This document shows, in pieces, positions 1 through 64,000 of a DNA stretch of 64,000 nucleotides. This stretch comes from Pseudacidovorax intermedius (GTDB taxonomy: Bacteria; Pseudomonadota; Gammaproteobacteria; Burkholderiales; Burkholderiaceae_C). Below the pieces are notes generated by a model. The model worked only from the letters and a program-made list of their open reading frames with translations. It ran no database searches and was not told where the DNA came from. Each line of letters begins with the position of its first letter. Position 1 is the first letter of the stretch. The position numbers and the translations under genes are program-made. The DNA lies in contig NZ_QQAV01000014.1 of the NCBI RefSeq assembly GCF_003350475.1, positions 62,001 to 126,000 of the forward strand, in the 5' to 3' direction.

Positions 1-15
1 AGCCGGAGCGCTGGC

Positions 16-957
16 ATGTCACACTTCGCGCCGCTCCCGCGAACCGACCTCTTCTGCCCCGCTGCCGCCATGACCGACGACGCTGCCTCCTCTTCCGCCG
101 ACGCCCCCGAGTCCAGCGGCGTGGCCGTTCTCGACCGGGCCTTTGCGCTACTGGCCGCCTTCGACGCAGACAGCCCGCGGCTGACCCTGTCGGAGCTGTC
201 GCGCCGCACGGGCCTGTACAAGAGCACGGTGCTGCGCCTGCTCGGGGCGCTGGAGCACGGCGGCTTCGTGCGCCGCCTGCCCGATGGGCAGTACGCCATT
301 GGGCCGCAGCCGCTGCGGCTGGCAGCGGTGTACCAGCGCTCCTTCCAGGTGGGGCATGTGATCGAGCCGCTGCTGGAGCAGCTGAGTGCCGCCAGCGGCG
401 AGACGGCCTCCTTCTACGTGCGACACGGTCTGCAGCGGGTGGCGCTGTTCCGCGTGGAGCCCGCGCGTTCGGTGCGTGCCTCGGTGCAGGTCGGCCAGGG
501 CTACGCCATCGGCCAGGGCGCCTCGGGCAAGGTGCTGATGGCCTTCGGCCTGCAGGACGAGCCCGATCTGCCCGAACTGCCGGAAGGCGACGCGATCCGC
601 GAACGGCTGTGGGCCACCTCCTGGGGCGAGCGCGACCCCGAGACGGCCTCCGCAGCCGCCCCGGTGTTCGGCGTGGGCGGCGCGCTGCAGGGCGTGCTGG
701 CCATCTCGGGCCCGCGCCAGCGGCTCGAACAGGGCGACACCATGCGCAGCGCCTGTCGTCAGGTGCTGGAGGCCGCGCGCAACGCCACCGCGGCGCTGGG
801 CGGCAACGTGAGCGGCTTTACCACCAGCCTGGCTGCGCTGGCCGTGACTGGAGACACCGCCCACCTTTTGCGCAACCCAACCAATGCACAACACCTTCTC
901 CGCGCTATCGAACAACTCGACGGCGGACGTGCCAAGCGTCTCTCACCGAAGGAGTGA
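16..957 (+). CDS. IclR-family transcriptional regulator
   Basis: One-component regulator that would bind DNA and sense a small organic ligand. The N-terminal winged helix-turn-helix lies at about residues 35-95 (motifs LSELSRRTGLYKSTVLRLL and GGFVRRLPDGQYAIG), followed by an IclR effector domain (about 110-270) with the family-typical GYAIGQGASGKVLMAF stretch. Length (313 aa) is slightly above the usual 250-280 because of a low-complexity N-terminal tail. The start at 16 has a GGAG seven bases upstream; the internal ATG at 70 has no obvious Shine-Dalgarno but would trim the tail. It converges on the alpha/beta hydrolase gene. Its target cannot be inferred here because the upstream neighbour lies outside the window. 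Confidence 0.85.
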   Translation: MSHFAPLPRTDLFCPAAAMTDDAASSSADAPESSGVAVLDRAFALLAAFDADSPRLTLSELSRRTGLYKSTVLRLLGALEHGGFVRRLPDGQYAIGPQPLRLAAVYQRSFQVGHVIEPLLEQLSAASGETASFYVRHGLQRVALFRVEPARSVRASVQVGQGYAIGQGASGKVLMAFGLQDEPDLPELPEGDAIRERLWATSWGERDPETASAAAPVFGVGGALQGVLAISGPRQRLEQGDTMRSACRQVLEAARNATAALGGNVSGFTTSLAALAVTGDTAHLLRNPTNAQHLLRAIEQLDGGRAKRLSPKE

Positions 958-1017
958 GGCGGGTCCGGACCCATACGGCCGTCCGGCACTGAACGGAACG
1001 CCGCGCGGGCGCCTGCC

Positions 1018-1794
1018 TCAGGGCGGACTGACCGGCGCGCGCGAGGCCGCCATGTCCGGCGCCACGTGCAGCCCCCGCATCATCTCGGTCATCCACGTCA
1101 CCAACAGCGCGCCGTAGGCCTTGCGCCAAGCTTCCTTGGACAGCGCATGGTCCGCGCCCGAGATCACCCGGTAGGTGACCGAGCGCACGGCGCGAAAGGA
1201 ACCCAGGTAGTTGGCAATGACCGGATGTGGCACGGTGCTGTCGTGCTCGGACTCGACCACCAGCACGTCGCCGCGGAAGGCCTCGCAGGCCCCCAGCGCG
1301 CGGTTGGCCTCGGGCGCGATGGCGGTCAGGCGATAGGCCGCCAGGTCGCTGCGGCTGAGCTGGCCCTTGGGCACTTCCCAGTCCTCGTCGCGGTAGAGCG
1401 CGGGCGCGCGCATGGCCAGCCAGCGCACCGGCCGCAGGGCCGTGACCAGCGCCGCCAGGTAGCCGCCGTAGCTGCTGCCGACGATGGCGATGGCGGTGGG
1501 ATCGACGGCGGGATGGCCGGCCAGCGTGTCGTAGGCCGCCAGCACGTCGCGCAGGTTGTCCTCGCGCGTCACGTCCAGCCGCTGCGCGGCGTGGCGGGCG
1601 TGGCCGCGCAGGTCGAAGGTGAGGCACACGCAGCCGAGTGCGGCGATCTCGCGGGCCCGGGCCAGGTACTGCTCCTGACTGCCGTCCCAGCCGTGCACCA
1701 GGAGCACGCCGGGCACCTTGGCCGCGGCCACCAGGGTGCCGTCGATCTTCTGATCGTCGACGGCGATCTGCAGGGTCTCAAGCTGGGTCTGCAT
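1018..1794 (-). CDS. alpha/beta hydrolase (dienelactone hydrolase/S9-like)
   Basis: A 258-aa single-domain alpha/beta hydrolase with no signal peptide, so probably cytoplasmic. Seen: LLVHGWDGS (oxyanion-hole region, near residue 32), the nucleophile elbow GSSYGGYL (Ser near residue 107), the acid in VVESEHDSTVP and the histidine in ISGADHALSKE, which together give a complete Ser-Asp-His triad. Substrate unknown; acyl-ester or short peptide hydrolysis is typical of this fold. Its start overlaps the 3' end of the DUF3182 gene by 17 bases, so the two are probably translationally coupled and it would be the last gene of the trehalose/glucan gene string. Confidence 0.8.
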   Translation of the reverse strand: MQTQLETLQIAVDDQKIDGTLVAAAKVPGVLLVHGWDGSQEQYLARAREIAALGCVCLTFDLRGHARHAAQRLDVTREDNLRDVLAAYDTLAGHPAVDPTAIAIVGSSYGGYLAALVTALRPVRWLAMRAPALYRDEDWEVPKGQLSRSDLAAYRLTAIAPEANRALGACEAFRGDVLVVESEHDSTVPHPVIANYLGSFRAVRSVTYRVISGADHALSKEAWRKAYGALLVTWMTEMMRGLHVAPDMAASRAPVSPP

Positions 1795-2944
1795 CGGGAA
1801 GGATCAGCGCATAGCGGGTGATGAGGCCCACGCTCGGGTCCACATCCCGGTAGTAGATCTGCGCGCCCGCGGGCGGCTCTTCTGCGCCATAGCACTCGCC
1901 ACTGGCGGCGCGCAGGCGCTGCAGGGTGGGGTCGGCATGGAAGCGCTCCAGTGCGGCGATCTCTGCGCTGGTGGCGCCGCCCAGGCGCCAGGACTGCTCC
2001 AGCACGCCCGATCGCCACTGGCCGTGCACGTCCATGCCCTGGGCCACGTCGTAGTTGATGCGCGAGGCGAAGAAGCCCTCGTAGCAGCGCTCCACCGCCG
2101 CGTGGTAGCTGCGGGCCTGCGCCACGGCCAGCCGCAGGGCGTCGGGCAGGAAGGGCTCCGCCATCAACACGTCCAGGCCGCCGCGCACTAGCGTGAGCTG
2201 CGAGCCGCCATACACCGCCTCGCCCTGGTTGTCGTAGGTCAGCCGCTGGTGGCCGTAGTAGCTCAGCACCAGGCTGCCGACAATGACCTGGCCCACGCTC
2301 ACCGTGTCGGGATGGCGGAGGTTCTCTTCCAGCACCACGCCGTCGGCGGCGATGGCGGGCTCGCCCAGCGCTTCCAGCTGGCGGTCCAGCGACTCGGTGT
2401 CGTGGGCCACGCTCTGGCCCCGACCGGCCGTGCCACGCACGGCCTTCACCCGCACGGGGCCGCGGGCCAGCATCATCCGGCCCGCTCGCTGCGCCTCGGC
2501 CAGGCTGAAGGCGGTGTAGCCGTGCAGCACCGCATCGGCCGACTGCGCGGCAAAGTCGGTCGACCAGCCTTCGGGCCGCGCCGCATCCGCATCGACCAGC
2601 GGATGGGTGATGGCCTTGGTGGCGACGAAGGAATGGGGAACGACGCCGCCGAACAGGTCGTGCGGGCCATGGATGCCCGCGGTCTGGGCGTCGGCGGTCG
2701 TGAGGGTGTCGTTGGGCACCACGTACTGCGGTGCGCCGACAGGACGCTGCGGATCGAAGTCCCCGGCAAAGCGGTAACCCTTCAGGCCCGCCAGCCGTTG
2801 GGCGAAGTCGGTGCGGGCGGCGCGCTCGTGGGCGCTGTCGTAGCCGCGGCCCGGCACATGCCAGAGCCAGGTTTCGCCCGGCGGGGTGCCCGGCGCGGGC
2901 ATCAGCGGAGGGGCGAGGCCCTCCTCGAAATCCAGTTGGGGCAT
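1778..2944 (-). CDS. DUF3182 family protein, ATP-grasp-like
   Basis: A 388-aa protein that I assign to DUF3182 from memory of the family. It looks ATP-grasp-like: a basic segment RGPVRVKAVRGTAGRGQS in the position of the ATP-binding lysine/glycine loop, then VVLEENLRHPDTVSVGQ, a candidate Mg/ATP-binding acidic stretch, and a late FFASRINYDVAQG. No reaction is known to me. Start chosen at 2944 because a GGAGAG lies seven bases upstream; the in-frame ATG at 2971 has none. It lies between a DUF3606 gene and the alpha/beta hydrolase at the tail of the trehalose cluster, which suggests a stress or storage-linked peptide or amide ligation, but that is inference. Confidence 0.7.
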   Translation of the reverse strand: MPQLDFEEGLAPPLMPAPGTPPGETWLWHVPGRGYDSAHERAARTDFAQRLAGLKGYRFAGDFDPQRPVGAPQYVVPNDTLTTADAQTAGIHGPHDLFGGVVPHSFVATKAITHPLVDADAARPEGWSTDFAAQSADAVLHGYTAFSLAEAQRAGRMMLARGPVRVKAVRGTAGRGQSVAHDTESLDRQLEALGEPAIAADGVVLEENLRHPDTVSVGQVIVGSLVLSYYGHQRLTYDNQGEAVYGGSQLTLVRGGLDVLMAEPFLPDALRLAVAQARSYHAAVERCYEGFFASRINYDVAQGMDVHGQWRSGVLEQSWRLGGATSAEIAALERFHADPTLQRLRAASGECYGAEEPPAGAQIYYRDVDPSVGLITRYALILPDADPA

Positions 2945-3014
2945 CGGTGCTCTCCAGTGTCCGGTGGCCATGGAGCGATGCTGCGAAGGCGGCCGGCGGG
3001 CCGCGTAGGTGATT

Positions 3015-3254
3015 TCAGGCAGTGAGCGTCGGCCACGGGGCGGCGGCGGGCGGGCGGGCGCCCCAGCCGTCGCGCATGAGGCGGCGCACGGCGCCGGGCG
3101 AATCGCCCACGCGCTCCACGGCCAGGCGCAATAGCGATTCGGTGACGCCGAATTCGCCCATCCAATAGCTCACGTCGCCCCGGCAGTCGAGGTGGATGCG
3201 CTCGGGGTGCTGGAGCACGCTGCCGGGGAACACGGCACTTTGCAGGGTAGTCAT
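3015..3254 (-). CDS. DUF3606 small protein
   Basis: A 79-aa soluble protein. The central block VSYWMGEFGVTESLLRLAV resembles the DUF3606 signature (aromatic-W-x-x-E-F-G-V-x-x-x-x-L), a short helical module often found in small stress-associated proteins of proteobacteria. A GGAG sits nine bases before the ATG. It lies 95 bases downstream of malQ-treY and 70 bases upstream of the DUF3182 gene on the same strand, so it may be co-transcribed with either. The C-terminus is Pro/Ala-rich. Function unknown. Confidence 0.72.
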   Translation of the reverse strand: MTTLQSAVFPGSVLQHPERIHLDCRGDVSYWMGEFGVTESLLRLAVERVGDSPGAVRRLMRDGWGARPPAAAPWPTLTA

Positions 3255-3349
3255 GGCTGTCTCCGTCGGACCTGGATGTAGAGCACCATGATGAGGCGCG
3301 ACGCCTCACAAGGCAGCAGGCATCGGCCGGCTGCCCTGAAGGACGCCGC

Positions 3350-6300
3350 CTACACCGCGTGTTCCGCGGGCACCAGCACCGCGCAGGGCAGCGTCTGCAG
3401 CAGCGCGTCGACCGCCGCCCAGCCGCCCTCGACATGGCGTCCGCTGAGCACGTCGCGCCAGCCGCCCGGTCGCTGCGGCAGCGCCAGCGTGGTCCCCGCC
3501 CAGGCCTGCGCGTCCCAGCCCTCAGGCGGCGGCGCGTCGCGCCGGTCGTCGTCCTGTTCGGCAAAGAAGCGGCCCGCGACGAAGACGAGCGCATCGTCCC
3601 CGGCCTGCCGGGTGAAGGCGACCACGGCCTCGTCGGCCGGCCCATTGGCGTACAGGGGCTGGTGGTCGCCGTCGCGCACCAGGGCGGCATGCTCGCGGCG
3701 CATCTGCAGCAGGCGCCAGGCCGTCCACAGCTTGGCCTCGCCCAGGCGCGCGGGCGTCATGCGCTCGGCAAGGCCCTCGGCCATGCGCTCCGGGCGGGCT
3801 GCCAGGGCCTCCAGGCCGGCCAACAGCTCGCTGCGCGCCGCATAGTCGACCGGGCGGCGGTTGTCGGGATCGACCAGGCTGAAGTCCAGGCACTCGGTGC
3901 CCTGGTAGGTGTCGGGCACGCCGGCCGAGCAGAACTTGAGCGCCGTGAACACCAGCGAATTGAGGCCGCCCCACCAGGCCAGCCGCGCGGCCAGCGGCTC
4001 GAAGTCGGCGCGGAACTCCTCGCTGTCCACCACGCCGCGCACGAACTGCGCCAGCGCGCCTTCGTAGGCCTCGTCGGGCATCACCCAGCTGGTGTGGCGC
4101 TTGCCCTCGCGCGCGGCCTTGTGCATGTAGCGCACCAGCCGCTCGGCCAGCTCCTCGCGGGCCTCTTCGTCGGCGCCGCCGGCGGGCCAGATGCCCAGCA
4201 TGGTCTGGTAGAGCAGGTATTCGTCGGCGCGCGACGGCGTCACGCCATGGTCGAGCAGCGCAACCTGCGCCTCCGGCTCGGCCAGCGCATGCCAGCGGCG
4301 CAGCGCCAGGCGCCAGGTGGCCGGCATCTCCGAGAGCACATGCAGGCGCATGCGCACGTCCTCTGCGCGCTTGTTGTCGTGGGTGGAAGTGGCCAGCAGC
4401 GTGTGCGGCCAGCGGCGCGCGCGGTCGGCGCTGGCCTCGTGGAACTGCTCCAGCGTGAAGCCGAAGGTGGCCGGGTCGCCCCCCACCTCGTTGAGCGAGG
4501 CGAGCGGGTACCAGCGGTAGAAGGCCGTGTCCTCCACGCCCTTGGCGGCCACCGGCGCGCTGAACTGCTGGAAGCGCGCCGCCAGCCGCAGCACCTGCGG
4601 ATGCAGCACCGGGTCGCCCGCATGCAGCTCGCCGCGCAGCGCCTGGCCGACGAAGTCGTAGATGCTGTCGTCGGCCAGTTCGCCCCGCTCGCGCGCGGCG
4701 GCGATGGCATCGTCGATGTAGCGCTGGTCCTGCGCGGAAAGGCCGCGGTCGGTCACGTAGCTGCGGTAGACGCGCATGCAGGTGGCCACCTCGGCCAGCG
4801 CGCGGCGCAGGTTGTTGAGGGTGTAGTCGCGCGTGCGGCGGTCGGCGCGGGCGATGCGCAGCGCGGCCGTGGCGATCATGGTCAGGTCCGAGGCCAGCGC
4901 ATTGCGGGTGACGGCCCGCTTGCCCAGGTACTCGACCTCGTGGAAGGGCGCGTCCTCGCCCGTGAAGCCGCGCCAGATGCGGTCGAAGGCGGCGTCGGAT
5001 TCGGTCTGCACCAGTACGCCCGCGGCCACGTTGGCGAAGCGGTAGCCGGTGGTGCCGTGGATGGCCCAGGCCTCGGGCACCTCCTCATGGCCGGCGGCGA
5101 TCTTCTCGGCGACCACGTAGAGCGGCCGCTCGGGTCGGCCGCTGCCGTCATCGGCCGCCAGGCGCCGGCCGGTGCGCCGCGCAAAGCCCTGCTGCAGCCG
5201 GTCGAAGTACGCGGCCGGGTCGTGCAGGCCGTCGGGATGGTCGATGCGCAGGCCGTCCACCAGGCCGCGCGCAGCCAGGTCCAGCGGCAGGGCATGCGTG
5301 GCCTCGAAGACCTCGGGCCGCTCCATGCGCAGCGCGGCCAACTCGTTGACGTCGAAGAAGCGGCGGTAGTTGATCTCGTCCGAGGCCACACGCCAGAAGG
5401 CCAGGCGGTAGTGCTGCGCCTCCAGCAGCTGGTGCAGCGCCTCGCGGTGGCGCGGATGGTTCCAGCGCGCCACGGCCGCCTGCACGGCGCTGCCGAAGGC
5501 GGCCGATTCGCCGATCAGCGCGGCCAGGCGGGCCTGGGCGGCGGTCTTGTCGCGGGCGCGCCGCGCGGCGTCTTCCGCGCCGGCGGGCAGCGACTCGAAG
5601 GCCTGCGCCACGCCGGCCAGGGCGGCCGCGTCCTCGGGGCCGGCCATCAGCGGCTCGGCCGAGCGCAGCACGGGCGCGTAGCTTTCGGGCGCGACCGGAA
5701 AGCAATGGTCGTGGTAGTGGATGGCCAGCCGCCCGCCCGTGGCGTCCAGGCCCAGCTTCAGCTCGCCGTCGTCCAGCACCTGGCCGTAGGCGCCGCCGAG
5801 CACGGCCAGCAGCACCTTGCCGGCCAGCTCCGGGTCGGCGGGCTGCCATTCGATGTCGAAGTGGTTGGCGTAGAGGGAGGCGGGGCCGTTTTCCAGCACG
5901 TCTTCCCACCAGGGGTTGTCGCCGCCGAGCACGCCCATGTGGTTGGGCACCAGGTCCAGGATCTGGCCCATGCCGTGGCGCTGCAGCGCGGCGCAGAAGC
6001 GCATGAAGCCGGCCTCGCCGCCCAGTTCGGGATTGATCTGGTCATGCGCCACCACGTCGTAGCCGTGGGTGCTCCCCGGGCGCGCACGCTGCAGCGGCGA
6101 GCAATAGACATGGCTGATGCCCAGCCGCTGCAGGTAGGGCAGGATGGCGATGGCATCGTCGAAGGTGAAGCCGGCATGGAACTGCAGCCGGTAGGTGGCC
6201 CGCGGCAGGCGCAGCGGATGGCGCACCGGGCCCTCGGCCGCAGCCGCACCGCCCACGGCCGGCCGTTCGGCGGCCACGGCGGCGGCGATGGCGGCCACGC

Positions 6301-8449
6301 GCGGCGCCTGCGCCCACTGTTCCACAGGCAGCGCCAGCCGCCGGCGCCAGTTGGGATGCTCGTTCACCGTGCCCGGCAGGTTGGCTTGGCCGCGCTCGCC
6401 CAGCAGGTCCTCGGCCTGCACCATCAGCAGCCGCGACGGCGCCTGGGCCAGCCAGCCGTGCACGGCGGCCGCGGCCTCGGTGCCGAAGTCGCCGCTGCCC
6501 AGCAGGCGCGCGCCCGCCTCGGCATCGAGCCGGCCGGCATCCTCCAGCGCGAAGGCCAGCTGCACGCGGTCGGCCGCGCGCTCCGCCAGCTGCTGGCGCG
6601 CCATCTCGTCACTGGGGTAGAGCTGCAGGCGGATGCGCTCGCCCAGGTCGGCCCCCGACCACCAGCCTTCCAGCGTGGCCAGGTCGTGCGTGCTCACCGC
6701 CGCCAGCGCCTGGGCCGGGTAGGCCGCGGGCCGCTTGAAGGCCGCGCCCTCGCGCTCGAACACCATCAGCCGGTACGACAGCAGGCCGTAGCGCTGCATG
6801 AGCGCCCGCGTGGCGTCGGTGACGGTGCCCAGGTCCTCGCCGATGACGACGCAGCGCTGGCGCCGGCTTTCGAGGGCGACGATGGCCATCATCTCCTCGG
6901 CCGGATAGGCCACGTAGGCGCCGCTGGCGGCCTTCTCGCCGGGCGGGATCCAGAACAGGCGGGTCAGGCCCATCACATGGTCGATGCGCACCGCGCCGGC
7001 GTTGCGCATGCTGGCGCGCAGGGCCTCGATGAACAGGCCGTAGCCGCTGGCGCGCAGGGCTGCGGGCCGCATGGGCGGCAGGCCCCAGTCCTGCCCCAGC
7101 TGGTTGAGGGCATCGGGCGGCGCACCCACGCTGGCGCCGGGCGCGAAGACGTCGCCGCCGGCCCAGGCATCGGCGCCGTGCCGGTCCACCGAGACGGCCA
7201 GGTCCAGGTACAGGCCGATGGCCATGCCGCGGCTGCGGCACTGGCGCGCGGCGGCCTCGAGCTGGCTGGCGGCCAGCCACTGCAGCCAGGCCTGGAAGTG
7301 GACCTGCGCCGCATGCTGCTGCGCGAAGGCCTTCACCTCGGCCGAGCCCGGATCGCGGTAGGCCGCGGGCCAGCAGGGCGGGCCCCAGCAGTCGGGATCG
7401 CGGGCACGCAGGTGACGGCGCAGGGCCTCGAAGGTGGCATGGCGCTGCAGCGCCTCGCCACGCTGCTGGCAGAAGGCCCGGAAGGCCTCCTCGCGCTGGC
7501 GCGCGACCAGGCCGGGCTCGGGCACCTGGCGCCGGGCCTGCACATGCGCGTGCAGCAGCGCCAGCACCTCCAGCTTGGCGGCTGCCACGCCTTCGTGGTC
7601 CACCAGCGACTGGGCGCGCAGGTGGCCCAGCCGGGCCTGGAACTCGTCGGACTCCACCAGGCGGCGCGCCTCCAGGCAGTCGGCATATTCGGGCAGGGCC
7701 TCGACGGCGATGTAGAGCGGATTGAGGAAGAGCCGCGAGGACGGGCTGTACGGGCTGCACTGGCCGGGATCGTCCGGGAACAGCGCATGCAAGGGATTGA
7801 GGCCCACGGCCTGCGCACCCAGGCCGGCGGCCTGTTCGACCAGGCGGCCCAGGTCGGCGAAGTCGCCCATGCCCCATTGCGTGTCCGAGCGCAGGCCATA
7901 GAGCTGCGCGGCCACGCCCCAGTGCCGCACGCCCTCGGCATCGCCGGGTGGCGGCTGGCACGAGGCCGGCGCGGCGATCAGCAGCAGCTCGGCCGTGCCG
8001 ACGCGCAGGCGGTGGTAGCCCATGGGCAGGGCGTCGGGCAGCTCCAGCACGGCATGGCGCTCGACGACCATGCGCCCGTCGACCTGCCGGCGCGCGCCCT
8101 CGCCCTGACCGAAGTCGATCAGGCCCTCATGGGCGCCGCCCTGCTCCAGCTGCAGGGTCCACGACGGTGCGGACTCGCCCTCGGGCCAGCGCAGGCTGAG
8201 GGGCACGCGCAGGCTGTCGGCCTGGGCCAGCAGCACCGGCGGCAATGCCGTGCGCCATTCGGCCTCGTCCATACGATCGATCTCGGCCTGCCATGCGGCC
8301 TCGTCCTGCGGGTCATGGCGCCCCAGGCCCAGCTCGTGCAACAGGCTGGCCAGGTGCCGCGGCTCCACCGCCACCTCGCGGCCCCAGACATCGTGGTAAC
8401 GGGGGGACAGGCCGCAGCGGGCGCAGGCGCGATAGAGGGCTTCGGACAT
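3350..8449 (-). CDS. malQ-treY: fused 4-alpha-glucanotransferase (MalQ) / malto-oligosyltrehalose synthase (TreY)
   Basis: A single 1699-aa polypeptide carrying two GH-H clan enzymes. Residues 1-735 form a GH77 MalQ: nucleophile Asp in RIDHVMGL (about 489) and acid Glu in GEDLGTV (about 537). After a short Ala/Pro-rich linker, residues 740-1699 form a GH13 TreY: TYRLQFHAGFTF entry motif, nucleophile Asp in GLRIDHPDGLHDP, acid Glu in YVVAEKI, and TSTHDNKR. MalQ shuffles maltodextrin chains; TreY turns the reducing-end alpha-1,4 bond into an alpha-1,1 bond to give maltooligosyl-trehalose for TreZ. These are commonly separate adjacent genes. The frame is continuous with no stop, so this looks like a true fusion. 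The 189-base gap upstream could hold its own promoter. Confidence 0.93.
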   Translation of the reverse strand: MSEALYRACARCGLSPRYHDVWGREVAVEPRHLASLLHELGLGRHDPQDEAAWQAEIDRMDEAEWRTALPPVLLAQADSLRVPLSLRWPEGESAPSWTLQLEQGGAHEGLIDFGQGEGARRQVDGRMVVERHAVLELPDALPMGYHRLRVGTAELLLIAAPASCQPPPGDAEGVRHWGVAAQLYGLRSDTQWGMGDFADLGRLVEQAAGLGAQAVGLNPLHALFPDDPGQCSPYSPSSRLFLNPLYIAVEALPEYADCLEARRLVESDEFQARLGHLRAQSLVDHEGVAAAKLEVLALLHAHVQARRQVPEPGLVARQREEAFRAFCQQRGEALQRHATFEALRRHLRARDPDCWGPPCWPAAYRDPGSAEVKAFAQQHAAQVHFQAWLQWLAASQLEAAARQCRSRGMAIGLYLDLAVSVDRHGADAWAGGDVFAPGASVGAPPDALNQLGQDWGLPPMRPAALRASGYGLFIEALRASMRNAGAVRIDHVMGLTRLFWIPPGEKAASGAYVAYPAEEMMAIVALESRRQRCVVIGEDLGTVTDATRALMQRYGLLSYRLMVFEREGAAFKRPAAYPAQALAAVSTHDLATLEGWWSGADLGERIRLQLYPSDEMARQQLAERAADRVQLAFALEDAGRLDAEAGARLLGSGDFGTEAAAAVHGWLAQAPSRLLMVQAEDLLGERGQANLPGTVNEHPNWRRRLALPVEQWAQAPRVAAIAAAVAAERPAVGGAAAAEGPVRHPLRLPRATYRLQFHAGFTFDDAIAILPYLQRLGISHVYCSPLQRARPGSTHGYDVVAHDQINPELGGEAGFMRFCAALQRHGMGQILDLVPNHMGVLGGDNPWWEDVLENGPASLYANHFDIEWQPADPELAGKVLLAVLGGAYGQVLDDGELKLGLDATGGRLAIHYHDHCFPVAPESYAPVLRSAEPLMAGPEDAAALAGVAQAFESLPAGAEDAARRARDKTAAQARLAALIGESAAFGSAVQAAVARWNHPRHREALHQLLEAQHYRLAFWRVASDEINYRRFFDVNELAALRMERPEVFEATHALPLDLAARGLVDGLRIDHPDGLHDPAAYFDRLQQGFARRTGRRLAADDGSGRPERPLYVVAEKIAAGHEEVPEAWAIHGTTGYRFANVAAGVLVQTESDAAFDRIWRGFTGEDAPFHEVEYLGKRAVTRNALASDLTMIATAALRIARADRRTRDYTLNNLRRALAEVATCMRVYRSYVTDRGLSAQDQRYIDDAIAAARERGELADDSIYDFVGQALRGELHAGDPVLHPQVLRLAARFQQFSAPVAAKGVEDTAFYRWYPLASLNEVGGDPATFGFTLEQFHEASADRARRWPHTLLATSTHDNKRAEDVRMRLHVLSEMPATWRLALRRWHALAEPEAQVALLDHGVTPSRADEYLLYQTMLGIWPAGGADEEAREELAERLVRYMHKAAREGKRHTSWVMPDEAYEGALAQFVRGVVDSEEFRADFEPLAARLAWWGGLNSLVFTALKFCSAGVPDTYQGTECLDFSLVDPDNRRPVDYAARSELLAGLEALAARPERMAEGLAERMTPARLGEAKLWTAWRLLQMRREHAALVRDGDHQPLYANGPADEAVVAFTRQAGDDALVFVAGRFFAEQDDDRRDAPPPEGWDAQAWAGTTLALPQRPGGWRDVLSGRHVEGGWAAVDALLQTLPCAVLVPAEHAV

Positions 8450-8638
8450 GGAGGGACAGTCGCAGGAGGAAAAGGAAAAGGCTCACCCAGTGTGGACCAA
8501 TCCGTCGTGGCTGGGGGGATTGCCTGGGCCGGGGCGGCACCGGCGCAACGCGCAGCCCGGGGCCGGGCACGCCACCGCGGCACCGGGGGATGTGCCGGGG
8601 CACGGCGGGGCAGGCACGGCGGCGGCGGTCACACCCCG

Positions 8639-10549
8639 TCAGGGCGCCTCGAACACGGACAGGGTGTCGTCGTCCTCGTCGAAGACCGGCAACTGCAGCA
8701 GGGCCGCACATCCGCCGCCCGGCGACAGCGCCAGCAGGGGCAGGCGCGGGCTCGGCCCGGCTGCCAGGTGGCAGCCCCAGCTGTGGAACACGCGGCCGGT
8801 GGGTGCGGCGCCCAATTGCTCGGTATCGCCCAGGTTGATGACCATCTGCAGCCAGCATAGACCGTCCGGCTGCGACGGCGCCATTTCCCACTGCAGGAAG
8901 AGGAGGTCGCCAGACAGTTGCCAGCGGCCGCTGCCCGGCCTGGCCGGCAGGTGCGGCACCACACGGCGCTTGCGCACCGCCAGCAGCGTGCGCACCTCGT
9001 GCACGCGCTCGCGGTGGCCGGGCTGCTCGCGCTCGGCCCAGTCGAGCCGGCTGGCGGTGAAGGTGCTTTCGGCATTGGGGTCGGGAATGCGGGCCCGCGC
9101 CTCGGCGCTGGTGAAGCCCTCGAAGCGGCCGAACTCGCGCCGCCGGCCATCGGTCACCGCCTGGGCCAGCTCAGGCCCGAAGTCGCAGAAGTACAGGAAG
9201 GGCGCGGTGGCCGCCCATTCCTCCCCCATGAACATCAGCGGCACATGGGGCGACAGCAGCAGCGCCGCGCGCAGCGCCCGCAGCCGGTGGGCCGGCGCCA
9301 GTGCCTCGATGCGCTCGCCGAAGGCGCGGTTGCCGATCTGGTCGTGGTTCTGCAGGAAGGAGACGAAGGCCGTGGGCGGCAGCGTGTCAGTGGGCTCGCC
9401 GCGCGGATCGCCGTCGCGCATCACCGAGGGCTGGCCGGTGTAGATGAAGCCGCCCGCCAGCGCCCGGCCGACCAGCGCCTTGGGCTCGCTCGCGTAATCG
9501 AGGTAGTAGCCGTCGATCTCGCCCGTGGCCTGCACATGCGCGGCATGGTGGAAGTCGTCGTTCCACTGCGCCGTGGCGTCGTGCGGGCGGCCCTCGGCGT
9601 CGCGGGTGAGCAGGTGGACGTGGTTGTGCTCGTTCTCCAGCACCACGTGGATGGCACGCTCGCGGCCAGGGCCCTTTCGCAGCGCCTCGGTGATCTCGCG
9701 CACGATGTGCAGCTCGGAGTCGTCGCGGATGGCATGCACCGCGTCCATGCGCAGGCCGTCGAAGCGGAACTCCTCGATCCAGTACAGCGCGTTGTGCACG
9801 AAGAAGTCGCGCACCGGCCGCGCATGGTCGCCGTCGTAGTTGATGGCGGCGCCCCAGGGTGTCTGGTGCGCGGGATTGAAGAACTGCGGGCAGTAGGCGT
9901 GCAGGTAGTTGCCTTCGGGGCCGAAGTGGTTGTAGACCACGTCCAGCAGCACCATCAGCCCGAGGCCGTGGGCCGCATCCACGAAGGCCTTGAGCGCCTC
10001 GGGCCGGCCGTAGCTGGCCTCGGGCGCGAACTGGAGCACGCCGTCGTAGCCCCAGCCGCGGGTGCCGGGAAAGTCGGCCACCGGCATCATCTCGATGGCC
10101 GTCACGCCCAAGGCGGCCAGCTCGGGCAGCTTCTTGCGGGCGGCGTCGAAGGTGCCCTCGGGCGTGAAGCTGCCGATGTGCAGCTCATAGACCACCGCTT
10201 CGCGCCAGGGGCGGCCCTGCCAGTCATCGTCGTGCCATTCGTAGGCGGCCGGGGCCACCACGCGGCTCGGGCCGTGCACATCGTCGGGGTTGTGGCGCGA
10301 AGCCGGGTCGGGCACCTTCAGGCCGTCGGGCAGCACGAAGCGGTAGTCGTCGCCGGCGGCGGCCATGGGCACGTCGCAGCCGAACCAGCCCTCGTCGCCA
10401 ACCGCCTTCATGGGGTGCGTGGCCCAGCCGGTGCCACGGGCGCGGCGCTCGACCATCACCTCGGCCACGCCGGGCGCCCACAGGCGAAAACGAACGCCCC
10501 CGCCCTCCAGCACCGTGGCGCCGAAGGGCATTTTGTGCTCACGTCTCAT
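8639..10549 (-). CDS. treZ: malto-oligosyltrehalose trehalohydrolase
   Basis: TreZ (636 aa, normal 570-640) releases free trehalose from maltooligosyl-trehalose made by TreY. An N-terminal CBM48-like beta-domain (about 10-95, VRFRLWAPGVAEV) precedes the GH13 barrel: VVYELHIGSFTPEG, LLDVVYNHFGPEGNY, nucleophile Asp in FDGLRMDAVHAI (about 267), acid Glu in VVLENEHNHV (about 303), and FLQNHDQIGNRAFG. It lies 189 bases upstream of malQ-treY and 22 bases downstream of the membrane-channel gene. The start may be 10531 (MPFGATV) rather than 10549; neither ribosome binding site is convincing. Confidence 0.93.
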   Translation of the reverse strand: MRREHKMPFGATVLEGGGVRFRLWAPGVAEVMVERRARGTGWATHPMKAVGDEGWFGCDVPMAAAGDDYRFVLPDGLKVPDPASRHNPDDVHGPSRVVAPAAYEWHDDDWQGRPWREAVVYELHIGSFTPEGTFDAARKKLPELAALGVTAIEMMPVADFPGTRGWGYDGVLQFAPEASYGRPEALKAFVDAAHGLGLMVLLDVVYNHFGPEGNYLHAYCPQFFNPAHQTPWGAAINYDGDHARPVRDFFVHNALYWIEEFRFDGLRMDAVHAIRDDSELHIVREITEALRKGPGRERAIHVVLENEHNHVHLLTRDAEGRPHDATAQWNDDFHHAAHVQATGEIDGYYLDYASEPKALVGRALAGGFIYTGQPSVMRDGDPRGEPTDTLPPTAFVSFLQNHDQIGNRAFGERIEALAPAHRLRALRAALLLSPHVPLMFMGEEWAATAPFLYFCDFGPELAQAVTDGRRREFGRFEGFTSAEARARIPDPNAESTFTASRLDWAEREQPGHRERVHEVRTLLAVRKRRVVPHLPARPGSGRWQLSGDLLFLQWEMAPSQPDGLCWLQMVINLGDTEQLGAAPTGRVFHSWGCHLAAGPSPRLPLLALSPGGGCAALLQLPVFDEDDDTLSVFEAP

Positions 10550-10571
10550 CGTTCGCTTTCAGCTTTCCATG

Positions 10572-11485
10572 TCAAAGAGGGGGCGGCGGATCGACCGGAC
10601 GGCGCGGGATCAGCGGATCGTCCGCGCCGCGGGCCGAGGCCGGGCGCGGCAGCGTCTCGCCGTCGACCTGGGGCGCGGGCGGCGTGGCCGTGGCCGGCAC
10701 CTCGGGCAGCGGGTCGAGCACCGTGGTGGGGGCAGCGGCGTCGGCCGCAGCCGCCTGGGCCGCCGCGGACGCTGGCGAGGCCACGGCAGGCCCCGCGGCG
10801 CCGCCCGTGCGGGGCGCACCCTCGGTCTCCGGCGGCAACCATTGCTGGATGTGGCGCGACGCCCAGTCCTTGCCGGCCAGCCCGAAGGCCAGTGCCAGCG
10901 CAAAGACGAAGCCGGCCAGGATCACCAGGAAACTCTCGCGCACGATGTCGCCGCCGATGCGCAGGTGGTCCAGCGCGATCAGGATGACGAACACCAGGAT
11001 GGCGTACTGCGCAATGCGCGAGAAGAAGGTCGCGTCGGGCATGCCCACGTTGCGGCCGTAGGTGCGCACGGCATCGCCCACGAAGCGAGCGAAGTAGGCG
11101 CCGAAGGCCAGCACCAGCAGCGCGACGAACACGTTGGGCACGAACCAGATCACCCGGCCCAGCAGGTCGGTGATGTAGGTCAGCCCCAGGCCGTTGAAGG
11201 CGATGATCAGCGCCGCCAGGATCACCGCCCAGTAGGCCAGCAGGCCCACGAGGCCGGTGGTGTCCACCTTCACCCCGCCCTGGCGCAGGAAGCCGTCCAG
11301 CCCCGCCCGCTCGGTCAGCACCGGAAAGTTGACGGCCCGCAGCGCCTTGGTGACGGCAAAGCGCACCACCTTGGCGATGAGCCAGCCGCCCACCAGCACC
11401 AGCGCCGCGAACAGCAGCCGCGGCAGGAAGGCCGCGATCTGGTACAGGAAGGCCCGCAGGGGCAACAGCTGCATGCTGAAGTCGT

Positions 11486-11489
<4 letters not shown>
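10572..11489 (-). CDS. mechanosensitive ion channel-like membrane protein (TM-helix repeat, CmpX-like)
   Basis: A 305-aa inner-membrane protein with about five hydrophobic helices (roughly 20-40, 75-95, 105-125, 140-160, 165-190) including LVLVGGWLIAKVVRFAV and LVLAFGAYFARFVGDAV, which match the conserved TM-helix module found in small MscS-related proteins. The C-terminal 90 residues are a soluble Ala/Pro-rich tail. The bulky MscS beta-domain is absent, so gating by tension is uncertain. The ATG overlaps the treS stop by four bases (ATGA) with a strong GAGGAGGTGAG upstream, so it is translationally coupled to treS. Placement between treS and treZ suggests an osmotic-stress role; that link is inference. 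Confidence 0.82.
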
Positions 11490-14839
<3,350 letters not shown>

Positions 14840-14872
14840 GCGGCGCGCCTCCTCAGAAGTGACTTGTTGCTG

Positions 14873-16942
14873 TTATTGGTAGTAGTCGAAGTCGCGCTCG
14901 CTGCGCGTCTTGCGCAGCAGATGCATGACATGGGCCACGCTGACGGCCGGGTCGAGCCGGATGAAGTGGCGGGCGCCCTGGCACATGAAGCGCTCGCCGC
15001 CGAGCAGGTCGTGCATCTGGAAGGACTGGCCGGGTTCCACGCCGAAGCCCATCGCCGCCGGGTCGAACTGCAGCCAGCCCCACTGGGCATGGTGCGGGTC
15101 GAGGTTGACCACGGTGACGATCACGTCCTGCCCGTCGGGCGACTGCTTGACCCAGGCGATGAGCTGGTCGTTGTCGATGGGCAGGAAGACGAGGCCCTCG
15201 TTGCGTTGCAGCGCGGGATGGGCGCGGCGGATGGCGTTGAGGTGCGCGATGTAGGGCGCCAGGCTGTCGGCGCGGCCGCGGTCCCAGTGGCGCAGCTGGT
15301 ACTTTTCGGAGTCGAGGTATTCCTCGCTGCCCTCGTGCCGCGGCAGATGCTCCTTGAGCTCATAGGCCGGGCCATAGATGCCGTAGCTGGCGCTGAGCAT
15401 GGCGGCCAGCACCAGCCGCAGGCGGAACATGGCGTCCGAGCCCGTCTGCAGCTGCGCATGCAGGATGTCGGGCGTGTTGGGCCACACGTTGGGGCGGAAG
15501 TAGTCCAGCCCCGGCCGGCTGGACAGTTCGGTGAAGTACGCCACGAGCTCTTCCTTGGTGTTGCGCCAGGTGAAGTAGGTGTACGACTGCGAGAAGCCGA
15601 GCTTGGCGAGCCGATGCATCACCTTAGGGCGCGTGAAGGCCTCTGCCAGGAAGATGACCTGCGGATGCGCACGCTTGACCTCGCCGATGGCCCACTCCCA
15701 GAAGGGAAAGGCCTTGGTGTGCGGGTTGTCCACGCGGAACACCGTCACGCCCTGCGCGATCCAGTGGTCGAGCACGCCCTTCAGGGCGAGCCACATGCCT
15801 TCCCAATCCTCGCTCTCGAAGTTGAAGGGATAGATGTCCTGGTACTTCTTGGGCGGGTTCTCGGCGTACTGCACGGTGCCGTCGGGCCGCCACTTGAACC
15901 AGGCCGGGTGTTCCTTGACCCAGGGATGATCGGGCGCGCACTGGAAGGCGATGTCCAGCGCGATCTCCAGGCCATGCCCACGCGCGGCCTTGACCAGCGC
16001 GCGGAAGTCCTCGTGCGTGCCCAGCGCGGGCAGGATGGCGTCATGGCCGCCCTCCTCCGCGCCGATGGCCCAGGGGCTGCCGACGTCGCCGTCCTCCGTC
16101 ACCAGCGCGTTGTTGCGACCCTTGCGCTGCATCCGGCCCACCGGATGGATAGGCGGGAAGTACAGCACGTCGAAGCCCATCTTCGCGATGCCCGGCAGCA
16201 GGGCCTGCACATCGGCGAAGGTGCCGTGCCGGCCCGGCTCGGGCGAGGCGGAGCGCGGAAAGAGTTCGTACCAGGTCGAGTAGCGCGCCAGCGGCCGGTC
16301 GACCACCAGCGGAAAGCCGGGCTTGAGCGCCGTGGCATGGCGCCGGTCGGGATAGCGGCGCACGATGGACGCCAGGGTCTCGTCCAGCGCCTGGCCCTTG
16401 AGCAGGGCAGCGTCCTCGCCGACGTCGGCGGCGCGGGCCTCCAGTGCGAGGGCCCAGCCTTGCAGGCGGGTCGCATCCTGGGCCTGCCCGGCCTCGCGCG
16501 CCCGGTCGGCGGCGGCCAGGATCTCGGCCGCGCCCACGCGGGCGGCGATGCGGATATCGGCCGCATCCACGCGGCGCTCCAGTTCGTGGTGCCAGGACTC
16601 GAAGGCATCCACCCACGCCTCGACGTTGTAGCGATAGCGCCCGGGCACCGGCGGCACGAACTGGGCATGCCATTCGTCGTTCCACTTCAGCGCCATCTCG
16701 ACCTCGGTCCACGAGGCCTCGCCCTCGCGCTGCCAGTGCAGCATGACGCGCAGCATGTCGTGGCCCTCGACGAAGCAGTGGGCCTCGACCGCGAAGGGCT
16801 CGCCGGCCACGCACTTGGCGGCGAAGCGGCCGTTGTCCACGCAGGGCAGCACGGCATCGATGACGGCACGCTGGCGGCCATCGGCCAAGCCGATCGGGCG
16901 CACCAGCGGCTGGGCACTGAGCAAGGAGGCCGGAGCGCTCAT
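14873..16942 (-). CDS. glgE: alpha-1,4-glucan:maltose-1-phosphate maltosyltransferase
   Basis: GlgE (689 aa, family about 650-700) transfers maltose from alpha-maltose-1-phosphate to growing alpha-1,4-glucan. Seen: an N-terminal beta-domain (about 20-120), an inserted helical region, then the GH13_3 barrel with VLYFPPIHPVG, YAENPPKKYQDIYP, nucleophile Asp in VFRVDNPHTK (about 404), acid Glu in IFLAEAFTRPK (about 432), and FRPNVWPNTPDIL. The start was chosen at 16942, where ATGA overlaps the glgB stop by four bases; the same frame stays open upstream inside glgB but does not resemble GlgE. Directly followed by treS-maltokinase, its substrate supplier. Confidence 0.95.
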   Translation of the reverse strand: MSAPASLLSAQPLVRPIGLADGRQRAVIDAVLPCVDNGRFAAKCVAGEPFAVEAHCFVEGHDMLRVMLHWQREGEASWTEVEMALKWNDEWHAQFVPPVPGRYRYNVEAWVDAFESWHHELERRVDAADIRIAARVGAAEILAAADRAREAGQAQDATRLQGWALALEARAADVGEDAALLKGQALDETLASIVRRYPDRRHATALKPGFPLVVDRPLARYSTWYELFPRSASPEPGRHGTFADVQALLPGIAKMGFDVLYFPPIHPVGRMQRKGRNNALVTEDGDVGSPWAIGAEEGGHDAILPALGTHEDFRALVKAARGHGLEIALDIAFQCAPDHPWVKEHPAWFKWRPDGTVQYAENPPKKYQDIYPFNFESEDWEGMWLALKGVLDHWIAQGVTVFRVDNPHTKAFPFWEWAIGEVKRAHPQVIFLAEAFTRPKVMHRLAKLGFSQSYTYFTWRNTKEELVAYFTELSSRPGLDYFRPNVWPNTPDILHAQLQTGSDAMFRLRLVLAAMLSASYGIYGPAYELKEHLPRHEGSEEYLDSEKYQLRHWDRGRADSLAPYIAHLNAIRRAHPALQRNEGLVFLPIDNDQLIAWVKQSPDGQDVIVTVVNLDPHHAQWGWLQFDPAAMGFGVEPGQSFQMHDLLGGERFMCQGARHFIRLDPAVSVAHVMHLLRKTRSERDFDYYQ

Positions 16943-18873
16943 CGGAGGAAACCTTTCTCGGAATCGGTGTCGGTGGCGAGCGGTGCGCGCAGGTAGAGCG
17001 TGGACAGCGGCGGCACCGCCAGCACCAGCGACTGCGCCTGGCGATGGGCCGGCACCGGCACGGTGTCCACGCCGCCCAGGTTGCCCCAGCCGCTGCCGTC
17101 GAATTCCTGCGCGTCGCTGTTGAGCAGCTCGGTCCAGGTGCCGGCCACGGGCACGCCCACGCGCAGGCCCGGGCGCGGCACCGGCGTCATGTTGCACACC
17201 ACCAGCACGGGCGCGCCGCCGTCCTCGGGCTTGCGCAGGAAGATGTAGAGGCTGCGCTCGGCATCGTCGGCGTCCAGCCACTGGAAGCCGGCCGGGTCGA
17301 AGTCGATCTGGTGCAGCGCCGGCTCCTCGCGCAGCAGCCGGTTGAGCTGGCGCACGAAGCGCTGCACGCCGCGGTGGCCCCACTGGTCGCTGACCCACCA
17401 TTCCAGCTCGCCTTCGTGCGTCCATTCGCGGCGCTGGCCGAACTCGCCGCCCATGAAGAGCAGCTTCTTGCCCGGATGGGCCCACATGTAGCCGAACAGC
17501 GCACGCAGATTGGCGAACTGCTGCCACTCGTCGCCCGGCATCTTGCCGATCAGCGATCCCTTGCCGTAGACGACTTCGTCGTGCGAAAGCGGCAGCACGA
17601 AGTTCTCGGTGAAGGCATAGACCAGCGAGAAGGTCAGCCGGTGGTGGTGATAGCGGCGGTAGACCGGATCGTCATGCACGTAGTCGAGCGTGTCGTGCAT
17701 CCAGCCCATGTTCCACTTCATGCCGAAGCCCAGACCCCCCATCTCGATGGGCCGGGACACGCGCGGCCAGGCGGTCGATTCCTCGGCCACCGTGAAGGTG
17801 TCGGGATGCTCGCGGTAGACGGCGCGGTTGAGGTCCTGCAGGAAGGAGACCGCCTCCAGGTTCTCGCGGCCGCCGTGCACGTTGGGCACCCACTCGCCGG
17901 GCTGGCGCGCGTAGTCCAGGTAGAGCATCGAGGCCACGGCGTCGACGCGGATGCCGTCGATGTGGAAGCGGTCGAGCCAGAACAGCGCCGACGAGATCAG
18001 GAAGGCCCGCACCTCGTTGCGGCCGTAGTTGAAGATGGCCGAGTTCCATTCGGGATGGAATCCCTGCCGGGCATCCGCATGCTCGTACAGGTGTGTGCCG
18101 TCGAACTCGGCCAGGCCGTGCGCGTCGGTGGGAAAGTGCGAGGGCACCCAGTCCAGGATGACGCCGATGCCCTGCTGGTGCAGGTGGTCGACGAAGTACA
18201 TGAAGTCTTCCGGCGCGCCGTAGCGCGACGTGGGCGCGAAGTAGCCGGTGGTCTGGTAGCCCCAGGAGCCATAGAAGGGATGCTCGGTGACCGGCATCAG
18301 CTCCACATGCGTGAAGCCCATCCAGCCGATGTATTCGGCCAGGGCGTGGGCCAGTTCGCGGTAGCCCATGAATTGCCCGTCGCGGCGGCGCCAGGAGCCC
18401 ATGTGCAGCTCGTAGGTGCTCATGGGGGCATCGAGGGCGTTGCGCGCGGCGCGGCTGGCCATCCATGCCGAGTCGCCCCATTCGTGCGTGCCGGCCCAGA
18501 TGCGCGAACCCGTGGCGGGCGGCAGTTCGGCGCTGAAGGCGAAAGGGTCGGCCTTCTCGCCGACGTAGCGGCCGTCCGGGCCCCAGATGCGGTACTTGTA
18601 GGCCTGGCCGGGCTGCGCCGGAATGCCCTCGCCCTCCCACACGCCGCTGCCGTCGGGCCGGGGCTGCAGGGCGTCGGCCTCGTCGTTCCAGCCGTTCCAG
18701 TCGCCGATCACCGCGACGCGGCTGGCATTGGGGGCCCAGACGGCGAAGTGGAAGGTGCCGTCGTCGTCGAGATGCGCGCCCAGCCGTTCATACAGGCGGG
18801 CGTGGCTTCCCTCGCGCAGCAGATGCACATCCAGGGGACCGAATCGGGGCGACGGAGCAGGGAGTTGGGACAT
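16939..18873 (-). CDS. glgB: 1,4-alpha-glucan branching enzyme
   Basis: GlgB (644 aa from this start; family 620-740) makes alpha-1,6 branches. The CBM48 domain (about 35-125) includes FAVWAPNASRVAVIGDWNGW. The GH13 barrel shows YELHMGSWRRR, HVELMPVTEHPF, nucleophile Asp in DGIRVDAVASMLYLDY (about 309), acid Glu in VAEESTAWPRV (about 363), and LPLSHDEVVYGKGS. The start at 18873 (MSQLPAPS) is chosen by alignment sense; an ATG at 18900 is possible and neither has a clear Shine-Dalgarno. First gene of the glucan/trehalose string; the operon promoter should lie in 18874-19018. No glgA, glgC or glgP is nearby, so glucan here would be built by GlgE. Confidence 0.94.
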   Translation of the reverse strand: MSQLPAPSPRFGPLDVHLLREGSHARLYERLGAHLDDDGTFHFAVWAPNASRVAVIGDWNGWNDEADALQPRPDGSGVWEGEGIPAQPGQAYKYRIWGPDGRYVGEKADPFAFSAELPPATGSRIWAGTHEWGDSAWMASRAARNALDAPMSTYELHMGSWRRRDGQFMGYRELAHALAEYIGWMGFTHVELMPVTEHPFYGSWGYQTTGYFAPTSRYGAPEDFMYFVDHLHQQGIGVILDWVPSHFPTDAHGLAEFDGTHLYEHADARQGFHPEWNSAIFNYGRNEVRAFLISSALFWLDRFHIDGIRVDAVASMLYLDYARQPGEWVPNVHGGRENLEAVSFLQDLNRAVYREHPDTFTVAEESTAWPRVSRPIEMGGLGFGMKWNMGWMHDTLDYVHDDPVYRRYHHHRLTFSLVYAFTENFVLPLSHDEVVYGKGSLIGKMPGDEWQQFANLRALFGYMWAHPGKKLLFMGGEFGQRREWTHEGELEWWVSDQWGHRGVQRFVRQLNRLLREEPALHQIDFDPAGFQWLDADDAERSLYIFLRKPEDGGAPVLVVCNMTPVPRPGLRVGVPVAGTWTELLNSDAQEFDGSGWGNLGGVDTVPVPAHRQAQSLVLAVPPLSTLYLRAPLATDTDSEKGFLR

Positions 18874-19018
18874 GGGGCCGGCGGGCTTGATGGGCAACAT
18901 ACGTTGTACACCGCCGCCCTGGCGGCGCCCGGACGGCAAAGCCGCGGTGCCTTGTCGGACGGATGCCCACGTCCTTCGCGAGCGACGGGCATGGTCCCAC
19001 CCACGCCCCGTCCTGGGC

Positions 19019-19038
19019 CCCTCTCCCTCGCGGGAGAG
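19019..19038 (+). repeat. palindromic dispersed repeat, left of the insertion element
   Basis: CTCTCCC-TCGC-GGGAGAG forms a perfect 7-bp stem. It is the reverse complement, apart from one base, of the palindrome at 20327-20347, so the IS110 element sits between inverted copies of one repeat family. Confidence 0.7.
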
Positions 19039-19065
19039 CAACTGTGTTCAAAGTCAATGGTTAGT

Positions 19066-20250
<1,185 letters not shown>

Positions 20251-20326
20251 CAAGGGGTTGGAGAGAGGGGCGGCCGCCGCCGGCACCCGTTGCACCTCTG
20301 GAGTGCGGCGGCCCCCTCTCCCCGGG

Positions 20327-20347
20327 CCTCTCCCGCGAGGGGAGAGG
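20327..20347 (-). repeat. palindromic dispersed repeat, right of the insertion element
   Basis: CCTCTCCC-GCGAG-GGGAGAGG forms an 8-bp stem. It is the inverted partner of the palindrome at 19019-19038. It lies just 3' of the DUF3455 gene stop and could also act as a transcript-end hairpin, although no T-run follows on either strand. Confidence 0.65.
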
Positions 20348-20365
20348 GAGCAAGACCCTGCCGCC

Positions 20366-20914
20366 TTACATCGCCGGCCTGTAGAAGATGTAGTCCGCCT
20401 GGTAGTTGACGACCTGCTTCTGGCCCAGGCTGGCCTGACCGCAAGGCAGCATGGGGGCGACGCCGCCCTTGGTGGCCACGCGCTGGATGTAGCTCACGCC
20501 CTGCATGGCGCCCATGCCCATGGCCGGGTTGGCCTTGACCAACTGCAGCGGGATGTTGCCGGCGCCGCCCGGCGCGACCGCGACCTGGGTGGCGGTGACC
20601 TTGGAGCCGTCCATGCTCTCCCAGGTGGCCGGCGGGCCGTAATAGCGGCCGATGGCCTTGCCGCTGCGGTCCATCAGGCGCGCATCGGGGCCGACGAAGA
20701 ACCACTCGTACTGGCCTGCCATGTCGGCCTTGGCGCGGCATTCGTAGGTGATGGTGCCGGCGCCCACGGTCTCGAGCGCGACGCGCTGGCCGGCGGGCAC
20801 CTGGACGGGGGCGGGCAGGCCGGCCTGCGAGTACGGGGCCGGCATGGGCGCGGTGGCACAGGCGGACAACAGGACGGCGGCGGCCACGGTGGCCAGGGGG
20901 GCGGTCATGCGCAT
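20366..20914 (-). CDS. DUF3455 lipoprotein
   Basis: A 182-aa exported lipoprotein of unknown function. Seen: a short signal peptide ending in the lipobox LSAC (Cys19), a Pro-rich linker, then a globular domain with TYECRAKADMAGQYEWFFVGP, GRYYGPPATWESMDGS and a C-terminal cysteine in MLPCGQASLGQ; this pattern fits DUF3455. Two Cys in the mature domain could form a disulfide. AAAGGAG precedes the ATG at 20914. It is divergent from the ECF sigma gene, and its upstream region holds the same promoter pair as the sigma and fasciclin genes, so I infer it belongs to that regulon. Confidence 0.8.
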   Translation of the reverse strand: MRMTAPLATVAAAVLLSACATAPMPAPYSQAGLPAPVQVPAGQRVALETVGAGTITYECRAKADMAGQYEWFFVGPDARLMDRSGKAIGRYYGPPATWESMDGSKVTATQVAVAPGGAGNIPLQLVKANPAMGMGAMQGVSYIQRVATKGGVAPMLPCGQASLGQKQVVNYQADYIFYRPAM

Positions 20915-21010
20915 GGAATGCTCCTTTCGATGGGCAACAACGGGTTGAGGTTCGGGGTGGCAGTCGGCGGTCGCCCTCCGCGACCTCTCCTTGCTGCCTG
21001 CCCCGTTCGA

Positions 21011-21038
21011 CTTACGGCCCCGTTCATGAACCGGATGC
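21011..21038 (-). promoter_or_regulatory. putative ECF-sigma promoter of the DUF3455 gene
   Basis: On the minus strand: GCATCC (21038-21033), 16 bases, CGTAAG (21016-21011). The element order and 16-base spacing equal those before the sigma gene and the fasciclin gene. It would give a leader of about 90 bases before the DUF3455 ATG. Confidence 0.6.
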
Positions 21039-21088
21039 ATACCCGGCGAAAGTTGAAGGACTTGTGAATTCATCGCCGCCCACCGCGC

Positions 21089-21116
21089 GCATCCGGCAGC
21101 CGGGAACGCGCGTACC
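21089..21116 (+). promoter_or_regulatory. putative autoregulatory ECF-sigma promoter
   Basis: GCATCC (21089-21094), 16 bases, CGTACC (21111-21116), about 35 bases before the chosen sigma ATG at 21151. Its position supports that start over the upstream GTG at 21064, which would lie 5' of the promoter. Confidence 0.6.
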
Positions 21117-21150
21117 CACCAGATGGCCGCCGCTCCCGCACAATGTCCCG

Positions 21151-21729
21151 ATGCCTTCCGCCACGACGCCCGACGACGAGCTGCTGGGTCTGCTCGATCG
21201 TGTCGCCCGCCGCGACGCCTCCGCCCTCCAGGCGCTGTACGAACGCACATCGTCCCGGCTCTTCGGCCTCGCGATGCGCGTGGTTCGGCAGCACGAATGG
21301 GCCGAAGACGTACTGCAGGAGGCCTTCCTCACCATCTGGCGTTCGGCACCCGACTACCGCGCGACGCTGAGCCCGCCGATGGCCTGGATGTCGCTGATCG
21401 TGCGCAGCCGCGCCCTCGACCTGCTGCGCCGCCAGACGAGCCAGGGCGGCGACGTGACGCAGGAGTTCAGCGAGACGCTGGCCGACACCCTGCCCGCGTC
21501 CGAGCCCGGCCCGCAGGAGCTGGCCGATGCCAGCGAGCAGGCCTGGCTGCTGCACCAGTGCCTGCAGCAGCTGCCCAACGCGCAGCGCGAGGCGCTGTCG
21601 CTGGCCTACCTGCGCGACCTGAGCCACAGCGAACTGGCCACGCGCCTGGCGCAGCCGCTGGGCACCATCAAGACCTGGATCCGGCGCGGGCTGGACAAGC
21701 TGCGCGTCTGCATGGAGCAGGCGGCATGA
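21151..21729 (+). CDS. ECF RNA polymerase sigma factor, SigK-like
   Basis: A 192-aa ECF (group IV) sigma factor. Region 2: ALYERTSSRLFGLAMRVV then WAEDVLQEAFLTIWRSAPDY, with -10 recognition in the following helix (RSRALDLLRRQ). Region 4: LQQLPNAQREALSLAYLRDLS and HSELATRLAQPLGTIKTWIR form the helix-turn-helix that reads the -35. ECF factors of the SigK/ECF19 type pair with an RskA anti-sigma factor, and that is the next gene, 43 bases downstream. Start chosen at 21151 because the candidate promoter overlaps the longer reading; there is little Shine-Dalgarno. Likely autoregulated from 21089-21116. Confidence 0.9.
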   Translation: MPSATTPDDELLGLLDRVARRDASALQALYERTSSRLFGLAMRVVRQHEWAEDVLQEAFLTIWRSAPDYRATLSPPMAWMSLIVRSRALDLLRRQTSQGGDVTQEFSETLADTLPASEPGPQELADASEQAWLLHQCLQQLPNAQREALSLAYLRDLSHSELATRLAQPLGTIKTWIRRGLDKLRVCMEQAA

Positions 21730-21772
21730 CGCGGCCCCGTCCTTCCACCGCCACCGGCCCGAGGAGACTCGC

Positions 21773-22531
21773 ATGAACATCGCCGCCAATGCCCGCCTGC
21801 TGGCCCTGCTGTCGGCCGCCCATGCCCTGGGCACCCTGCGCGGCGGCGCCCGCCGGCGCTTCGAGGCCATCGCGCGCGAACAGCCCGCCGTGCGCGCCAG
21901 TGCCCTGCTGTGGCGCGAGCGGCTGACGGGCTTCGTCGAACTCGCGCCCGCGGTGAACCCGCCCGCCGCGGTGTGGACGCGCATCCGCAACCTGGTGGAC
22001 GCCGACCTGCAGGAGGCCCGCCTGGCCGAGCAGAGGGCGGCGCCGCCGGCACCGACGTCGCCGGCGCGAACGACGGGCTGGTGGGGAAGCCTGGCGATAT
22101 GGCGCGGCGCCTCGGCCGCTGGCCTGGCGGCCACGGTGCTGGCCGGGGTGATCGGCCTGCAGTTCTGGCAGCAGGCGCGCGAGGCACAGCAGGTGAAGTA
22201 CGTGGCGGTGCTGAACGACGACCGTTCGGCCGCATCGATGCTGGTGACCTTCGATGCGAAGCACCGTCAGCTCACGCTGCAGCGGGTGGGCGACTTCAAC
22301 GTGGCGCCCGACCGCTCGCTTCAGCTGTGGGCCTTGCCGCCGGGGCGCACGCCACAGTCGCTGGGGGTGGTGGACTCGCCCGAAGGCATGCGCCTGGCGG
22401 CCAGTGCGCAGGTGCTGAAGCAGGCGCCGGCGCTTGCCGTGAGTCTGGAGCCCAAGGGTGGCGTGCCAGGTGACCGCGGGCCGACGGGGCCGGTGCTGTT
22501 CCATGGCGCGCTGATCGAGAAGACGCTGTGA
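21773..22531 (+). CDS. membrane anti-sigma factor, RskA-like
   Basis: A 252-aa single-pass inner-membrane protein. The N-terminal cytoplasmic domain (about 1-85, ALLSAAHALGTLRGGARRRF and WRERLTGFVELAP) would hold the sigma factor. One membrane helix lies at about 108-130 (ASAAGLAATVLAGVIGLQFW). The periplasmic C-terminal part carries RskA hallmarks: KYVAVLNDDRSAASMLVTFD, SLQLWALPPGRTPQSLGVV and a terminal GPTGPVLFHG. No zinc-binding HxxxCxxC is present, in line with the RskA rather than the ZAS class. Release would normally need regulated proteolysis. A strong GAGGAG precedes the ATG; it is co-transcribed with the sigma gene. Confidence 0.87.
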   Translation: MNIAANARLLALLSAAHALGTLRGGARRRFEAIAREQPAVRASALLWRERLTGFVELAPAVNPPAAVWTRIRNLVDADLQEARLAEQRAAPPAPTSPARTTGWWGSLAIWRGASAAGLAATVLAGVIGLQFWQQAREAQQVKYVAVLNDDRSAASMLVTFDAKHRQLTLQRVGDFNVAPDRSLQLWALPPGRTPQSLGVVDSPEGMRLAASAQVLKQAPALAVSLEPKGGVPGDRGPTGPVLFHGALIEKTL

Positions 22532-22632
22532 TCGGGTTTGTCACGCGCCTTTGAGCGGGTTTGCTTCGAGCGGGTGTGCTGCTCGACGCCTGCGCGGGTG
22601 TTGTGTGGTGCTCGTGCGGCCGCGCGATGTCC

Positions 22633-22750
22633 GTGCAACTCCGAGTGGTGCCCGTATGACCACCCGACGACTGCGCAATTCCGAGTGCTGTCGATGCCAC
22701 CACCCGACCGCCCGCGCAATTTCGAGTGCTGGCCGTGCGACCGCTGCGCC
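22633..22750 (+). repeat. degenerate tandem repeat, three units of about 40 bases
   Basis: Three units share the core GCAAYTYCGAGTGSTG, with the CGAGTG core at about 22642, 22682 and 22723 (period 40-41). Units are diverged by about 20-25 percent. The third unit runs into the left arm of the long inverted repeat. Confidence 0.65.
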
Positions 22751-22911
22751 ACTAACCGGCAGAGGGCACCGGCATGCGCGCTCCCGGTGCACGCTCGCGC
22801 TGACCGGCTTGTTGCACGAGAGGGGTGCTCGCTCTCCACCGACGCGCCTTGCGCACTGCACGGCGCCGCGAATGGCACCTCCGCACGCACACCGGCACCC
22901 TCCGCCTCGAC
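22745..22911 (+). repeat. long inverted repeat, left arm
   Basis: About 165 bases whose reverse complement recurs at 23218-23381 with roughly 85-90 percent identity by eye. Shared blocks include GCTCCCGGTGCACGCTCGCG, CTGACCGGCTTGTTGCAC and CGGCGCCGCGAATGGCACCT. Confidence 0.85.
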
Positions 22912-23003
22912 GCTGCGCGCGAGCCCTCCATCTTTGCGGCCCTGGGCCACGAGGGCACTACAACGAGACAACGAGACCACAAGGCCATACCGCCACACCG
23001 CAA

Positions 23004-23030
23004 GCCATAGAGCCATAGAGCCATAGAGCC
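23004..23030 (+). repeat. 8-base tandem repeat
   Basis: GCCATAGA occurs three times in a row plus a partial fourth copy, in the spacer between the arms of the long inverted repeat. Confidence 0.8.
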
Positions 23031-23068
23031 CGGGGGGCATGGAGCAACGCAGGCCGATCCACCCCAGT

Positions 23069-23092
23069 CCGTTCGGGCTGAGCCTGTCGAAG
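23069..23092 (+). repeat. dispersed GGGCTGAGCCTGTCGAAG repeat, plus orientation
   Basis: One of five copies seen in the window. It forms an inverted pair with 23152-23175, about 60 bases away, giving a REPIN-like arrangement. Confidence 0.75.
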
Positions 23093-23151
23093 CCCCGCCC
23101 CCAGGGTTGCACCGCGTCGGGCCGGGCTTTCACGCCGCGCGCCGCCTCGCC

Positions 23152-23175
23152 CTTCGACAGGCTCAGGGCGAACGG
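23152..23175 (-). repeat. dispersed repeat, minus orientation
   Basis: CTTCGACAGGCTCAGGGCG, the inverted partner of the copy at 23069-23092. Confidence 0.75.
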
Positions 23176-23217
23176 ATTTTGGGGCCGGGGGGCGGAACCC
23201 GGCCGACCAGGCACATG

Positions 23218-23381
23218 GTCGAGGTGGAGGATGACGGTGTGCGTGCGGAGGTGCCATTCGCGGCGCCGTGCAGTGCGGTAGGCGCGTCGATGGAGAGCGA
23301 GCACCCGCGCTGTGCAACAAGCCGGTCAGCGCGAGCGTGCACCGGGAGCACGCATGCCGGCGTCCTCCGCCGGTTAGCGGC
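23218..23381 (-). repeat. long inverted repeat, right arm
   Basis: Reverse-complement partner of 22745-22911; the two arms are separated by about 305 bases. Confidence 0.85.
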
Positions 23382-23425
23382 GCGGCCGTCGTGCCCCATC
23401 CACCGACGCAAGCGCAAGCCAACGC

Positions 23426-23495
23426 CTCAGCTCAGCTCAGCTCAGCTCAGCTCAGCTCAGCTCAGCTCAGCTCAGCTCAGCTCAGCTCAGCTCAG
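23426..23495 (+). repeat. pentanucleotide tract (CTCAG)14
   Basis: Fourteen perfect tandem copies of CTCAG, 70 bases. Pentanucleotide runs of this length are prone to polymerase slippage. The tract ends about 135 bases before the candidate fasciclin promoter. Confidence 0.97.
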
Positions 23496-23503
23496 CTGAG
23501 CGA

Positions 23504-23543
23504 CAGCACAGCACAGCACAGCACAGCACAGCACAGCACAGCA
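23504..23543 (+). repeat. pentanucleotide tract (CAGCA)8
   Basis: Eight perfect copies of CAGCA, only eight bases after the CTCAG tract. The two units differ by base changes, so one may have seeded the other. Confidence 0.95.
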
Positions 23544-23631
23544 CAACCCCCACGAGCATGCGCCAAGGAGCCGCCCTCCTACGCAAAAGAACGCGCGCCG
23601 GATGCATTCCCCGACACCCCGCAGGCCGATG

Positions 23632-23659
23632 CCATCCAGACTCTGCACAGGCCCGTATC
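23632..23659 (+). promoter_or_regulatory. putative ECF-sigma promoter of the fasciclin gene
   Basis: CCATCC (23632-23637), 16 bases, CGTATC (23654-23659), about 50 bases before the fasciclin ATG. It matches the pairs before the sigma and DUF3455 genes in both elements and spacing. Confidence 0.6.
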
Positions 23660-23708
23660 TGGAGAGCCTGCCGCATATCCGGCGGTACAACAGCCCAAGG
23701 AGCCTTGC

Positions 23709-24275
23709 ATGACTTTCTCGAAGAAGACCACCCGCATCCTCGCCGCCACCCTCACCGCCTTCGCACTCGGCGGTGCCGCCATCGGCGCATCGGCCCAGGT
23801 GATGGTGGGTGGCGCGCCCATGTACGCCAACAAGGACATCATCGACAACGCCGTCAACTCCAAGGACCACACCACGCTGGTGGCCGCCGTCAAGGCCGCC
23901 GGCCTGGTCGACACGCTCAAGGGCCCGGGCCCCTTCACCGTCTTCGCGCCCACCAACGCGGCCTTCGCGGCCCTGCCCGCCGGCACCGTCGACACGCTGC
24001 TCAAGCCCGAGAACAAGGGCCAGCTGACGACCATCCTGACCTACCACGTCGTGCCCGGCAAGGTCGACTCGGCCGCGCTGGTCAAGATGATCGACGACGG
24101 CAAGGGCCAGGCCATGCTCAAGACCGTGGCCGGCGGCAGCCTCAAGGCCACGCGCAGCGGCAGCACCGTGAAGATCACCGACGAGAAGGGCGGCTCGGCC
24201 GACGTGACCATCGCCGACGTCTACCAGTCCAACGGCGTGATCCACGTCGTCGACAAGGTCCTGCTGCCCAAGTAA
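23709..24275 (+). CDS. secreted fasciclin (FAS1) domain protein
   Basis: A 188-aa exported protein with a Sec signal peptide (KKTTRILAATLTAFALGG, cleavage after ASA near residue 29) and one FAS1 domain (about 45-187): HTTLVAAVKAAGLVDTLKG, the H1 box GPFTVFAPTNAAFAALP, YHVVPGKVDSAAL, and the H2-like GVIHVVDKVLLPK. FAS1 domains mediate adhesion or surface interactions. AAGGAG precedes the ATG. A terminator follows. In mycobacteria SigK-RskA controls the FAS1 proteins MPT70/MPT83; the same trio here, with a matching promoter motif, suggests the equivalent circuit. Confidence 0.93.
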   Translation: MTFSKKTTRILAATLTAFALGGAAIGASAQVMVGGAPMYANKDIIDNAVNSKDHTTLVAAVKAAGLVDTLKGPGPFTVFAPTNAAFAALPAGTVDTLLKPENKGQLTTILTYHVVPGKVDSAALVKMIDDGKGQAMLKTVAGGSLKATRSGSTVKITDEKGGSADVTIADVYQSNGVIHVVDKVLLPK

Positions 24276-24407
24276 CGAAAGCGTCGAACGGTCCGTTACC
24301 TTTGCGTGCGGACCGTCAGGTGCCACTCAGGGCACCCCGACATACTTCGTTCTCGGCAGTCCGATCTTCTCCGACTCTTGCTTCCCCTCCACACCCGGAC
24401 TGTCTTG

Positions 24408-24439
24408 GGGCCCGCTTTACGGCGGGCCCTTTTTCTTTT
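24408..24439 (+). terminator. rho-independent terminator after the fasciclin gene
   Basis: GGGCCCGC - TTTACG - GCGGGCCC, an 8-bp GC stem followed by TTTTTCTTTT. On the minus strand there is no T-run, so it serves only the fasciclin transcript. Confidence 0.92.
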
Positions 24440-24453
24440 GTGCGTCCGTGCCT

Positions 24454-26988
24454 TCAGGCCAGCCCCTGCCACCGGCCTTCGGCAAGGCGCTGCAGGGTGG
24501 GGCCTTCGAAGCGCCACAGATGCAGCCAGCCGTTGGCCAGCAGGTCGCGCACCACGGCATGCCCGGCGATCACCGCATCGATGGCGGCCTGCGGCGCATC
24601 GATGACCACGGTGAGCCGCAGTGGCTCATGCACCCAGCGCCGGCCATCGTGCAGCGACTGACGCGCGAGGCCGATGCGCAGGTCGCCGCCATTGCCCTCG
24701 AACACCCCCAGCGTGCCACCCACCACGTTGTGCAGCAGCTTGTTGCCACTGCCCAGCCGCACGGGATCGCAGGTCGACGCGTGGTACTGCCAGTTGATCC
24801 AGTGCGTGACCAGCATGGGCGCGGTCATCAGCTGAGTCAGCCACTCGCCTTGCGGGTCCTGCGCGGCGTCGTAGTCGTGCAGGAAGGCACGCCCGCCCAG
24901 GTTCACGTTCTGGCTGCGATGGCGTGGCGCGATCAGGAAGGCGGCATTGCCCGCAAGACCCCATTCCGGACGCGTCTGCGCCCCGTCGTTGGCGCGGCGG
25001 CGCAGCTGACGATGCAGCACATCCGCCGGCGCCGTCGGGTCCAGGCCCAGGCGCGGCGCGCGCTCGCGGCGCACCTGGTCGGCGGCGGCCTCGACGACGG
25101 GCTGCAGCCGGTCCCACCGGGTGCGGGCGTCGGGCGAGAGCCGGTCGAGGTCGAAGCCTTCGATCTCGTCGGTGGCGGTGTTGTGCAGCGCGGCCACGAA
25201 CACGGTGGCTGCGGGCACCTCGATGCCCTGCGCCTTCAGGCCTTCGCGCACGGCTGCATCGTTGAGCAGCCCCGCCAGGCTGCGCGCATTGACTTCGCCC
25301 GTCTGGCCGCAGCAGGCACCACAGTCCAGCGCGGCCGCATGCGCGTTGTTGGCCGACTGGCTGCCATGGCCGACCAATAGCACCAAGGGCGCGAGCCCCC
25401 GCACGAGGCCCATGGACTGCAGCACGCGCGCCGCCAGCGTCACGCGCGCCTCGTCATCCAGGCCGAGCAACTGCGGCCGGCACACCGACCGGTAGCGCGC
25501 GGGCAGGCCGTCCAGATCGTCGCGCGCGCGGTCCTGCACGCCAGGGCGCAGCCAGCGGCCCAGCCGGCCCAGGTAGCCCAGGCCCGCGGCCTCGACGAAG
25601 GAGAAGGCCGCGCCCGGCCAGCGGCTGGCGGCATGCCACTGGTCGCCCAGCGCGAAGCGATGCTGGCGGGCCTGTTCGGCCTGCCGCTGCAGCTTCGCCG
25701 CTGCGGCAGCGTCGCGGGCATCGGCCGGTACCAGGACATCGCCCACCGTCACGGCGGGCGCCAGGAGCCCGGGCAACTGCGGCCGCTGCGCGGCGGTGCC
25801 CAGCGGCGTGTACGCGAGCGGCAGGCCGAAGAAGCCGGCCACGCCCAGGGTCTGCATGCCGGGGCAGGCCGCTTCCAGCGCGCGGCGCAGGGGCTCGCTG
25901 CGCACGTCGATGCAGAAGGCGGCCTGTACCTCGGGCGTCGGCACCGCAGGCGACGACGCACGGCCGGCCAGCGACGCTGCGAGGCCACGCTGGTAACCGG
26001 CCTCCAGGGCCACCTGCCAGACCTCGTCCACACGCAGCGCCTGCTCGGCATGCGCCAGTACCTCCGGCGCACGGCCCCACTCGCGCTGCACGGTCGCGAA
26101 GGCCTGCCGGGCGGCGAGATCGTCCTTGCAGTCCAGCAGCAGCGCGCCCCAGGCCAGCCGGATGGCCAGCAACTCGCGCAGGTGCGGGTCCTCTCGGCCC
26201 GCCAGCCGGGCCTGCCAGCCCAGGTAGGCGCACCACGACGCCCAGCCATTGACGGTGAGCAGCACCGACTCCAGGTAGTCGGCCCACACGGCCGGCGGCA
26301 GGCCCAGGCGCTCGATCACCCAGTGCTCGGCCTCGCGCGCCGTCGGCGGCAGGGCGTCGATGCTGCGGCCGATGTGCGGCAGGCCCATGAGCAGGCCGAT
26401 GCCGTGGTCGTGCTGCAGCGTCTCGCGCCAAAAGGCGTAGAGGCCCTGCTTGCGCGCCGGCTGCCAGTCGGCCTGGTGCTGGTCGAACCAGGCGGCGCAG
26501 GTCTGGCTGACCTGGTGGGTGATGGCCTGCCGCCAGGTCAGCCGCGTGTGCCGCTGCGGGTCGTTGTCGAGCACGTCGATCAGCAGCGGCAGCGGCTGCA
26601 CCGGCAGGGGCCGCGCCAGCGCGGCCACGCAGGCCTCGGGCGTGAGTTCCGCTTCATGCAACTGCTGCAGGGCCTGCTGCAGGTCGGCGGCCGTGATGCG
26701 GCCTTCGGCCCAGGCCTGCGCCTGCCGCTCGCGCGGCGGAAAGACTTGGATGCCGGCCAGCACGGCCATGCGCGCGGCCACCCGGCGCACCGGCATGCCG
26801 ATGCGCGACCAGTGCGGGTTGACGGCGATGGCACTGTCCAGCGGCCAGGCGGGGGCGATGGCCTCGCAGGCGCGGCGGCAGGCGGCGTGGATCCGGTCGG
26901 CCTGCAGGCCGTCGGGATGGGGCCAAGCCGCGGCCTCGGTGGGCGCCGAGGCGGAGGCCGGGCGCGTAGGGTTCAGGACATCCGTCAT
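24454..26988 (-). CDS. dabA: inorganic carbon transporter subunit DabA (DUF2309)
   Basis: An 844-aa cytoplasmic-face subunit that, with DabB, powers uptake of CO2/bicarbonate by a carbonic-anhydrase-like, ion-gradient-driven mechanism. Candidate zinc and catalytic residues by family knowledge: Cys and Asp in AFCIDVRSEPLRRALE (about 357), His in LVGHGSQSANN (about 540) and Cys in LDCGACCGQTG (about 558). No membrane helices are evident. GGAGAAC precedes the ATG at 26988. It follows dabB by 34 bases on the minus strand; a diverged LysR gene upstream of dabB is the likely regulator. Confidence 0.92.
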   Translation of the reverse strand: MTDVLNPTRPASASAPTEAAAWPHPDGLQADRIHAACRRACEAIAPAWPLDSAIAVNPHWSRIGMPVRRVAARMAVLAGIQVFPPRERQAQAWAEGRITAADLQQALQQLHEAELTPEACVAALARPLPVQPLPLLIDVLDNDPQRHTRLTWRQAITHQVSQTCAAWFDQHQADWQPARKQGLYAFWRETLQHDHGIGLLMGLPHIGRSIDALPPTAREAEHWVIERLGLPPAVWADYLESVLLTVNGWASWCAYLGWQARLAGREDPHLRELLAIRLAWGALLLDCKDDLAARQAFATVQREWGRAPEVLAHAEQALRVDEVWQVALEAGYQRGLAASLAGRASSPAVPTPEVQAAFCIDVRSEPLRRALEAACPGMQTLGVAGFFGLPLAYTPLGTAAQRPQLPGLLAPAVTVGDVLVPADARDAAAAAKLQRQAEQARQHRFALGDQWHAASRWPGAAFSFVEAAGLGYLGRLGRWLRPGVQDRARDDLDGLPARYRSVCRPQLLGLDDEARVTLAARVLQSMGLVRGLAPLVLLVGHGSQSANNAHAAALDCGACCGQTGEVNARSLAGLLNDAAVREGLKAQGIEVPAATVFVAALHNTATDEIEGFDLDRLSPDARTRWDRLQPVVEAAADQVRRERAPRLGLDPTAPADVLHRQLRRRANDGAQTRPEWGLAGNAAFLIAPRHRSQNVNLGGRAFLHDYDAAQDPQGEWLTQLMTAPMLVTHWINWQYHASTCDPVRLGSGNKLLHNVVGGTLGVFEGNGGDLRIGLARQSLHDGRRWVHEPLRLTVVIDAPQAAIDAVIAGHAVVRDLLANGWLHLWRFEGPTLQRLAEGRWQGLA

Positions 26989-27022
26989 GGTGTTCTCCGT
27001 GCGGGAATGGGGTCGGGCGTAT

Positions 27023-28576
27023 TCAGGCCACGGGGACCGACAGCTCACCGGCCTGTGCATTGCGGCGCGCCTCGGGCGTCCAGGGGGCGGGCCACAGCCG
27101 CAGCGCGAGACGGGTGTAGACCTCATCGACATAGAAGCCGGCATAGCTCCAGCGCCGCGCACGGGCCAGGGCCTGGGGCCGCCACTGCAGCGTGGCGAGG
27201 CCCAGGTAGAGCAGGGCCATCCCCAGCAGCGCCACAGGACCGGCCAGGGCATGCGGCGCGTCGTGCAGCCCCAGGGGCAGCGCATGCATCAGGCGCGCGG
27301 CCAGGGCCAGGCCGCCGACCATCAGCAGGCCCCAGAGCAGGGCCCGCGCGCGGGCGCCGACCGCCGCCGGCGCGGCCGGCAGCCACAGCATCGGCGCCCA
27401 GGCCAGGCCCAGCAGCGCGCTCCACCACAGCGGCCAGGCCGGGCCGCCCACCGCGGCCAGTACCACCAGCACCGTGCCGATGCCCAGCACCGGCGCCATC
27501 AGAAGGCTGAGCGATGTCGGTGCGGCCGGCGCATGCAGCGCCTGCCGCCGCGTGTCGCGCACCACGCCCGAGGCCGACAGGAAGGCATGGGCCTTGTAGA
27601 GCGAGTGGCCGATGAGGTGCAGCGCCGCCAGCGTGTACAGGCCCACCGCGCACTCCAGCAGCATGAAGCCCATCTGCGCCACGGTGGACCAGGCCAGCCG
27701 CACCTTGATGCTGATGCGCGTGAGCATGACCAGGCCTGCCAGCACCGCCGTGGCCAGGCCGAAGGCGAGCAGCAGCCACCGCGCCGGCGCCGCCGCATCC
27801 AGCAGCGGCGCGAAGCGGATCAGCACGAAGCCGCCCAGGTTGACCACGCCCGCATGCAGCAGGGCCGAGACGGGTGTGGGCGCCTCCATCACCTGGATGA
27901 GCCAGCCATGCACCGGCAGCAACGCCGTGCGCAGCACGACCGCCAGGACCAGCGCCACCGCGGCCCACTGCAGCGGCGTGGACAGGCCCTGCTGCGCCAC
28001 ATGCGTCCACAGCGCCGACAGCGAGCCGCTGCCCACCTCGCGCCAGGCCAGGCCCGCCGCCAGCAGCAGCAGCCCGTCAGCGACCCGGTCGGCGATGCGC
28101 TTCTTGTGCGCGGCCAGCAGCGCGAAGGGACGGTCCGGGTAGAAGCACAGCAGCCGCTGAAGCGCCGCGCCCACCGCCGCCCAGGCCGCGATCAGCACCA
28201 GCCAATGGTCGGCCATCAGCAGCAGGTGCACGGCCGCCAGCACGCCGCCAAGCGCAGCCACATAGCGGCGCTGGCCGGCTTCGCCTTCGAGGTAGCGGGC
28301 GGAGAAGCCGGCGATCACCGTGCCCAGGCCCTGCACCAGCAGCGCCAGCACCAGGCCGAGCACCGTGGGCCGGAGGCCGGGCAGGCCCTGCAGCCGCAAC
28401 GGGCCCGCGAGCAGTGCCAGCGCCGCGGCCACGAGCGCCAGGCCGCACAGCGCCTGAAAGCCGCGCCAGCTGGCCGCCACGGTCAGCCGGCCCGACAGGG
28501 CGAGCGCCGCGGCTAGCCCCATGGCCAGGGGCGGCAGCACCGACAGCGCCGGCCCCGGGATGTGTGCGACGTCCAT
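27023..28576 (-). CDS. dabB: inorganic carbon transporter subunit DabB (NuoL-like)
   Basis: A 517-aa integral membrane protein of the proton-translocating NADH-dehydrogenase subunit 5 family, about 13-14 hydrophobic helices. Typical motifs are WAAVGAALQRLLCFYPDRPF, VHGWLIQVMEAPTPVSALLH and KVRLAWSTVAQMGFMLLE, the quinone-oxidoreductase-like proton-channel signature. It is thought to couple cation flux to DabA. Start at 28576 has GGAGGG upstream. The pair dabB-dabA is in the usual order and close spacing. Confidence 0.92.
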   Translation of the reverse strand: MDVAHIPGPALSVLPPLAMGLAAALALSGRLTVAASWRGFQALCGLALVAAALALLAGPLRLQGLPGLRPTVLGLVLALLVQGLGTVIAGFSARYLEGEAGQRRYVAALGGVLAAVHLLLMADHWLVLIAAWAAVGAALQRLLCFYPDRPFALLAAHKKRIADRVADGLLLLAAGLAWREVGSGSLSALWTHVAQQGLSTPLQWAAVALVLAVVLRTALLPVHGWLIQVMEAPTPVSALLHAGVVNLGGFVLIRFAPLLDAAAPARWLLLAFGLATAVLAGLVMLTRISIKVRLAWSTVAQMGFMLLECAVGLYTLAALHLIGHSLYKAHAFLSASGVVRDTRRQALHAPAAPTSLSLLMAPVLGIGTVLVVLAAVGGPAWPLWWSALLGLAWAPMLWLPAAPAAVGARARALLWGLLMVGGLALAARLMHALPLGLHDAPHALAGPVALLGMALLYLGLATLQWRPQALARARRWSYAGFYVDEVYTRLALRLWPAPWTPEARRNAQAGELSVPVA

Positions 28577-28639
28577 CGCGAACCCTCCGAAGAAAAACTG
28601 GGCGCGATGATGCTTGGCGGCTTTCGTTCTGTAAATTAC

Positions 28640-28659
28640 ATTGATAAGAACCAATCAAT
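28640..28659. promoter_or_regulatory. LysR-type operator candidate between dabB and lysR
   Basis: ATTGAT - 8 bases - ATCAAT is a perfect 6-base inverted repeat in the 98-base divergent gap, in an AT-rich patch unlike the surroundings. It fits a LysR-type binding box and lies 15 bases upstream of the lysR ATG. Confidence 0.6.
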
Positions 28660-28674
28660 CTTCAAATCAGAACG

Positions 28675-29568
28675 ATGCAGCTGGAGCAGCTCAACTTCCA
28701 CCACCTGTTCTATTTCTGGCGAGTGGCCACGCTGGGCCACCTGACGCGTGCGGCCGAAGAACTGCACACCTCGCAGTCGGCCGTGTCGGCACAGATCCGC
28801 CAGTTGGAGGACCGGCTGGGCGAGGCGCTGTTCACCCGCGAAGGCCGGCGCCTGGTGCTGACCGACACCGGCCAGCTGGTGCTGGCCTACGCCGAGAACA
28901 TCTTCGGCCTGGGCCAGGAGATGCTGGGCCGGCTGCAGGGCCGCAGCGCGGGCGTGACGCGGCTGCGCGTGGGCGCCGTGGCCACGCTGTCGCGCAACTA
29001 CCAGGAGAACTGGCTGCGCCCGCTGCTGGCGGACCCGGCCGTGGTGCTGACGCTGGAGTCGGGCCTGCTCGAAGGCCTGGTTGAGCGCCTGGTGCAGCAC
29101 CAGCTCGACGTGGTGCTGGCCACCGAGACGGTGCCCGCCGACCCCGATCGGCCGCTGCACTGCCGGCTGTTGGGCAGCCAGTCGATCTCGCTGGTGGGCC
29201 CGGCCGGCCGCTGGCAGGGCCGGCCGCTGCGCATTCCGGAAGACCTGGACGGGCTGGAGATCGCCCTGCCCGGCCCGCGCCATGCGCTGCGCGGGCAGTT
29301 CGACGGCCTGTGCGCCTCGTCCGGCGTGACACCACGCCTGCGCGCCGAGGTGGACGACATGGCCATGCTGCGCCTGATCGCACGCGACAGCGGATGGCTG
29401 ACGGTGCTGCCCGAGGTGGTGGTGCAGGACGAGCTGCGCAACGGCACGCTGGTGATCGTGGGCCGCTCGGAGGCGCTGCAGGAGCGCTTCTACGCCATCA
29501 CGCGGCCCCACCGGCACCCCATCGAGGTGTTGGAGCGGCTGATGGTGCAGGCGCCGGCGGCGGGCTGA
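28675..29568 (+). CDS. LysR-family regulator next to dabBA
   Basis: A 297-aa LTTR. The HTH (about 1-65) shows NFHHLFYFWRVATLGHLTRA and AVSAQIRQLEDRLGEALFTR; an effector-binding domain (about 90-290) follows with RLRVGAVATLSRNYQENWL. This N-terminus resembles the NhaR/cation-type LTTR branch. Divergent from dabB with a shared AT-rich intergenic operator, so it likely activates or tunes the DAB operon in response to carbon or ion status. No Shine-Dalgarno is apparent, so the message may be leaderless or use another signal. Confidence 0.9.
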   Translation: MQLEQLNFHHLFYFWRVATLGHLTRAAEELHTSQSAVSAQIRQLEDRLGEALFTREGRRLVLTDTGQLVLAYAENIFGLGQEMLGRLQGRSAGVTRLRVGAVATLSRNYQENWLRPLLADPAVVLTLESGLLEGLVERLVQHQLDVVLATETVPADPDRPLHCRLLGSQSISLVGPAGRWQGRPLRIPEDLDGLEIALPGPRHALRGQFDGLCASSGVTPRLRAEVDDMAMLRLIARDSGWLTVLPEVVVQDELRNGTLVIVGRSEALQERFYAITRPHRHPIEVLERLMVQAPAAG

Positions 29569-29637
29569 AGGGCGCATGCCAGCTCCGCCATCCGTGTTCG
29601 CCGAGTCACGCCATCCGTTCGCCACGAGCCACTCCAT

Positions 29638-29718
29638 CCGTTCACCCTGAGCCTGTCGAAGGGTGGACGGCGCGCAGAAGGAAGCGCGCATCGGCTTCGA
29701 CAAGCTCAGCCCGAACGG
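29638..29718. repeat. inverted pair of the dispersed TGAGCCTGTCGAAG repeat
   Basis: A plus-strand copy (29638-29661, CACCCTGAGCCTGTCGAAG) and a minus-strand copy (29695-29718, CTTCGACAAGCTCAGCCCG) lie 33 bases apart. Two partial direct copies of the CCATCCGTTCGCC lead-in precede them (29598-29625). This intergenic stretch otherwise appears empty. Confidence 0.75.
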
Positions 29719-29759
29719 TTGTTGATGCACTCAGCCGCGTTCGTGACGCGCGCTGCGGC

Positions 29760-30026
29760 TCAACTGCCGACCAGCGGCCACTCCTGCCCGTCCACCGTCA
29801 CCAGCACGCCGAGGGTGGTGTCGCTCTGCGCCAGCGGCACGCCCATGAAGCGTTCCTTGTCCAGCCCTTCGTCGCCCATGTTGATGGCGATACGGCCGTT
29901 GCGCCGGGCCTCGATCAGTTCGTCGTACTGAGCCGGCGTGAGCAGCAGCTTCTGCGGGTAAGCGTTGTCGTGCTCGGCCCAGTGCTTGCGGATGGCGTGG
30001 AGGGCGAGGTCGTAGAGAGTGGCCAT
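29760..30026 (-). CDS. hypothetical protein, 88 aa
   Basis: A small soluble protein (MATLYDLALHAIRKHWAEHD start). The middle KLLLTPAQYDELIEARRNGR is amphipathic and the C-terminal part (LGVLVTVDGQEWPLVGS) predicts beta-strands. I do not recognise a family. Composition is normal for coding sequence here and the frame is closed by a clear stop. An ATG at 30038 is an alternative start. It lies downstream of, and on the same strand as, the TRAP operon but after its terminator, so it needs its own promoter. Confidence 0.55.
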   Translation of the reverse strand: MATLYDLALHAIRKHWAEHDNAYPQKLLLTPAQYDELIEARRNGRIAINMGDEGLDKERFMGVPLAQSDTTLGVLVTVDGQEWPLVGS

Positions 30027-30069
30027 GGGCGGGATCATAGAAAACACGGACACGCCGCCACGCCGGCCC

Positions 30070-30098
30070 AAAGAAAAAGGCGGCCCGCAGGCCGCCCC
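30070..30098 (-). terminator. rho-independent terminator after dctP
   Basis: On the minus strand: GGCGGCC - TGCG - GGCCGCC stem followed by TTTTTCTTT. It lies 35-60 bases past the dctP stop and would end the TRAP transcript. Confidence 0.88.
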
Positions 30099-30132
30099 GA
30101 TGCACAGGGCCGCACGCGCGGCCCCGCCGCCA

Positions 30133-31131
30133 TCACTTCCGCAGCTTGGCCAGCTCGGCCATCATGGCCTGCACGGTGCCCTCGCCCACGCTGGCCGAGT
30201 TCTTGTCGATCACGGGCTTCATCTTTTCGCGCAGCTTGGCCACCTCGGCGGGGGACAACTCGTTCACTTCCATGCCGGCCTTCTTCAGGTCTTCCAGGCC
30301 GCTCTGCAGAATGGCGCGCGACTGGGTGCGCTCGTACTGGGCCGACTCGACCGCGGCTTCCTTCAGGATCTTCTGGTCGGCCGGCGGCAGCTGGTCCCAG
30401 AACTTCTTGCTGATCACCACCGACTGCGGGTTGTACTGGTGGTTGGTGATCGTCATGTACTTCTGGACCTCGTAGAGCTTGGCGGCCTTGATGGTGGCCA
30501 CCGGGTTCTCCTGGCCGTCCACGGCCTTCTGCTCCAGCGCGGCGTACACCTCCGGGAAGGGCAGCGGCGTGGGGTTGGCACCCAGCGCCTTGACCCAGTC
30601 CACATTGATCGGGCTGGGGATCACGCGCAGCTTGAGGCCCGCAATGTCTTCCACCTTCTGGATCGGGCGCTTGCTGTTGGTGATCTGGCGGAAGCCCAGC
30701 TCGTAGTAGGCCAGGCCGACCAGGCCCTTGTCTTCCAGCTTCTTGTGCAGGTTCTGGCCGAAGGGGCCGTCCACCACCGCGTCGGCCTCGCGCGCGTTGC
30801 CGAAGAGGAAGGGGAAGTCGTAGATCGCGAAGTCCTTCACCAGGCTCGAGAAGATGCCCGAGTTCATCGAGGCCATCTCGAGCGTGCCGCCCTGCAGGGC
30901 CGACACGTTGGCCTGGTCGCTGCCCAGCACGCCGCCGGGGAAGACCTGCACCTTCAGGCGGCCGGCGGACTTCTTGTCCACCAGCTCCGCGAACTTCTCC
31001 ATGCCCAGCACGATCGGGTGGCCCTTGGCGTTCTGGTTGGCGAACTTGATGGTGCGCGTCTGCGCGGGCGCCATGCCGGCGGCGGCGAGGGCCACGGCGG
31101 CCACCACGGTCTTGAGGAACAGTCGCTTCAT
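30133..31131 (-). CDS. dctP: TRAP transporter substrate-binding protein DctP
   Basis: A 332-aa periplasmic solute receptor. Signal peptide about 1-23 (LKTVVAAVALAAAGMAPAQ). The mature chain begins TRTIKFANQNAKGHPIVLGM and has DctP-family features: the AGLKLRVIPSP segment that contains the conserved carboxylate-binding arginine, FPEVYAALEQKAVDGQENP, and VQKYMTITNHQYNPQSVVIS. It likely binds a C4-dicarboxylate or related organic acid and passes it to DctQM. AGGAG precedes the ATG. Last gene of the dctQ-dctM-dctP string. Confidence 0.93.
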   Translation of the reverse strand: MKRLFLKTVVAAVALAAAGMAPAQTRTIKFANQNAKGHPIVLGMEKFAELVDKKSAGRLKVQVFPGGVLGSDQANVSALQGGTLEMASMNSGIFSSLVKDFAIYDFPFLFGNAREADAVVDGPFGQNLHKKLEDKGLVGLAYYELGFRQITNSKRPIQKVEDIAGLKLRVIPSPINVDWVKALGANPTPLPFPEVYAALEQKAVDGQENPVATIKAAKLYEVQKYMTITNHQYNPQSVVISKKFWDQLPPADQKILKEAAVESAQYERTQSRAILQSGLEDLKKAGMEVNELSPAEVAKLREKMKPVIDKNSASVGEGTVQAMMAELAKLRK

Positions 31132-31185
31132 GGGGAGTCTCCTGGGTCGCGGGAAGAAAAGGGAAAGAAGTAAGGAGCGGATCGC

Positions 31186-32466
31186 TCAGCCGTGGAACCA
31201 GCGCGCCGGCACGATCACCAGGGCGGGGAAGAACACCATCAGGAACATGACGGCGAACTGCGCCACCATGAAGGGCCACACGCCCTTGGTGACCTCGTCC
31301 ATGCTGACTTTGCCCACGCCCGCCACCGTGCTGAGCACCGTGCCCACCGGCGGCGTGATCAGGCCGATGGCGTTGTTGATGATGAACAGCACGCCGAAGT
31401 ACACCGGGTCGATGCCGGCGGCCTTGATGATGGGCATGAACACCGGCGTGAGGATCAGGATGGTGGGCGTCATGTCCATGGCCGTGCCCACCAGCATGGT
31501 GATGACCATGATCACGAACATCAGCAGGATCGGGCGGTCGAGCAAGGGCTGCAGCACGGCCACCAGTTCGGCCGGCAGGTTGGCGACCGTGATCATCCAG
31601 GCCGACACCATGGCGGCGGCGACCAGGAACATGATCACGGCCGTGGTGCGCGCCGCGGCCTCGAACAGGCCATAGAGCTGCGAGAGCTTGAGCTCCTTGT
31701 AGATGACGGTGGAGACGAAGAGCGCGTACACGGCGGCCACCACGGCCGCCTCGGTGGGCGTGAAGACGCCGAACTTCAGGCCCACGATCACGATCACTGG
31801 CAGCACCAGCGCAAAGGTGGCGTCCTTGAGGGCGGTGAGCACCTCGGCGCGGCTGGCACGAGGGGCGGGCTGGATGTTCTCCTTGCGCACCAGCCACCAC
31901 CAGGTGAGCCACAGCGCCGCGCCCAGCATGACGCCGGGCGCGATGCCGGCCATGAAGAGCTTGGAGATCGACACGTTGGCGGCCACGCCGAAGACCACGA
32001 AGCCGATGGAGGGCGGAATGATGGGCGCGATGATCGAGGCCGCCGACAGCAGGCCGGCCGAGCGCGCCTTGTCGTAGCCAGCGCGGTTCATCATGGGCAG
32101 CAGCAGCGCCGCCAGCGCTGCGGCATCGGCCACGGCCGAGCCCGACAGCGAGGCCATGATGATGGCCGCCATGATGCCCACGTAGCCCAGGCCCCCGCGC
32201 ACATGGCCCACCAGCGTCATCGCGAAGTTGACGATGCGCCGCGACAGGCCGCCGGCGTTCATGATCTCGCCGGCCAGCATGAAGAAGGGCACGGCCAGCA
32301 GCGGGAAGCTGTTGGCGCCCTCCAGCGTGTTCTGCGCCAGGATCTGCGGATCGAACATGTCCATGTGCCACATCAGCGCGGCGCCGCAGGCCAGCAGCGA
32401 GAAGGCGATGGGCACGCCCAGGGCCATGGCGCCGAGCAGGGCGCCGAGGAAGATCGCGATGGTCAT
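31186..32466 (-). CDS. dctM: TRAP transporter large permease DctM
   Basis: A 426-aa inner-membrane protein with about 12 helices. Motifs: FLGALLGAMALGVPIAFSLL, MLAGEIMNAGGLSRRIVNF, SLSGSAVADAAALAALLLP, PPSIGFVVFG and NNAIGLITPPVGTVLSTVAG, all DctM hallmarks. It carries out sodium-driven substrate translocation. AAAGGACG precedes the ATG at 32466, 10 bases after the dctQ stop. Confidence 0.94.
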   Translation of the reverse strand: MTIAIFLGALLGAMALGVPIAFSLLACGAALMWHMDMFDPQILAQNTLEGANSFPLLAVPFFMLAGEIMNAGGLSRRIVNFAMTLVGHVRGGLGYVGIMAAIIMASLSGSAVADAAALAALLLPMMNRAGYDKARSAGLLSAASIIAPIIPPSIGFVVFGVAANVSISKLFMAGIAPGVMLGAALWLTWWWLVRKENIQPAPRASRAEVLTALKDATFALVLPVIVIVGLKFGVFTPTEAAVVAAVYALFVSTVIYKELKLSQLYGLFEAAARTTAVIMFLVAAAMVSAWMITVANLPAELVAVLQPLLDRPILLMFVIMVITMLVGTAMDMTPTILILTPVFMPIIKAAGIDPVYFGVLFIINNAIGLITPPVGTVLSTVAGVGKVSMDEVTKGVWPFMVAQFAVMFLMVFFPALVIVPARWFHG

Positions 32467-32476
32467 GGCCGTCCTT

Positions 32477-33019
32477 TCAGCGCACGGGTTGGGAGGCGGC
32501 CTCGTGCGGCGCATCCTCGGATTCGGTCACGCCGATCAGCTGCGACTCGGCCAGCCGGCCCGTCAGCAGGGCCACGAACTCGGTGGCGATGAAGACGATG
32601 GCGATGGCCGAGAAGAACACGCCCGCGCCGTAGAACCAGGCCATGGAGACCTCCATGACGGCGCTGGTCGATTCGCGGTTGATCTGCATCTGCACCCACG
32701 AGCCCTGCAGCATGAAGAAGCACAGCATCAGCATGAGCAGGTGGCTGGCGCCCAGGCACAGCTTCTTGCCCACGCGCGGCAGGCGCGACACCAGCGTGTC
32801 AGTGCCCAGGTGCTGGTGCGAGCGCAGCGCCACCAGCGCGCCCAGGAAGGTCATCCACACGAAGAGCCAGCGGGAGAGCTCCTCGGAGATCAGCAGGCCG
32901 TCGTTGAAGCCATAGCGCAGCACGACGTTGCCGAACACCATGACCACCATCAGCGCCAGGCAGACGACCATGGCGAAGGAGAAAAACCGGCACAGCCGAT
33001 CGAGACAGTTCCCCCACAT
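32477..33019 (-). CDS. dctQ: TRAP transporter small permease DctQ
   Basis: A 180-aa membrane protein with four helices, typical of DctQ: FFSFAMVVCLALMVVMVFGN, LRYGFNDGLLISEELSRWLF (the family NVxxRY...EEL signature), VWMTFLGALVALRSHQHLGT, and FYGAGVFFSAIAIVFIATEF. It pairs with DctM. AAGGAG lies seven bases before the ATG. First gene of the TRAP operon, preceded by a TetR gene on the same strand. Confidence 0.92.
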   Translation of the reverse strand: MWGNCLDRLCRFFSFAMVVCLALMVVMVFGNVVLRYGFNDGLLISEELSRWLFVWMTFLGALVALRSHQHLGTDTLVSRLPRVGKKLCLGASHLLMLMLCFFMLQGSWVQMQINRESTSAVMEVSMAWFYGAGVFFSAIAIVFIATEFVALLTGRLAESQLIGVTESEDAPHEAASQPVR

Positions 33020-33052
33020 ACACGCTCCTTGAAGAAGGGCGGAGTTTGTACG

Positions 33053-33064
33053 AACTGGTTAGTT
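33053..33064. promoter_or_regulatory. possible TetR-type operator before dctQ
   Basis: AACT-GGTT-AGTT, a short inverted repeat in the 82-base gap between tetR and dctQ, about 35 bases upstream of the dctQ start. It lies where the promoter should be, so a repressor bound here could block the TRAP operon. Confidence 0.4.
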
Positions 33065-33101
33065 TTGCACTCCCGGAGAAACCCGGGGGCGGGGGCGGCG
33101 G

Positions 33102-33791
33102 TCAGGGCGCGCTGACGAAGCGCACCACCATGTCGATCACGCTTTCCCGGCGGTGCGCCATGTAGGCGGCGGAGGTGGTGTCGAGCTTGAACAGGGCCCC
33201 GAATGTATGCCGGTTCGAGACGTTGAAGAAGCTCAGCGCGGAAATCGAGGCATGGATGTCCACCGCGTCGAGCCCGGGGCGGAAGACGCCACTGGCCAGG
33301 CCCCGCGCATACAGCCGCTCGATGGCCGCAATGGCCGGCACGTTCAGTTCCTGGATGCGCTGCGAGGCGGCAATGTACTGGCCGCGGTGGATGTTCTCGC
33401 TCATCACCAGGCGGATGAAGCGCTCGTGCTGCAGGTGATGGTCGAAGGTGAAGGCGACCAGGCGGCGTAGCGCCGTCTCGGGCTCCAGGTCCTCCAGGCG
33501 CAGGTCGGCCTCGATCTCGCGGACCTGCCGGTACGACTCTTCCAGCACGGCAAGGTACAGGCCCTCCTTGCTGCCGAAGTAGTAGTAGATCATCCGCTTG
33601 CTCGTCTGCGTCAGCGCGGCGATCTCGTCGATGCGGGCCCCGGCCAAGCCCTTTTCAGCAAACTCCTCGGCCGCCACTTCAAGGATGTTGGCGCGCGTGC
33701 GCTCCGGATCGTTGGTGCGGCTGGCGGCCGCCTTGGCGGCAGGCTTCGCGGCGGCACTGCGGCGCACGCGCGAATGGACGAGTTCGTTCAT
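33102..33791 (-). CDS. TetR-family regulator upstream of the TRAP operon
   Basis: A 229-aa TetR regulator. After a basic Ala-rich tail, the HTH lies at about 30-75: RANILEVAAEEFAEKGLAG and IDEIAALTQTSKRMIYYYFG with SKEGLYLAVLE. The C-terminal ligand domain carries the TetR_C pattern HHLQHERFIRLVMSENIHRG. It sits directly upstream of dctQMP on the same strand, so it likely controls that transport operon, with the transported acid or its CoA ester as inducer. The start at 33791 follows no strong Shine-Dalgarno. Confidence 0.88.
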   Translation of the reverse strand: MNELVHSRVRRSAAAKPAAKAAASRTNDPERTRANILEVAAEEFAEKGLAGARIDEIAALTQTSKRMIYYYFGSKEGLYLAVLEESYRQVREIEADLRLEDLEPETALRRLVAFTFDHHLQHERFIRLVMSENIHRGQYIAASQRIQELNVPAIAAIERLYARGLASGVFRPGLDAVDIHASISALSFFNVSNRHTFGALFKLDTTSAAYMAHRRESVIDMVVRFVSAP

Positions 33792-33852
33792 TTTTTCAGT
33801 ATAGGGCGCAGCCCTGCCTCGGCGAGCGAACGTAGACTGGGCCAGGAACACC

Positions 33853-34164
33853 ATGGCCAGCGACGACCCTCCCGCTTCCCCGCGCGACAGCCGCCACCGC
33901 CCCGGCTGGCTGCCCCTGGTCGACGCCGCGCGCTGCACCGGCTGCGGCTGGTGCGTGGCGACCTGCCCACCGCATGTGCTCAGTCTCGAAAGCCGAGACT
34001 GGAAGAAGCAGGCGGTGTTGCATGACGCCCCCGCCTGCACCGGCTGCAGCGATTGCGCGGTGGTGTGTCCTTTCCATGCCATCGCCATGCGGCGGGTGGC
34101 TGCGGCGGGTCCACGGGTGGACGCGCCAAGCGAGGCAGATCAGCGCAGGTCGCCGTCCACGTAG
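33853..34164 (+). CDS. 4Fe-4S dicluster ferredoxin-like protein
   Basis: A 103-aa electron-transfer protein with two CxxCxxCxxxCP motifs (CTGCGWCVATCP and CTGCSDCAVVCP), each able to hold a 4Fe-4S cluster. The N-terminal tail is Pro/Arg-rich and the C-terminal tail is unstructured, overlapping the convergent ychJ gene end by 25 bases. It is divergent from tetR across 61 bases. No partner oxidoreductase is encoded nearby. Confidence 0.82.
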   Translation: MASDDPPASPRDSRHRPGWLPLVDAARCTGCGWCVATCPPHVLSLESRDWKKQAVLHDAPACTGCSDCAVVCPFHAIAMRRVAAAGPRVDAPSEADQRRSPST

Positions 34165-34601
34165 TACCAGCGGCCGTCCTCGCGCACGAAGCGGCTGCGC
34201 TCGTGCAATCGAGAGGCCCGGCCCGTGGCATCGCGCGAGCGGGCGACGAATTCCACCTCGGCCCGGTCTGCGCCCAGCGGCAGGTGCGCCCGCACATCCA
34301 GGCCCAGCCATTGCACCGCAGGCGACTCGGCCAACTGCAGCATGGCGGGCCGCGTTCGCGGGTGCCAAGTGGCCAGCAGGTAGGCCTCATCGCCCAGGCC
34401 ATAGGCGGTGTAGCGCGAGCGCATGAGCGTCTCGGCATCGGACACGCGCGCGGCCCGCTGCTCGGCCGGTGTCTGCACATCGGCAAGGAAGCGGCCACAG
34501 CAGTCGGCAAAGGTGATTGGACGGCCTCGCGCCTTGCGGCCGCAGGGGCAGGGTTGCGCAGAAGTGGGCAGGGTCGCGGGTGCGGGCATGGTCGGATGCA
34601 T
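34140..34601 (-). CDS. ychJ: YchJ-family protein (UPF0225, SEC-C motif)
   Basis: A 153-aa protein. The N-terminal SEC-C zinc motif CPCGRKARGRPITFADCCGR (Cys ligands) is followed by LMRSRYTAYGLGDEAYLLAT and an NTF2-like tail FVREDGRWYYVDGD, typical of YchJ. Molecular role unknown; SEC-C modules bind zinc and often nucleic acid or protein partners. Its ATG overlaps the stop of the upstream hybrid kinase gene (ATGA), so the two are coupled. Typical YchJ proteins also carry a C-terminal SEC-C motif; only the N-terminal one is seen here. Confidence 0.85.
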   Translation of the reverse strand: MHPTMPAPATLPTSAQPCPCGRKARGRPITFADCCGRFLADVQTPAEQRAARVSDAETLMRSRYTAYGLGDEAYLLATWHPRTRPAMLQLAESPAVQWLGLDVRAHLPLGADRAEVEFVARSRDATGRASRLHERSRFVREDGRWYYVDGDLR

Positions 34602-36400
34602 CAGGAATAGACAGGGGCGGCGGCGGCACCACCGGCCTCCAGGCAGGGGCCGACGGCGCGCACGATGGCAGCCCGCAGCGCCGCCGATGGCACGGGCTTG
34701 TACAGCAGTTGGAAGCCGGCCGCCTCGACCTGCGCGCGGTCGGCCTGCGCCGTCTCGCCGGTCACCACCGCCACCTCGCGCACCTTGCCCAGGCCATGGA
34801 GCGTGCGCGCCGCCGCCAGGCCCGACAGGCCTTCGCCCAGGCGCAGGTCGCTCAACAGCAGGTCGAAGCGGCCGGGCAGCGCGAGCGCCTCGCCGGGCGA
34901 GGCCACCACGGCCACCTCGTGGCCCCAGCCTTCGAGCAACGCCCGCATGCCCTCGCGCACGGGAGCTTCGTCGTCCAGCACCAGGATGCGGGCGGGGGCA
35001 CAGGGCGGCAGCGCCTCGACGGGCAGGGCCATGGGCTGTGACGCCGCAGCCGCGAGCCAGAGCGAGAAGGTGCTGCCCTGCCCCGGCGCGCTGCGCAGCT
35101 CGATGCGGCTGCCCAGCGTGCGGGCCATGCTGGCCACCAGCGCCAGGCCCAGGCCCAGCCCGCGAGAACGGTCGCGGCCCGGGTTGTCGACCTGGAAGAA
35201 CTCCTCGAAGACCTGCTCGCGGTGCTCCGGCGCGATGCCGAAGCCACTGTCGCGCACCTCGATGCGCCAGCCGGCCACGCCCTGCAGCACGCAGGCGCGC
35301 GCCGCCATCATCACGCTACCCTGGGCGGTGTACTTGAGCGCGTTGTCCACCAGGTTGGCGAGCAGGCGCGAGAGCATCTGCGCATCCGCATCCACGCGGG
35401 CCGCCGTGGGGCGCGCGCGCAGCCGCAGCCCCTTGGCCGCTGCCGCCGTCGCGAAGCGCCCGTGGAGCGCGTCGAACAGTTCGCCCAGGTCCACGGGCGC
35501 CCGTTGAACGGCCACGGCACCGCGGTCCAGTTGCGCGATGTCCAGCAGCGCATCGACCGAGCCGCGCAGGGCCTCGATGCTGCCCTGCATGTGGCGCACG
35601 CTGGCGGCGGTGGCGGGCCGTCCGGCCTCGAGCGCATCGATGAAGACCGCCAGGGCATGCATGGGCTGGCGCAGGTCGTGGTTGGCCGCGGCAAAGATGC
35701 GCGCACGCTGCGCCGCCAGCTGGGCCACGCGGTCGAGCTCGGTCTGCAGCGCCTCGGCGAGGCGCGCATTCTCCAGACCCGACTCGATGGCGCCGACGAT
35801 CAGCAGGTTCTGCTTGCGGGCGTAGTGCAACGTGGCCAGCAGCTGCGACAGCGCCAGCACGCCCATCAGCATGGCCGGGCCGCCCTCGCCTGCCGTCATC
35901 AGCCGCACGGCGATGCTGAGGTACAGCGGCACGCCGAAGCACAGCGTGGCCAGCCACCACTGCGCCAGCGCGGCGATGGAGACGCTCGCCACGCCACTGA
36001 TGAAGAAGTACTGCAGCAGGATGAGCGCCAGGTCGCCGCGCGGAAAGAACAGCCACGGCGCCGCGGCCCAGACCAGGCCCGGCAGCAGCATGTGCCACTC
36101 CAGCCGGCGGCGCCAGCGGGCGGCGTCCGCGGTGCGGAAGGTGGCCGGATCCACGCCGTGCAGGTGGTGGTACATGTGCCACTGCATGCCGTGGACCATC
36201 GCGGCCCAGACGAACACCCCCACCTGCCGCGTGAGCACGGCAAAGCTGATCCAGAAGGCGGCCGCGGTGGCCGCGGCGACGAAGGGCGTGTCGCGGGTGT
36301 CGAGGATGTAGGCCCGCGCCAGCGTGAGGTCCACGCGCGGGTCGGCATGGGGCGCATCGCCCCACCATCGCCGAAGCCGTTGAAGCCTGCCGCCCATCAT
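34601..36400 (-). CDS. hybrid sensor histidine kinase / response regulator
   Basis: A 599-aa membrane sensor. The N-terminal half (about 30-190) has five or six hydrophobic helices (FVAAATAAAFWISFAVL, LILLQYFFISGVASVSIAAL) and no periplasmic sensor domain. Then HisKA with the phospho-acceptor in NHDLRQPMHAL (about 240), HATPase with N-box LVDNALKYT, G1 VRDSGFGI and G2 RGLGLGLALV, and a C-terminal REC domain with VLDDEAP, acceptor Asp in LLLSDLRL (about 517) and lysine in LYKPVPS. No separate DNA-binding response regulator is adjacent, so the output is unknown. Confidence 0.92.
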   Translation of the reverse strand: MMGGRLQRLRRWWGDAPHADPRVDLTLARAYILDTRDTPFVAAATAAAFWISFAVLTRQVGVFVWAAMVHGMQWHMYHHLHGVDPATFRTADAARWRRRLEWHMLLPGLVWAAAPWLFFPRGDLALILLQYFFISGVASVSIAALAQWWLATLCFGVPLYLSIAVRLMTAGEGGPAMLMGVLALSQLLATLHYARKQNLLIVGAIESGLENARLAEALQTELDRVAQLAAQRARIFAAANHDLRQPMHALAVFIDALEAGRPATAASVRHMQGSIEALRGSVDALLDIAQLDRGAVAVQRAPVDLGELFDALHGRFATAAAAKGLRLRARPTAARVDADAQMLSRLLANLVDNALKYTAQGSVMMAARACVLQGVAGWRIEVRDSGFGIAPEHREQVFEEFFQVDNPGRDRSRGLGLGLALVASMARTLGSRIELRSAPGQGSTFSLWLAAAASQPMALPVEALPPCAPARILVLDDEAPVREGMRALLEGWGHEVAVVASPGEALALPGRFDLLLSDLRLGEGLSGLAAARTLHGLGKVREVAVVTGETAQADRAQVEAAGFQLLYKPVPSAALRAAIVRAVGPCLEAGGAAAAPVYS

Positions 36401-36430
36401 CGGGGCAGGATAGCAGCGGCCCGTGACGGC

Positions 36431-37561
36431 TCAGGCCAGCGCGCGCTGGATCAGCAGCTTCTGGATGTCCGAGGTGCCTTCGTAGATCTGGCACACGCGC
36501 ACGTCGCGGTAGATGCGCTCCAGCGGAAAGTCCTTCACGTAGCCATAGCCGCCCAGCGTCTGGATGGCCGCGCTGCACACGCGCTCGGCCATTTCACTGG
36601 CGAAGAGCTTGGCCATGGCGGCCTCCTTGAGGCAGGGCAGTCCGGCATCGCGCAGGCTGGCCGCGTGCCAGATGAGCTGGCGCGCGGCCTCGATCTGCGT
36701 GGCGCAGCCGGCCAGGCGGAAACCCACGGCCTGCTGGTCGAAGATGGGGCCGCCGAAGGCGGTGCGGTCCTTGGCGTACTGCAGCGCGAACTCGAAGGCG
36801 CTGCGCGCCATGCCCACGCTCTGCGCGGCGATGCCGATGCGCCCGCCTTCCAGCGCGCCCAGGGCGATCTTGTAGCCCTCGCCCTCGGCGCCGATCAGGT
36901 TCTCGGCCGGGATGCGGCAGCCGTCGAACTGGATCAGCGCGGTGTCGCTGCTGTGCTGGCCCAGCTTGTCCTCCAGGCGTGCCACGGTATAGCCCGGCGC
37001 ATCGGTGGGCACGAGGAAGGCGCTCATGCCCTTCTTGCCGGCGGCCTTGTCGGTCATGGCGATGACGATGGCCACCTGGCCGTTCCTGCCGCTGGTGATG
37101 AACTGCTTGGTGCCGTCGATCACCCAGCCATCGGCCTCTTTCCTGGCCGTCGTGCGCAGGCTGCTGGCATCGCTGCCCGCCTGCGGCTCGGTGAGGCAGA
37201 AGGCGCCCAGCATGCGGCCCTGCGCCAGCGGCTCCAGCCACTGCTTCTTCTGCTGCGCATTGCCGTAGCGCATCAGGATGGCGTTGACCGGGCAGTTGGT
37301 GACGCTGATGGCCGTGCTGGTGCCGCCGTCGCCGGCGGCGATCTCCTCCAGCACCAGCGCGAGCGTCAGGTAGTCCAGGCCGGCGCCCCCATGCTCCTCG
37401 GGCACGCAGATGCCGTAGGCGCCCAGTTGGGCCAGGCCCTGGTGCACGTCCTTGGGGAAGTGGTGGTCGCGGTCCCACTGCGCCGCGTGGGGCCACAACT
37501 CGGCCTGGGCGAACTCGCGCACCGCGTCGCGGATGGCTTCCTGGTCTGGGGTGAGCAGCAT
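36431..37561 (-). CDS. acyl-CoA dehydrogenase
   Basis: A 376-aa FAD enzyme that makes an alpha,beta double bond in an acyl-CoA. Seen: LTEPQAGSDASSLRTTA (FAD-binding signature 1), GRNGQVAIVIAMTD, and the C-terminal QTLGGYGYVKDFPLERIYRD with catalytic Glu in CQIYEGTSDIQ. Length and motifs fit the short/medium/branched-chain subgroup. AGGAG precedes the ATG at 37561. It follows the FMN-split-barrel gene by 47 bases. A branched-chain substrate is plausible but not shown. Confidence 0.92.
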   Translation of the reverse strand: MLLTPDQEAIRDAVREFAQAELWPHAAQWDRDHHFPKDVHQGLAQLGAYGICVPEEHGGAGLDYLTLALVLEEIAAGDGGTSTAISVTNCPVNAILMRYGNAQQKKQWLEPLAQGRMLGAFCLTEPQAGSDASSLRTTARKEADGWVIDGTKQFITSGRNGQVAIVIAMTDKAAGKKGMSAFLVPTDAPGYTVARLEDKLGQHSSDTALIQFDGCRIPAENLIGAEGEGYKIALGALEGGRIGIAAQSVGMARSAFEFALQYAKDRTAFGGPIFDQQAVGFRLAGCATQIEAARQLIWHAASLRDAGLPCLKEAAMAKLFASEMAERVCSAAIQTLGGYGYVKDFPLERIYRDVRVCQIYEGTSDIQKLLIQRALA

Positions 37562-37608
37562 GGGTCGTGTCTCCTGTCGTTCTCGTATGGGTGCTTGAGT
37601 GCCCGACG

Positions 37609-38241
37609 TCAGGGGCCGGGCCGGCCTTCCTCGTCGAGCTGGGTGCGGTAGCGGGCCAGCATCTGGTCCTGCGACTCTGCCTGGGCCGCATTGCCCATCT
37701 GGTCGTGGATCATCTGGTTGAGCGTGGGCAGTGCCGAACGCGGCCCCCAGGTCGATGCATCCCACAGCTGCGCGCGCATGAAGGCCTTGGGGCAGTGCAG
37801 GTAGGCCTCGTGCACCTGCACCTCGACCACCAGTTTGGGCCGCTGGCGCTCGCCCTCGAACTGGCCGGTGAACTCGGGCTCGTCGCGCAGCCTGGCGCGG
37901 CCGTTGACGCGCAGCGTCTCGTCCACGCCGGGCACCAGGAAGATCAGCGCGATGCGCGGATCGGCCAGCAGGTTCTCGAAGGTGTCGAGCCGGTTGTTGC
38001 CGCCCGAGTCCGGCAGCAGCAGCGTGCGGCCGTCCTCGCTGGCCTTGACGAAGCCCGGCGCACCGCCGCGCGGCGAGACATCGAGCAACGCGCCATGCAC
38101 GCCGCCGCTGGCCAGCACACAGAAGGGCGACAAGGCCACGAAGCGCCGGCCGTGCACATCGAGGTGGTCGAGTTGTTTGCGCAGCGCGCGCTCACCGGGC
38201 GCGGCATAGAGCGCGCGGAGTTGCTCGGCGTTCTGGATCAC
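37609..38241 (-). CDS. pyridoxamine 5'-phosphate oxidase-like FMN-binding protein
   Basis: A 210-aa flavin split-barrel protein, close to the MSMEG_1071-type family. Core seen: FVALSPFCVLASGGVHGALLDVS, TLLLPDSGGNNRLDTFENLL, RIALIFLVPGVDETLRVNGR and a VVEVQVHEAYLHCPKAF segment. Such proteins reduce or oxidise small molecules using FMN or F420-like flavins; substrate unknown. The start is GTG at 38241, supported by GAGGAG about nine bases upstream. It lies 13 bases after the M20 peptidase stop, so it is probably co-transcribed. Confidence 0.8.
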   Translation of the reverse strand: MIQNAEQLRALYAAPGERALRKQLDHLDVHGRRFVALSPFCVLASGGVHGALLDVSPRGGAPGFVKASEDGRTLLLPDSGGNNRLDTFENLLADPRIALIFLVPGVDETLRVNGRARLRDEPEFTGQFEGERQRPKLVVEVQVHEAYLHCPKAFMRAQLWDASTWGPRSALPTLNQMIHDQMGNAAQAESQDQMLARYRTQLDEEGRPGP

Positions 38242-38254
38242 GGCAGCGCTCTCC

Positions 38255-39505
38255 TCAACGGCCCGAGCCCAGGTCCATGATCAGGCGGCTGGCCATGTAC
38301 AGCCGGCGCGGAATCGCATCGATCTGCACGTACTCGGCCTTGTCGCTGTGGTAGTTGAAGCCGGGCAGGCCCAGGCTCTCGATCACCGGCTTGCCGGCCA
38401 GCGCGGCGTAGGCCGCATCGGTGCCGCCACCGGAACGCTCCTCGATCACCACGCTGCCGCCGGCCTCGCTGTAGTAGCCCACGGCCTTGTCGATCAGCGC
38501 CTTGCCCGCCTCGCCCGCGTTGAAGGCCGGCCGGCCCCGGGTGACCAGCACCTGCACCTCGGCATTGGGCAGCTTCTTCTTCTGCGCGCGGGCTTCCAGC
38601 TCCTTCATGGCCGCCTCGAAGTCCTCGTTGCGGGCATAGCGAACGTCGGCATTGAGCGTGGCGCTGTCGGGAATGATGTTGGACACGGCGCCCGCCTTGG
38701 CGATGGTCCAGTTGAAGCGCAGGCCGCGGGCCTTGTCGTCGATGTCCATGGTGCGCAGCACCAGATCGGACGCCTCCACCAGCGCATTGACACCCAGCTC
38801 GGGCGCAGCGCCCGCGTGCGAGGCCTTGCCCTTGATGTTGACCTGCACATAGGCGATGCCCGAGGTGCCCAGCGTAAAGCCTTCCTTGATGGCCGACGAG
38901 GGCTCGAAGGACAGCACGTAGTCGGCCTTGGCCGCCTCCTGCTGGATCACGTCGCGCGAGCCGAAGGAGCCTTTCTCTTCGTCGGTGTTGAACAGCACCG
39001 TGATGCTGCCGAAGTCCTGGAAACCGCGCGCCTTGAGCAGTTGCAGCGCATGCAGGATGACGGCGTTGCCGCCCTTGTCGTCGGCGATGCCGGGGCCATA
39101 GGCCTTGTCGCCCTCGATCTTGAAGGGCGACTTGGCCAGCGTGCCCTTGGGATACACGGTGTCCATGTGCGAGATGAGCAGCAACCGCTTGCCACCCTTG
39201 CCCTTGAGCGTGCCGACGATGTTGTCGCCCACCACCGGGCCGGCCGCCGCGCTGCGCGTCACCGTGAAGCCCAGGGCCTTGAGGCGCTCTTCCAGGTAGG
39301 CGCCGGCCACCGCCATGCCGTCGGCATTGCCGGTGCCGGTCTCGATGTTGACCAGCTTTTCCAGCGTCTGGACCACGGCCGGCTGCTCGGCCGTGGCGGC
39401 CTTGAGCAGCGCCTCGTCGCGGGCATGGGCCGGCGCGGCGGCGAGGAAAGAGGCAGCCAGCAGGCCGGCGAGCAGGGGACGGAGCTTGAAGGAAGAAGAA
39501 GTCAC
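38255..39505 (-). CDS. exported M20 peptidase (glutamate carboxypeptidase type)
   Basis: A 416-aa zinc peptidase with a Sec signal peptide (LRPLLAGLLAASFLAAAPAHA, cleavage near 28). M20 ligands: His and Asp in LLISHMDTVYPKG, bridging Asp in GPGIADDKGG, general-base Glu in NTDEEKGSFGSR, and EPSSAIKEG; the last His is in GFNYHSDKAEY. It resembles Pseudomonas CPG2, which removes C-terminal glutamate from folates. It probably cleaves amino-acid amides in the periplasm. The start is GTG; no strong ribosome site is visible. Confidence 0.9.
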   Translation of the reverse strand: MTSSSFKLRPLLAGLLAASFLAAAPAHARDEALLKAATAEQPAVVQTLEKLVNIETGTGNADGMAVAGAYLEERLKALGFTVTRSAAAGPVVGDNIVGTLKGKGGKRLLLISHMDTVYPKGTLAKSPFKIEGDKAYGPGIADDKGGNAVILHALQLLKARGFQDFGSITVLFNTDEEKGSFGSRDVIQQEAAKADYVLSFEPSSAIKEGFTLGTSGIAYVQVNIKGKASHAGAAPELGVNALVEASDLVLRTMDIDDKARGLRFNWTIAKAGAVSNIIPDSATLNADVRYARNEDFEAAMKELEARAQKKKLPNAEVQVLVTRGRPAFNAGEAGKALIDKAVGYYSEAGGSVVIEERSGGGTDAAYAALAGKPVIESLGLPGFNYHSDKAEYVQIDAIPRRLYMASRLIMDLGSGR

Positions 39506-39567
39506 GGGAAGTAGTCGTTCAAAAAGAAAAAGCAGAAGGTGAAGGCGGCACTGGGCCGCCCTTCATG

Positions 39568-40752
39568 TCACATCAATTCAATGGCGACCGCGGTGCCTTC
39601 ACCGCCGCCGATGCACAAAGTGGCCACACCACGCTTCTTGCCGCGCTGCTGCAGCGCATGGATCAGCGTGACCATGATGCGCGCGCCGCTGGCCCCGATG
39701 GGGTGACCCAGCGCGCAGGCGCCGCCGTGGACGTTGACGATGTCGTGCGACACGCCCAGATCGTGCATCAGCGCCATGGGCACCACGGCGAAGGCCTCGT
39801 TGACCTCCCACAGGTCCACGTCCTTGACCGACCAGCCGGTCTTGGCGAAGAGCTTCTGCACGGCCCCCACCGGTGCGGTGGAGAACCACTCGGGCTGCTG
39901 CGCATGCGTGGCATGGGCCACCAGGCGGGCGATGGGCTTTGCGCCGATCTTCTTTGCATGCGACTCCGTGCTCATCACCAGCGCAGCGGCGCCGTCGTTG
40001 ATGGACGAGCTGGAGGCGGCGGTGATGGTGCCGCCCTCCTTCTTGAAGGCAGGCTTGAGCGTGGGGATCTTGTCCAGCTTGACCTTGCCCGGGCCTTCAT
40101 CGAGCGCGACCACGGTCTCTCCGCCGCGACCCTTGACGGTGACCGGCGCAATCTCGGCCGTGAAGAGGCCGTCGCGGCTCGCATGCTGGGCGCGCTGCAC
40201 GCTGGCGATGGCGAAGGCGTCCTGCTGCTCGCGGGTGAAGTGGTACTTGGCGGCGCAGTCCTCGCCGAAGGTGCCCATGCTGCGGCCGGGCTGGTAGGCA
40301 TCTTCCAGGCCGTCGAGCATCATGTGGTCGAAGATGCGGTCGTGGCCCATGCGGTAGCCGCCGCGGCCCTTGAGCATCAGGTAGGGGGCGTTGGTCATGC
40401 TCTCCATGCCGCCGGCCACCATCACGTCGTGCGTGCCGGCCAGCAGCAGGTCGTGCGCCAGCATCGCGGACTTCATGGCCGAGCCGCACATCTTGCTGAG
40501 CGTGACCGCGCCCGCGCTGTCGGGCAGGCCGCCCTTGTAGGCCGCCTGGCGTGCGGGCGCCTGGCCCTGGCCGGCCATCAGGCAATTGCCGAACAGCACC
40601 TCGCCCACGGCATCGGGCGCGATGCCGGCGCGCTCGACGGCCGCCTTGATGGCGACGCCGCCCAGGTCATGGGCCGCGAGCGAGGCGAAATCGCCCTGGA
40701 AGGCGCCCATGGGCGTGCGGGCGGCGCCGAGGATGACGATGGAGTCGGACAT
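39568..40752 (-). CDS. acetyl-CoA C-acetyltransferase (thiolase II)
   Basis: A 394-aa degradative/biosynthetic thiolase (AtoB/PhaA type). Catalytic Cys in SKMCGSAMKSAM (about 90), the SSSSINDGAAALV region, His in GGACALGHPIGASGARI and the second Cys in ATLCIGGGEGTA are all in place. It condenses two acetyl-CoA or splits acetoacetyl-CoA. AAGGAG precedes the ATG at 40752. It follows aceK by 37 bases on the same strand. The aceK/carbonic anhydrase context suggests carbon-flow control around acetyl-CoA. Confidence 0.93.
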   Translation of the reverse strand: MSDSIVILGAARTPMGAFQGDFASLAAHDLGGVAIKAAVERAGIAPDAVGEVLFGNCLMAGQGQAPARQAAYKGGLPDSAGAVTLSKMCGSAMKSAMLAHDLLLAGTHDVMVAGGMESMTNAPYLMLKGRGGYRMGHDRIFDHMMLDGLEDAYQPGRSMGTFGEDCAAKYHFTREQQDAFAIASVQRAQHASRDGLFTAEIAPVTVKGRGGETVVALDEGPGKVKLDKIPTLKPAFKKEGGTITAASSSSINDGAAALVMSTESHAKKIGAKPIARLVAHATHAQQPEWFSTAPVGAVQKLFAKTGWSVKDVDLWEVNEAFAVVPMALMHDLGVSHDIVNVHGGACALGHPIGASGARIMVTLIHALQQRGKKRGVATLCIGGGEGTAVAIELM

Positions 40753-40789
40753 GGCGGAAGTCTCCTTGTGCAAGTGGGGGTGGAAAGGA

Positions 40790-42691
40790 TCAGGGCGTTG
40801 TGGCGGCGGCAGCGCGGGCATTCGATGCCGGAGCCGGATCTGCGTCGGCAGGCATTCCGGCGACGTCGTCGGCATCGCTCTCGCCGCGCTGGGCACGACT
40901 GAAGCGCCGCCGCTCGTCGTAGGGAAACACGTCCAGCATGTGGCCCGCCAGGATGCGTTCCTTGTGGCGCTGCCAGAAGGCGGCGTCGAGCAGGTCGGCA
41001 TGGTGCGCCATGAAGGCAGCGCGCACATGGTCGTTGGCCAGCAGGAAGGGCTCGAAGGTCTCGGGGAAGACGTCGCGCGGCCCCACGCTGTACCAGGGCT
41101 CGCCGCTGAGCTCGTCCTCCTCGCAGCGCGGCGGCGGCACACGGCGGAACTGGCAGTCGGTGAGGTATTCGATCTCGTCGTAGTCGTAGAACACCACCTT
41201 GCCGCCGCGCGTGAGGCCGAAGTTCTTCCACAGCATGTCGCCGGGAAAGATGTTGGCGGCCACCATGTCCTTGATGGCGTGGCCGTACTCGACCACCGCC
41301 TGCGTCAGCTGCTGCTGCGCCCGCTCGGCCGCGGCCGGCGACTCGGGCTGCGCGATCTGCTCGAGGCATTCGGCCAGCAGGATGTTCAGCGGGATCATGC
41401 GCCGCTCGATGTAGACATGCCTGATGACCAGTTCCATCTCGCCGTTGCCGTCGCGGTCGCCGATCTCGACCTGGCTGGGCGCGAAGCGTTGCAGCTCATC
41501 CACCAGTGCGGGCTCGAAACGGTCGAGCGGAAAGCCCACCTCGCTGTACTCGAGCGTGTCGGCCATGCGGCCCACGCGGTCGTGCTGTTTGACCAGCTGG
41601 TACTTGCGCTTGACCTGCTCGCGCGTGGTGTCCTTGGGCGGCGGGTAGAAGTCCTTGATGACCTTGAAGACGTACGGAAACGACGGCAGGTCGAACACCA
41701 GCATCACCATGCCGGGGATGCCCGGTGCGATGCGGAAGCGGTCGCTGCTGTAGTTCAGGTGCGAGAGGAAGTCGCGGTAGAACAGCGTCTTGCCCTGCTT
41801 GGCCAGGCCCAGCGCGCTGTAGAGCTCGGCGCGCGGCTTGTGCGGCATGAGGGCGCGCAGGAAGCGCACCCAGGCGCTGGGCACTTCCATGTCGACCATG
41901 AAGTAGGCCCGCGCGAAGGAGAACAGCATCTGCAGCTCGTCCTCGCCGAAGAGGGCGGCGTCGATCACCAGGCGCCCGTCCGCACCGTGCAGGATGGGCA
42001 GGGCGAAGGGCAGTTCGGTGAAGCCGTTGAGCACACGGCCCACCACGTAGGCGCCCTTGTTGCGGAAGAACAGCCCCGACAGCACCTGCAGCTGGAAGTT
42101 GGCCCGCAGTCGCACCGGCCCCAGCGCGCCCAGCACGGCCTGCGCCACCTGCTGCGCGTCCCCCGCCAGGTCGGCGAAGGGCACGATCAGGCCGAACCCG
42201 TTCACCAACTGCATCACGCTGCCGGCCAGCGAGCCGTCGCGCGGGTAGTAGGCGCGGTAGGTGGGCGCGCCCTGCGGCTCGATGTACTCGGTGCTGATGG
42301 CCGGCCGCACGAAGATGAAGTCGTTCTGGAAGTACGCCCGGTGCAGGATCTTGATGGTGACCGAGTTGAAGAAGCTCTCGGCCAGCTCGGGCTGGTGATG
42401 GTCCACCAGCAGGCCGATGTAGTGCAGCTTGACCTGTTGCCAGACGTCCATGGGCTGCGTGCCGGCGCGGAACTCCTTCTCCAGCCGGGCCACGGCCTCG
42501 GCCACGCGCAGGGCATAGAACTCGATGCGCTCGCGCTGGGCGCGCTGCTGGCCGGCCCAGTCGGCGGTCTCGAAGCGGTGCTTGGCGCGGGCCGACTCGG
42601 CGCGGAACAGCCGGTAATGCCGGTTGAAGCCGTCGATCAGCGCCTTGGCGATGCCGTAGGCGAGCGGCGAGTCCAGGCGCTGGGGAAACAT
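40790..42691 (-). CDS. aceK: isocitrate dehydrogenase kinase/phosphatase
   Basis: A 633-aa bifunctional enzyme that phosphorylates and dephosphorylates isocitrate dehydrogenase to steer carbon to the glyoxylate shunt. Seen: the regulatory N-terminus ([17 protein letters not shown]), [20 protein letters not shown] with the ATP-binding [13 protein letters not shown], and [16 protein letters not shown] with [20 protein letters not shown]. Somewhat longer than the E. coli enzyme (578 aa) because of a C-terminal low-complexity tail. The start at 42691 is preferred over open-frame extensions into carbonic anhydrase. No aceA or aceB is nearby. Confidence 0.94.
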
Positions 42692-42725
42692 GACGGCCGC
42701 GCCCTTCCTGCCCCTGCGCCCGGCT

Positions 42726-43445
42726 TCACTGGCCCTGGATGACCGCCTGTGCGCGCGGCTGCGGCGTGGCAGCGGCGGGCGCACTCCACTTGGCACGGAT
42801 TCGCTGAACCGCCGCCTTGTAGATGCCGTCGAGCGGCTTGGCACCGTCGACGCTGATGCCCAGGTCCTGCAGCAGGCCATCGTGCACACCGAAGGCCCAG
42901 CCGTGGATGGTGACCTTCTGGCCGCGGCTCCAGGCGTCGACCATGACGGTGCTCACCGCCACGTTGACCACCTGCTCGGCCACATTGAGCTCGCACAGCG
43001 CGTCGTCGCGCACATCCTCGGGCAGGCTCTCCAGCATGACGTGATGGCGGTCGCGCACGTCCTGGATGTGGCGGATCCAGTTGTCGGCCAGCCCCACGCG
43101 GGTGCCCTTCATGGCCGCCTTGACGCCGGCACAGCCGTAGTGGCCGACCACCATGATGTGCTCCACCTTCAGCAGGTCGACCGCGAACTGGATGGTGGAC
43201 AGCGCGTTGAGGTCGGAATGGACCACCACGTTGGCCACGTTGCGGTGCACGAACACCTCGCCCGGCTCCAGGCCGGTGATCTGGTTCGCGGGCACGCGGC
43301 TGTCGGAGCAGCCGATCCACATGAACTTGGGCGTCTGCTGCTTCACCAGGCTGGTGAAGAAGCCGGGGCGGTCGCGCTCCATCTGGGCGGACCAGGCGCG
43401 GTTGTGGGCGAACAGTTCTTGGATCGGGTCGGTCATGTCGGGCAT
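42726..43445 (-). CDS. can: beta-class carbonic anhydrase
   Basis: A 239-aa zinc enzyme interconverting CO2 and bicarbonate. Zinc ligands Cys46 and Asp48-Arg50 dyad in IGCSDSRVP, and His102/Cys105 in [10 protein letters not shown]. Further family motifs: [13 protein letters not shown] and [12 protein letters not shown]. The C-terminus has an Ala/Pro/Gln tail. A downstream ATG (MTDPIQ) is a possible start. It is 34 bases upstream of aceK on the same strand. With DabAB elsewhere in the window it would help supply bicarbonate for carboxylations. Confidence 0.94.
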
Positions 43446-43469
43446 TGTGTCAGTGGGCGGCGCGTCGTC

Positions 43470-43874
43470 CTACGCGGTGGCCCTGGTGGCGGCCTTGCGC
43501 GCACGCGTCAGCGCGGCACGGCTGGCCGTCTCCTGCGCGCGCACCTCGGCCAGGTTGGCCTGCAGCTCGGCCATCTGCGCCTCCAGCCGCTCGCGGTGGG
43601 CGCCCAGTACCCGCAGAAAGGCTTCGAGCTGGGGGACGGTGTCGCGCGGGCTGTCGTACATGTCGAGCACGTCGCGCGCCTCGGTCAGGCTCAGGCCCAG
43701 GCGCTTGGCACGCAGCGTGAGCAGCAGCCGCGCCCGGTCGCGTGCGGTGTAGACGCGGTTGCGGCCCTGGCGCTCGGGCGCGAGCAGGCCCATGTCCTCG
43801 TAGAAGCGGATGGCCCGCGTCGTGAGGTCGAATTCCTTGGCCAGTTCGCCGATGGTGAAAGTGGTGTTGGACAT
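43470..43874 (-). CDS. MerR-family regulator (LiuR-like)
   Basis: A 134-aa MerR regulator: N-terminal HTH (FTIGELAKEFDLTTRAIRFY, then EDMGLLAPERQGRNRVYTAR) and a long C-terminal coiled coil (about 85-125). No metal-binding cysteines are present, which argues against CueR/ZntR and fits regulators such as LiuR that govern branched-chain acid or fatty acid genes. Divergent from the MBL-fold hydrolase gene; the intervening palindrome TTGACGT-AA-ACGTCAA is the likely operator. Confidence 0.85.
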   Translation of the reverse strand: MSNTTFTIGELAKEFDLTTRAIRFYEDMGLLAPERQGRNRVYTARDRARLLLTLRAKRLGLSLTEARDVLDMYDSPRDTVPQLEAFLRVLGAHRERLEAQMAELQANLAEVRAQETASRAALTRARKAATRATA

Positions 43875-43963
43875 GCGAGAGGGATCGCCGCGCCCGCCGA
43901 AGGGTCGCGCACCGGTGACAGCACCATCGGGCGGCGCTGCCTACAATGACCGCAACTCTTACG

Positions 43964-43979
43964 TTGACGTAAACGTCAA
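43964..43979. promoter_or_regulatory. MerR-type operator palindrome
   Basis: TTGACGT-AA-ACGTCAA is a perfect 7-2-7 inverted repeat in the divergent merR/hydrolase gap, next to a second ACGT-containing half site (TTACG, 43959-43963). It resembles the ACGT-centred sites reported for LiuR-type regulators. Confidence 0.65.
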
Positions 43980-44013
43980 TCCTAGCCGAGCCGGCTGCCC
44001 CCGGCAATGCCGC

Positions 44014-45102
44014 ATGAACCTCCTCGAACGCGAACTCCACTACCCCCTGGGCGACGCCCTGCCCGAGCCCGGCAAGACGATCGAGGTCGCGCCCGGCGTG
44101 CGCTGGATCCGCATGGGCCTGCCCTTCGCGCTGGACCACATCAACCTGTGGCTGCTGCGCGACTGCATCGACGGCCGCGAGGGCTGGAGCGTGGTGGACT
44201 GCTGCATCGCCCGCGACGAGGCGCGCCAGCAGTGGGAGCAGGTGTTCGAGACCGAACTGCAGGGCCTGCCCATCCTGCGCGTGATCGTCACCCACATGCA
44301 CCCGGATCACATCGGCCTGGCGCACTGGCTGTGCGAGCGCTGGAACGCGCCGCTGTGGATCAGCTCCACCGACTACCACGTGGCCCGCGTGCTCAGCACC
44401 GCCGGCGACACGCTGGCCGGCGGCGAGGCCGCCGCCGCCTTCTTCGCGTCGCATGGCATGAACGACGCCGAAGCGCTGGCGAAGCTGCGCGCGCGCACCA
44501 GCTACTACAGCAGCATGGTGCCTGCCGTGCCCGACCGCTTCGTGCGCATGATGGACGGCGATGTGGTCCGCATCGGCGACCATGACTGGCGTTGCATCGC
44601 CGGCTACGGCCACGCGCCCGAGCACATCTCGCTGTTCTGCGAATCGCTGGAGTGGCAGGACGAGGCCGGCCGCCATGCGGGCGTGCTGCTGGGCGGCGAC
44701 ATGATGCTGCCGCGCATCTCCACCAACGTGAGCGTGCATGCGGGCGAGCCCGAAGCCAATTCATTGCGCCTCTTCCTCGACAGCATCGAACGCTTCAACG
44801 CCCTGCCCGCCGAGACACTGGGCCTGCCGGCCCACGGCAAGCCCTTCCGCGGCATCCACCGCCGCGTGGAGCAGCTGCAGGAGCACCACCGCGACCGTCT
44901 GGCCGAACTGCAGGCCGCCTGCGCACAGAAGCCGCATACGGCGGCCGAGGCCCTGCCCATCCTGTTCAAGCGCGAACTCGATCTGCACCAGATGACCTTC
45001 GCCCTGGGCGAGACCATCGCCCACCTGCACTGCCTCTGGTTCGCCGGCCAGCTGCGGCGCGAGCTCGGCGAGGACGGCGTCTACCGCTTCCGCCTAGCCT
45101 GA
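44014..45102 (+). CDS. MBL-fold metallo-hydrolase
   Basis: A 362-aa zinc hydrolase. The lactamase_B signature THMHPDHIGLAHW (HxHxDH) lies near residue 96; GYGHAPEHISLF gives the next His, LLGGDMMLPRIS the bridging Asp and GLPAHGKPFRG the last His. The C-terminal helix bundle (about 290-362) resembles that of glyoxalase-II/CoA-thioesterase-like MBL proteins. Start chosen at 44014 (MNLLERELHY), with the MerR operator just upstream. A thioesterase role linked to the acyl-CoA genes is plausible but unproven. Confidence 0.85.
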   Translation: MNLLERELHYPLGDALPEPGKTIEVAPGVRWIRMGLPFALDHINLWLLRDCIDGREGWSVVDCCIARDEARQQWEQVFETELQGLPILRVIVTHMHPDHIGLAHWLCERWNAPLWISSTDYHVARVLSTAGDTLAGGEAAAAFFASHGMNDAEALAKLRARTSYYSSMVPAVPDRFVRMMDGDVVRIGDHDWRCIAGYGHAPEHISLFCESLEWQDEAGRHAGVLLGGDMMLPRISTNVSVHAGEPEANSLRLFLDSIERFNALPAETLGLPAHGKPFRGIHRRVEQLQEHHRDRLAELQAACAQKPHTAAEALPILFKRELDLHQMTFALGETIAHLHCLWFAGQLRRELGEDGVYRFRLA

Positions 45103-45138
45103 AGGCCGGGGGTCGAGGGAGCCCCCTAAACTGCCTCG

Positions 45139-46518
45139 ATGACCGACGACCTGCAACGGCTGCGCGCGGGCGAGATGGCTGGCGCGCGCCGGCTGCGCAT
45201 CGCGGCCGATCTCGACACCTTCCCCCGCGAGATCTTCGACCTGGCCGACACGCTGGAGGTGCTGGACCTCTCCGGCAACTGCCTGAACACGCTGCCCGAC
45301 GACCTGCACCGGCTGCACCGGCTGCGCGTCTTCTTCGCCTCGTCCAACCGCTTCACCGAACTGCCGGCCGCGCTGGGCCGCTGCCCGCAGCTGGAGATGG
45401 TGGGCTTCAAGGCCAACCGCATCGCCCATGTGCCCGCCGAGGCGTTGCCCACGCGGTTGCGCTGGCTGATCCTGACCGACAACGACCTCGTCGAACTGCC
45501 TGCCGACCTGGGCCGGCGCCCGCGGCTGCAGAAGTTGATGCTCGCCGGCAACCGGCTCGCGGCCCTGCCCGACCTGCGACAGTGCCAGGCGCTGGAACTG
45601 CTGCGCCTCGCTGCCAACCGCTTCGAGGCGCTGCCGGGCTGGCTGGCCGAGCTGCCGGCCCTGTCGTGGCTGGCCGTGGGCGGCAACGCATTCAATGCGG
45701 CAGTCGAGGACGCGGCACGCCATGGCCTCGCCTCGGACGCCATCGACTGGTCGGCGGTGCAGGTAGGCGAGTTGCTCGGCGAGGGCGCCTCGGGCCGCAT
45801 CCATGCCGGCATGCTGGGCGAAGGCGCGTCGGCGCAGGCCGTGGCGGTCAAGCTCTTCAAGGGCGAGGTCACCAGCGACGGTTGGCCACTGACCGAGATG
45901 GCGGCCAGCCTGGCGGCGGGCACGCATCCCCGGCTCATTCCGGTGCTCGGGCGGCTGCAAGGTCATCCCGAGGGTACGCAAGGCCTGGTGATGTCACGCA
46001 TCTCGCGGCACTACCGCACGCTGGCCGGCCCGCCCAGCTTCGACAGCTGCACCCGCGACGTGTACCCGGCCGACCTGCGCATCCCCCCCGACGTCGCCCT
46101 GCGCATCGCGGCCGACGTGGCCTCGGCGCTGGCCCACCTGCATGCGCGGGGCCTGGTGCATGGCGATCTGTATGCCCACAACCTGCTGTGGCGCCCCGAC
46201 GCGCCCGCCGGTGAAGCGACCGCGCTGCTCGGCGATTTCGGCGCTGCGGCGTTCGCGCCAGACGGTGAGATGGGTGAAGCTCTTCGGCGCATGGACGTGC
46301 GTGCCTTCGGCGTCCTGCTGTCCGAACTGGTGGCGCACGCAGAGTGTCTAGGCGAGCAAGACCGCGCTGGAGCCGAGGCGGCCCGGGCGTACGCGCAGGC
46401 GTGCATGCACGCAGATGCCGCTCGACGACCCACCGCAGCGGACCTTGCCGCTGCCACGGCCCGCTGGGCGGCGATCAGCCCGGCTGCAGTTGATACAGCC
46501 AGGTTTCCGTCAACGTGA
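45139..46518 (+). CDS. leucine-rich-repeat protein kinase
   Basis: A 459-aa protein. Residues about 25-190 hold seven LRRs (for example LEVLDLSGNCLNTLPDDL, LRWLILTDNDLVELPADL, LELLRLAANRFEALPGWL). Residues about 215-450 are a Ser/Thr/Tyr-like kinase: glycine loop LLGEGASGRIHAG, lysine in VAVKLFKGE, catalytic loop LVHGDLYAHNLLW (HGD in place of HRD), metal-binding DFG in LLGDFGAAAF. No signal peptide or TM, so cytoplasmic. Its 3' end overlaps the convergent opgD gene by 44 bases. Targets unknown. The LRR-first order is reversed relative to plant receptors and recalls stand-alone bacterial LRR kinases. Confidence 0.88.
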   Translation: MTDDLQRLRAGEMAGARRLRIAADLDTFPREIFDLADTLEVLDLSGNCLNTLPDDLHRLHRLRVFFASSNRFTELPAALGRCPQLEMVGFKANRIAHVPAEALPTRLRWLILTDNDLVELPADLGRRPRLQKLMLAGNRLAALPDLRQCQALELLRLAANRFEALPGWLAELPALSWLAVGGNAFNAAVEDAARHGLASDAIDWSAVQVGELLGEGASGRIHAGMLGEGASAQAVAVKLFKGEVTSDGWPLTEMAASLAAGTHPRLIPVLGRLQGHPEGTQGLVMSRISRHYRTLAGPPSFDSCTRDVYPADLRIPPDVALRIAADVASALAHLHARGLVHGDLYAHNLLWRPDAPAGEATALLGDFGAAAFAPDGEMGEALRRMDVRAFGVLLSELVAHAECLGEQDRAGAEAARAYAQACMHADAARRPTAADLAAATARWAAISPAAVDTARFPST

Positions 46519-48073
46519 CCCCGCCGTTGCGCAGGTAGAGGCGCATGTCCACCGGCTCGTTGTTGCCGGCCGCGGGCGTGAAGTCGAACTGCGCACGCCA
46601 GTGGCCGGGCACGCCGTTGGGCACGGCCTCGGTGAAGACGTACGAGAAGCTGCCGCTCGATGCCGTGAGCACGGCCTCGGGCTTGACGCCGAAGGCAATG
46701 TCCTTGAGCGTGCCGCCGACGAACTCGACCATGAACTTGCGCACCCCCTGCGGACGCGGCTGCCCCGGCTGGCCGCCGCGGCCGATGCGCGTGGCCACGC
46801 AGCGCGCCAGCGGGCCGGGGAATGGCTCATCGGCCTGCCAGTACAGGCGGTAGCGCAGGCTGTAGCTGCTGCCCTTGGTGGCGGGCGCGGCCGGTACCCA
46901 GAAGGCGACGATGTTGTCGTGGATCTCGTCGTCGGTCGGGATCTCGATCAACTGCACCGACCCGTCGCCCCAGTCGCCCAGCGGCTCCACCCACAGGCTC
47001 GGACGCTTGTCGTACATCACGCCGTCCTGGTAGTGGTCGAAGGCGCGGTCGCGCTGCAGCAGGCCGAAGCCCTTGGGCGCGCGGTCGTTGAACTGCGAGG
47101 CGCGGGTGACGGCCGGGTTGTTGAGCGGGCGCCAGATGCGCTCGCCGCCACCCGTCCACAGCGCGAGGCCGTCGGAGTCGTGCACCTCGGGCCGCCAGTC
47201 GATGCCGCGGGCGCCCAGCGTCTCCGAATACCAGTACATCGAGGTCAGCGGCACCAGGCCCAGGCGGCCCACGTCGCGGCGCAGGAAGAGGCGCTGCTCG
47301 ATGTCCATGATCACCGCCGCCTTGCGCTGCATGACGAAGCGGAAGGCGCCGGTGACGCTCGGGCCTTCGAGCAATGCATAGACGACCACCGTGGCGTCGT
47401 CCTTCGGCGGCTCGAACCAGAAGCGGGTGAAGTTGGGGAATTCCTCCGGCCGGTCTGGCAGCGCCACATCCAGCGCGATGCCGCGGGCCGACAGGCCATA
47501 CTGATAGAGCTCGCCGATGGCGCGGAAGTAGGAGGCGCCCAGGAAGGCGACCCAGTCGTTCTTGCGCCAGTCCAGCTTGGTCTGGTCGCCCAGGCGGCTT
47601 TCCTGGAAGCGGAAACCGGCGAAGCCCGCACCGTCGGGCAGTTGCCTGGCCGGGCTGTCGGCCGGCATGTTGAAATAGGCGCTGTCGTAGACGATCTCGC
47701 GCGAGAACACGTCGCCGCCCGCGTTCTCCAGCACATGCATGTGCACCGGCACCTGGAAGAAACGGCCCAGGTGGAAGAAGGTGACCGGAAAGGCGCCGGG
47801 ACCGTCCTTGAACAGCGCGTAGTCGGTGTCGAAGCGGATCTTGCCGTGGGCGTCGTAGTCGATGCGCTCCAGCACGTCCTTCGGCAGGCGGTTCTCCTGT
47901 GCATAGGGCCGGCCGGCCAGGGCCTGGGCGTCGGCCACGAGACCGTCCCACGAGAAGGGCCGCGGCTGGCTCAGCTGCAGGGCCTTGGCGTTCTGTGCGG
48001 AGGCGGGCCGGCCCAGAAGACCCAGGGCGAAGGCGGCGGCGCCGGAAGAGACGAAGGAGCGTCGGTCGAGCAT
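46475..48073 (-). CDS. opgD: glucan biosynthesis protein D (osmoregulated periplasmic glucans)
   Basis: A 532-aa MdoG/OpgD-family periplasmic protein. Twin-arginine signal at the start (LDRRSFVSSGAAAFALGLLG, cleavage after ASA near 26), which favours OpgD over the Sec-exported OpgG. Family features: YAQENRLPKDVLERIDYDAH, EYVDSAY-like EIVYDSAYFNMP, LTSMYWYSETLGARGIDWRP, and WVEPLGDWGDGSVQLIEIPT. It shapes the backbone of osmoregulated periplasmic glucans. Start 48073 (MLDRRSF). A cognate opgH is not in the window. Confidence 0.92.
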   Translation of the reverse strand: MLDRRSFVSSGAAAFALGLLGRPASAQNAKALQLSQPRPFSWDGLVADAQALAGRPYAQENRLPKDVLERIDYDAHGKIRFDTDYALFKDGPGAFPVTFFHLGRFFQVPVHMHVLENAGGDVFSREIVYDSAYFNMPADSPARQLPDGAGFAGFRFQESRLGDQTKLDWRKNDWVAFLGASYFRAIGELYQYGLSARGIALDVALPDRPEEFPNFTRFWFEPPKDDATVVVYALLEGPSVTGAFRFVMQRKAAVIMDIEQRLFLRRDVGRLGLVPLTSMYWYSETLGARGIDWRPEVHDSDGLALWTGGGERIWRPLNNPAVTRASQFNDRAPKGFGLLQRDRAFDHYQDGVMYDKRPSLWVEPLGDWGDGSVQLIEIPTDDEIHDNIVAFWVPAAPATKGSSYSLRYRLYWQADEPFPGPLARCVATRIGRGGQPGQPRPQGVRKFMVEFVGGTLKDIAFGVKPEAVLTASSGSFSYVFTEAVPNGVPGHWRAQFDFTPAAGNNEPVDMRLYLRNGGVTLTETWLYQLQPG

Positions 48074-48238
48074 AGGCAGGGGCAGGCGTTGTTCTTGTGA
48101 AGGCCGCAACCATACCGCGCCCCGGGATTCCCCTCATGTCGGAAATCCGCTTCGATGCATCCGGTTGCGTTTGGCGCCTTGGCGACGGCCCCGGGCCGCA
48201 GGCCCTCTTAAGCTGCGCCACCGAAGGAGACACGCACC

Positions 48239-49009
48239 ATGGACACCTCGAACCTCTTCTCGCTCAAGGGCCGCACGGCCCTGATCACCGGCGGCTCGCG
48301 CGGCATCGGCCGCATGATCGCCGAGGGCTACCTCGCGCAGGGCGCCCGGGTCTACATCTCGGCCCGCAAGGCCGAGGCCTGCGACCAGACGGCGAAGGAG
48401 CTGTCGGCGCTGGGCCATTGCATCTCGCTGCCGGCGGACGTGTCGACGATGGAAGGCGTACAGGCGCTGGTCGCCGCCTATGCCAAGCACGAGGATTCGC
48501 TCGACATCCTGGTCAACAACGCCGGTGCGGCCTGGGGCGCGCCGTACGAGGAGTTTCCGGAAAGCGGCTGGGACAAGGTGGTGGACCTCAACATGAAGTC
48601 GCCCTTCTTCCTGACGCAGGCGCTGACGCCCATGCTCAAGAAGGCGGCCACCGACCACTTGGCGAAGGTGATCCACATCGCCTCCATCGACGGCATCTCG
48701 GTCAACCCGTGGGAAACCTACTCCTACGCCGCCAGCAAGGCCGGCCTGATCCACCTGACCAAGCGCATGGCGCTGCACCTGGCACCGCAGCGCATCGTGG
48801 TCAGCGCCATCGCGCCGGGCCCCTTCGCCTCCAGCATGAACAAGGAGGCCCGCGACCACGCCGAGGAGGTGGCCGACCGCGTGCCGCTGCGCCGCGTGGG
48901 CACGCCGGAGGACATGGCCGGCGCCGCCATCTACCTGGCCTCGCGGGCGGGCGACTACGTGGTCGGCTCCACGCTGGTGGTGGACGGCGGCTGCGCCTGG
49001 GGGCGCTGA
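48239..49009 (+). CDS. short-chain dehydrogenase/reductase
   Basis: A 256-aa classical SDR. NAD(P) motif TGGSRGIGRMIAE (about 20), NNAGAAWGAP, catalytic Ser in HIASIDGISV, Tyr-x3-Lys in YSYAASKAG, and the C-terminal GSTLVVDGGCAW. The basic residue SR after the glycine motif suggests NADPH. Similar to 3-oxoacyl-ACP reductase-like enzymes such as RhlG, but substrate is open. GAAGGAG lies upstream. Its 3' end overlaps the convergent EamA gene by 55 bases. Confidence 0.9.
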   Translation: MDTSNLFSLKGRTALITGGSRGIGRMIAEGYLAQGARVYISARKAEACDQTAKELSALGHCISLPADVSTMEGVQALVAAYAKHEDSLDILVNNAGAAWGAPYEEFPESGWDKVVDLNMKSPFFLTQALTPMLKKAATDHLAKVIHIASIDGISVNPWETYSYAASKAGLIHLTKRMALHLAPQRIVVSAIAPGPFASSMNKEARDHAEEVADRVPLRRVGTPEDMAGAAIYLASRAGDYVVGSTLVVDGGCAWGR

Positions 49010-49929
49010 GCGCGTTGGCGGCGCGGTAGCCCGGCCCAGGCCGCGGCGCCGGCGATGAGCAACCCGCCGAGCCAGCCCGCCGCATCCAGCCGCTCGCCCA
49101 GCAGGGCGACGGCGATCAGCGCGCCGAACAGCGGCTCGCTGCCCATCAGCAGCGCGGCCCGGCTGGGCGGCATGCGCTGCACCGCATGGTTCTGCGCGAA
49201 AAAGGCGAACACGGTGCAGCCCAGCACCAGGAAGGCCATGGCGGCCCAGAAGCCCACGGAAGCGGGCGGCAGCACCCAGCCGCCCGAGCCCGGCCGCAGC
49301 GCCAGCACCGAAGCCCCCAGCGCCACCACGCCGCACTGCACGGCGGTGAGCGACAGCGCCGGCAACGCGTGGCGCGGGGCCAGGCGCCGCGTCAGGCACA
49401 CCATGCAGGCACGCAGCAACGCCGCCGCCAGCATCAGCGCCGCGCCCGCGGCATGGCCCGCCGGAGCCTGGCCATCGAGCGCCAGCAAAGCGGTGCCCGC
49501 CACGCACAGGCCGGTGGCCGCAAAGAGCCGCAGCGCCGGCCGGCGGCCGGACAGCGCCCACTCCACCCAGGGCGTGAAGGCCACGCACAGGCTGATCAGG
49601 AAAGCGGCCTGACCGGCTGGCGTGCGCCGCAGGCCCTCGGTCTCGCACACGAAGATGGCCAGCAGCAACAGTCCCAGCACCCCACCGACCGCCAGCCCCG
49701 CCGCCCCGCCCGGGCGCAGCAACGGCCGCAACGCGGGCGCCAGCACCACGAAGGTCAGGGCAAAGCGCAGCGCCAGGAACGCGGCCACGGGCATCTGGCC
49801 CAGCACCGGCTTGGTGACGGCATAGCTGGCGCCCCACACGGCCGCCACGGCGAGCAGCAGCAGTTCGGGCGCGGCCAGGGCGCGCGCCATCCGGTGGGCA
49901 CGCAGGCGAAAAGGGGAGGTGATCGGCAT
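48955..49929 (-). CDS. EamA/DMT-family transporter
   Basis: A 324-aa membrane protein with ten predicted helices and two EamA repeats: LLLAVAAVWGASYAVTKPVL opening repeat one, and the closing MGSEPLFGALIAVALLGERL of repeat two, followed by a polar Pro/Thr tail. These drug/metabolite transporters usually export amino acids or metabolites. Start chosen at 49929 (MPITSPF). Divergent from a LysR gene (66-base gap), its likely regulator. Confidence 0.9.
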   Translation of the reverse strand: MPITSPFRLRAHRMARALAAPELLLLAVAAVWGASYAVTKPVLGQMPVAAFLALRFALTFVVLAPALRPLLRPGGAAGLAVGGVLGLLLLAIFVCETEGLRRTPAGQAAFLISLCVAFTPWVEWALSGRRPALRLFAATGLCVAGTALLALDGQAPAGHAAGAALMLAAALLRACMVCLTRRLAPRHALPALSLTAVQCGVVALGASVLALRPGSGGWVLPPASVGFWAAMAFLVLGCTVFAFFAQNHAVQRMPPSRAALLMGSEPLFGALIAVALLGERLDAAGWLGGLLIAGAAAWAGLPRRQRAQRPQAQPPSTTSVEPTT

Positions 49930-49995
49930 GCCGGCGATTCTTCGGTGGCCACCCTCTGACGACCAGCCGCTGCGCCGGAACAAAATCCCTTCCCC

Positions 49996-50940
49996 ATGGG
50001 AATCAATGCGCCGCTGCACCTGCTGTCCGAGATGGTGGCGTTCGCCCAGGTGGCCGAGCGCGGCAGCTTCTCCGCCGCCGCCCGCGCGCTGGGCATGACG
50101 CCCTCGGCCGTGAGCCGGCAGGTGGCGCGGCTGGAGGAGGCCCTGGGCGTGCGCCTGCTGGCCCGCACCACCCGCCAGCAGCGGCTGACCGAGGCCGGCC
50201 GCGAGGCCTTCGCCCATTGCGCCGAACTGGTGGCCGCGGCCCAGGCCACGCTGCAGGTGGGCCAGCGCTTCGCAGCGACGCCGGCTGGTGTGGTGCGGCT
50301 GAGCGCACCCAAGGCCCTGGCCCTCCACGTGCTGCATCCGCTGGTGCTGGAGCTGCTGGCCGCGCAACCCGGCCTGGAGGTGCACCTGGTCGCCGACGAC
50401 CGCGACATCGACCCGGTACGCGAGGAGGTGGACCTGGTCGTGCGCATCACCCGCCAGCCGCCCGAAGGCCTGGCCGGACGGCCGCTGATGCCGGTGCGCC
50501 ACCTGCTGTGTGCCGCACCCGCCTACCTGGCGGCGGCCGGCGTCCCCGCGCATCCGCAGGACCTGCCCGGCCACAGCTGCCTGTGGCTGGGCGAGCATCC
50601 GCGCGACCACCACTGGCGCCTGCGCCGGGGCGACGATCAGGTAGAGGTGGCGGTGCATGGCCGCTACGCCGTCAACCACAGCGGCGCGCGGCTGGATGCG
50701 GCGCGCCGTGGCCTGGGCATCGCCTGCCTGCCTGACTTCAGCGTTCGCGCCGCGCTGGCCGCGGGCGAACTGCAGCCGGTGCTGGACGACTGGGAATTCC
50801 TTGGCCCCTACAGCGGCCAGGCCTGGCTGCTCTATCCGCCGGACCGCCACCTGCCGCCCAAATGCCGCACCGTGATCGACCACCTCGCGGCCCGCCTCTC
50901 GCCCACGTCCGATCCTCGACCGCCCATGCCCACCCCATGA
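49996..50940 (+). CDS. LysR-family regulator (divergent from EamA transporter)
   Basis: A 314-aa LTTR. HTH at about 10-65: VAFAQVAERGSFSAAARAL then TPSAVSRQVARLEEALGVRL, and a periplasmic-binding-like effector domain (about 95-300, VVRLSAPKALALHVLHPLV). The sequence belongs to the common CrgA-like branch. It faces the EamA gene across 66 bases, the standard LysR/exporter arrangement. Its stop overlaps the next lysR start (ATGA). Confidence 0.92.
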   Translation: MGINAPLHLLSEMVAFAQVAERGSFSAAARALGMTPSAVSRQVARLEEALGVRLLARTTRQQRLTEAGREAFAHCAELVAAAQATLQVGQRFAATPAGVVRLSAPKALALHVLHPLVLELLAAQPGLEVHLVADDRDIDPVREEVDLVVRITRQPPEGLAGRPLMPVRHLLCAAPAYLAAAGVPAHPQDLPGHSCLWLGEHPRDHHWRLRRGDDQVEVAVHGRYAVNHSGARLDAARRGLGIACLPDFSVRAALAAGELQPVLDDWEFLGPYSGQAWLLYPPDRHLPPKCRTVIDHLAARLSPTSDPRPPMPTP

Positions 50941-51830
50941 CCGCCGTCCGCATCCCGCCCATCCAGTCCCTCCTGGCCTTCGAGGCCGTCGCGCGCCTGC
51001 GCAGCGTGACGCAGGCGGCGGCCGAGCTGTCGGTCACGCCCAGCGCGGTGAGCCACCGCATCCGTCAGCTGGAGACGCAGCTGGGGCTCAAGCTCTTCGC
51101 GGCGCGCGGCGAGTTCCTGCCCTCGGCCGAGGGCGCGGCCTACCTGCTGCGGGTGCGCGAAGCCATGGCCGCATTGCAGGACGCACCGCGCCCGGCCCGG
51201 GCAGCGCCCGCCTCCACGCGGCTGCGCGTGGCCGTCACGCCCACCTTCTCCCGCCAGCTGCTGCTGCCGCGGCTGGCGCTGTTCCGCCATGCCTACCCCG
51301 ACATCGAGCTGATGCTGCAGGTGGCCATTCCCATCCACAACGTCACGGCCGAGGAGGCCGACATCGAGCTGCGCTTCGGCGTCGGCCCCTTCCCCGACCG
51401 GGAATCGATGCACCTGCTCTCCGACGAGGTCTGCCCCGTCTGCAGCCCCGAGTACCTGGGCGAGGCCGGGCCCTTCGAGGGCGACTTCGACACCGAGGCC
51501 GAGATCGGCCGCGCCCACCTGATCCGCTCGCCGCTGGAGCCCTGGCGCACCTGGTTCCGCGCCTGCGGCATCGGCCTGCCCGAGCCGGCCTCGGGCAACC
51601 AGTTCAACGACCTGGGCCTGGTGCTGGACGCCGCCGTCGCCGGCTTCGGCGTGGCGCTGATGCGCCTGCGGCTCGGCCAGGGCTGGCTGGACAGCGGCCG
51701 GCTGGTGCGCCTGTCGCGACGCAGCGTGCGCTCGCCGCACGACTACTTCCTGTGCTGGAAGCCGGGCACGCTGGAACGCTGGGAGTGCGCCGCCTTCGTC
51801 GACTGGATCCGGCAGGCGATGCGGGACTGA
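50937..51830 (+). CDS. LysR-family regulator (GcvA-like)
   Basis: A 297-aa LTTR. HTH at about 8-65: LLAFEAVARLRSVTQAAAEL then TPSAVSHRIRQLETQLGLKL, with the GcvA-type effector domain (RLRVAVTPTFSRQLLLPRL, EEADIELRFGVGPFPDRES). It overlaps the upstream lysR stop by four bases, so the two are translated together. The lactate operon starts 249 bases downstream on the same strand, so it may respond to lactate or an amino acid; this is inference. Confidence 0.9.
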   Translation: MTAVRIPPIQSLLAFEAVARLRSVTQAAAELSVTPSAVSHRIRQLETQLGLKLFAARGEFLPSAEGAAYLLRVREAMAALQDAPRPARAAPASTRLRVAVTPTFSRQLLLPRLALFRHAYPDIELMLQVAIPIHNVTAEEADIELRFGVGPFPDRESMHLLSDEVCPVCSPEYLGEAGPFEGDFDTEAEIGRAHLIRSPLEPWRTWFRACGIGLPEPASGNQFNDLGLVLDAAVAGFGVALMRLRLGQGWLDSGRLVRLSRRSVRSPHDYFLCWKPGTLERWECAAFVDWIRQAMRD

Positions 51831-51885
51831 GCAGGCTGGCTCGCCCCTCCGTCCGGGCCCGGCTGCGGAGGCCCGCCGCCCAACC

Positions 51886-51909
51886 CCGCTCGGGCTGAGC
51901 CCGTCGAAG
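51886..51909 (+). repeat. dispersed GGGCTGAGCC(T/C)GTCGAAG repeat, single copy
   Basis: CTCGGGCTGAGCCCGTCGAAG, a slightly diverged copy of the family at 23069 and 29638. Unlike those it has no inverted partner close by. It lies in the 248-base lysR-lldP gap. Confidence 0.7.
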
Positions 51910-52078
51910 CCCTCCCGCCTTGCGCAGGCGCACCCCGTGAAAAAGATTCACGCCGGGCGCGCGTCGTTTTCAATCGCACGGCAGCCCCCGCTCCTACAGT
52001 CGCGCCACGCTGCACGGTTGCCGGCCCGGCCGTCGTACGCAGTCCATGTCCACAACAACACGCGAGGAGACACACGCC

Positions 52079-53740
52079 ATGCCCTGGCAGCAGATCTACG
52101 ACCCCTTCGGCAACATGTTCATCTCCACCGCCCTCGCGGCGATCCCGGTGGTGGTGATGCTGGCCGCCCTTGGCCTCTTCCACATCAAGGCGCACATCGC
52201 CGCCGGCATGGGCCTCGTCGCGGCACTGCTGGTGGCCGTTTTCGCCTACGGCATGCCGGCCGACCTGGCCGGGCGCGCGGCGCTCTTCGGCGCCTTCACC
52301 GGCCTGCTGCCCATCGGCTGGATCGTGCTCAACATCATCTTCCTTCACCAGCTGACCGAGCAGAACGGCAGCTTCGCGGTGCTGCAGGATTCGCTGTCGG
52401 GCATCACCGAGGACCGGCGCATCCAGCTGCTGCTGATCGCCTTCTGCTTCGGCGCCTTCTTCGAGGGCGCGGCCGGCTTCGGCACGCCGGTGGCGGTGAC
52501 GGCGGCCATCCTGATCGGGCTGGGCTTCTCGCCGCTGGCGGCCTCGGGCCTGTCGCTGATCGCCAACACGGCGCCGGTGGCCTTCGGCGCGCTGGGCACG
52601 CCGGTGATCACGCTGGCCAAGGTGCACGGCTACGACCTGATGGAGGTGACGGCCATGATCGGCCGGCAGCTGCCCTTCTTCTCGCTGATGGTGCCCTTCT
52701 GGCTGATCTGGGCCTTCGCCGGCCGCAAGGCCATGATGGAGATCTGGCCCGCCATCCTGGTCACGGGCGTGAGCTTCGCGGTGCCGCAGTTCCTGGTCTC
52801 CAACTTCATCGGCCCGGAGCTGGTGGACATCATCGCGGCCGTCGTCTCGATGCTGAGCCTGGTGGCCTTTCTGCGGGTGTGGCAGCCCAAGCGCATCTGG
52901 ACCTCGCCCTCCATGCGCGGCAACGACCCCAGCGCTGCCGAGGCCAAGCCGCCGCAGCCGGTGCGCCAGCACAGCCGCGCCGCGCTGGTGCGAGCCTGGA
53001 TGCCGTGGCTGATCCTGTCGGTGTTCGTCTTTGTCTGGGGCCTGCCGGCGGTCAAGACCTGGCTCAACGGGCTGTTCGCGCCCAGCTTCCCGATGCCGGG
53101 CCTGCACAACATGATCGACAAGATGCCGCCCGTGGTGACCACGCCCCACAAGGAGGCGGCCGTCTACGTGCTGAACCTGTTGTCGGCCACCGGCAGCGGC
53201 ATCCTGCTGGCGGCGGTGCTCAGCGCCCTGCTGATGAAGTACAGCCCGGTGGCCATCGTCGGCACCTTCTTGCGCACGCTGTGGATGGTGCGCTACTCGC
53301 TGCTGACCATCGTGCTGATGCTGGCGCTCGGCACGCTCACGCGCTTCTCGGGCACCGACACCACGCTGGGCCTGGCCTTCGCCAACACCGGCGTGCTGTA
53401 TCCCTTCTTCGGCACACTGATGGGCTGGATCGGCGTGGCGCTCACGGGGTCGGACACGGCGTCGAACGTGCTCTTCGGCGGCATGCAGAAGGTCGCGGCC
53501 GAGCAGCTGGGGCTGTCGCCCAACCTGATGGGCGCGGCCAACAGCTCGGGCGGCGTGATGGGCAAGATGATCGACGCGCAGTCCATCGTCGTCGCCTCCA
53601 CCGCCACCCGCTGGTTCAATCATGAAGGCGATATCCTGCGCTACGTTTTCTTCCACTCGATCGCGCTCGCGGCGCTGGTGGGGCTGTATGTGACGCTGCA
53701 GGCGTATGTCTGGCCCTTCACCCTGACCGTGGTCCACTGA
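52079..53740 (+). CDS. lldP: L-lactate permease
   Basis: A 553-aa inner-membrane symporter of the LctP family, about 13-14 helices. Family features: FFEGAAGFGTPVAVTAAILI, ANTAPVAFGALGTPVITLAK, FSGTDTTLGLAFANTGVLYP and the late NSSGGVMGKMIDAQSIVVAS. It brings L-lactate (also glycolate in some relatives) into the cell with protons. Start 52079 has GAGGAG about nine bases upstream. It lies 54 bases before lldD and forms an operon with it. Confidence 0.94.
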   Translation: MPWQQIYDPFGNMFISTALAAIPVVVMLAALGLFHIKAHIAAGMGLVAALLVAVFAYGMPADLAGRAALFGAFTGLLPIGWIVLNIIFLHQLTEQNGSFAVLQDSLSGITEDRRIQLLLIAFCFGAFFEGAAGFGTPVAVTAAILIGLGFSPLAASGLSLIANTAPVAFGALGTPVITLAKVHGYDLMEVTAMIGRQLPFFSLMVPFWLIWAFAGRKAMMEIWPAILVTGVSFAVPQFLVSNFIGPELVDIIAAVVSMLSLVAFLRVWQPKRIWTSPSMRGNDPSAAEAKPPQPVRQHSRAALVRAWMPWLILSVFVFVWGLPAVKTWLNGLFAPSFPMPGLHNMIDKMPPVVTTPHKEAAVYVLNLLSATGSGILLAAVLSALLMKYSPVAIVGTFLRTLWMVRYSLLTIVLMLALGTLTRFSGTDTTLGLAFANTGVLYPFFGTLMGWIGVALTGSDTASNVLFGGMQKVAAEQLGLSPNLMGAANSSGGVMGKMIDAQSIVVASTATRWFNHEGDILRYVFFHSIALAALVGLYVTLQAYVWPFTLTVVH

Positions 53741-53794
53741 ACAAGCCGGCCCGGCGCGTGCGTCGCGCGCCGGATCCGTCCCTGCGAACCATCC

Positions 53795-54949
53795 ATGACC
53801 GTCATCACCAACATCGAAGACCTGCGCGTACTGGCGCAGAAGCGCGTGCCGCGCATGTTCTACGACTACGCCGATTCGGGCGCCTGGACCGAAGGCACCT
53901 ACCGCGCCAACGAAGAGGACTTCCACACGATCAAGCTGCGCCAGCGCGTGGCCGTCAACCTGGAGAACCGCAGCACGGCCACCACCATGGTGGGCGTACC
54001 CGCGAAGATGCCCGTGGCCATCGCGCCGGTGGGCCTGACGGGCATGCAGCATGCCGACGGCGAGATCCATGCGGCGCGCGCGGCCGAGAAGTTCGGCATT
54101 CCGTTCACGCTGTCGACCATGAGCATCTGTTCCATCGAGGACATCACGCAGAACACGACGGCACCCTTCTGGTTCCAGCTGTACATGATGCGTGACCGCG
54201 ACGCCATGGCCCGCATGATCGACCGTTGCAAGGCCGCCAAATGCAGCGCGCTGGTGCTCACGCTCGACCTGCAGGTGATCGGCCAGCGCCACAAGGACCT
54301 CAAGAACGGCCTGACAGCGCCGCCGCGGCCGACGCTCAAGAACATCCTCAATCTGGCGACCAAGCCGCGCTGGGTGCTGGGCATGGCGCAGACGAAGCGC
54401 CGCACCTTTCGCAACCTGGTGGGCCATGTGAAGGGCGTGAGCGACATGAGCTCGCTGGCCGCCTGGACCAACGAGCAGTTCGATCCGCGCCTGTCGTGGG
54501 CCGACATCGAATGGGTCAAGCGGCAGTGGGGCGGCAAGCTGATCCTGAAGGGGATCATGGTCGAGGAAGACGCCCGCATGGCCGCCGATGCCGGCGCCGA
54601 CGCTATCGTGGTGAGCAACCACGGCGGCCGCCAGCTCGACGGTGCGCCCAGCAGCATCTCGGCCCTGCCCGCCATCGTGGACGCGGTGGGCCACCGGCTG
54701 GAGGTATGGATGGACGGCGGCATCCGCAGCGGCCAGGACGTGCTCAAGGCCTGGGCCCTGGGGGCGCGCGGCACGATGATCGGCCGCTCGATGGTCTATG
54801 GCCTGGGCGCGATGGGCGAGGCGGGCGTGACGCGCGCGCTGCAGATCATCCACAAGGAGCTGGACACCACGATGGCCTTCTGCGGGCACACGCAACTGCA
54901 GAACGTGGACCGGAGCATTCTGTTGCCGGGGACGTATCCGGTCGCCTGA
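53795..54949 (+). CDS. lldD: FMN-dependent L-lactate dehydrogenase
   Basis: A 384-aa alpha-hydroxyacid dehydrogenase that oxidises L-lactate to pyruvate and passes electrons to the quinone pool at the inner membrane. Seen: RVPRMFYDYADSGAWTEG, FMN-binding APVGLTGMQHADGE, LYMMRDRDAM, and the active-site SNHGGRQLDGAPSS (catalytic His with Arg), then DGGIRSGQDVLKA and GARGTMIGRSMVYGLGAMG. Normal length for the family. It pairs with the permease upstream. The 3' gap holds repeat elements rather than an obvious T-run terminator. Confidence 0.94.
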   Translation: MTVITNIEDLRVLAQKRVPRMFYDYADSGAWTEGTYRANEEDFHTIKLRQRVAVNLENRSTATTMVGVPAKMPVAIAPVGLTGMQHADGEIHAARAAEKFGIPFTLSTMSICSIEDITQNTTAPFWFQLYMMRDRDAMARMIDRCKAAKCSALVLTLDLQVIGQRHKDLKNGLTAPPRPTLKNILNLATKPRWVLGMAQTKRRTFRNLVGHVKGVSDMSSLAAWTNEQFDPRLSWADIEWVKRQWGGKLILKGIMVEEDARMAADAGADAIVVSNHGGRQLDGAPSSISALPAIVDAVGHRLEVWMDGGIRSGQDVLKAWALGARGTMIGRSMVYGLGAMGEAGVTRALQIIHKELDTTMAFCGHTQLQNVDRSILLPGTYPVA

Positions 54950-55044
54950 GGCCGGGGGCTCAGGGTGTTGGATGTGCCTGGGCTTTGAGGCTTTGAGGTT
55001 CTGCCTCGACAAGGGCTGGCAGGTTCCGTCGTTGTCGGTGGTCC

Positions 55045-55291
55045 GGCCCTGGTGCCGGTGAGGGCGTGGCGGCGCTTCAAGTGGGGCGGTCGGCGCTGCG
55101 CGCCGACTTCCCTGCGGTGCTCGGGCAAACGGGCCGCGGCAGAACTCGCTACGCGCTTCGCGCTGCGCTCAAACAACTGCCGCGAGTCAGTTCACGAAGC
55201 GGGCCTGTCCTTCGGCAGGCCCGCAGCCGTCCGCCCTGCGCTCCTCGGCACCCCACAGGCGCGCCGCCACGCCCTCACCGGCACCAGGGCC
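55045..55291. repeat. 247-base element with 31-base perfect inverted ends (MITE-like)
   Basis: GGCCCTGGTGCCGGTGAGGG (55045 onward, to 55075) recurs exactly in inverse at 55261-55291, and the match extends imperfectly inward (a GTGGGG block). Inside are a CGCGGCAG/CTGCCGCG pair and GGGCCTG/CAGGCCC (55201-55222). No flanking target duplication is evident, so it could instead be a long hairpin repeat. Confidence 0.75.
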
Positions 55292-55400
55292 TGCGTGATG
55301 GTCGATCGGCTGGCATGAGCGCCCTGCCAGCCTCGAAAGGACGTTTGTTGGTCGGGCGCCAGTCTTGCACCGGCTCTCGCAGTGCACCCCCATCGTCTCC

Positions 55401-55487
55401 CGCGCGGCGGGGTCGGGGCCTGGGGGCCGCGGGCGGTTTCTGAAAAAGTATGAGCCCGCGGCCCCCAGGCCCCGGCCCCGCCGCGCG
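55401..55487. repeat. very strong hairpin, 34-bp stem and 19-base loop
   Basis: Arms 55401-55434 and 55454-55487 are complementary over 34 positions with one mismatch, almost all G-C. The loop carries GAAAAAGTA. No T-run follows on either strand. It lies between convergent genes and may slow both transcripts. Confidence 0.8.
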
Positions 55488-55573
55488 CACCCTGGCACAT
55501 GCACCCCGGCGCCCGCCCCCCGACCCGAGCACAACCGAACCGACCCCGGCCTAGAACCAGCCCAGGCTGGGCC

Positions 55574-56509
55574 TCACCCCCAGCGCGGCGCCGGCTCGTC
55601 CTTCAGCACCTGCCGCCGCTGCGCATAGTCCGGCAGCACGCGGCCCACCTCGTCCCAGAAGCGCGGACTGTGGTCCATCACCCGCAGGTGCGCCAGCTCG
55701 TGCACCACCACGTAGTCGATGATCGGCAGCCGGTAGTGGATCAGCCGCCAGTTCAAACGGATCGAGCCATCCGCACTCGCGCTGCCCCAGCGGGTGGCGG
55801 CGTTGGACAGCGACAGTTTGGTCCACTGCACGCCCAACTGCGGCGCAAAGTGCGCCAGCCGCTCCGCGAAGACACGCCGCGCCTGTCGCGTCAGCCAGGC
55901 CTGCGCCGCATCGCGGATGCGCGCCTCGCCCACGTCCGGCGACAGTGCCAGACGTAGCACCTGCGGCGCCTCGGCGCTGCCGTCGCCCACATCCAGCAGG
56001 CCGCCCGCGCCGGCCTGGCGGTCGGTCGGGTCCAGGCGCAAGGTGACCATCCGCCCCAGAAAGGGCAGCTGGGCGCCATCGCGCCAAGCGATACGGCCAG
56101 CCTCCTGCTGCGACTCGCGCTGACGCGCCTCCGACAGCTTGCGCAGAATCCAGCCCGCCTTCTCCTGCAGGGCCGACTCGACATCGCGGATGGCCGCCCA
56201 CCGCGGCGCGCGCACGGCCAGGCCCTCGCCGCTCACCGAAAAGCCGATGGTGCGGCGGTGCCCGCGGTCGAAGGCATAGGCGATGCGCACGTCACCCAGC
56301 ACGATCTCGCGCGAGGCGCGCGGATGGGTGAAGACGAGGGTGCGGGCGTCCGGTGCCCGCAGCGGCCTGGCCGGCGCCGCACCGCCCTCGGGCGATGGCG
56401 CCACGCCGCGCGGCTTTGCGGGAGCGACCGGCGGCTCGACGGCCGGCGACGGCGCTGGCGCCGGCGAATCGCCAAACAGGTCCAGCGTCAGCTGCAACAG
56501 CCGGTGCAT
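55574..56509 (-). CDS. YgjP-like (DUF45) zinc metallopeptidase
   Basis: A 311-aa protein. After a Pro/Ala-rich N-terminal tail (about 15-60), the YgjP-like domain follows: TIGFSVSGEGLAVRAPRWA, WGSASADGSIRLNWRLIHY, the zinc-binding motif VVHELAHLRVMDHSPRFW (HExxH plus third His) and a terminal YAQRR. Substrate unknown. Start chosen at 56509 (MHRLLQLTL). It lies 26 bases after plsC on the same strand, at the end of the glyQ-glyS-gmhB-plsC run. Confidence 0.85.
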   Translation of the reverse strand: MHRLLQLTLDLFGDSPAPAPSPAVEPPVAPAKPRGVAPSPEGGAAPARPLRAPDARTLVFTHPRASREIVLGDVRIAYAFDRGHRRTIGFSVSGEGLAVRAPRWAAIRDVESALQEKAGWILRKLSEARQRESQQEAGRIAWRDGAQLPFLGRMVTLRLDPTDRQAGAGGLLDVGDGSAEAPQVLRLALSPDVGEARIRDAAQAWLTRQARRVFAERLAHFAPQLGVQWTKLSLSNAATRWGSASADGSIRLNWRLIHYRLPIIDYVVVHELAHLRVMDHSPRFWDEVGRVLPDYAQRRQVLKDEPAPRWG

Positions 56510-56535
56510 GCCTGCGCCCTGCTTGCCAGCCGCCT

Positions 56536-57270
56536 TCAGCGGTAGGCCTCCGGGTCCAGGCGGCGCATCTCGGCCTCGATCCAGGCCTGCACCTCGACCA
56601 TGAGTTCGTCCGCCTTGCGGCCGGCACTCGGGATGGCCGGGCCGATGGACACATGCACCGTGCCCGACGTCTTGACGAAGGCCTTGCGCGGCCAGCAGCG
56701 GGCGGAGGTCACGGCAATGGGAATGACCGGCGCGCCGGTCTCCACCGCGAGCCGCGTGCCGCCCGTCTTGTACTGGCCCACCTCGCCGCGCGGGATGCGC
56801 GTGCCTTCGGGGAACATGATGATCCACACGCCCTTGCCCAGCAGCTTCTTGCCCTGCGCCACCACCTTCTGGAAGGCCTGCGTGCGCTGCTTGCGGTCGA
56901 TGTGCACCATGTCCAGCCGCGACATGGCCCAGCCGAAGAAGGGCACGTACAGCAGCTCCTTCTTGAATACATAGGCCAGCGGATGCGGCATGAGCGTGGG
57001 CATCAGGAAGGTCTCATAAGTGGACTGGTGCTTGACCAGCAGCACGGCACCGGCCTCCTTGTCCTGCGGCAGGTTCTCCATGCCGATGACCACGGGCCGG
57101 ATGCCGAGGATCCAGCGCGCGCCGCCGATGGCCACGCCCAGCCAGCCGGCGGCGATGCGGTAGAGCGGCTCGCCGCGCACGAAGAGCGAGGCCAGCAGCA
57201 GCACGATGGCGTAGGGGACGACGGTGACCGCCATCCACAACACGTGAAGGGTCGAACGGAGAAAGGCCAT
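56536..57270 (-). CDS. plsC: 1-acylglycerol-3-phosphate O-acyltransferase
   Basis: A 244-aa membrane-bound acyltransferase that adds the second acyl chain to give phosphatidic acid. A hydrophobic N-terminus (VLWMAVTVVPYAIVLLLASL) anchors it. Catalytic motif HQSTYE (H-x4-E, where many homologues have Asp), block III FPEGTRIPRG and the GAPVIPIAV block follow. Start at 57270 (MAFLRS). Upstream gmhB and glyS are in the common Burkholderiales order. Confidence 0.92.
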   Translation of the reverse strand: MAFLRSTLHVLWMAVTVVPYAIVLLLASLFVRGEPLYRIAAGWLGVAIGGARWILGIRPVVIGMENLPQDKEAGAVLLVKHQSTYETFLMPTLMPHPLAYVFKKELLYVPFFGWAMSRLDMVHIDRKQRTQAFQKVVAQGKKLLGKGVWIIMFPEGTRIPRGEVGQYKTGGTRLAVETGAPVIPIAVTSARCWPRKAFVKTSGTVHVSIGPAIPSAGRKADELMVEVQAWIEAEMRRLDPEAYR

Positions 57271-57388
57271 CGGAACGAGGAAGGAGGAGGAGAAGGGAGG
57301 AGGAAGCGCCGCGCCCGGCAAGTCGGACCGGATCAGGGACAGGGCCAGCCGCCACGGCGGTTGGACAGGGTCGATGCCGGACGGACCA

Positions 57389-58030
57389 TCAGCTGCGCGG
57401 CGCCGCGGGCGCGCCGGCCGGGGGCGCGGGCGCCGCATGGGCCTCGCGCGCCAGCAGGAAGCGGACGAAGTCGGCCAGGTCCTCGTGCACCTGGGTGCCC
57501 GGCGGGAACTCCGGCGGCAGCGGATGCACGCCGCGGCAGGCCGCGCCCACGCCGGTGAGCAGCAGGTGCGGCTCGCAGCCCGCGGCGGCGCCGGCCTGCA
57601 GGTCGCGCAGGCTGTCGCCCACCGTGGGCACGCCGCGCAGGTCGATGCCGAAGCGCTCGCCGATCTGCCGGAACAGGCCCGGCTTGGGCTTGCGGCAGTC
57701 GCAGTCGTCCTCGGGACTGTGCGGGCAGTAGAAGATGGCGTCGACCCGGCCGCCGAAGGTGGCCAGCATCTTCTGCATCTTGGCGTGCATGGCGTTGAGC
57801 GAGGCCACGTCGAACAGGCCGCGGCCCAGGCCCGACTGGTTGGAGGCGATCACCACATGCCAGCCCGCCTGGTTGAGCCGTGCGATGGCTTCGAGCGCGC
57901 CGGGCAGCGGCGTCCACTCGGTGTCGCTCTTGACGAAGTCGTCGCGGTGCTCGTTGATGCTGCCGTTGCGGTCCAGGATCACCAGCTTGAGGGCCTGGCT
58001 GCGCTGCTGCTGGCGGACGTTCTCGGGCAT
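57389..58030 (-). CDS. gmhB: D-glycero-beta-D-manno-heptose 1,7-bisphosphate 7-phosphatase-like HAD protein
   Basis: A 213-aa HAD phosphatase of the histidinol-phosphate/GmhB group, for LPS inner-core ADP-heptose synthesis. The nucleophile loop reads LVILDRNGSIN: the first Asp (about 20) is present but the second, acid/base Asp of DxDGT is Asn here, and Thr is Ser. Other parts are intact: WHVVIASNQSGLGRG, a zinc-type cysteine cluster in YCPHSPEDDCDCRKPKPG and VGDSLRDLQAG. Located between glyS and plsC. Confidence 0.85.
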   Translation of the reverse strand: MPENVRQQQRSQALKLVILDRNGSINEHRDDFVKSDTEWTPLPGALEAIARLNQAGWHVVIASNQSGLGRGLFDVASLNAMHAKMQKMLATFGGRVDAIFYCPHSPEDDCDCRKPKPGLFRQIGERFGIDLRGVPTVGDSLRDLQAGAAAGCEPHLLLTGVGAACRGVHPLPPEFPPGTQVHEDLADFVRFLLAREAHAAPAPPAGAPAAPRS

Positions 58031-58066
58031 GGTGGACTCGCTGGTGAAGGGGGAGCGAGAGGCCGG

Positions 58067-60205
58067 TCAGGCCGCCAGCCGCTCCAGCAGCGCCACGCGG
58101 TTCATCGCCCGGTGCAGCGCGGCCAGCAGGCCCAGGCGGTTCAGGCGCAGGTCGGCCTCTTCGGCATTGACCATCACGCCGTCGAAGAAGGCATCGACCG
58201 GCGCGCGCAGCGCAGCCAGCGTCTGCAGCGAGGCGGTGTAGTCGCCGGCGGCGAACTGCGCGTCGGCCTGCGGCACCACCTGCTGCATGGCCTGGTAGAG
58301 CGCCTGCTCGGCCGGCTCGCGCAGCAGGCCTTCGGTGACGTGGGCGTCGGCCTCGGGCGACTTCTTGAGGATGTTGCCGATGCGCTTGTTGGCGGCCGCC
58401 AGGGCCGGTGCCTCGGGCAGGCGGGCGAAGGCGCGCACGGCGGCCAGCAGGCGCGGCACCTCGGCCAGGCGCGGCGGGCGCTGGCCGAGCACGGCGTCGA
58501 CTTCCTGGGCGCTGGCGCCCTGCTCGCGCAGGCTGCCGGCCAAGCGGTCCTGGATGAAGTCCAGCAGCTGGGTGCGGGCGTTGGCATCGGTGGCCAGCGG
58601 GCCCATGGCGCCGAGGGCGATGTCGATCAGTGCAGGCAGTTCCAACGGCAGGTCGCGCTCGATCAGCATGCGCACCACGCCCAGCGCATGGCGGCGCAGC
58701 GCGAAGGGGTCGCGGTCGCCGGTGGGCAGGTTGCCGATGCCGAACATGCCGGCCAGCGTCTCCAGCTTGTCGGCCAGCGCCACCGCCAGACCGACCGTGC
58801 CGCGCGGCAGCTCGTCACCGGCGAAGCGGGGCTTGTAGTGGTCCTCGATGGCGTCGGCCACGGCCGCGGGCAGGCCGTCGTTGAGCGCGTAGTAGCGACC
58901 CATGATGCCCTGCAGCTCGGGGAACTCGCCCACCATGTCGGTGACCAGGTCGGTCTTGGCCAGCCGGGCGGCCTGCTCGGCCTGGGTCACCAGCGCGCCG
59001 TCGCCCAGTTGGGCGGCGATGGCCTTGGCGATGGCCACAACGCGCTGCACGCGCTCGCCCTGCGTGCCCAGCTTGTTGTGGTAGACCACCTTGTCCAGCA
59101 GCGGCAGGCGCGATTCGAGCGTCCTCTTGCGATCCTGGTCGAAGAAGAACTTGGCGTCGGCCAGGCGCGGGCGCACTACGCGCTCGTTGCCGCCGGTGAC
59201 GGCGCTCGCGTCGTCGGGGCGGATGTTGCTCACCACCAGGAAGCGGTGCGTCAGCCGGCCCTGCGCGTCCAGCAGCGGGAAGTACTTCTGGTTGGCCTTC
59301 ATCGTCAGGATGAGGCATTCCTGCGGCACGCCCAGAAACTCCTGCTCGAAGCTGCAGGTGAGCACGTTGGGCCGCTCGACCAGGGCCGTGACCTCGTCCA
59401 GCAGGGCGTCGTCGCGGATCGGCTCGCAGCCATTGCCCACGGCCAGGGCGGCCGCGGCCAGCTGCCGCGCGATCTCGGCGCGGCGGGCCTCGAAGCCGGC
59501 GATGACGGCGCCCTCTTCCTCCAGCTGCAGTGCGTAGTGGTCGGCGTCGCGCAGCACGACCGGGTCGACCGCGGCCTCGAAGCGGTGGCCGTGCGTGTCG
59601 CGGCCGGCTTCCAGGCCCAGGGCGGTGACGGGCACCACCTCGGCGCCGTGCAGCGCCACCAGGCCGTGCGCCGGGCGTACGAAGCTCACGCTGCTCCAGC
59701 CGGGCAGCTCGCAGCGGGCCTCCAGCTGGTAGCTCATGACCTTGGGGATCGGCAGCTTGGCGATGGCCTCGGCCAGGGCCTTCTGCAGGCCCTCGGCCAG
59801 CGTGGCGCCGGCCACGGTGCTGTCATGGAACAGCGCCTCGGCCTTGCCATCGGGCGCGCGGCGCAGGCCGGCGGCGGCCGAGGCGTCCAGGCCCAGCGCG
59901 GCCAGCTTCTTGACCAGCGCGGGCGTGGGCCGGCCGGCAGCATCCAGGCCCACGCTGACCGGCATCAGCTTCTGCGAGACGGCCTTGTCGGCGGCGCGCG
60001 GCGCGACGTGGGTCAGGTGCGCGGCTAGGCGGCGCGGCGAGGCATAGGCCGTGAGCACCGAGGCGCCACCGGCCAGACCTTGCGCAACGAGCTGGTCGCG
60101 CAGCACGCTGGCGAAGGCGTCGCCGAGCTTCTTGAGCGCCTTGGGCGGCAGTTCCTCGACGAAGAGTTCGACGAGCAGGCTGGGATGCGAGGACGTGGCG
60201 TTCAT
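58067..60205 (-). CDS. glyS: glycine--tRNA ligase beta subunit
   Basis: A 712-aa beta subunit of bacterial alpha2beta2 GlyRS, used for tRNA binding. Family blocks: LLVELFVEELPPKALKKLGD at the start, SFEQEFLGVPQECLILTMK, MKANQKYFPLLDAQGRLTHR, ADAKFFFDQDRKRTLESRL, and GDRDPFALRRHALGVVRML. It ends in an anticodon-binding-like helical region. Three bases separate it from glyQ. Full length and no frameshift. Confidence 0.96.
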   Translation of the reverse strand: MNATSSHPSLLVELFVEELPPKALKKLGDAFASVLRDQLVAQGLAGGASVLTAYASPRRLAAHLTHVAPRAADKAVSQKLMPVSVGLDAAGRPTPALVKKLAALGLDASAAAGLRRAPDGKAEALFHDSTVAGATLAEGLQKALAEAIAKLPIPKVMSYQLEARCELPGWSSVSFVRPAHGLVALHGAEVVPVTALGLEAGRDTHGHRFEAAVDPVVLRDADHYALQLEEEGAVIAGFEARRAEIARQLAAAALAVGNGCEPIRDDALLDEVTALVERPNVLTCSFEQEFLGVPQECLILTMKANQKYFPLLDAQGRLTHRFLVVSNIRPDDASAVTGGNERVVRPRLADAKFFFDQDRKRTLESRLPLLDKVVYHNKLGTQGERVQRVVAIAKAIAAQLGDGALVTQAEQAARLAKTDLVTDMVGEFPELQGIMGRYYALNDGLPAAVADAIEDHYKPRFAGDELPRGTVGLAVALADKLETLAGMFGIGNLPTGDRDPFALRRHALGVVRMLIERDLPLELPALIDIALGAMGPLATDANARTQLLDFIQDRLAGSLREQGASAQEVDAVLGQRPPRLAEVPRLLAAVRAFARLPEAPALAAANKRIGNILKKSPEADAHVTEGLLREPAEQALYQAMQQVVPQADAQFAAGDYTASLQTLAALRAPVDAFFDGVMVNAEEADLRLNRLGLLAALHRAMNRVALLERLAA

Positions 60206-60208
60206 GGC

Positions 60209-61147
<939 letters not shown>

Positions 61148-61348
61148 GGTGCGGGAAGAAGGCAGGCCGGAGGCAGTCGCAGCGCCGGCGCAGGGAACCG
61201 CGCATTTTATGGGCGCGCCCGCCGCGCGGCGCCGCGGCGGGCATGCGAGGCCGGCGGACGACTACACGGGCTGGCGGCGCGTGGGCCTGGCCAAGTCGGC
61301 TTCCTGTCAGGAGCATGTCGGCTTCGCCCGACACCCCGCCTGTCCCCC

Positions 61349-62317
61349 ATGCCCGCAGCCCCTGCCCTTGCCCCTGCCGCACCGCTCTTCGTGGTGCTCA
61401 ACCGTGGATCGGGCCGAGGCAGCGCCGACGAGACGCGCCAGGCCATCGAGGCCGCCTGCCGCGCCGCCGGCCGGCCGCTGACGCTGCGGGTCGTCGGCCA
61501 AGGGCGCCGCGTGCCCGACCTGGCGCGGGAAGCGGTCGAATCGGCCCTGGCACAGGGCGGCATCGCGGTCGCGGCCGGTGGCGACGGCACGATCAACGCG
61601 GTGGCCCATGCGGCCCTGCGCGCCGGCTGCGCCTTCGGCGTGCTGCCGCAGGGCACGTTCAACTACTTCAGCCGGGTGCACGGCATCCCCGCGCCCATCG
61701 AGGAATCGCTGCAGTCCCTGCTGACCGGCACGCCGCAGCCGGTGCAGGCCGGCGAGGTGAACGATCGCGCCTTCCTGGTCAATGCCAGCCTGGGCCTCTA
61801 TGCCCGCATGCTGGAGGAGCGCGAGGACTTCAAGGCCCGCTTCGGCCGCCGACGCTGGGTGGCCTTCGGCGCCGCGCTGGCCACGCTGCTCAAGGGCTTT
61901 CGCACCTGGACGCTCAACGTGAGCGCCGGCGGTGGCACGCAGGTGCTGCGCACGCCCACGCTCTTCGTCGGCAACAACGCGCTGCAGTTCGAGCAGGTGG
62001 GCGTGGAGGAAGGCCAGGCCGTGGAAGACGGCGGTGCCCTGGCCGCCATCGCGCTGGAGCCGCTGGGCCGGCTCGCCATGATCGGGCTGGTGCTGCGGGC
62101 GGCCCTGGGCAGACTGGGCAGCGCCTCCAAGGTGCGCAGCTTCACCTTCCGCGAGATCGAGGTGCAGGCGGCAACCGGCGCCTCCTCCGGGCGCCGACGC
62201 GTGCGCGTGGCCACCGACGGCGAGGTGCAGTGGATGGACATGCCGCTTCGCTTCCGCGTCTCGCCGCGGCCGCTTTGGCTGGTCAAGCGCCTGGATGCGA
62301 AGGCCGAACGCGCATGA
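61349..62317 (+). CDS. diacylglycerol kinase / YegS-like lipid kinase
   Basis: A 322-aa DAGK-catalytic-domain protein: PLFVVLNRGSGRGSADETRQ, the ATP loop AVAAGGDGTINAVAH, LPQGTFNYFSRVHGIP and a C-terminal beta-sandwich with TPTLFVGNNALQF. It phosphorylates a lipid alcohol. Start 61349. It overlaps the next gene by four bases (ATGA). The 201-base gap upstream to glyQ is divergent and shows no clear feature. Confidence 0.88.
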   Translation: MPAAPALAPAAPLFVVLNRGSGRGSADETRQAIEAACRAAGRPLTLRVVGQGRRVPDLAREAVESALAQGGIAVAAGGDGTINAVAHAALRAGCAFGVLPQGTFNYFSRVHGIPAPIEESLQSLLTGTPQPVQAGEVNDRAFLVNASLGLYARMLEEREDFKARFGRRRWVAFGAALATLLKGFRTWTLNVSAGGGTQVLRTPTLFVGNNALQFEQVGVEEGQAVEDGGALAAIALEPLGRLAMIGLVLRAALGRLGSASKVRSFTFREIEVQAATGASSGRRRVRVATDGEVQWMDMPLRFRVSPRPLWLVKRLDAKAERA

Positions 62318-63183
62318 GGGACCGACCCGCGCCCATGCCTCACGCCTTGCCACCCGGGAGCCTGCCCGTCGAGCGTGACTGCGTGCTGCTGCACCTGTCC
62401 GACCCGCATTTCGGCACGGAGCAAGCGCCGGTCGTCGAAGCGCTGGTCCGGTGGGTGCATGCCCAGGCGGCCGACGCCGTGGTGGTCAGCGGCGACATCA
62501 CCCAGCGCGCCACACGGGCGCAGTTCGCAGCCGCCCGCGCGTTCCTGCAGCGACTGGATGCGCCACGCGTGCTCGTCATCCCCGGCAACCACGACATTCC
62601 GCTCTTCGACCTCGGCACCCGGCTGCTTGCGCCCTACCGCCGCTACCAGGCGGCGCTGGGGGACGACCTGGAGCCCGCGCTCGACCTGCCGCACTGCCTG
62701 GTGCTGGGCGCCAAGACCACCCGCCGCTGGCGCCACAGCGACGGCGAGATCAGCCCCGCGCAGATCGATCGCGTCGCCCGCCGGCTGGCAGACGCCGGAC
62801 CGACGCAGTTGCGCGTGGTGATGGTGCACCAGCCGGTGGCCGTCACCCGGCCGGAGGACCACGAGAACCTGCTGCACGGCCGCGAAGCCGCACTGGCACG
62901 CTGGGCCCAGGCCGGCGTGGACCTGGTGCTGGGCGGCCACATCCACCTGCCCTTTGCCGTGCCGCTGCCCCAGGCCGGCGGCGCCTGGGCCGTGCAGGCG
63001 GGAACGGCCGTGTCCTCGCGGGTACGATCCGGCGCCCCGAACTCGGTCAACCTGCTGCGCTGGCCTGGGCCGGGCGACGACGGACGACGCTGCTGCATGC
63101 TGGAGCGGTGGGACTTCGACGCCCGCCTCGACGCCTTCGCACTGGCGCTGACCGACACCCTGGAACTTCCGGCCCGCGGTTGA
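62314..63183 (+). CDS. metallophosphoesterase
   Basis: A 289-aa calcineurin-like phosphoesterase. Metal ligands LLHLSDPHFGT, VVSGDITQRAT, IPGNHDIPLFD, VMVHQPVAV and LGGHIHLPFAV are all present, giving a two-metal site. No signal peptide. Its ATG overlaps the lipid-kinase stop, so the two are coupled; phospholipid-linked or cyclic-nucleotide substrates are possible. Confidence 0.9.
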   Translation: MRDRPAPMPHALPPGSLPVERDCVLLHLSDPHFGTEQAPVVEALVRWVHAQAADAVVVSGDITQRATRAQFAAARAFLQRLDAPRVLVIPGNHDIPLFDLGTRLLAPYRRYQAALGDDLEPALDLPHCLVLGAKTTRRWRHSDGEISPAQIDRVARRLADAGPTQLRVVMVHQPVAVTRPEDHENLLHGREAALARWAQAGVDLVLGGHIHLPFAVPLPQAGGAWAVQAGTAVSSRVRSGAPNSVNLLRWPGPGDDGRRCCMLERWDFDARLDAFALALTDTLELPARG

Positions 63184-63220
63184 CACCACCGGGCTGGACC
63201 TGTACCCGACCCAAGGATCG

Positions 63221-64000
63221 ATGACCTCTGACGACTGGAGCGCGCTCGGTGCGCGCATGGGCAGCCTGGCCTGGACGGCCTTTCCCTTCATCGTGCTCGC
63301 GGCCATGCTGCTGGCACTGCTCGCAGGCAGCCTGGGCTTGGCTTGGCGCCGCCGCACCCGGCCAGAGCCCGATGCGCCGCCGCAGTTGGGCCGCCTCGTG
63401 CCCGGGCTCGTGATCGGCTTCCTGTTGATCATCGGCCTGGCCAGCCTGTTCACCCTGTTTGCCCGGCACCTGGGCGAGGGCCGCCCCATGGGCCGCATGG
63501 ATGACGCCCTCAGCATGGCCGTGGGCACCCACACGCCCGACTGGGCGCGGCAGGCCTTCTCCGTCTTCACGCACATCGGCGACCCGCTGCCGGTCGCCAC
63601 CTTCGTGCTGCTCTTCGCCCTGTTCCTGCGGCTGCGCGGCCACCCGGGCTTCGCCTCGGGCTGGCTGCTGGCGAACGCGGGGAACGCGGTCCTCAACTAT
63701 TCCCTCAAGCAGATCTTCGAGCGCGTGCGGCCGGTGCACGACACGCTGCTGGTGAATGCGACGGGCTTCAGCTTTCCCAGTGGCCACAGCTCGGCCGCGA
63801 TCGTGCTGTGGGGCATGCTGGCCTACCTGTGCCTGCGCATCGGACCCAAGGGCCTGCGCCTGCCGATGCTGGCACTGGCTGCGGCGATGGCCGTGGCCGT
63901 CCCGGCCAGCCGCGTGTTCCTGCAGGCGCACTTCCTGACGGACGTGGTCGCGGGCCTGTGCTCGGGCGCGGCCTGGCTGGCGATCAGCATCGTCAGTGCC
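63221..64000 (+). CDS. PAP2-family phosphatase (partial, runs off the window)
   Basis: At least 260 residues, open at the right edge. Membrane helices flank the PAP2 active-site motifs: KQIFERVRP, FPSGHSSAAIV and SRVFLQAHFLTDV, all intact. Such enzymes remove phosphate from lipids such as phosphatidic acid or undecaprenyl pyrophosphate. The start (MTSDDWSALG) lies 37 bases past the phosphoesterase stop, making a three-gene lipid-phosphate string with the kinase. Confidence 0.9.
   Translation, partial: MTSDDWSALGARMGSLAWTAFPFIVLAAMLLALLAGSLGLAWRRRTRPEPDAPPQLGRLVPGLVIGFLLIIGLASLFTLFARHLGEGRPMGRMDDALSMAVGTHTPDWARQAFSVFTHIGDPLPVATFVLLFALFLRLRGHPGFASGWLLANAGNAVLNYSLKQIFERVRPVHDTLLVNATGFSFPSGHSSAAIVLWGMLAYLCLRIGPKGLRLPMLALAAAMAVAVPASRVFLQAHFLTDVVAGLCSGAAWLAISIVSA

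Follow-up and report, generated by a model that had tools for sequence, protein, structure and literature searches.

A predicted SigK–RskA regulon in Comamonadaceae with a shared promoter-like motif and a conserved reverse copy

The locus described here lies in a 64-kb stretch of the Pseudacidovorax intermedius genome (the window, that is, all of the DNA analysed) and carries an ECF sigma gene followed by an anti-sigma gene, between a divergent DUF3455 lipoprotein gene and a fasciclin gene, the sole fasciclin match in the genome (Table 1). Among solved chains, the sigma factor was closest to SigK (4nqw_A, E 1.5e-27), with RpoE next (7e-17), and both SigK cysteines (133 and 183 in Mycobacterium tuberculosis), the importance of which is described in an excerpt of PMC7509140, were aligned between the sigma factor and 4nqw_A. 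The best NCBIfam model was also SigK (NF007228), at 139.8 bits under a cut-off of 226; the protein is a relative of SigK and not SigK as modelled by NF007228. It fell outside ECF11 (RpoE-ChrR), as its partner is an RskA_C protein and ChrR is encoded at another locus. The anti-sigma factor had a single hydrophobic stretch near residues 113-131 by hydropathy, and no match to it was found among solved sequences.

Table 1. Features of the sigma locus (window positions; seven loci were compared for the sites).
Feature	Positions	Strand	Remarks
DUF3455 protein	20366..20914	-	PF11937, 119 bits, E 3e-34; lipobox-like signal (LLSAC), N-terminus inspected; divergent from sigma gene
Site 1, promoter-like GCATCC-N16-CGTA for DUF3455	21013..21038	-	-35 21033-21038, -10 21013-21016; 7/7 loci, GAATCC in one
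Site 2, promoter-like GCATCC-N16-CGTA for sigma-rskA (predicted autoregulation)	21089..21114	+	7/7 loci, GAATCC in two
SigK-like ECF sigma factor, 192 aa	21151..21729	+	PF04542 and PF08281, above cut-off
RskA-type anti-sigma factor	21773..22531	+	PF10099 RskA_C, 80.9 bits, cut-off 29.4
Inverted repeat, left arm, 181 nt	22738..22918		rskA-fasciclin gap; arms 88% complementary
Inverted repeat, right arm	23211..23391		pairs with left arm 22738..22918
Pentanucleotide arrays, CAGCT- and CAGCA-type	23426..23551		
Site 3, reverse promoter-like GCATCC-N16-CGTA	23580..23605	-	7/7 loci; points at rskA 3' end
Site 4, promoter-like CCATCC-N16-CGTA for fasciclin	23632..23657	+	7/7 loci, GCATCC in one
Secreted fasciclin-domain protein, 188 aa	23709..24275	+	PF02469, 125.6 bits; Sec-type signal by eye
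Terminator-like hairpin 3' of fasciclin	24407..24430	+	

A pattern scan of the window for SCATCC-N16-CGTA returned four copies, all inside the sigma locus. This was far above chance, as 0.12 copies were expected and none of 100 shuffles reached four, the largest holding two. A preliminary description of this DNA had named three such pairs; all three were confirmed with a spacing of exactly 16 (sites 1, 2 and 4), and a fourth exact copy, site 3, had been overlooked. The distance to the start codon, earlier given as about 35-95 bases, measured 98 bases from CGTA for DUF3455 (ATG 20914), 36 for sigma (ATG 21151) and 51 for fasciclin (ATG 23709).

The genome-wide enrichment scan proposed in the preliminary description gave a weak and mixed answer. 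The strict motif matched 20 times in the whole genome and its reversed control 7 times, while allowing spacings of 15-17 gave 37 matches, of which N15 and N17 together contributed 17, below a reversed control of 69. These two controls conflict, as 69 is not reconcilable with 7. By gene calls from our own codon model, 12 of the 20 strict matches lay within genes, 7 were intergenic and 1 fell in a region without a called gene; with 12 of 20 inside genes, the strict motif was rejected as a genome-wide predictor of the regulon. The case for the motif rests on local clustering and conservation, not on the genome count.

Conservation was examined in six Pseudacidovorax loci and one Variovorax plasmid. 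In these, 36 of 40 box columns and 6 of 60 spacer columns were invariant, the former partly by construction because the sites had been located by pattern. A plain genus alignment also placed the sites in matching positions, with the boxes standing out from changed spacers. The distance between -35 boxes was fixed at 25-26 bases for the back-to-back sites 3 and 4 and varied from 31 to 50 for sites 1 and 2.

The wider consensus was TGMATCCR-N14-GCGTA. Among more distant relatives, a plus-strand N16 site preceded 15 of 18 orthologous sigma genes (52-77% identity), three lacking it, and none of 11 paralogues (35-44%). These 29 sigma genes, with starts set by hand, came from the best 30 RskA_C loci of a longer list; the remaining locus (L053), whose sigma match begins at residue 74 with no start found, was left out, and counting it as a miss gives 15/19. 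Its sole plus-strand N16 match was CGATCC, far upstream. The paralogues form a weaker control, since DUF3455 lies directly upstream in 7 of the 11 and a site before their sigma gene is therefore less expected.

Fasciclin genes of the window's 405-base class carried the site in 21 of 26 cases among the matches listed, the window's own left out (200 mononucleotide shuffles: mean 0.3, largest 3), and another fasciclin class in 0 of 30. For DUF3455, the comparison covered 64 genes from a list of about 106; 29 carried the site (17/30, own included, and 12/34, scored with slightly different patterns) and 35 did not, and rescoring with one pattern gave 30/64. Two contigs in this comparison end early: one DUF3455 gene scored as a miss has only 567 bases upstream (L117), and at L207 the site stood 214 bases before the domain. 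DUF4331 genes had the site in 26 of 30 cases, own included. In an unbiased ranking, ATCC-N16-CGTA was the top dyad, found in 70 of 118 regions against 0.42 expected, and it marked the same gene families across Comamonadaceae genomes, unlinked cases included. Consensus density was 1.66 per Mb in 118 genomes with RskA versus 1.04 in 82 without it (p 1e-7, for genomes drawn evenly but not independent of one another), with the reversed control alike in both; this control, at 0.34 per Mb, understates chance, given the 1.04 of the genomes lacking RskA. RskA was present in 84 of 91 genomes with DUF3455 and 60 of 65 with DUF4331. Beyond the family, the dyad preceded a Pantoea fasciclin-sigma-antisigma locus and a Thiothrix sigma-antisigma pair; no N16 site of this type was found at the Caballeronia, Paracoccus, Gordonia and Methylobacterium sigma loci examined, and in Gordonia, chosen to represent actinobacteria, no fasciclin gene was annotated next to the sigma locus.

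Dozens of related genomes repeat the paired signature ahead of cell-envelope genes of the same types, and it is therefore very probably the common switch of these genes. In our main reading, put at a probability of roughly 0.9, the sigma factor of this locus, an ECF protein of SigK type, recognises the boxes as its -35 and -10 elements, with control by RskA and the regulon as set out below. At rest, sigma would stay bound to its RskA-type membrane anti-sigma factor until an envelope signal releases it; free sigma would then guide RNA polymerase to TGMATCCR-N14-GCGTA promoters. Acting on its own operon, it would create positive feedback, and its other targets would be the divergent DUF3455 lipoprotein gene, the fasciclin gene, a DUF4331 gene elsewhere in the genome and perhaps the genes behind it. 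Footprinting strongly supported the recognition sequence first proposed, with SCATCC-N16-CGTA amended to the wider consensus and its reading by sigma still presumptive. It equally supported a four-gene local regulon made up of sigma, anti-sigma, DUF3455 and fasciclin, to which the unlinked DUF4331 gene probably belongs as an addition.

That the paired boxes are instead an operator for a DNA-binding regulator is highly implausible, since ECF promoters would account for the constant direction of the boxes relative to starts, for the spacing of 16 bases and for a copy ahead of the sigma factor's own gene; in paralogous sigma operons, moreover, the -35 is retained and the -10 altered. A less remote, still improbable, alternative is that another ECF sigma factor reads these promoters too or instead, for example the partner of ChrR (TIGR02451) encoded on contig C15. 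There, GAATCC-N16-CGTA precedes an FAD oxidoreductase gene divergent from the sigma gene, and ATCC-N16-CGTA was found at the ChrR-linked FAD oxidoreductase in 7 of 7 cases (own and six relatives, 66-71% identity), three of them in genomes lacking RskA, and in 2 of 23 more distant relatives. The core is therefore not unique to the SigK-like sigma factor, and the DUF4331 gene was still preceded by a plus-strand site in 4 of 4 RskA-lacking genomes examined. However, the ChrR-linked sites read ATCCAA at the -35 in 7/7 and the regulon sites ATCC[AG]N, site density tracks RskA, and the orthologous sigma gene itself has the site upstream. The FAD oxidoreductase, once a candidate target of the SigK-like sigma factor, was reassigned to the adjoining ECF-ChrR pair. 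The prkA gene on contig C2 was likewise dropped, as a search of 450 bases at each of 29 other prkA genes gave a plus-strand N16 site, reading CGATCC, at only 1 of them.

Several known systems resemble the locus in part. Excerpts of PMC7509140 and PMC9861118 describe sigma-dependent promoters at the fasciclin targets of mycobacterial SigK and autoregulation in M. tuberculosis. The present locus shares with that system a SigK-like sigma factor with both conserved cysteines, an RskA_C anti-sigma factor and fasciclin among the (here predicted) targets; it differs in that sigma similarity is moderate and DUF3455 and DUF4331 are among the genes marked. A Gram-negative SigK-RskA pair, compared here at the level of the gene pair, occurs in Yersinia enterocolitica; it is placed in ECF19 and M. 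tuberculosis SigK in ECF18 (PMC7509140, excerpt), with the latter's anti-sigma factor in group 19 (PMC7406223, excerpt). RpoE-ChrR of Rhodobacter sphaeroides, where RSP_1409, a fasciclin gene, is raised during photooxidative stress (PMC7074977, excerpt), resembles our system in the core at the ChrR-linked promoter of P. intermedius and differs in its ChrR anti-sigma factor and ATCCAA -35, the pair lying here on a separate contig. Deriving a group motif from autoregulatory promoters before sigma genes follows the logic of published ECF subgroup models (PMC3817407, excerpt). No published version of the motif was found in the text passages searched, and the same literature yielded no paper on DUF4331, alone or with a sigma factor. 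The locus is, as judged from comparative genomics, a SigK-RskA regulon of a known kind in Comamonadaceae, with apparently new targets and a conserved putative reverse promoter.

That reverse promoter, site 3, probably starts a transcript toward rskA. It is possible, at somewhat less than even odds, that this RNA extends into rskA (and sigma) in antisense orientation and tunes the sigma/anti-sigma ratio. The site is kept in 7/7 loci with a diverged spacer, its -10 lies 30 bases from the rskA stop at a P. intermedius locus and 33 in Variovorax, and neither an ORF common to the four loci examined nor an Rfam family was found nearby. Nevertheless, in the window and four relatives the distance to rskA is 361-1048 bases, and neither the linked locus L146 nor the first 1.2 kb downstream of rskA in 18 orthologous loci contains the site. 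Equally tentative is the proposal that site 3 yields no useful RNA and is either a competitor of the fasciclin promoter, which lies 26 bases off, or a relic that is tolerated; the fixed gap between sites 3 and 4, set against the varying gap of sites 1 and 2, fits this, yet both boxes are retained, which a relic would not need. A named RNA was rejected, as positions 20000-25000 gave no Rfam match and no ORF was shared. The full combination, in which a conserved promoter fires back into its own anti-sigma gene and the self-made antisense RNA shifts the sigma/anti-sigma balance, alongside a family-wide, one-motif regulon of envelope proteins of unknown function (DUF3455, DUF4331 and, in some genera, DUF3034-globin), we regard as rather unlikely. 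An active site 3 would give the sigma switch an antisense arm of its own, which would be unusual.

With this signature, poorly known envelope protein families can be assigned to a single signalling pathway and tested as a group. In root-associated Delftia acidovorans, a fasciclin gene and two DUF3455 genes were strongly raised (PMC7725335, excerpt); the SigK-like sigma factor is a candidate regulator for this pattern. Further motif sites were seen at a low-molecular-weight phosphatase gene (L005) and a gene for a small secreted protein (L064).

Exact copies of all three motif pairs placed by the preliminary description before the sigma, DUF3455 and fasciclin genes (SCATCC and CGTA boxes 16 bases apart) were present in the window, and a fourth lay on the minus strand at 23605-23580 (site 3); none of 100 shuffles reached four. 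Sequence comparisons strongly supported reading the motif as a genuine promoter element of a SigK-type regulon, a known kind, with one site in reverse orientation. The sole RskA_C and sole fasciclin matches found in the 5.98 Mb genome were both at this locus. SigK (4nqw_A) was the best solved relative of the window's sigma, and two cysteines, typical of SigK families according to PMC7509140, both aligned. The sigma scored below the NCBIfam SigK cut-off, indicating a relative of SigK rather than a member of that very family. Pseudacidovorax accounted for five of seven named loci encoding a relative of this sigma. An IS110-family transposase gene lay near the DUF3455 gene (19066-20208, minus strand; Pfam match on 19066-20100).

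Features of the sigma locus and the unlinked candidate target
Feature	Position	Strand	Remark
DUF3455 gene	20366-20914	minus	
ECF sigma gene	21151-21729		
RskA_C anti-sigma gene	21773-22531		
Inverted repeat (181 nt, 88%) and CAGCT/CAGCA pentanucleotide arrays	22738-23551		fill the rskA-fasciclin gap
Fasciclin gene	23709-24275		
DUF4331 gene, unlinked	L028:3393-4886, contig C1		site about 70 bases before start

The genome-wide scan proposed as a check on the strict motif gave 20 matches against 7 for the reversed control, with 12 within genes, 7 intergenic and 1 without any called gene. With the pattern widened to SMATCC-N15-SCGTA the figures were 17 and 5, while spacings of 15-17 yielded 37 matches against a higher reversed control of 69, a value out of line with the 7 at fixed gap. 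These counts, and the share of matches within genes, lent weak and mixed support and indicated that the motif alone was not specific.

Conservation was more informative. All four sites occupied matching places in five Pseudacidovorax loci and on a Variovorax paradoxus plasmid. Together with the window this made seven loci, among which the boxes were invariant in 36 of 40 columns, partly by construction as the sites were located by pattern, compared with 6 of 60 spacer columns. The varying box position was C/A at the DUF3455, sigma-rskA and reverse sites, and the first base at the fasciclin site. Across 200 sampled genomes of the family, ATCC-N16-CGTA topped an unbiased 4+4 dyad ranking (70 of 118 upstream regions, 0.42 expected). 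A set of 71 sites read T-G-[AC]-A-T-C-C-[AG]-N14-G-C-G-T-A, part of the boxes being prescribed by the search pattern and the flanking T, R and G left free; the second base of the S-CATCC box described earlier was too narrow, and a preceding T had been missed.

In the same 200 genomes, among the best RskA_C loci of a longer list, a plus-strand site with 16-base spacing preceded the sigma gene in 15 of 18 orthologues and in none of 11 paralogues, a control weakened because DUF3455 lay directly upstream of sigma in seven of the 11. Among the matches listed, the site preceded 21 of 26 fasciclin genes of the window's domain length (two more had 17-base spacing), none of 30 of another class, and 17/30 and 12/34 DUF3455 genes in two sets; it also preceded 26/30 DUF4331 genes. 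Consensus matches numbered 886 in 535 Mb of genomes with an RskA_C match and 326 in 312 Mb of those without (p 1e-7), while reversed controls were alike in both (155 and 107). The excess, about 0.6 per Mb, is consistent with a few promoters in each genome. The predicted targets supported in this genome were sigma-rskA, DUF3455, fasciclin and DUF4331, with DUF3455 and DUF4331 apparently being new target families for a SigK-type regulon.

An additional plus-strand site followed rskA at five of 19 orthologous loci (L036, L039, L061, L058, L033). In three genomes, belonging to two genera, this site preceded DUF3034-like and globin-like genes, of which a Pfam check returned two DUF3034 and one globin; in L058 it stood before an MbnB/TglH-type gene, and in L033 no gene was called behind it. 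The sigma gene and prkA were separated by about 1.5 kb in one genome (L280, L034; G039:C25), with no site in the 450 bases upstream of prkA.

The same core also occurred beside another ECF sigma. At an ECF-ChrR pair in this genome (L063), a divergent FAD oxidoreductase gene had a promoter-like site (contig C15, 3892-3917) that read ATCCAA-N14-CGTA in 7/7 loci, its own and six relatives of the closest group; three of the seven were in genomes lacking an RskA_C match, which indicated that other ECF sigmas can share ATCC-N16-CGTA. The DUF4331 plus-strand site was likewise kept in 4/4 genomes lacking RskA_C. In paralogous operons starting with DUF3455, the -35 box is kept and the -10 box altered: four of five read (of seven) had TGCATCC and, with unchanged spacing, a GGTAGT-like -10. 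That pattern fitted 14 of 64 DUF3455 loci, and CGTA also fitted three of the 14. Paralogous DUF3455-sigma-rskA loci with a GGTAGT-like -10 include L163, L169, L177 and L179.

Site 3, a reverse promoter-like site directed toward the 3' end of rskA, was present in 7/7 loci compared and kept a distance of 25-26 bases to the -35 box of the fasciclin site. It was missing from the linked locus L146 and from the first 1.2 kb downstream of rskA in 18 orthologous loci. Its -10 box lay 30 (P. intermedius) or 33 (Variovorax) bases from the rskA stop, such that any transcript would enter rskA antisense. The region held no ORF common to the four loci examined and no known RNA. In the P. intermedius locus L025, the rskA-fasciclin gap was only about 160 bases.

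In the probable mechanism, RskA would keep sigma at the membrane until a signal releases it, and the freed sigma would activate the sigma-rskA operon together with the envelope genes. PMC7509140 cautions that RskA can activate SigK too. Light, photooxidative stress and root attachment, by analogy with other organisms, provide hints at the signal. Delftia belongs to the same family as the window's organism. Light raised mpk83 and mpk70, which are fasciclin genes of mycobacteria (PMC9861118), an R. sphaeroides fasciclin gene was up in photooxidative stress (PMC7074977), and Delftia fasciclin was up in root-attached cells, as were two DUF3455 genes on soybean roots from days 2 to 7 (PMC7725335).

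Sigma-antisigma-fasciclin linkage recurred in Paracoccus (L218) and Methylobacterium (L221), at loci without the motif, and in Pantoea (L217), where the motif was present. The Paracoccus locus also carried FAD oxidoreductase, DUF1365 and cyclopropane synthase genes.
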